Shown one piece after another: positions 1-22,034 of a stretch of 22,034 nucleotides of DNA. Within the stretch, counting starts at the first letter, position 1. Each line of letters opens with the position of its first letter. Source of the DNA: a virus; the IMG/VR virus record IMGVR_UViG_3300044646_002148, positions 1 to 22,034 of that record; one strand, 5' to 3'. A model generated the notes under the pieces. That model ran no database searches and was not told the DNA's origin. It was given only the letters and a program-made list of their open reading frames with translations. The position numbers were made by a program, and so were the translations under genes.

Positions 1-100
1 AACCGTGGGACACACGGTCTTAAAGCTCAGTCAATGTCTTCATAGAAGAGTCGCTGAGAAGCCCACACTCACCCGAAGGGGAGTGTGTGGAGTATGTCAC
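1..100 (+). mobile_element. Right end of an IS200/IS605-family (TnpB) element with 3' part of its omega RNA
   Basis: The first 100 bases have the form of the 3' end of a cyanobacterial tnpB transposon. A stem-loop ACCGTG-ggaca-CACGGT (2-18) is followed by an unpaired stretch and then a second hairpin in which CACACTC (64-70) pairs with GAGTGTG (81-87). The sequence then ends in GTATGTCAC (92-100). In this family the right end folds into subterminal hairpins recognised by TnpA, and the same strand is transcribed as the omega RNA that guides the TnpB nuclease. The terminal TCAC resembles the TTCAC right cleavage site known from ISDra2, so the boundary is placed at about 100. The tnpB gene itself would lie left of the window, so whether it is intact cannot be seen. 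Recognition is by eye from typical Nostoc tnpB ends. Confidence 0.7.
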
Positions 101-110
101 AATTGCCAAT

Positions 111-133
111 AAAAAAGCCCCTATTACGGGGCT
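111..133 (-). terminator. Rho-independent terminator of the minus-strand operon
   Basis: AGCCCC (116-121) pairs perfectly with GGGGCT (128-133) around a 6-nt loop. On the minus strand the stem is followed by a run of six T. It lies 16 bases beyond the stop codon of the last minus-strand gene (149-379) and so closes the operon that starts near 2762. Confidence 0.85.
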
Positions 134-148
134 AGTTGGCGATCGCGC

Positions 149-379
149 TTATCTGGAATGCGTTGAATTAACTCTATCTCTTTGGATTGATAATTTACTT
201 TCATCATCGTCAATTAAGCATTGAGCATAATTGAATATGTCCGTGCTATTAATCCAGTAAGATACATGAGACTGAACCAAATCATAAAAACTGCACATTA
301 TCTCTGTTTCATCTATTCCTTTTTGTTTTAATTCTTGGATATGCTCTTTAAACTTTGCTTCTACTTCGGGCGTAATCAT
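149..379 (-). CDS. Hypothetical protein, 76 aa
   Basis: I do not recognise this protein. It is small and mixed charged/aromatic, with a lysine/glutamate-rich predicted helix at residues 5-25 and no membrane segment or clear motif. Its ATG (379-377) overlaps the TAA of the preceding gene by one base (TAATG), and GGAG stands 8 bases before the ATG, so translational coupling is likely. It is the last gene of the minus-strand operon and is followed directly by a terminator. The good ribosome binding site and coupling make it likely to be a real gene. Function unknown. Confidence 0.65.
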   Translation of the reverse strand: MITPEVEAKFKEHIQELKQKGIDETEIMCSFYDLVQSHVSYWINSTDIFNYAQCLIDDDESKLSIQRDRVNSTHSR

Positions 380-630
380 TAAATTAACTCCAGTAAAATT
401 GTTAATGCAGATTGGATACTTGCGATCGCATCCTTGATTATTTTCCGTTCTTTCTTGTCCGGTTTACCAGATTTTGATAGTAAAATTTCACCGTCAGCGA
501 TCGCTTTTAGTAACGATGAAATATTAGGGCGATCGCCCCATAGGCAGCCAAACTCCAAAGCTTTTTGCTCAAGTTTAGCCTTGTGTTCCCAGGAAATAGA
601 GAGTGTTATACTCTCCTGTCTTCTACTCAT
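379..630 (-). CDS. Small ribbon-helix-helix-like protein, 83 aa
   Basis: Starting at the internal ATG at 630 the protein begins MSRRQESITLSISWEHKAKL. It has a short basic N-terminus, an alternating beta-like strand (SITLSIS) and two helices separated by GCLWGD. That layout resembles the small CopG/Arc-type (ribbon-helix-helix) proteins common on cyanobacterial plasmids and phages. A longer reading frame opens at 678, but ATG 630 is preferred because AGAGG stands 8-9 bases upstream and because it overlaps the preceding CoiA-like gene by only 8 bases. It is probably DNA binding, perhaps an autoregulator of the operon. The family call is an inference from the fold pattern only. Confidence 0.6.
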   Translation of the reverse strand: MSRRQESITLSISWEHKAKLEQKALEFGCLWGDRPNISSLLKAIADGEILLSKSGKPDKKERKIIKDAIASIQSALTILLELI

Positions 631-1462
631 TCCCAAAACCTCTACTTTTACTTTGTTTTTTACCTTCCAACTCCTCAATCCATCGAGTATTAACTAATTG
701 AGAAATTAGATGAACAGTAATATTTTCGTATTTTACGTAGTGAATTTTGTTGTGAATAGAAACATCATGGATGGCGATCGCTATCATTTTTCTGAAAGCT
801 ATACCAGCTTTGCGAGTTCCTAGAAAATCAGCAGCTTCATAGGCGATCGCTTTATGGAGTTTATGATCAGCCGTCAGAGAGAAAGCTAATCTATCAAGAT
901 ATGCTACAGACGCACGTTCATAACCTACTTGTTTTGCCATTTCGTGCATTTGGGATTTAGCGACATCTTTGTTTATTAATTGATCAAAGGCAACATCAAT
1001 TAATTGGTAAACTTCCTCTCTGTGACTATTCCACCACTCCCTAATATCAGATTGAATCTTAAATAATTGATCAACTCCTATTTGTTTTTCAATTGTTTTT
1101 TCTGGTGATTTTGGATAACCATTACTGCTTTTAATAATTTCCCAGAAATACAAATTAAATAGCTCAAGTCGCTGATTTCGGCGTTCAATTCTGATATTTT
1201 CTAACCATTGTTGCCCTTCTGTAGATCGAGAGCGTTTTTCGCAGTCATCATCACTGATGTCGCTGCCAGGATAATGACTAAAGTGAGGTTGACAGTAATA
1301 AGTAGTACCTGTTTTTTGGCGTTGCTTAAAAGCAGGTTTTACCAAAAAAACAGGTTGGTCACAGAAGGGACATATTAGCCCCAATTCTTTATAGCTGTCA
1401 AAGTCACAGTCTTTAGCAAGTATCAAATTACCCGCCCTGTACATTGATCTAGCTTCTAACAT
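623..1462 (-). CDS. CoiA-like zinc-binding domain protein, 279 aa
   Basis: The N-terminal part has the motif ICPFC (C31, C34), then PHFSH (H60, H63) and C74. The spacing C-x2-C ... HF-x-H ... C matches the zinc-binding N-terminal module of CoiA-like competence proteins, in which it precedes a nuclease-like domain. Here the remainder (80-279) is charged and helical and I see no certain PD-(D/E)XK motif. CoiA acts in processing DNA taken up during transformation; in phages and plasmids such proteins are generally of unknown role. The ATG at 1462 directly abuts the TAG of the preceding gene and has AAGAGA upstream; a second ATG at 1444 is possible. Two HIP1 sites lie inside the gene (774, 843), so it looks well adapted to the host. 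Family assignment moderate, function uncertain. Confidence 0.6.
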   Translation of the reverse strand: MLEARSMYRAGNLILAKDCDFDSYKELGLICPFCDQPVFLVKPAFKQRQKTGTTYYCQPHFSHYPGSDISDDDCEKRSRSTEGQQWLENIRIERRNQRLELFNLYFWEIIKSSNGYPKSPEKTIEKQIGVDQLFKIQSDIREWWNSHREEVYQLIDVAFDQLINKDVAKSQMHEMAKQVGYERASVAYLDRLAFSLTADHKLHKAIAYEAADFLGTRKAGIAFRKMIAIAIHDVSIHNKIHYVKYENITVHLISQLVNTRWIEELEGKKQSKSRGFGNE

Positions 1463-1732
1463 CTATTTCTCTTGATTGAGTTTATTTCTGAGTCTTTCGA
1501 TGATCTCTTCATTAATTTCATGCACAGAGATTATTGCAAACTCTTGGAGTATCGCACTGGCATCTATTTGATTTTCAAGTAGAGTACGTAAATCTTCTAT
1601 TTCCATAATTTTTTCTGGTTTTATTTCTGATCGAGAAACCAAAATCAGTTTCTCTAGGTAATCTTTTCTTTGAAATAATTCTTCCAAAGAGCATTTTTTC
1701 AATTCTTGTCTAATGGTTGATTCTGCGGACAT
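1463..1732 (-). CDS. Hypothetical helical protein, 89 aa
   Basis: I do not recognise it. The protein is rich in Glu, Lys, Leu and Ile with heptad-like spacing through residues 5-45 and 65-89, so it should be almost all helix and perhaps a coiled coil. The frame could start at a GTG at 1744, but the ATG at 1732 is chosen because GAAG and GGAG stand 6-11 bases upstream and because it follows the TAA of the preceding gene by a single base. It ends with TAG directly next to the ATG of the CoiA-like gene, so the two are probably translated together. Confidence 0.6.
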   Translation of the reverse strand: MSAESTIRQELKKCSLEELFQRKDYLEKLILVSRSEIKPEKIMEIEDLRTLLENQIDASAILQEFAIISVHEINEEIIERLRNKLNQEK

Positions 1733-1733
1733 A

Positions 1734-2042
1734 TTATTCTTCACTCCAATAACTTTCTTCTATTTCACCTAATGCTTCTATAGCATCAGCCAATCTATCC
1801 AAAGCATCAGACGGAACGACACTGGCATTATTGGGATCTTCCACATACTTTGAACCATCAGGATTTGATAAACAGGAAATATCAAATTTTTCTATTTCTG
1901 CTTTAGATGGAGTTGGATTTTTAAAAGGGAAATTTGGGTTATATTGGTGCAGTGGAACATTATAAAGTAGTAGCATTTCGGCGATATCTGCTACTAATCG
2001 GTACGCAGATTCAAGGGAATTTTTTGGGAATGGTGGTTTCAT
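1734..2042 (-). CDS. Hypothetical protein, 102 aa
   Basis: I do not recognise this protein. The N-terminus is proline-rich (MKPPFPKN), followed by a predicted helix (residues 9-27), a proline/asparagine-rich middle (residues 30-45) and an acidic C-terminal helix ending in ESYWSEE. There is no signal peptide or membrane segment. It is the second gene of the minus-strand operon, and the following gene starts one base after its stop. No clear Shine-Dalgarno sequence precedes its ATG, only an A-rich run, so it may depend on read-through from the gene upstream. Confidence 0.6.
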   Translation of the reverse strand: MKPPFPKNSLESAYRLVADIAEMLLLYNVPLHQYNPNFPFKNPTPSKAEIEKFDISCLSNPDGSKYVEDPNNASVVPSDALDRLADAIEALGEIEESYWSEE

Positions 2043-2060
2043 TTTTTTTGATAAAAGTGC

Positions 2061-2090
2061 GCGATCGCTAACTGAATAACCAGCGATCGC
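2061..2090. repeat. Hairpin made of two HIP1 sites
   Basis: GCGATCGCT (2061-2069) and AGCGATCGC (2082-2090) form a perfect 9-bp stem with a 12-nt loop between two operon genes. Each arm contains the self-complementary HIP1 octamer. On the minus strand the stem is followed by CTTTTATC rather than a clean T run, so it is at best a weak attenuator between 2100-2762 and 1734-2042. Confidence 0.6.
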
Positions 2091-2099
2091 ATTTGTTTT

Positions 2100-2762
2100 C
2101 TAGACTTCTACGTACAATCTGTCGCCATCAACAAAGGCATCAGTGGGTTTGAATTTTCCAGCTAATTCATATTCGCACTCATCATCACTTTTGAAGTACA
2201 ACTGAGTCAATTTCTCGTTCGTTCTCCCGTAATATTCGCCGTATTCATCTTGCTCTAAATTAGACACAGAGACGACTTCTTTATGTAAATGCTCAAACAT
2301 CACTTGCTTAGTTTCTTCTTCAAGCTTGTTAATGATTGCTTGAGAAATTTCATAATCACAGCGATCGCTTTCAACTTCTTCGGCTTCAGGGTAGGGAAAA
2401 ATATAGTCTGAACCATATTTACGAGGTTCGCCCCGCACTTCAATCATTCTTGCAAACCATTCAGGCTCTTGGTCTTTTAGATAGCTGTCAACGAATACGT
2501 CAGCCTCTAAATTGATTACCGACTCTGGTGAATACCAGGATTCGGGATTAAGATCGACTTTGCGAATTAAGCTATAATCACCTTCTAAAATCTCAGTAAA
2601 AGCGTACCACAATGCTTTATTGAAGTCTTGGGAGTATCCATCACATTTACACCCAGGTGAATCACCCAACAACACATTTATGAAGAAAAATTGGTAGGGA
2701 TTGGGGTGAAATTCATTTCCCGATTTTGATGCAACGGAAGATAGCATTACAAATGTAGCCAT
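2100..2762 (-). CDS. Hypothetical acidic protein, 220 aa
   Basis: I do not recognise this protein. It is markedly acidic (runs such as EAEEVESDRCDYE and QDEYGEYYG), rich in Tyr, Phe and Trp, and has no membrane segment. A short cysteine cluster, GCKCDG, occurs near residue 38. AAGGA stands 9 bases before the ATG. It is the first gene of the six-gene minus-strand operon and sits directly behind the promoter at 2833-2861, so it should be the best expressed of the set. One HIP1 site lies inside (2361). The acidic character would fit a DNA mimic or a partner of a basic protein, but nothing in the sequence proves this. Confidence 0.65.
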   Translation of the reverse strand: MATFVMLSSVASKSGNEFHPNPYQFFFINVLLGDSPGCKCDGYSQDFNKALWYAFTEILEGDYSLIRKVDLNPESWYSPESVINLEADVFVDSYLKDQEPEWFARMIEVRGEPRKYGSDYIFPYPEAEEVESDRCDYEISQAIINKLEEETKQVMFEHLHKEVVSVSNLEQDEYGEYYGRTNEKLTQLYFKSDDECEYELAGKFKPTDAFVDGDRLYVEV

Positions 2763-2832
2763 GATATAATTTCCTTAATTCGCTTGATTTACTCAGAGAC
2801 TTGGGCTTGCTCCCCTTGTCTCTACATTTATA

Positions 2833-2861
2833 ATATTACACTTATACTTTATCCTTGTCAA
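2833..2861 (-). promoter_or_regulatory. Sigma70-type promoter of the minus-strand operon
   Basis: On the minus strand TTGACA (2861-2856) is followed after exactly 17 bases by TAATAT (2838-2833). The first gene starts 71 bases further on. The initial transcribed region contains TTATAAATGTAGAGA (2833-2819), repeated exactly before another minus-strand gene at 5265-5251. Confidence 0.75.
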
Positions 2862-2866
2862 TAGCA

Positions 2867-2882
2867 AAGTGTCCTTACACTT
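2867..2882. promoter_or_regulatory. Palindromic operator-like site upstream of the -35 box
   Basis: AAGTGT-CCTT-ACACTT is a perfect 6-bp inverted repeat with a 4-bp spacer, 5 bases upstream of the TTGACA box. The half-site with its flank, TTACACTT (2875-2882), recurs within the promoter (2837-2844), suggesting more than one binding position for a regulator. It could alternatively be a weak hairpin terminator for the gene ending at 2899. Confidence 0.45.
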
Positions 2883-2898
2883 AAAATATTTTTATTCT

Positions 2899-3243
2899 CT
2901 ACAAAAACCTCCTAACCTGCTCAAACTTTCCACTAAAAGCAGCCGCCGTCACACCCTGCTGTTGAATAGTCCACTCTTTGCAAATGTACAGTTTTCCGTC
3001 GTCGGTCACACCGCCATCAAGTGACAACCTGAATGGAGAACCACGCCGCGTCCTGAGAAATTCATCTACTTCTGCAAAATTAATAATATTTATGCTGATA
3101 TCCCACGCACTGCTAATGGTATTAATACCCTTGGTGGTACGGCGTTCAACTCCAGTTTCACCATATTTAGTTTTGGCAATATCGGCGGTTTCTGTTTCTG
3201 GATTGGACCAGGTTGGCGTAAGGGGAATTATTGGGTAAGTCAT
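2899..3243 (-). CDS. Minor tail protein, lambda gpM-like, 114 aa
   Basis: The protein reads as a member of the Phage_min_tail (lambda gpM) family. It has an N-terminal PLTPTWSNP, a KYGETGVERRTTKGIN segment, a central W-x-I-x-I, the EVDEFLRTRRGSPFRL block, and the ending FSGKFEQVRRFL. Length is near the usual 105-115 aa. In lambda gpM belongs to the tail tip complex between tube and gpJ. Here it stands alone on the minus strand, facing away from the other tail genes, while a second gpM-like domain is found in the protein at 9684-11063. Its ATG is only 12 bp from the ATG of the divergent exonuclease gene and has no Shine-Dalgarno sequence. Confidence 0.7.
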   Translation of the reverse strand: MTYPIIPLTPTWSNPETETADIAKTKYGETGVERRTTKGINTISSAWDISINIINFAEVDEFLRTRRGSPFRLSLDGGVTDDGKLYICKEWTIQQQGVTAAAFSGKFEQVRRFL

Positions 3244-3255
3244 AGAGTTAAAAAT

Positions 3256-3915
3256 ATGCGCTACTACTTAGACTCAGAATTTATAGAAAACGGCGTGACC
3301 ATAGATTTGATTTCTATTGGTATAGTTGCCGACGACGGACGCGAATACTACGCCATCAACAGTGAATGTGATTTTTCAAAGGCCAGTGACTGGGTGCTAG
3401 AAAATGTTTTGCACCCAATCGGATTAGATAAAGATGGGTTTAAGGTTAACCCGTCTGAACCTTGGGTAAAACCAGCTTATAGAGACTCCTATCTGTGCGC
3501 CCATCCAAAACAAGAAATTGCGCGTCAAGTTTTACGATTTACAAAACCAAGTATTTTACCCGTCCCGTCAGCAGATAAAGGCTACAAAGAATTAAGGGAC
3601 GCTGTAACAGAAGAATCTATAGAGTTTTGGGGTGAATGGTGTAGTTACGACTGGGTAGTTTTGTGTCAACTGTTTGGGGTGATGGCGGAATTACCGTTTA
3701 GCTTTCCAATGAGGTGTAGAGACGTTATCCAGTGGAAAGAGGATCATCTTAAATACGCGGGTGAATTACCTCCATCACTAGAAACCGACGGCAATCACAA
3801 CGCATTACTAGGAGCAAAAACCGTCAAAATGCGGTATGAATTTTTAAAAGATTTAGACGAAAAATCGATTATCCGTATAAAATATTCACCTTATACCCAA
3901 GCGTCATTAACTTGA
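3256..3915 (+). CDS. RNase AS-like 3'-5' exoribonuclease (DEDDh superfamily), 219 aa
   Basis: The start MRYYLDSEFIENGVTIDLIS closely follows the Rv2179c-like/RNase AS pattern, in which a polyadenylate-specific 3'-5' exoribonuclease carries DEDDh catalytic residues. Visible are D6 and E8 (motif I), D132 in YDWVVLCQLFG (motif II), and H181 in GNHNALLGAK (motif III). In active DEDDh enzymes motif III reads H-x4-D; here the Asp position is Gly186. The enzyme may therefore be weak, inactive or only RNA binding. Families of this kind need two metal ions held by the four acidic residues. It lies between tail genes and is likely an accessory gene. AGAG stands 8 bases before the ATG. The last 47 bases overlap the 3' end of the minus-strand gene 3869-4126. 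Confidence 0.8.
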   Translation: MRYYLDSEFIENGVTIDLISIGIVADDGREYYAINSECDFSKASDWVLENVLHPIGLDKDGFKVNPSEPWVKPAYRDSYLCAHPKQEIARQVLRFTKPSILPVPSADKGYKELRDAVTEESIEFWGEWCSYDWVVLCQLFGVMAELPFSFPMRCRDVIQWKEDHLKYAGELPPSLETDGNHNALLGAKTVKMRYEFLKDLDEKSIIRIKYSPYTQASLT

Positions 3916-4126
3916 CGCTTGCTGTACTTGTATCGTCAGCATATTTCATCTTTACCTGAAATGCGAACGTCATGGTAGTTAAACAAACGCCCGTCAAAAC
4001 ACCATTAACAAGCAATGTTTTGATTTCAGGGATGATTTTGATTAACTCCAAAAACCACGATTCATCCAACAAGCTAGAGATGAGCTTGCCCTGAATATTT
4101 ACTCTAATTTCAGGAATTTCATCCAT
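3869..4126 (-). CDS. Hypothetical protein, 85 aa
   Basis: I do not recognise this protein. It begins MDEIPEIRVNIQG and has amphipathic helices and one more hydrophobic stretch (TLLVNGVLTGVCLTTMTFAF, about residues 38-57) that could be a core helix or a weak membrane segment. The frame is open up to an ATG at 4156, but the ATG at 4126-4124 has AGGTG 8 bases upstream and is preferred. This ATG shares the palindrome CATG (4124-4127) with the plus-strand start at 4125. The 3' end overlaps the exonuclease gene. It is the only sizeable frame in the 209-bp gap between two plus-strand genes. Moderately sure it is real. Confidence 0.5.
   Translation of the reverse strand: MDEIPEIRVNIQGKLISSLLDESWFLELIKIIPEIKTLLVNGVLTGVCLTTMTFAFQVKMKYADDTSTASVKLMTLGYKVNILYG
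3899..3920. other. Hairpin over the exonuclease stop codon
   Basis: AAGCGTCA (3899-3906) and TGACGCTT (3913-3920) form a perfect 8-bp stem with a 6-nt loop; the second arm begins with the TGA stop of the exonuclease gene. No T run follows on either strand, so it is not a standard terminator. It could pause transcription or protect mRNA ends at this convergent junction. Confidence 0.5.
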
Positions 4127-4721
4127 GTTATTCACACCTAAACAATCCATGATCACAATCTACTTACAAGGTGAACTTGCAGACTATTTTACCTCACAAA
4201 TTACCGTTGCTGTATCTAGTGTTGCCGAAGCTGTGGCGGCACTACGTGCTAACTTCAAAGATTTTGCGAATTATCTATTTGAAGCTGCTAACCGTGGCGT
4301 ATCCTATCAAATTCAGGTAGGGTATCAGGAGATTGAAGAACAGCATCTAAAATGCCCAATTTCCAAAAAGGTGCAATCTATCAGAATCATGCCTGTAATC
4401 GCTGGTGCTGGTGCAGCTGGTAAAATTATTGCAGGCGTGGCACTGATTGCGGCGGGGTTTTTAACTGGGCCAGCGGGCTTCCTGGGGCTATCTTCAGCAA
4501 CTCTATTTCTGACAGGGGGTGCTTTGCTACTGGGTGGTATTTCTTCCCTGTTCGGACGGCAAGAATCACCTGACGCTAGAGAGGACAAAAAATCACTGGT
4601 GTTTGGTGGTACGTCAACGACCGTTAAAGAAGGGGGGCGTGTGCCAATAATTTACGGGGTGGCATTGGTGGGGATGTATATTATCTCTGCCAAGATTACG
4701 ACTTCCTACCAGCCGAGTTAG
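4125..4721 (+). CDS. Tail assembly protein, lambda gpI-like, 198 aa
   Basis: The beginning ITIYLQGELADYF... followed by VAEAVAALRANFKDFANYL matches the ubiquitin-like N-terminal domain of lambda gpI (Lambda_tail_I). Residues 88-143 are a glycine/alanine-rich hydrophobic stretch, and the C-terminal block SLVFGGTSTTVKEGGRVPIIYG is the characteristic end of this family. In lambda gpI is needed to build the tail tip with gpJ but is absent from the finished tail. ATG 4125 is chosen because AGGAA lies 8 bases upstream; an ATG at 4149 would fit the family length slightly better. Unlike in lambda, gpI and the gpJ-like gene are 2.2 kb apart, separated by a minus-strand cassette. A bidirectional terminator follows the stop. 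Confidence 0.8.
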   Translation: MLFTPKQSMITIYLQGELADYFTSQITVAVSSVAEAVAALRANFKDFANYLFEAANRGVSYQIQVGYQEIEEQHLKCPISKKVQSIRIMPVIAGAGAAGKIIAGVALIAAGFLTGPAGFLGLSSATLFLTGGALLLGGISSLFGRQESPDAREDKKSLVFGGTSTTVKEGGRVPIIYGVALVGMYIISAKITTSYQPS

Positions 4722-4726
4722 GCAAT

Positions 4727-4754
4727 AAAAAAACCCGTCAGAAATGACGGGTTT
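4727..4754. terminator. Bidirectional rho-independent terminator
   Basis: AAACCCGTCA (4731-4740) pairs perfectly with TGACGGGTTT (4745-4754) around a GAAA tetraloop. On the minus strand seven T follow the stem, giving a strong terminator for the gene ending at 4797; on the plus strand only TTT follows, a weaker end for the gpI-like gene. Confidence 0.85.
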
Positions 4755-4796
4755 CGGCAAAGGATTTGTTCGAGGGTGTGGGTTGAAATAAGGGCA

Positions 4797-5216
4797 TTAA
4801 ATCCATTCCGCTAAAGCGGAGATTTGGTTTTCTAAATCTTTTATCCCCCCTTCTTGATGGAGAGATACTGAAACAGCACCATCTACCTGACTTAACGCGA
4901 GTTCTGCTGTGTGGGCTTGCACCAAAACGCTGCCCATTTGAAACATCCCTAAAACTGATTTTTGATAATTTACTCTATAAGTTGATTGTCCTTCTCTAAA
5001 TTGAGCGGACATTAAATCAACTTCCAGTTTATTTATCAATTCTTGGCTTTCCTGAACAATTTGCTCAGGAGATTTGTCGTAATCTTGATTGTCAGAATCA
5101 GAAGGTCTAGCTAAAGCTCTTTTTTGAGTCAAGAGCTTTCCGCCTTTGCCTTTATACCAATTGATTTGTTTGTTTAAAAAGTTGATATGCTCTTTGATTT
5201 CTTGTACGGTTTTCAT
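4797..5216 (-). CDS. Hypothetical coiled-coil protein, 139 aa
   Basis: I do not recognise this protein. The first 30 residues (MKTVQEIKEHINFLNKQ...) form a lysine-rich helix, a charged Ser/Asp-rich linker follows, then a helix at residues 52-72 (QIVQESQELINKLEVDL) and a C-terminal part ending GGIKDLENQISALAEWI. It looks soluble. A longer frame opens at 5276, but that start would lie inside the promoter seen at 5265-5293, so ATG 5216 is chosen. With 5277-5492 it forms a minus-strand pair that has its own promoter and terminator inside the tail region, which is the arrangement of a phage moron. Confidence 0.6.
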   Translation of the reverse strand: MKTVQEIKEHINFLNKQINWYKGKGGKLLTQKRALARPSDSDNQDYDKSPEQIVQESQELINKLEVDLMSAQFREGQSTYRVNYQKSVLGMFQMGSVLVQAHTAELALSQVDGAVSVSLHQEGGIKDLENQISALAEWI

Positions 5217-5250
5217 GATTTCTTTTGATTGTGAGTAGTGTTTGCTTTCC

Positions 5251-5293
5251 TCTCTACATTTATAACTGTATAGCACTTATTCTGGAATGTCAA
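5251..5293 (-). promoter_or_regulatory. Promoter with duplicated leader motif
   Basis: On the minus strand TTGACA (5293-5288) is followed after 17 bases by TACAGT (5270-5265), or after 15 bases by TATACA preceded by TGC. The -35 box lies at the end of the neighbouring coding region. The next 15 bases (5265-5251) are identical to 2833-2819 downstream of the operon promoter. The 14 bases 5263-5276 recur at 5516-5529. Confidence 0.6.
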
Positions 5294-5492
5294 CCCCTTT
5301 TTCAAAAATTTTTTCAAAAAACTCCAAAGGCATACTAGATAAGGCTTTCATGCATTGTGTGAACCCAGCCTCCACTTCTCCCTTCCTGCGATAGACAAAT
5401 CCGGCCGCTATCAACTTACGGCTTAACCTCTCCTTCTCACCAGGGGAAAGCCTAATCAAAATAGTAGCTCCATTAATTTTCGGGCGTGCCAT
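5277..5492 (-). CDS. Small CopG-like putative DNA-binding protein, 71 aa
   Basis: From the ATG at 5492 the protein starts MARPKINGATILIRLSPGEK: a basic tail, an alternating strand (ATILIRL) and then helices (GEKERLSRKLIAAG and EAGFTQCMKALSSM). This order fits a ribbon-helix-helix regulator of CopG type. The frame is open to 5531, but ATG 5492 is supported by AGGA 9 bases upstream. The same 14-bp sequence TAACTGTATAGCAC is found before this gene and before its downstream partner, which would suit an operator bound by the protein itself. Fold and role are inferred from the pattern only. Confidence 0.6.
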   Translation of the reverse strand: MARPKINGATILIRLSPGEKERLSRKLIAAGFVYRRKGEVEAGFTQCMKALSSMPLEFFEKIFEKGVDIPE

Positions 5493-5515
5493 ACAGTTTT
5501 TCCTAATACAATACC

Positions 5516-5529
5516 TAACTGTATAGCAC
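5516..5529 (-). promoter_or_regulatory. 14-bp promoter/operator repeat upstream of the CopG-like gene
   Basis: TAACTGTATAGCAC is an exact copy of 5263-5276. On the minus strand it reads GTGCTATACAGTTA, containing TGC-TATACA, which fits an extended -10 element 24 bases before the ATG at 5492. A TTGACT lies further upstream (5554-5549) but at 23 bases spacing, too far for a normal -35. Confidence 0.45.
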
Positions 5530-5627
5530 AATCAGAGAAAAGTCTATAAGTCAAGAGTCTCACGCGAATGAGGAAACCATCAACGGAAGTCTATTATTTT
5601 ACTGTTTACCATCTACCTGAATCTATC

Positions 5628-5753
5628 TGAGGACTATATGCTTTTCATTTATATCAAACGAGAGCAGTTATTTTATTTTCTCTTTTAATTTAATTCCTCT
5701 TTTGATCTCAAATTCTTCTCGTTTGTAATAGAAGTAAAAGCATATAGTCCTCA
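5628..5753. repeat. 126-bp palindromic MITE-like element
   Basis: TGAGGACTATATGCTTTT (5628-5645) and its exact reverse complement (5736-5753) form 18-bp terminal inverted repeats. A second, inner pair CAAACGAGA (5655-5663) / TCTCGTTTG (5717-5725) extends the structure, so most of the element can fold into one long hairpin with an AT-rich loop. There is no reading frame inside. The ends and size suit a miniature inverted-repeat transposable element; TGAGGAC-type ends are known to me from cyanobacterial insertion sequences. I cannot see a convincing target-site duplication. Confidence 0.65.
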
Positions 5754-5913
5754 AGTACCGAAAACTGGGTGTAGAGCGGTTTTAACGATGCAGCTATTAG
5801 AGTATTGATGAAATTATTGATTTCCCGATAATTTAGGGCTAAAATAAATTAGCCACCCAAGATCCTACTCAAGGGCGGCGTTCAAAAAAATAAAGCGAGG
5901 TTTTGATAAACTT
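5754..5913. other. Noncoding leader before the 5914 gene
   Basis: The stretch 5493-5913 carries no gene. Apart from the repeat and the promoter motif listed separately, this part holds a small stem-loop GGCTAA-aataaa-TTAGCC (5837-5854). GAGG stands 13 bases before the ATG at 5914, a long spacing for a ribosome binding site. I see no convincing -35/-10 pair for the plus-strand gene. Confidence 0.5.
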
Positions 5914-6735
5914 ATGATAACACAACACCAAATAACAAAACAAGACTTTCTGAAAAAAGAATCAGAAATCTTTGACAGAATCCAAGATTTGAACACACCG
6001 CAACTTTTAGCGGTCATGGGAGTTACCAACGCTTACTGTTGGGCAGCCCTCGAAAGATTAGAACTACTGGAGAATAATAAGCTTGTTCCCGAAAAAGCAG
6101 GGGAGATAATAGCCGCATCCCAGACAGGTGCAGCATCTATTGAGATGACAAATATTTACCTGTCGGCATATCTCAAGAAACACTGGAGTGGTGCTTGTAG
6201 TTCCGAACATAGCTGTAGAAACGTGAGACAACTGCTATCAACTGGACTTTGGAAAACTCGCACTAATCAAGACACAGGGGAAATTGAGGAAGTCTGGGGA
6301 TTGGGGTTTTTGGACTTCACTCCTAAATTGTCCGGCACAACTGTTATTCCTCCCACATTGGAAAATATGGACTTGGTGGGAATGGCGCAATTATATAGAT
6401 GTGCTTATCAGCTTTGGAAAGAGAAGATGATACGGAAATTTCCAGATACAGACCCCTTTGACCTGTTGCCAGAACATAAAGGGGCGTTGATGTTGACGCT
6501 GTTTGACTCCCTATTTTATGGAATGATTCAGTTTAATTCTGTGGGTTTTGAGCGATCGCTAATTGAAGTAAATGTTGAGTCGGTGGTTAAATCCGTGAAG
6601 CGTGCTGTGATGTGGTTTTTCAGTGAATCATACAAGATTTGTCGCAGGGGTTGGAGAAGGTTGATCAAGAGGGAATTTGAGCAACAAGAACGGGAATATC
6701 AACAGAATTTGACTGAAATGGGGGTGGCATTTTGA
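5914..6735 (+). CDS. Hypothetical protein, 273 aa
   Basis: I do not recognise this protein. It is mainly helical and soluble, with a cysteine-containing segment (HWSGACSSEHSC, about residues 90-101) and a basic/aromatic C-terminal region (VKRAVMWFFSESYKICRRGWRRLIKREFEQQEREYQQ, about residues 229-265, printed here only to mark the charged helix: key residues are R/K and W). Its TGA stop overlaps the TTG start of the next gene. It is the first gene of the long plus-strand run that includes the tail tip and tape measure genes, so it is probably transcribed with them. One HIP1 site (6552). It does not show the cysteine set expected of lambda gpL. Confidence 0.65.
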   Translation: MITQHQITKQDFLKKESEIFDRIQDLNTPQLLAVMGVTNAYCWAALERLELLENNKLVPEKAGEIIAASQTGAASIEMTNIYLSAYLKKHWSGACSSEHSCRNVRQLLSTGLWKTRTNQDTGEIEEVWGLGFLDFTPKLSGTTVIPPTLENMDLVGMAQLYRCAYQLWKEKMIRKFPDTDPFDLLPEHKGALMLTLFDSLFYGMIQFNSVGFERSLIEVNVESVVKSVKRAVMWFFSESYKICRRGWRRLIKREFEQQEREYQQNLTEMGVAF

Positions 6736-6962
6736 TAGGCGAACCTAAATACAAAGAGGGTCAAAAAATACTATTTCAGCATCCAGATAACTTTGATTGT
6801 GAATGGAACAAAGGACGGATTAGCTCTGTGATTTGCATTCAAGGGTTTTTCTGGGGTTACGTAATTTCATATTCTCCATTGAGAAAAAGATTGTTCAATC
6901 AATTTGCCTCATGTAGGCTGTCTAACGAAAATTGGATTAAGCCCGACAACAGGCAAAAATAA
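6732..6962 (+). CDS. Hypothetical small beta-rich protein, 76 aa (TTG start)
   Basis: I do not recognise this protein. The sequence MIGEPKYKEGQKILFQ followed by KGRISSVICIQGFFWGYVISY alternates polar and hydrophobic residues and would suit a small SH3-like beta barrel. The only start that keeps the whole frame is TTG at 6732, which overlaps the TGA of the preceding gene and has GGGGG 7-8 bases upstream. The stop codon is the first base pair of a hairpin that ends at the next start codon (6962-6984). Confidence 0.6.
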   Translation: MIGEPKYKEGQKILFQHPDNFDCEWNKGRISSVICIQGFFWGYVISYSPLRKRLFNQFASCRLSNENWIKPDNRQK

Positions 6963-6984
6963 AGTCGTAACTTAAATACGACTT
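6962..6984 (+). promoter_or_regulatory. Hairpin flush against the gpJ-like start codon
   Basis: AAGTCGTA (6962-6969) and TACGACTT (6977-6984) form a perfect 8-bp stem with a 7-nt loop. It fills the whole gap from the last base of the preceding stop codon to the base before ATG 6985. There is no Shine-Dalgarno sequence in this interval, so the hairpin occupies the place of the ribosome binding site. A role in translational control is inference. Confidence 0.65.
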
Positions 6985-9249
6985 ATGCCGAAAAAACAAT
7001 TTAAAGGATTTGGTGGTAGTGGGGGCCGTAAAAAATCCCCACCCAAGCCGACAGAAACAGCTATATCAGGGCGTTCCGTGTCTAACGCTGCAATGCTGGG
7101 GATTGTGTCAGAAGGGGAAATTGAGGGACTGGTTAACGGGCTGCAATCCGTCTATTTCGATGAAACTCCAGTGCAAAATGCCGATGGTTCGCTCAACTTC
7201 CAGGATTTTGGCTGGGACTGGCGACCCGGAACACAGGCACAGGGAAGAATGCCGGGTTTTGGGGATGAGGTCACTAGCGAAACCAGTGTTGCTACTGAGG
7301 TTAAGAACAACCTTCCCATCACTCGCACCATCGCTAATGGAAATTTAGATATTATTAGAATCCGCCTGGGCGTGGTGCTTCAGGAATACCCCCCAGACGG
7401 CGGGGTTTTGGGCTTAAATGTAACTTTTAGGATTTACCTAAAACAAGGTGCGGGGGCGTTCTATCTAGCTTATGAGGGCAACTTAGGCGGACGCTTTGCA
7501 ACCCTTACAGAATTTGAATATGCTTTTGCGGTCAATAATGTCGGTGGCACAGTAACAGATTTTAGCGTCAGAGTTGAGCGAGTAACGCCCCAAGATACCG
7601 ACTCTACAAGGTATCAGCGAGTTTTAACATGGCGCTCATTTACTGAAGTCACGGAAACTAAACTCAAATACCCTAATAGCGCGATGTTTGGGTTCAGATT
7701 TGATGCTGCACAATTCCAAGACACGCCGCAAATATCCCTAAGGTTGGCAGGGCGGAAAATTCAGATACCATCAAATGCCACCCCAACAGGTACAAGGGGA
7801 CTGACGTATAGCGGAACTTGGAACGGAACATTTTACACCCCATCAGTGGCAGTGGCAGATCCGGCGTGGATACTCTATGACCTGATCACTAACACCCGCT
7901 ATGGACTTGGCAGGTATATTAATCAATCCCAAATTGATAAATGGGCATTGTATGAGATTAGCCAATATTGCAATGAGTACGTCCCCAATGGATATGGAGG
8001 TACGGAACATCGTTTTCAATGCCACTTATTACTAGAGGGCAAAGAGGAAGCGTATAAGGTTATTCAACAGTTTCTATCAGTGTTTCGTGGTTTCAGCTAT
8101 TGGATGAATGGAGCGATCGCCTTTGTTGCTGACAAGCCCGGATCTCCAGTAGCACAATTTACTCAAGCCGATGTAGAAGATGGGATGTTTTCATATACCC
8201 GCACAGGACTAAAAACTAGAAATACTATAGCTTTGGTAACTTGGGTGAACCCTGACGACTTTTACCGTCGGTCAGTGGAAACCATTGATGATCCCAGTGG
8301 AATAGCTAAATATGGCGTTCGGGAAATAGAAATGTCTGCTTTTGCTTGTGTGTCAAGAGGTCAAGCGCGACGGGCTGGCTATGCTGCCTTGCTCACTGAC
8401 AGACTAGAACAGGAAACCGTATCTTTCCGATGTAGAGCCTATGGTGCTTATACCAAGCCGGGTGACATTATCAGGGTGATGGACTCAAAAAAGGCTGATA
8501 TCCGATACGGAGGATTGATTGCAGCAGCGACTACCACAGAAATTACCTTAGATCATGAAGTAGAGATTTTATCAGGGGAGACTTACACCCTCACGGTAAT
8601 GCTTGCTGATGGGACAGTACAGGAAAAATCCGTTACCAATTCGCCTGGACTAACTACAACGTTAACCCTTGCATCCGCTTTATCATCAGTGCCACCACCG
8701 GAAAGTAACTGGATACTGGCATCAACCACCGTACGGCCGCAGTTATTCCGGGTTTTAAATCGCGTACCGAGTTCCGGTAGCACGGAAATGATGCACGAAA
8801 TTACGGCTATTGAATACAACCCTGCCAAATATTCTCAGATTGAAAATGGCTGGAGTCTTGAGCCATTGCCACCCCGCCGCAATCCTCCCGTTGTTGTGTC
8901 AGTTCCCAGGAATATCACCCTCAGTTACCGCGCGATTGACCTATTTGATCTCAATGCAGTCTGGGATTTTCCGCTTTTGGGAAGTGAGCGAGATCCCTAT
9001 ATCACAGGCTACACCATTGAATTGCGGCTTGGCGATGACGATTTGTGGGGGAATAGCAGATTTGAAACAACTGCCTCAACGCAGTTTGCGAACATATCCG
9101 CAGGGAAATATTACGTCAGAGTCGCCGCAGTTGATCTCAATGGCAGGTCATCGCGTTGGGTAGTTTCTGACCCGATACTTCTAACGAAATACAACTGGGT
9201 AGGTATTTTCACTTCTCGATATGCTTCTGTATTTGCAATGGAATTTTAA
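6985..9249 (+). CDS. Tail tip / host specificity protein, lambda gpJ-like, 754 aa
   Basis: The glycine-rich N-terminus (FKGFGGSGG) followed by SVSNAAMLGIVSEGEIEGLVNG is typical of gpJ-type tail tip proteins. The segment near residues 292-310, DPAWILYDLITNTRYGLG, is a signature of the phage-tail_3/TipJ region, and later blocks (CHLLLEGKEEAYKVIQQFL, AFVADKPG) fit it too. Residues about 628-740 form a fibronectin type III-like domain. gpJ forms the tail tip hub and in lambda its C-terminus contacts the receptor. This protein is much shorter than lambda gpJ (1132 aa) and ends soon after the FN3 domain, so receptor binding is probably passed to the fibre encoded at 11068-13581. The start is preceded by a hairpin rather than a ribosome binding site. 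Confidence 0.85.
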   Translation: MPKKQFKGFGGSGGRKKSPPKPTETAISGRSVSNAAMLGIVSEGEIEGLVNGLQSVYFDETPVQNADGSLNFQDFGWDWRPGTQAQGRMPGFGDEVTSETSVATEVKNNLPITRTIANGNLDIIRIRLGVVLQEYPPDGGVLGLNVTFRIYLKQGAGAFYLAYEGNLGGRFATLTEFEYAFAVNNVGGTVTDFSVRVERVTPQDTDSTRYQRVLTWRSFTEVTETKLKYPNSAMFGFRFDAAQFQDTPQISLRLAGRKIQIPSNATPTGTRGLTYSGTWNGTFYTPSVAVADPAWILYDLITNTRYGLGRYINQSQIDKWALYEISQYCNEYVPNGYGGTEHRFQCHLLLEGKEEAYKVIQQFLSVFRGFSYWMNGAIAFVADKPGSPVAQFTQADVEDGMFSYTRTGLKTRNTIALVTWVNPDDFYRRSVETIDDPSGIAKYGVREIEMSAFACVSRGQARRAGYAALLTDRLEQETVSFRCRAYGAYTKPGDIIRVMDSKKADIRYGGLIAAATTTEITLDHEVEILSGETYTLTVMLADGTVQEKSVTNSPGLTTTLTLASALSSVPPPESNWILASTTVRPQLFRVLNRVPSSGSTEMMHEITAIEYNPAKYSQIENGWSLEPLPPRRNPPVVVSVPRNITLSYRAIDLFDLNAVWDFPLLGSERDPYITGYTIELRLGDDDLWGNSRFETTASTQFANISAGKYYVRVAAVDLNGRSSRWVVSDPILLTKYNWVGIFTSRYASVFAMEF

Positions 9250-9252
9250 ATT

Positions 9253-9687
9253 ATGCCCACACCACGCATTTACGTTGGGGGAGACGGAAGCCCCTATCAG
9301 CGATCGCTCACAAACTCGTCCGCAGGGACAACGGACAACCCCGATGTTGCTCATTTTGCGCTGAATTACTCAGAAGAAAGTCCGATTACTGGGGCAACAA
9401 TGCCGGCTGGGGGGATAGGAGCAATCGGTTGGTTGTCAGCGATTTGGAGACAGTTATCGGGAAATCAACGAACTCCAGGCTTTCTTAGCACAACTACCAC
9501 AGGCACGGTAACAGCAGGGGCTAAATCTGTGATTATTAAAAACGTTGGTGGTGCAGTGGGAACGGTTTTGACAGTCAACCTGCCAGTAGGGGAAACTCTT
9601 AACTTTGCAACTGCCGGAAACGACACTCTTGGGGCGATCGCTTACAACGCCACCGGAACAACTTTTCTGATCTCAGAGGTTCGATGA
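9253..9687 (+). CDS. Small tail-associated beta protein, 144 aa
   Basis: I do not recognise a named family. The protein starts MPTPRIYVGGDGSPY and has a C-terminal half (from about residue 76) of short strands rich in Thr, Val and Gly (TGTVTAGAKSVIIKNVGG) that resembles the small Ig-like or jelly-roll beta domains of phage tail and decoration proteins. It begins 3 bases after the gpJ-like stop and its TGA overlaps the next ATG, so it is co-translated with tail tip genes. Probable structural component of the tip or fibre attachment. Two HIP1 sites lie inside (9300, 9634). Confidence 0.65.
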   Translation: MPTPRIYVGGDGSPYQRSLTNSSAGTTDNPDVAHFALNYSEESPITGATMPAGGIGAIGWLSAIWRQLSGNQRTPGFLSTTTTGTVTAGAKSVIIKNVGGAVGTVLTVNLPVGETLNFATAGNDTLGAIAYNATGTTFLISEVR

Positions 9688-11063
9688 TGACGAACTATGA
9701 TTACATTAATTTTAGTTGTACATTGTCCGGTGTTTACGGCTCACCGGGGCTTTATGCAACTTTGGCTGATTGCGAAAACGCCGTAAATGATGGCAGTGTA
9801 AAGCCTGTTTTAATCCTGAATCCGTTGTGGAGTGCGTCTAAAAAAGCGTCACTTCCACTATTGATAAATAAATTGGGTGACGGGTATCAACAAATTGTTT
9901 TTCAGGGCGTTGATCTCATCAATGAAGAATGGTCTATAACTTCGCCTGTTTTGATAGGGACAGAAGTAGATGAATTACTAAATCAATTACGAAGTCTCTG
10001 TACAATTTCGTTTTTCTGGAGTCCCAATAACGGTGTAATTGATTATCGGGAGTTTGTCTGTGATGAATGGCAAAAAATACGGGTTGGGGTAAATCAATAT
10101 CAGCTTACAACAACATTTAGGAAAATTGGGGGCAAGAAAGATCGGTTTTTGAATTTGTTAATCCCTTCCTATATCATTGTTTGTCCTCCTACTGCTGGGT
10201 TTAAATTAGGCGGAACTATTGAAAGTGATGCTACACAATTCAAGTGGGAGCAAATAGCAGGAAATAAAACGGTATTATTTGATAATAATACGATCAAAGA
10301 GCCTACTATATTTATTCAATCAACCTGTTATACCACTGGGTGTGATGACGGTACTGGATTACCTATTATTCTTAGGGTTAGTTTAGCAAGTAATCCTGGT
10401 ATTTATTGGGATATTATTGTTTACAATACTCTCACCTCCACATACTTTGGCAACTCTGTAAGTCAAGGGGTATTGAGCGATAGAGTATGTCAGAAGGTTA
10501 CTTTCTTTCCTGCACCGTTGTACCCCCAAAAAGCTTACTGCGGAGAAGAAGGCACTCTTATATCTGTTCACTGGAATCCCCCTAGCTGTGAAAGTCAATT
10601 TGTAATTGGTTATAGCTTAGTTGCCAATACAACTGGTAGTTATATTGAAGTTGACTATGTAGATGTTAGTGAAGAAAGAACTTTCTTTTTAGAGTTCAAT
10701 AAACATTATAAAATAGTAACTGTATTTAGTTTCTATGGAAAAATAGTCAGAACTCCATCAGATATCATTTACTTGTCAACAAGTGAAACACAGCATTTCT
10801 TATTTGGTGATGATACTTATAATGGATTATCTACAAATAAACTTACTGACGGTTATTCTAAGGTAAACCTTAAAGTAACTACTTACGAATACAACGATAT
10901 CTATAATGGTCTTTCTATTTCTAAGCTAACTCAAGGTTACTCAAAGACAGACTTAAAAGTAACGTCTTACGAATATCAAGACAATTACACAAGTCAAATA
11001 TCTATTAGTAAATTAACCAGTAGTTATGTTAAAATAAACTTAGGCGGCATTGTTATTGGCTAA
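9684..11063 (+). CDS. Multidomain minor tail protein with gpM-like N-terminus, 459 aa
   Basis: Residues about 45-150 match the Phage_min_tail/gpM pattern: NPLWSASKK, LGDGYQQIVFQGVDLINEEWSI, EVDELLNQLRSL, FFWSPNNG, a conserved-looking DEW and TTFRKIGG. Next comes a PKD/REJ-like segment (about 165-255, containing FKWEQIAGNKTVLF). An FN3-like domain follows (about 282-370, beginning KAYCGEEGTLISVHWNPPSC). The C-terminus holds three tandem 28-residue repeats. gpM is normally only about 110 aa, so this looks like a fusion of a tip protein with exposed surface domains, perhaps a fibre adaptor. ATGATG at 9684-9689 gives two starts; GAGG lies 4 or 7 bases before them, favouring the second. A separate gpM-like gene is at 2899-3243. 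Confidence 0.7.
   Translation: MMTNYDYINFSCTLSGVYGSPGLYATLADCENAVNDGSVKPVLILNPLWSASKKASLPLLINKLGDGYQQIVFQGVDLINEEWSITSPVLIGTEVDELLNQLRSLCTISFFWSPNNGVIDYREFVCDEWQKIRVGVNQYQLTTTFRKIGGKKDRFLNLLIPSYIIVCPPTAGFKLGGTIESDATQFKWEQIAGNKTVLFDNNTIKEPTIFIQSTCYTTGCDDGTGLPIILRVSLASNPGIYWDIIVYNTLTSTYFGNSVSQGVLSDRVCQKVTFFPAPLYPQKAYCGEEGTLISVHWNPPSCESQFVIGYSLVANTTGSYIEVDYVDVSEERTFFLEFNKHYKIVTVFSFYGKIVRTPSDIIYLSTSETQHFLFGDDTYNGLSTNKLTDGYSKVNLKVTTYEYNDIYNGLSISKLTQGYSKTDLKVTSYEYQDNYTSQISISKLTSSYVKINLGGIVIG
10812..11060 (+). repeat. Three tandem 28-codon protein repeats
   Basis: Units start at 10812, 10896 and 10980 (84-base period). Units 1 and 2 share the pattern D-x-YNGLS-x-x-KLT-x-GYSK-x-x-LKVT-x-YEY; unit 3 keeps ISKLT and SY-x-K but is more diverged and is cut short by the stop codon. 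They form the C-terminus of the gpM-like fusion protein. Confidence 0.8.
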
Positions 11064-11067
11064 AGAT

Positions 11068-13581
11068 ATGAAAATTACAGGTAGCGTAGAAATAAGACGG
11101 ATTGATAGTGTTACTGGGAAGATTGTAGAAATAATTAAACAAAAGAATTTAATACCTGCCAACTCGTTGTTAGGGGTGTTGTCTCAAACAGCGACTAACA
11201 ACTATTTTGGTGCTAGACGCATTTCTATTTCTACTTCTACTACTGCTCCGAGTATTTTAAACTCTACATTAACTAATATTATTGCAACTGGTTATACCCC
11301 CGGCGGAGTTACCTCTCCTACCTGGAATCCCAATATTGAGCCTCCTTTTTTGCAAATACAAAATAGAATAGACTTTACAGGGACAGCTAGAACATTTAAT
11401 AGTGTTGGATTAACGGATTTGGGTACTAGCAATAATCAGGCTAATTTATCTACTACAACTTATGCTTATCTAAAACTTGATACAGTTTGTACGCAAGGGG
11501 CAACGGAGTTTTTAGATATCTTTTACAGAATCCAATTTACTAATGCTGGGGGACAAGGGTTTTTAGGTGATAGTGCTAGATATGACTTTGGAAAGAAGCT
11601 TTCATTTGCTCATAACGTAATTAATGACCCTGGCTCAGACCCTTTTCGTCTTCATTTTCTTTACTCGTCTTTCACAAAAAAGATTGAAGCTTTAGCTTAT
11701 AAGTCATTGCTTGTTTCTAATTCAAATTTTCTTGATGGTTTAGGAGGGACAACTGTTAACACTCATTATAAATACAAGTATTCTTTGTCTTACAATAGAG
11801 ATACTAAAGTTGGCAGTATTTACAATACTCTTCTGCAAGGAATAACCGAAAGAAATACTATTGATACTGCCTATAGCTCTACTTCTTTTTATTATCCCCA
11901 AGAACCATTCCAAACAGGGTTTTGGCATAGTTCCGCAGCCCCCACACCTTTCTTTGATGCCAGCTTTGCGGGTAGTTCTAATGGTGTTCCCACACTTGCA
12001 GGAACTTGGACTGGTAAACTACCTGAATTATTTAAACTAACTATTACCAATACGGGTGCGGTTGGTGTAGCGACCTATAAGTTATCTGTTCGTAAACACC
12101 TTGGTTTTAATGGTAGCAACTACACCGATTTAACAGTAGGAACTCCATTTAGAAACCCTAATGCTCCAGCGCATCCCAGACATCATGGGTGGAGGAAAGA
12201 AAATAATGATTTACTCCGTTGGTCTAACACGCAGATAGTTCAATATGATGATACTGGGGTAACTTCACTTGATATATTTGACGGAACTTTCACCACTTGG
12301 GATAGTTTGTCAACTCCGGTATTAGGTGCAACTCAAATAAGACAAGTAGCGGTAAACCCTGCAAATAATTTAATTTATGTTGCCTGTAGAAATAACGGTC
12401 TTTATATTATTAATACCAGTTTAAATACTGTCACGTTACAATTAAATAATCCTTGTTACGGGGTTGATGTAGGAAGAAATGGTAGAACTTTTGCTTTGGT
12501 TAGTGGCGGTCTTTATAGCTCTAATAATTGGGCAGTTCCTGAGACTTTTACATTTACTGGAATTAGTGACGGAAATTGGTCAAGAGTCTATTTCTTAAAA
12601 GCAGACCCTGAAAATGTTAACGACCAAATAGCTATTGTTGCTGAGAATGCAGCTAATACAAATAGAAGAATAGTATGGTGGCAACCTTCCACACCAACGG
12701 CTGTGTTGGGCTATGAGGGAGGTGAGATAAAAAGATGGACTGCTAGTTTAGATGTTAGTGATACTGGAAGTTTTTGGGCAGCACAAACATCAAGATTTAC
12801 TTACGGAACTACCACAAGATCTGGATTGAGTTGGGTCATTCCTTGGGAAAACCTTACTCATTCTATCTTTGGTTTTGATGCTTACTACAAAGTAAGTTTC
12901 TATCTTGGGAATTTAATCACAAATGATAGATTAGTAAGTTCGGCAAATGCTTCAGTAGTTACATACACGGCATTAGGAACTACCCCAACACTCCTACATC
13001 TAGATAGTGGAATAACTCTCTACGCATCAATGAGACAACTATTTACAGATAACGCTTATTGCTGGACTGACTACGGTTGGAATGGAAGTGCTTGGGTTGC
13101 TGGTAATGCTAATTCTAAAACTACTCATGCGGGGGCGGAAGCATTGCTAAATGGAATTACAGTTGCCTTTACCAATGGGGCTAACCCACCGCATTTCACT
13201 TCTACTAATTATTTTACTCAGGGAATATGTTACGGCTTATGGAAGGATAATGCCACTTCCCTGGACTACTCATCTGCTTGGTACTCAATCCCAGTAATCT
13301 TTGACCAATCTGTAAGTCTGACTATTCCTGCTACCGCGCCTTACACATTAACTTTGACTGATGCAACTACTCACCCTTCATTTATCAGGATAGAAACTGA
13401 CACCCCACAATTGCATAAGCTTACAATTAATGGGACACCTGTTACACAAATCTATACTAATGGCGCAGCCCCAGCCCCAGGAGAAATTAGTATGCAATCT
13501 TCCGGGAATGGGGTGCTGACATTTAATGCTGCCGATGCTGGAAAAACACTTGGAGGGACTTATACGTGGCTAAAATTCTAA
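11068..13581 (+). CDS. Tail fibre / distal tail protein, 837 aa
   Basis: The N-terminus (KITGSVEIRRIDSVTGKI, then NLIPANSLLGVL and NYFGARRISISTS) is of the kind found in phage tail fibre proteins that start with a small attachment domain followed by T/S/N-rich beta structure. Residues about 390-590 contain repeats such as QVAVNPANNLIYVACRNNGLYIIN and GVDVGRNGRTFALVSGGLYS, which look like blades of a beta-propeller. The remainder is beta-rich, with aromatic residues and no coiled coil. Base composition is noticeably more AT-rich than in the gpJ-like gene. It is the best candidate for the receptor-binding protein. The frame opens at TTG 11050, but ATG 11068, four bases after the preceding stop, is preferred. 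Confidence 0.7.
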   Translation: MKITGSVEIRRIDSVTGKIVEIIKQKNLIPANSLLGVLSQTATNNYFGARRISISTSTTAPSILNSTLTNIIATGYTPGGVTSPTWNPNIEPPFLQIQNRIDFTGTARTFNSVGLTDLGTSNNQANLSTTTYAYLKLDTVCTQGATEFLDIFYRIQFTNAGGQGFLGDSARYDFGKKLSFAHNVINDPGSDPFRLHFLYSSFTKKIEALAYKSLLVSNSNFLDGLGGTTVNTHYKYKYSLSYNRDTKVGSIYNTLLQGITERNTIDTAYSSTSFYYPQEPFQTGFWHSSAAPTPFFDASFAGSSNGVPTLAGTWTGKLPELFKLTITNTGAVGVATYKLSVRKHLGFNGSNYTDLTVGTPFRNPNAPAHPRHHGWRKENNDLLRWSNTQIVQYDDTGVTSLDIFDGTFTTWDSLSTPVLGATQIRQVAVNPANNLIYVACRNNGLYIINTSLNTVTLQLNNPCYGVDVGRNGRTFALVSGGLYSSNNWAVPETFTFTGISDGNWSRVYFLKADPENVNDQIAIVAENAANTNRRIVWWQPSTPTAVLGYEGGEIKRWTASLDVSDTGSFWAAQTSRFTYGTTTRSGLSWVIPWENLTHSIFGFDAYYKVSFYLGNLITNDRLVSSANASVVTYTALGTTPTLLHLDSGITLYASMRQLFTDNAYCWTDYGWNGSAWVAGNANSKTTHAGAEALLNGITVAFTNGANPPHFTSTNYFTQGICYGLWKDNATSLDYSSAWYSIPVIFDQSVSLTIPATAPYTLTLTDATTHPSFIRIETDTPQLHKLTINGTPVTQIYTNGAAPAPGEISMQSSGNGVLTFNAADAGKTLGGTYTWLKF

Positions 13582-13616
13582 AGGGGAAAACTGAAAGCAA
13601 CTTATAAAAACGTCCT

Positions 13617-14330
13617 ATGCCTTTAGTTATTGCCCGTCCCTCAGTTGTCGAAACTACACTGGGGATTACCTTTCAAATTGGTGAACTTCCTACGCAAACA
13701 GTAGGCGATGTTGTTATTAGTTCTAGGACACCGACTTCCTACACAATCACCACCTCTACAACTGCATCATCTGGCGCGGAATCTATTGCTGTAGCTGCCT
13801 TGCCAGTAGCGTTGGATGCTGGGACTATCCTAACTTTCGGAAGTACCACAGTGACAGTCAGTAATCGCGCTGCTGCTGCTGCAACATCAATCCAAACCTT
13901 GCCGCTATCAGCCTCAGTTGCCAGCGCGGCAACTGCAACAACCAAAGCCCTTGTATTCGTCGCAGGGTGTACAGAGGCTACAGTCTCACCCCAGATCAAG
14001 AACTCCGACACCACTAATTATTTAAGTGGACTGGGGATGGAGAAGGTCACGGTAGGCAACGCCAAAACAATGAACCTAAACTTTAACTTGGTTTACGGTG
14101 ATTTGGGCGGTGGCATCCTTCGTAAGATTGCCTACGACAACGCTTTTGCTGGACGTGAGTTTTACTTTAGACTGGCGTTTCCAAGCGGCGAAGTTTATGA
14201 GGGTGTTGCTTTACTTGAATCAGCATCACCTCAAAACCCAGTTCAGGAAAAACGGGCTTTTAGTTGTACCGCACAGATCCAAGGTGCTAACTATTTCTAC
14301 ACAGCCCCGACAGTCGTGACTATTTCCTGA
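13617..14330 (+). CDS. Major tail tube protein with inserted Ig-like domain, 237 aa
   Basis: The outer parts read as a siphovirus tail tube protein. The C-terminal segment FYFRLAFPSGEVYEGVALL and then QNPVQEKRAFSCTAQIQG matches the end of lambda gpV-like tube proteins, which assemble as stacked hexameric rings around the tape measure. Residues about 36-125 are an alanine/threonine-rich stretch (SGAESIAVAALPVALDAGTI, FGSTTVTVSNRAAAAATSIQ) that resembles a repeat-type beta domain found as an insertion or surface decoration in structural proteins of cyanobacterial phages. If so, it would stick out from the tube. The gene follows the fibre gene by 35 bases; AAGGGG stands too far upstream (about 30 bases) to be a ribosome binding site. 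It is directly upstream of the chaperone genes, as in lambda. Confidence 0.75.
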   Translation: MPLVIARPSVVETTLGITFQIGELPTQTVGDVVISSRTPTSYTITTSTTASSGAESIAVAALPVALDAGTILTFGSTTVTVSNRAAAAATSIQTLPLSASVASAATATTKALVFVAGCTEATVSPQIKNSDTTNYLSGLGMEKVTVGNAKTMNLNFNLVYGDLGGGILRKIAYDNAFAGREFYFRLAFPSGEVYEGVALLESASPQNPVQEKRAFSCTAQIQGANYFYTAPTVVTIS

Positions 14331-14333
14331 TAG

Positions 14334-14597
14334 ATGTTATTGCATAAATGCCTCCACTCAAACGGGCATACAGTAACCTTGTTAAACTGTAAGCTGCACT
14401 CAGATCATTTGATTTGTGGTGCGGCTTATTTCACATCTGGGCTGCCTGAAATCATGCCTTTGTACAGTTTATCTGGCGAAAAAGTCAGTTTAATTGTCGT
14501 GCCAGATGCTGCTAGAAAAAGCCCAACATTTACCCGATTACTCTCACCACAAGACGATATAAGGATAGAATATGCAAAACCCTTGGGGAATCCCTGA
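14334..14597 (+). CDS. Hypothetical protein, 87 aa
   Basis: I do not recognise this protein. It contains several His and Cys (HKCLHSNGH, CKLHSDHLICG) in the first 30 residues, arranged so that metal binding is conceivable, followed by a beta-rich half (LYSLSGEKVSLIVVPD). An in-frame TAG stands directly before the ATG, so the start is fixed. It begins 3 bases after the tube stop and overlaps the chaperone gene by 26 bases. Its place between tube and chaperone suggests a structural or assembly role. Confidence 0.55.
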   Translation: MLLHKCLHSNGHTVTLLNCKLHSDHLICGAAYFTSGLPEIMPLYSLSGEKVSLIVVPDAARKSPTFTRLLSPQDDIRIEYAKPLGNP

Positions 14598-15360
14598 AAT
14601 AGTTGCTGTCGCTGGTTTTCCGCTGCCTAAAATGGGTGGACTAAACCCTGAAGAAAAAGATTATATGGCTGATAAAATCCGTAATGTGCAGTTCCAGGAA
14701 ATTGCACCATTAGCAGAAATTGCGGATATCGTTGTCGAAAAAGAGAAGATTAGTCAAACTGAAGCCGTGGCTTTAATCCGCAAAACTCTAGAAGGAAATA
14801 CGGGTAAAACTGAAGAAGAAATAGACAGATTACTTGCTTTTGCGATTGATTACCGCAATGAATTGGGGCGGATCAAAAAACCTGAAATGATGGTTGAGCG
14901 ACAATCCCAAGAAGTTGCAATTATGATTTTAAAATCACGACTTGCACCTGATTGGATATTAGCTAATATTGACAACTTAAAAGCATCTTTCCGGTGTTCA
15001 CTCGATAAAGAAAAATGCTCTCAATTGATGGCAATTCCCGAAGAAAGATGGATGACCGATTTAATAAGGGATGAAGTTATTAGAGCAATTGTCCGCAAAC
15101 TTCCTGAAAATCTTTACTCACAAATTGCCTCATTTGCATTAGGTGAAGAGAGAGAATGGGCGGAATTGCCAGTATTTACCATTGAACAAGAACCAGAGGA
15201 AGTAACGCTGGGGGAGCAATCAAAAGGCTTCGGGAATACCACGAACTCACGGAGAAAGAAAGGGAGTTCTACCGAGAAAGTTACTTTACCATCCAATACT
15301 TCGGAGTCACAGACCCCAGTTTCCACCGTCGAAGCTTCCACCGTACCCCTTGCTGGGTAA
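14572..15360 (+). CDS. Tail assembly chaperone, gpG-like (zero-frame product), 262 aa
   Basis: The gene stands between the tube and tape measure genes, the conserved place of the tail assembly chaperone (lambda G). The protein is acidic and helical through residue about 205 (for example EAVALIRKTLEGNTGKTEEE). After that it becomes low-complexity, Ser/Thr-rich and probably disordered. AAGGA stands 6 bases before the ATG. A second frame, displaced by -1, is open from 15186 to 15638 and encodes a well-structured helical sequence, which is the expected layout of a G/GT pair made by programmed frameshifting. These chaperones coat the tape measure before tube polymerisation. Sequence similarity to known gpG families is not obvious; the call rests mainly on position and architecture. 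Confidence 0.65.
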   Translation: MQNPWGIPEIVAVAGFPLPKMGGLNPEEKDYMADKIRNVQFQEIAPLAEIADIVVEKEKISQTEAVALIRKTLEGNTGKTEEEIDRLLAFAIDYRNELGRIKKPEMMVERQSQEVAIMILKSRLAPDWILANIDNLKASFRCSLDKEKCSQLMAIPEERWMTDLIRDEVIRAIVRKLPENLYSQIASFALGEEREWAELPVFTIEQEPEEVTLGEQSKGFGNTTNSRRKKGSSTEKVTLPSNTSESQTPVSTVEASTVPLAG

Positions 15361-15638
15361 TCAGGGAAATGGTAGAGAGTTTGTACCGTCAGTATAAATT
15401 GCATACCAATTTAGAATCGAGTGCGATCGCTAAGATAGGCGCGTCATTCTCTGAAAAGGCTACTTTACAAGACTTTTTACCATTCCCGGATACAGACCAG
15501 GGGCAAAAGCAGAAAATACCAATGTCACGGGAGACAGCACAAATCTATATTGAGTTGCGAGATATTGGCGTTCTTCCTCTCCGTGTACTTGGGGCATTTG
15601 CAGATATTGAGGGAGAGATTGAAAAGTTAGTTAAATAG
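15186..15638 (+). CDS. Frameshifted C-terminal extension of the tail assembly chaperone (gpT-like part)
   Basis: This frame is -1 relative to 14572-15360 and is open from just after a TGA at 15183. From about 15219 it reads IKRLREYHELTEKEREFYRE and then SYFTIQYFGVTDPSF, clearly protein-like, although no start codon occurs until ATG 15369 (which would give only 89 aa). It ends QIYIELRDIGVLPLRVLGAF and then a short acidic helix. The simplest reading is a GT-type fusion: about 215 residues of the chaperone plus about 140 residues from this frame, about 355 aa in all. In lambda the GT extension binds the tape measure and recruits tube subunits. Independent translation from ATG 15369 cannot be excluded but would leave 180 bases of good coding sequence unexplained. 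Confidence 0.65.
   Translation, partial: TRTRGSNAGGAIKRLREYHELTEKEREFYRESYFTIQYFGVTDPSFHRRSFHRTPCWVIREMVESLYRQYKLHTNLESSAIAKIGASFSEKATLQDFLPFPDTDQGQKQKIPMSRETAQIYIELRDIGVLPLRVLGAFADIEGEIEKLVK
15210..15269 (+). other. Candidate -1 frameshift signal
   Basis: Two slip candidates lie early in the frame overlap, in zero frame: G-GGG-GAG (15210-15216) and A-AAA-GGC (15222-15228). In both the P-site codon can re-pair perfectly one base back, but the A-site codon cannot, so neither is a textbook X-XXY-YYZ heptamer. GAGGAA (15196-15201) could act as an internal Shine-Dalgarno stimulator. A stem GAACTC/GAGTTC (15243-15248 / 15264-15269) lies downstream. Confidence 0.4.
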
Positions 15639-15678
15639 CGTGTTGGGGAAAATTACCACTAACGCCATCCCCAACCGC
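15638..15678 (+). promoter_or_regulatory. Hairpin covering the gap before the tape measure start
   Basis: GCG-t-GTTGGGG (15638-15648) pairs with CCCCAAC-CGC (15669-15678), 10 base pairs with one bulged T and a 20-nt loop. It fills the 41-base gap from the stop codon of the chaperone extension to two bases before ATG 15680. The only purine-rich candidate ribosome binding sequence (GGGGAAAA) is partly inside the stem. Confidence 0.55.
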
Positions 15679-15679
15679 T

Positions 15680-18600
15680 ATGACATCCCTCGGTACTCTC
15701 GAACTACAGTTGACGGCCAACCAAGCCGCACTATACCAACAATTAAATCAAACCAAGGCTTACGCCACACAAGTCGCCAAGGATATCGAGAAACTGATAA
15801 ATCAAGCCTTTGGTAGTGTCGGGGGGCAGAATAATTTAGCAGGGTTAAACCAAGCAACTGCTCAAGCTGCGAGCGCTGGACAAGCCGCTGGTAGAACTTT
15901 CACAGATAGATTCAAGAACGCAGTTGAGCCGATTAAGGGCATTTTAAGCAGCGTCTTTAACGGTGTTTTTGTTGGGGCGGGAATCGGGGCGTTTAACTCA
16001 ATTACTGGTGTAGTTGGTTCAGCGTTGGGTGCGGTTCAACAATTCGCGGGTGAGATATTTAATGTTACTAAGGATTTTCAGGGGTTTGAAGCTTCGCTAA
16101 AAACCTTTCTTAGAGGCAATCAACAGGAAATTGATAAATTTGTCAGCAGTTTAGAAAAGTTTGCAGCTACCACGCCGTATGAGCTAAAGGATTTACAGCA
16201 AGCAGCAATCCAAAACTTAGCAACCGGTGCAAAACCAGATCAGATTATCAAAGACCTCAAAACCATTGGTGATGTCGCCGCAGGTGCTAACGCCAGACTT
16301 GGCGACTTGATGGAAGTTTACGCCAAATCACGGACTGAGGGGAAATTACAGAATGAAGACATTGACCAATTTACGGGGCGCGGGGTGCAGCTTCGGGCTG
16401 AACTTGCCAAAATGCTAGGGGCAAAGGAATCTGAAATTAGACAACTGGCCACAGACGGAAAACTAGAATTTCGTCACCTTGAGGAAGCTTTACGCCGCAT
16501 GAGTGCTGAGGGCGGGGCGTATTTTGGGGCAATGGAGAATAAAGCCAAAACCTTAGAAGGCCGTCTATCCAACGTCCAAGATACTTTTTATCAGTTCCAG
16601 AAATCTATCGGCGTGGCATTTGAGCCGATCATGAATTTCATTGTCCAGACATTTGGTGATATTGTGTCTGGCTTGACATCTTCTAACGGAATCATGAAGG
16701 ATGTCCGCAAAGAATCTGAGAAATTAGTCGAAACTTTTAAAGCTAATCCGCAGTTGGTTCAATCCCTAAATGAAGCTATTCAAGAGTTAGTAGCAGGTGG
16801 GTTTAAATTATTATTAGACGGGATAACAAGTTTCACTAAATATTTAGAAACTAACCCGAATATTATCAGGGATATGTCTACTGCCTTTAATGATTTTTGG
16901 TCAGTAGTTAAGGGCGTTTTTGACGGATTAAAATTTATTTTTGATGGTATTAATTTTGTTGTTGGTGGCATCCAAGCAGGTGCTAGAGGTGCGGCGGATA
17001 TTTGGGTTGCCAGTGAATCAACTTTAAGTAATCTCTGGGAAATAACAAAAGGCATAGCCAAAGCCGTAGGGGATTATTTAGTTTTTGAATGGAATGTAGT
17101 AACTGGCGTAATTAAAACCATAATTAAGTTAATTCAAGACTTATTTAATGGAGTTGTAAATCTCGCAACTAACGGGATTAATCTATTCACCAAAGGACTA
17201 CAAAACGCAGTATCAATTACACAGAATATTGGTAAAAATATTAGCGGTTGGGCTTCAAGTATTGGTAGTGCTATTCAAAAAGCTGGGGAGTTTGCAAATC
17301 AGGGAATACCGGGAATTGGCAGTGCATTCGAGAAGGTAACTAAAAAGGCTGAGGAATTTTGGAAATGGGCGACGGGACAAAATCAGCAGGCAGTATCAAC
17401 GCCACAGGCACAACCCCAACCAGGTAATAACAGTAGCGGAATTGTAGGTAATATTGTTCAAGGTGTAGAGGGCTTTTTTAGCGGTGGCAATGCCATTAAT
17501 CAGCGTAAATACAGAATTGTCGAAAGAGTTGGCAGCAGGATGGAGAATGTTGGAAAATATGAAGATTTAGCACCTCATCACCCTTCAGTAGTTGCCCGTG
17601 GGGGACACAAAGACAGACCCTATGGAATGGTCGAGGGCAGGAAAGAAGAACTAAACCCGTTAAACAGAAGCTTGATCAAAAAGGATTTCGTTCTGATTGA
17701 TTCCCAGGGTAAGCAGTACGGAGTTCCTGTTCCCAGTCCGGTCGCTGGCTACGCTGGCAAAGTCGGACAGGGTTGGGGCGCGGTTAATCTGTATGCTGAC
17801 AAGGGCATGACTAAACTGATAGCCCAGGTCGGACATATGATTGACTTACAGGTTAAGAATGGGCAATTAATCCAATACGGTCAAACGTTGGGGATGCAAG
17901 CGGGGATGGGGAAAAAGGGATCTCGTACTTACGGAACTCACGTTGATATGTCCGCAGATCCCGAAACCTACAGAAAATATATAAGGGATTTACAGGCTGG
18001 GGTTTTCAAAAGCGAGGGACAGAACCCTTTCCAACAAGGTGTCAATGCTGTAAAACAATTATTTACCCCAGTCCAAAATGCACTACCCACAGGCGCGGGT
18101 TTGTCATCTCGCACTGCCAATATTGTGCGTGGCAAGAATGAGGGGATTTTCGGTAAAGCAGGTATAACAGATAGTTTAGTGGAATTAGTTAAGCGGTCTG
18201 AAGATTTTGAAGCTACACCATATTTTGATCGCACTCAATACTCGGTTGGTTTCGGAACTAAGGCTAAATCAACAGGGGAGAGGTTGACGGTTGAAGAGGC
18301 GAACCAACGGCTATTGGAGGAGCTACTTTACAAACGCTCTCGCGTCTCCAAAATGGTCAAAGTGCCTATCAATAATAATCAACTAGATGCTTTGACCTCA
18401 TTTGCTTTTAACGTCGGTGAAGGGGCATTAGGAGAAAGTACCCTACTCAAAAAACTAAACTCTGGGGATTATGCAGGGGCGGCTAAAGAGTTTCTGAGAT
18501 GGAATAAAGGTGAGTATCGCGGAGTTAAGCAGGTTTTACCAGGGCTAACTAAGCGGCGTAATTCTGAGATGCAATTATTTCTGAGTCAGGGACAATCAGC

Positions 18601-20827
18601 GTCCTCCCCGTCTATTAGTCAACAATCAGAAGCCAGGAATCAGCAAGTTACTGGCGCGGCTCAAGGTGGCAATGCTGAAGATCAACGGAATTTATTAGCA
18701 GCACGACGTAAACTTTCAGAAACCAAATACCGGGAAATTAAAGAAGAGATTGACGCAGCTACCAAACAATCTGACAACGCTCAAAAACAGCAGCGAGAAT
18801 TAGATGCTAAAAAACGCGAACAAGCTGACAAGCAAAAACGACTAGAATTTGCAGCCTATGAGGCTTTAGCACCGGATGAAGAAGCTAAAAAGATTGTGCA
18901 AAAAAGAGCTAAATTGTACGAAATCAACAATAGATATGATGAGGATTTGATCAAGAAAACTCAGGAATTGGAAGATTTAAAAGATGCTAGGGACAAGAAA
19001 TTAAAGATTCTGGCGGAGGCTAAAAAACGTGGTGAAACTGTCACGCCGGATGATGCTGGCGTGGATTACACCAAAGCAATTAATCAATTAGAGCAAGTCA
19101 TACAAGAGCAAAAATATTCACGGGATTTAGAATTAGAAACTAATAAATTAAACCTATTCAATGCGGATAAAGAAGTCGAGAAAAATAAGGATCGTCAGCG
19201 AGAAATTGAAAAGTTATCTCGCGCTCAAGAAGCGTACATCAATCAGTTAAAATTGCAGCAATCGTTAGTAACAGATGAAGCGACAAAACAGGGTATTCAA
19301 TTAACAATTGATAAGGCACAAATTGAATACGAAGCGAAAACCGCACTAATGCCGTTGCAAAATAAGCTTGATGATTTTCAAGATCAGAAAGTTTATTTAC
19401 TGGGTGAAGGTGGTTTAAAAAATGATTCCGAGGAAGTTAAACGGCTTCAAAAAGATATTAATGATTTAGTTGCTCAAATTAATTCAATCGCCGATAAGGG
19501 CGGCGTAGATTTGAAATTATTCGAGAATCAGCGTAAACAAATTGAGTTACAGAATCAACGGTTAAGGGAGTCAGAAAAACAGGAAATTGAATACAGCAAA
19601 CAAGTTCTTGAGCTTAATAAAGAAATTTCTACCTCACGGACTCAACAACAGAAAGCAGAGTTACAATTCCAGTTAGATAAAATAAATGCAATTCAACAAG
19701 AAAAACAAGCATTAACCACTCTTAAACAGCAATATGATGATTTAACCCAAGGACGCGAGAAGTTAATCAATGAGGGCAAAGTTGACGCTGCTAGTGCCGT
19801 AATTAAAGATTTAGACACTAAGATTGCTGACTTAAACGAAAAGATAAAAACGCTTGGCGAACAGTCAAAATTAAGTTTTGAAACTCTCACCAAAGAAGGA
19901 CAAAAAACCATTGAACAAGGTAGATTTGCGGATCTAGAATCTGCACTTTCTAGAGAGTCGGGGTTTGTAAATAGTCAAGCATCAATCTTGTCTGGGCAAG
20001 CTGGTTTAATTCGCGGGCGTGGTGGCAATGAATATCAAGCATCTGCATTAGAAGCTGAAGCCGCGACAATGCAAGAACAGATTAGATATAAACAGGAATT
20101 ACTGCAAATCGAGCAACAAATAGCCGCAGTAAGAGGGAAGGCTAACGAGTACACAGAACAGGAAATAGCCACATTACAAGCCAATGCCGAAACGATTAAT
20201 AAAATTAATTTAGAGGGTATTTCTCAACAGGTACGGACACTTGGTAAAGACTTATTAGACGTTGGTAAAAACGCCCTCGGTTCGTTCTTTGGTGACATCA
20301 TTTCTGGTTCTAAATCTGCGGGGGATGCCTTCAAAGATTTGGTTGGCAACATTGCTCAACAATTAACTCAATTAGCGGTTAATTCTCTCATTTCCAATAT
20401 CTTCGGTGGAGGTGGTGGTATTCTCGGATTCTATCAAGGTGGTATAGTTCCAAATTACGCCAATGGGGGAAGTGTTGGGGCGGTAACTGATGCCTTGCAC
20501 CGCGAAAGATCAATGTCGGGAGGCAAGAACCCGGTACTAGCAGCCCTAACACCGGGCGAAATGGTGCTAACAATTCAACAAGCTAAACGATTCCAAGAAC
20601 TGCGGTTAGATAAAGTATTGAATTTTGCGAATGGTGGGGTTGTCGAAGGTGGTCAAAATTTAGGGTCACAAATTGGGTCTAAAGATATGACCATAAATAT
20701 CCCCGTCACTGTAGAAGGCGGCGGGGATAGCTCGGTTAATGTTCCACAATTGCAAAATTCTCTAAGGTCGGTTGTGTTGGCGGAAATCCAAAAACAACAG
20801 CGTCCGGGCGGGGCGTTGAATAAATAG
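15680..20827 (+). CDS. Tape measure protein with M23-like and GH24 lysozyme domains, 1715 aa
   Basis: By far the longest gene, following the chaperones. Residues about 130-330 match the tape measure N-terminal domain (TIGR02675 type: FAATTPYELKDLQQAA, EGKLQNEDIDQFTGRGVQL). A hydrophobic, glycine-rich region follows (about 400-560). Residues about 680-765 resemble an M23 peptidase fold (GVPVPSPVAGYAGKVGQGWG, H719, TYGTHVDM), but the usual H-x-H is H754-V-D756 and no clear H-x3-D precedes it. Residues about 834-975 are a GH24 lysozyme: E841 and D850 at the T4 lysozyme spacing of nine, with S855 near the position of T4 Thr26. A long coiled-coil region runs from about 1000 to 1510, and a glycine-rich tail with PGEMVLT and FANGGVV typical of tape measures ends the protein. 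It sets tail length and probably degrades peptidoglycan at DNA entry. Confidence 0.9.
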   Translation: MTSLGTLELQLTANQAALYQQLNQTKAYATQVAKDIEKLINQAFGSVGGQNNLAGLNQATAQAASAGQAAGRTFTDRFKNAVEPIKGILSSVFNGVFVGAGIGAFNSITGVVGSALGAVQQFAGEIFNVTKDFQGFEASLKTFLRGNQQEIDKFVSSLEKFAATTPYELKDLQQAAIQNLATGAKPDQIIKDLKTIGDVAAGANARLGDLMEVYAKSRTEGKLQNEDIDQFTGRGVQLRAELAKMLGAKESEIRQLATDGKLEFRHLEEALRRMSAEGGAYFGAMENKAKTLEGRLSNVQDTFYQFQKSIGVAFEPIMNFIVQTFGDIVSGLTSSNGIMKDVRKESEKLVETFKANPQLVQSLNEAIQELVAGGFKLLLDGITSFTKYLETNPNIIRDMSTAFNDFWSVVKGVFDGLKFIFDGINFVVGGIQAGARGAADIWVASESTLSNLWEITKGIAKAVGDYLVFEWNVVTGVIKTIIKLIQDLFNGVVNLATNGINLFTKGLQNAVSITQNIGKNISGWASSIGSAIQKAGEFANQGIPGIGSAFEKVTKKAEEFWKWATGQNQQAVSTPQAQPQPGNNSSGIVGNIVQGVEGFFSGGNAINQRKYRIVERVGSRMENVGKYEDLAPHHPSVVARGGHKDRPYGMVEGRKEELNPLNRSLIKKDFVLIDSQGKQYGVPVPSPVAGYAGKVGQGWGAVNLYADKGMTKLIAQVGHMIDLQVKNGQLIQYGQTLGMQAGMGKKGSRTYGTHVDMSADPETYRKYIRDLQAGVFKSEGQNPFQQGVNAVKQLFTPVQNALPTGAGLSSRTANIVRGKNEGIFGKAGITDSLVELVKRSEDFEATPYFDRTQYSVGFGTKAKSTGERLTVEEANQRLLEELLYKRSRVSKMVKVPINNNQLDALTSFAFNVGEGALGESTLLKKLNSGDYAGAAKEFLRWNKGEYRGVKQVLPGLTKRRNSEMQLFLSQGQSASSPSISQQSEARNQQVTGAAQGGNAEDQRNLLAARRKLSETKYREIKEEIDAATKQSDNAQKQQRELDAKKREQADKQKRLEFAAYEALAPDEEAKKIVQKRAKLYEINNRYDEDLIKKTQELEDLKDARDKKLKILAEAKKRGETVTPDDAGVDYTKAINQLEQVIQEQKYSRDLELETNKLNLFNADKEVEKNKDRQREIEKLSRAQEAYINQLKLQQSLVTDEATKQGIQLTIDKAQIEYEAKTALMPLQNKLDDFQDQKVYLLGEGGLKNDSEEVKRLQKDINDLVAQINSIADKGGVDLKLFENQRKQIELQNQRLRESEKQEIEYSKQVLELNKEISTSRTQQQKAELQFQLDKINAIQQEKQALTTLKQQYDDLTQGREKLINEGKVDAASAVIKDLDTKIADLNEKIKTLGEQSKLSFETLTKEGQKTIEQGRFADLESALSRESGFVNSQASILSGQAGLIRGRGGNEYQASALEAEAATMQEQIRYKQELLQIEQQIAAVRGKANEYTEQEIATLQANAETINKINLEGISQQVRTLGKDLLDVGKNALGSFFGDIISGSKSAGDAFKDLVGNIAQQLTQLAVNSLISNIFGGGGGILGFYQGGIVPNYANGGSVGAVTDALHRERSMSGGKNPVLAALTPGEMVLTIQQAKRFQELRLDKVLNFANGGVVEGGQNLGSQIGSKDMTINIPVTVEGGGDSSVNVPQLQNSLRSVVLAEIQKQQRPGGALNK

Positions 20828-20995
20828 CTACACCATACCCCACGCGTTGCCAATTTTCTGCAAGTATTCAGTGTCTTTCTTCAACATCTGCTCATAGTGC
20901 GCCACAAGTTGCTGCTTCACCTGTTCCGGTGACATCTGCTGTACTTGCATCTTAAAAGCGGCAATCTGAAACTGCTGCTCAGTAGTTAATTGCAT
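20828..20995 (-). CDS. nblA: Phycobilisome degradation protein NblA, 55 aa
   Basis: The minus strand encodes MQLTTEQQFQIAAFKMQVQQ, then MSPEQVKQQLVAHYEQML and KKDTEYLQKIGNAWGMV. This matches the NblA pattern throughout: L-x-x-EQQF near the start, the F-x-x-QV and MS-x-x-QVK/A segments, L-x-x-x-YEQM, and a C-terminal WG. Length (55 aa) is normal for the family. NblA is a small helical adaptor that binds phycobiliproteins and brings them to Clp protease, dismantling the light-harvesting antenna. Cyanophages such as Microcystis phage Ma-LMM01 and Planktothrix phage PaV-LD are known to carry it. Here it lies on the opposite strand to the tape measure gene; the two stop codons touch with no base between them. 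A promoter is visible at 21047-21019. Confidence 0.92.
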   Translation of the reverse strand: MQLTTEQQFQIAAFKMQVQQMSPEQVKQQLVAHYEQMLKKDTEYLQKIGNAWGMV

Positions 20996-21011
20996 ATAGT
21001 TACCGTAATTT

Positions 21012-21047
21012 CGATAACTTTATCGTATAATCAATAGGTAATGTCAG
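21012..21047. promoter_or_regulatory. Divergent promoters with shared palindromic operator
   Basis: Towards nblA (minus strand) CTGACA (21047-21042) is followed after 17 bases by GATAAA (21024-21019). Towards the DinD-like gene (plus strand) a perfect TATAAT lies at 21026-21031, with a poor -35. The palindrome CGATAA-CT-TTATCG (21012-21025) covers the nblA -10 and abuts the plus-strand -10, so one bound regulator could block both. The plus-strand leader downstream can form a stem GGGAAG/CTTCCC (21056-21061 / 21072-21077). Confidence 0.55.
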
Positions 21048-21120
21048 CACGGCGAGGGAAGCCATCTACTACTTCCCAGTCCGTTACAGCCGACAGTCCA
21101 TGAACCGTGAGAAATGAACT

Positions 21121-21930
21121 ATGAACAGTTTAACAAAGATTGACGACAATGCAAGCCCATTTGACACTATCCGCCGGGTTGATGACAGTGGCGAATTTTG
21201 GTCAGCGCGTGAATTAATGACATTAATGGGTTATCCAAGATGGGCAAAATTTGAAAGCCCAATCATTCAAGCTATCGAAAACCTAGAACTTACTGGGGAT
21301 AAGACTCCTGACCACTTTTTACCCTTGATGGTAAAAAGTCAGGGACGCAACGGCAGTGATTACAGACTTTCACGGTATGCCTGTTACATGATTGCATTGT
21401 GCTGTGACGGCAGAAAAATTGAGGTAGCATCCGCCAAAAAATACTTTGCAATCAAAGCCCGTGAAGCTGAAATTATTATCCCTCAGCAAAACGATAGAAT
21501 CCGTGAACTAGAGTTACAGGTACAACTAGCACAAGCTGAAGCGCAAAAAGCATTGGCGGAAAAATCCGTCCTTGACACGCGCCATTTAATTGTCGCAACC
21601 TGTCCTGAACCCATGCAGCAAAAAATACTGGGGTTTGAGGTTGTCAAAGAAATTGAATACAGAGATCGCATAATCCAAGACAACCAAATTGTTAACGACG
21701 GGTCAACCGTCAACAAAACCGCACTATGCAAGCGTTACGGATTCATGACTAAAAGTGGTAAACCTGATTACGTCAAATTAAACAAGCATTTAGAATCGCT
21801 CAAAATCCCTGATTACGCCTGGGAGAATGTACCAAGCGTCCGCGACAATCAGGAGTTACGGCGTGATTATTTGGGTGAATTGGACAAGATGATTATGGAT
21901 GATTCCCGTCAGCTTTGGTTTGGGGAGTAG
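21121..21930 (+). CDS. DinD/Bro-N-type antirepressor-like protein, 269 aa
   Basis: Residues about 12-115 (SPFDTIRRVDDSGEFWSARE, LMGYPRWAKFESPIIQAIEN, DYRLSRYACYMIALCCDGRK) follow the pattern of the N-terminal domain of DinD (DNA-damage-inducible protein D) and related Bro-N/antirepressor proteins. A helical segment rich in Ala, Gln and Glu (about 123-148, a probable coiled coil) links it to a C-terminal part that contains NKTALCKRYGFMTKSGKPDY, a possible DNA-binding helix-turn-helix region. Phage proteins of this kind usually interfere with a repressor during induction. Only a weak GAGA precedes the ATG. It faces away from nblA and shares an intergenic region with it. Family call fairly safe, exact role unknown. 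Confidence 0.7.
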   Translation: MNSLTKIDDNASPFDTIRRVDDSGEFWSARELMTLMGYPRWAKFESPIIQAIENLELTGDKTPDHFLPLMVKSQGRNGSDYRLSRYACYMIALCCDGRKIEVASAKKYFAIKAREAEIIIPQQNDRIRELELQVQLAQAEAQKALAEKSVLDTRHLIVATCPEPMQQKILGFEVVKEIEYRDRIIQDNQIVNDGSTVNKTALCKRYGFMTKSGKPDYVKLNKHLESLKIPDYAWENVPSVRDNQELRRDYLGELDKMIMDDSRQLWFGE

Positions 21931-21932
21931 TT

Positions 21933-22034
21933 ATGACAGTAAGTGATTTGGTTTCATTTGTTGCTGGATGCAGAGACACCCGATTACTTCGGTGGCATGG
22001 GGTAAATACAAAAGTTACCTGTTGTTGCGGTAAA
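21933..22034 (+). CDS. Partial hypothetical protein, first 34 codons
   Basis: An ATG two bases after the stop of the DinD-like gene, with GGGGAG 5 bases upstream, opens a frame that runs off the window. It begins MTVSDLVSFVAGCRDTRLLR and continues to a CCC triplet at the edge (TKVTCCCGK). The cysteines could belong to a zinc-binding site, but too little is visible to name it. Confidence 0.5.
   Translation, partial: MTVSDLVSFVAGCRDTRLLRWHGVNTKVTCCCGK

Follow-up and report, generated by a model that had tools for sequence, protein, structure and literature searches.

The window analysed here is a stretch of 22,034 nucleotides from the IMG/VR virus record IMGVR_UViG_3300044646_002148, and it carries a short minus-strand open reading frame (ORF) next to the tail tape measure gene. 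Phage nblA as such is already known; the question raised by this locus is whether the ORF is a genuine nblA gene and, if so, what controls it. An earlier note, made from the letters of the sequence alone, had read the ORF as a 55-codon nblA, and a frame of that length with an ATG start is indeed present (Table 1). The same note described its location as an intergenic gap, but no such gap exists: the nblA stop codon (20828–20830, minus strand) abuts the stop codon of the tape measure gene (20825–20827). The suggestion that the gene is too short for usual gene-finding cut-offs is also doubtful, as the frame measures 168 nt and gene finders such as Prodigal usually apply a floor of 90 nt.

Table 1. 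Coordinates of the features discussed in the text (positions within the window).
Feature	Position	Strand	Description
Tail tip protein J, lambda-like	6985..9249	(+)	phrog_31 central tail fiber J, 682 bits
Tail tape measure gene, internal lysozyme domain	15680..20827	(+)	TMP_3 75.7 bits, Phage_lysozyme 108.9 bits
nblA	20828..20995	(-)	ATG start, 55 codons, 55 aa, NblA family
Operator-like site CGATAAAGTTATCGAAA	21009..21025	(-), nblA strand	14-30 bp upstream of the nblA start codon
Conserved leader of the antirepressor-like gene	21025..21100	(+)	Begins GTATAAT; two-phage alignment
Antirepressor-like gene	21121..21930	(+)	BRO-N/DinD-like N-terminus, cassette-specific C-terminus; divergent from nblA

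The proposed NblA identity was borne out by an HMM search against the Pfam NblA family (PF04485), which returned 43.2 bits (E = 5e-11, cut-off 25) over residues 2–44. NblA of Anabaena PCC 7120 (PDB 1ojh) aligns with residues 2–54 of the product (E = 7e-9). We also built our own HMM exclusively from 57 distinct host NblAs obtained in a genome-collection scan; on this model the window NblA reached 60.5 bits, and the best other frame of the window 3.5. The top score among 87,064 frames from 200 dinucleotide-preserving shuffles was 10.5 bits, and a chance ORF was rejected on this basis. An AlphaFold monomer, computed with the NblA loci collected in this analysis as the input alignment, adopted a helix-loop-helix arrangement with helices at residues 5–20 and 23–51 (mean pLDDT 94), matching the layout reported for NblA (two helices, a short loop, ~55–65 residues); members of the family form homodimers built as a four-helix bundle. 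A Foldseek search of this very short model (55 residues) against the PDB gave no match, and comparing folds therefore brings no support over and above the secondary structure. On this sequence evidence, the frame encodes a phage NblA.

At the residue level, the window NblA keeps the host-consensus N-terminal positions L3, E6, Q7, Q8, F9, F14, Q17, V18, M21 and S22, and retains W52 and G53 at the C-terminus. Positions 47 and 49 hold K and G, as opposed to L/F and K/R in 57 out of 57 distinct host NblAs. L51 and K53 of 1ojh, which we take to be the equivalents of these two positions, reportedly matter for phycobiliprotein binding, a result ascribed to Bienert et al. in 2006. The N-terminal motif of NblA is reported to bind ClpC and the C-terminal one phycobiliproteins (PMC4103541, PMC9602691). 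Expression of the NblAs of PaV-LD, MaMV-DC and a marine phage led to pigment loss, and PaV-LD NblA was reported to cause phycobilisome degradation (PMC4103541, PMC9602691). Since the C-terminus of PaV-LD NblA diverges at least as strongly as that of the window NblA, yet the protein is reported to be active, K47 and G49 make activity less expected without removing that expectation. The window NblA would act as a small adaptor of ClpC, bringing phycobilisome proteins to the Clp protease.

Loss of the frame in related phages, which the earlier note would have counted against an nblA gene, was looked for, and the frame was found intact in those relatives that carry it. Two IMG/VR contigs (L002 and L003) encode a protein identical to the window NblA, and a second phage, seen in contigs L004 and L005, encodes one that is 81% identical and lies at a different genome position. 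Codons 1–34 of the two phages differ by five synonymous and no non-synonymous changes, indicating purifying selection on the N-terminal part, and codons 35–55 by seven synonymous and 14 non-synonymous changes. This C-terminal divergence may have arisen either by selection or at a recombination joint. More distant nblA genes were found at a third position in related phage regions of G110 and G176 (Nostocaceae, the name used here for the Chrysosporum bergii family), where nblA overlaps the preceding gene and adjoins a sigma-factor-like gene. In an NblA tree, the phage copies fall inside a set of otherwise Nostocales-type host NblAs, with inner support that is weak because the alignment has only 55 columns. 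Recent capture from a sequenced host was rejected: the genome-collection scan with the window NblA yielded no close relative, the best host NblAs being ~48–50% identical.

A broader alignment recovered 66 NblA-bearing IMG/VR loci, the majority of which match the window phage in nothing else. These loci, and the marine phages that also carry the gene (PMC9602691), show that phage nblA extends beyond the few freshwater phages from which it had been described. Many freshwater viral contigs (L064–L111) share one close group of NblAs of 67–86 aa that are ~40% identical to those of Ma-LMM01 and MaMV-DC, and the abundance of this group suggests that the named isolates greatly understate how common phage nblA is. 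Separately, gp151 of Nodularia phage vB_NspS-kac65v151 (L245 2426–2656), listed as a hypothetical protein, resembles a divergent NblA; it scores 20.8 bits, below the cut-off of 25, and ends in AWGIGS, and eight further Nodularia phage records are alike.

The gene that diverges from nblA encodes an antirepressor-like protein with matches to phrog_8036 (3e-24) and to phrog_63, anti-repressor Ant (2e-4); BRO-N (17.5 bits) and NCBIfam DinD (99 bits) both remained below their cut-offs. These matches suggest that the product could act as an antirepressor, and nblA is, as originally described, a cyanophage gene with the tape measure gene on one side and a regulatory gene on the other. The counterpart in the second phage (L004 7088–7880) has a Rha N-terminus (52 bits, above cut-off). 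Between the two phages, the C-terminus of the antirepressor-like protein is 89% identical and the leader is kept, while the N-terminus has been swapped (BRO-N/DinD-like vs Rha). An IMG/VR scan found this C-terminus in the four cassette contigs alone, and a scan without a positive control found none in 210 Nostocaceae genomes.

The surroundings of the gene pair were compared with contig G001, which is 98.7% identical to window 15678–22034 (a shared 6.4 kb). On G001, a 238-aa ORF together with nblA and the antirepressor-like gene separates the tape measure gene from a JAB/NlpC tail gene; where the insertion is missing (G025/G110, L026), the JAB/NlpC tail gene follows within ~20–70 bp of the tape measure gene. 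In the second phage the pair is flanked by a minor tail gene on one side and a tape measure gene in inverted orientation on the other. Thus, nblA and the divergent antirepressor-like gene form a modular cassette, whose insertion point in the window's phage lies after the tape measure gene, ahead of the following tail gene. Family membership, predicted helices, frame retention and cassette layout are shown directly by the sequence analysis.

The neighboring tail region has several features of its own. The tape measure protein contains a full lysozyme domain (residues 838–963) and a weak M23 peptidase-like stretch, and so may also cut the cell wall as a virion protein. Window 3256–3915, within the tail region, encodes an Rv2179c-like 3'-5' exoribonuclease (36.9 bits); a 35% relative precedes the tape measure gene in G001. 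Among L013, the window (6985–20827), G110 contig 53 and G176 contig 32, the J block varies in its orientation relative to the major tail/tape measure block, a pattern that looks like the outcome of repeated inversions of the tail module.

The spacer between nblA and the antirepressor-like gene measures 125 bp and contains CGATAAAGTTATCGAAA, which includes the palindrome CGATAA-CT-TTATCG (21012–21025) and lies directly against the antirepressor-like gene's conserved TATAAT. An HTH_3 repressor-like gene lies outside the window, on G001 (14550–15179, minus strand), and the region between it and its divergent neighbor holds three sites, CGATAAAGGTATCGAAA, TGATAAAGGCATAGAAA and CGATAAAGACATATAAA, at an exact 20-bp spacing. 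The second phage (G004) shows the same three-site layout beside a very similar repressor gene. We built an operator matrix from the six repressor-region sites of G001 and G004, leaving the nblA site out. The nblA site scored 24.3 bits on this matrix, the next best site in the window 10.8, and no shuffle of the window (400 made) or of the spacer (5000 made) scored as high. Across the 30.6 kb of G001, four sites exceeded 24 bits, three at the repressor and one at nblA, and the fifth best scored 7.9. By this measure, the site at nblA and those beside the repressor gene of the near-identical G001 share one type. This suggests that CGATAAAGTTATCGAAA is an operator of the phage's lysogeny repressor, and that the window's phage has a repressor of the G001 type. 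The nblA site of the second phage (G003/G004), CAATAATTTTATTG, is a perfect palindrome with changes on both arms; it scored 0.66 bits, no better than chance. The site match is not conserved across the cassette phages, and the sequence argument for such control therefore applies to one of the two.

A promoter of its own had been proposed for nblA; our scan for consensus sigma-70 promoters and terminators found none. On the nblA strand, the operator-like site overlaps a weak sequence, GATAAA, that could serve as a -10 element, located 17 nt after CTGACA. Because nblA lies on the opposite strand and has a repressor-type operator-like site just upstream, its expression is probably separate from that of the late genes, as the earlier note had expected. 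NtcA control as in host nblA was rejected, as no GTA-N8-TAC occurs near the gene. The leader of the antirepressor-like gene is 76 nt long and differs at a single position between the two phages, which makes it more conserved than either of the genes, and it holds an imperfect inverted repeat (21049–21061 / 21072–21084). The leader core was found in IMG/VR in the four cassette contigs only, matched no Rfam family, and showed no unusual folding (a z-score of only -1.0). The idea of a wider element was dropped, since the two weak matches in Nostocaceae genomes both fell within an unrelated gene.

The phage and its hosts were placed by means of protein J, for which two Nostocaceae genomes encode relatives at 69% and 65% identity, and G110 was the sole strong match across 386 phylum-wide genomes. 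Only distant proteins (36–42% identical) were found in 293 genomes of the Planktothrix order. The closest named phages by J infect Cylindrospermopsis (45%). The Nostocaceae phage regions with their own nblA point to Nostocales as the likely host group. An integrase match (phrog_1, E = 4e-7) lies near the repressor gene on G001, neither gene being on the window itself, and the G110 phage region looks integrated, as it ends beside a glmS-like host gene. The window thus probably comes from a temperate, lambda-like tailed phage of heterocystous cyanobacteria (Nostocales).

Our preferred reading, to which we assign a probability of roughly 0.6, is that of an active phage NblA cassette kept off by the lysogeny repressor and derepressed on induction. 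In the lysogen, the HTH repressor would sit on the spacer operator, holding both nblA and the antirepressor gene off, and the host antennae would stay in place. Induction or lytic entry would release both genes; the antirepressor would strengthen the switch, and NblA would drive phycobilisome degradation, supplying amino acids and reducing light damage during virion production. The timing of nblA expression and the degradation of phycobilisomes by the window NblA are predictions from the comparisons above. A bolder extension, which we put forward tentatively and consider somewhat doubtful, is that phycobilisome breakdown is a strict output of the lysis-lysogeny switch, with the changed C-terminus possibly targeting a different phycobiliprotein or a new Clp substrate.

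The site in the spacer could instead be a functionless remnant of control-region recombination, beside a genuine and active nblA that is transcribed from an ordinary early promoter. That the second phage carries the cassette without a matching site fits such a history, and the nblA of Ma-LMM01 is an early gene (PMC4103541). We nevertheless regard it as unlikely, because the four sites far outscore everything else in the 30.6 kb and the one away from the repressor falls precisely in the divergent spacer beside the conserved TATAAT, while the second phage retains a perfect palindrome despite the changes on both arms.

Another explanation concerns the protein itself: an NblA relative with a new role, in which the N-terminal ClpC motif is kept and the C-terminus no longer serves phycobilisomes. 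Such a protein may deliver another substrate to Clp, or block host NblA via mixed dimers. The concentration of all 14 non-synonymous changes in codons 35–55 and the replacement by K47 and G49 of residue types shared by all 57 distinct host NblAs would fit this, but W52 and G53 are retained and PaV-LD NblA, equally divergent at the C-terminus, is reported to degrade phycobilisomes (PMC4103541, PMC9602691), which makes a new role rather improbable. As for a chance frame or a decaying gene without a product, the ORF is short, glutamine-rich and divergent from host NblAs, but the shuffle statistics speak strongly against it, as do the purifying selection on codons 1–34 and the intact frame at different genome positions in two phages, and we consider it scarcely credible.

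Work on phage nblA has so far centered on phages of Microcystis, Planktothrix and marine picocyanobacteria; our literature search found no paper tying it to a lysogeny repressor. The present analysis adds that nblA and an antirepressor-like gene form a modular cassette and are likely repressed together, and that the phage is probably temperate, with Nostocales as its likely hosts. Silence of nblA in the lysogen would be a simple reason why its carriage does not harm the lysogen. A direct test also becomes possible, namely whether prophage induction, beyond nitrogen starvation, bleaches a cyanobacterial filament.

Compared with known systems, the window NblA shares with NblA of Anabaena PCC 7120 (1ojh) and other Nostocales hosts the family, length, helix-loop-helix, residues L3/E6/Q7/F9/F14/Q17/V18 and W52-G53, but it is only ~43–48% identical to them, has K47/G49, lacks an NtcA site and is phage-borne. 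Freshwater Ma-LMM01 and MaMV-DC (Microcystis) and PaV-LD (Planktothrix) likewise encode NblAs of the same Pfam family; however, these phages belong to other lineages, and their nblA lies beside nrdA or overlaps a thymidine kinase gene. We know of no lysogeny-repressor operator at nblA in any of the three, and tblastn with the window NblA did not find their NblAs, which are too divergent. Expression of MaMV-DC- and PaV-LD-type NblAs results in pigment loss (PMC9602691). Marine cyanophages also carry nblA (Nadel et al. 2019; S-SCSM1), and one marine-metagenome copy proved active, but the carriers are podo- and myoviruses of marine Synechococcus and Prochlorococcus. With lambda-type switches that include an antirepressor (P22 Ant, Rha, BRO-N), the cassette phage shares the repressor gene with spaced operator-like sites and a divergent gene, an antirepressor-like gene that has such a site too, and an accessory gene inserted as a cassette; the difference is that the accessory gene here would be an antenna-degradation adaptor sharing its putative site with the antirepressor-like gene.
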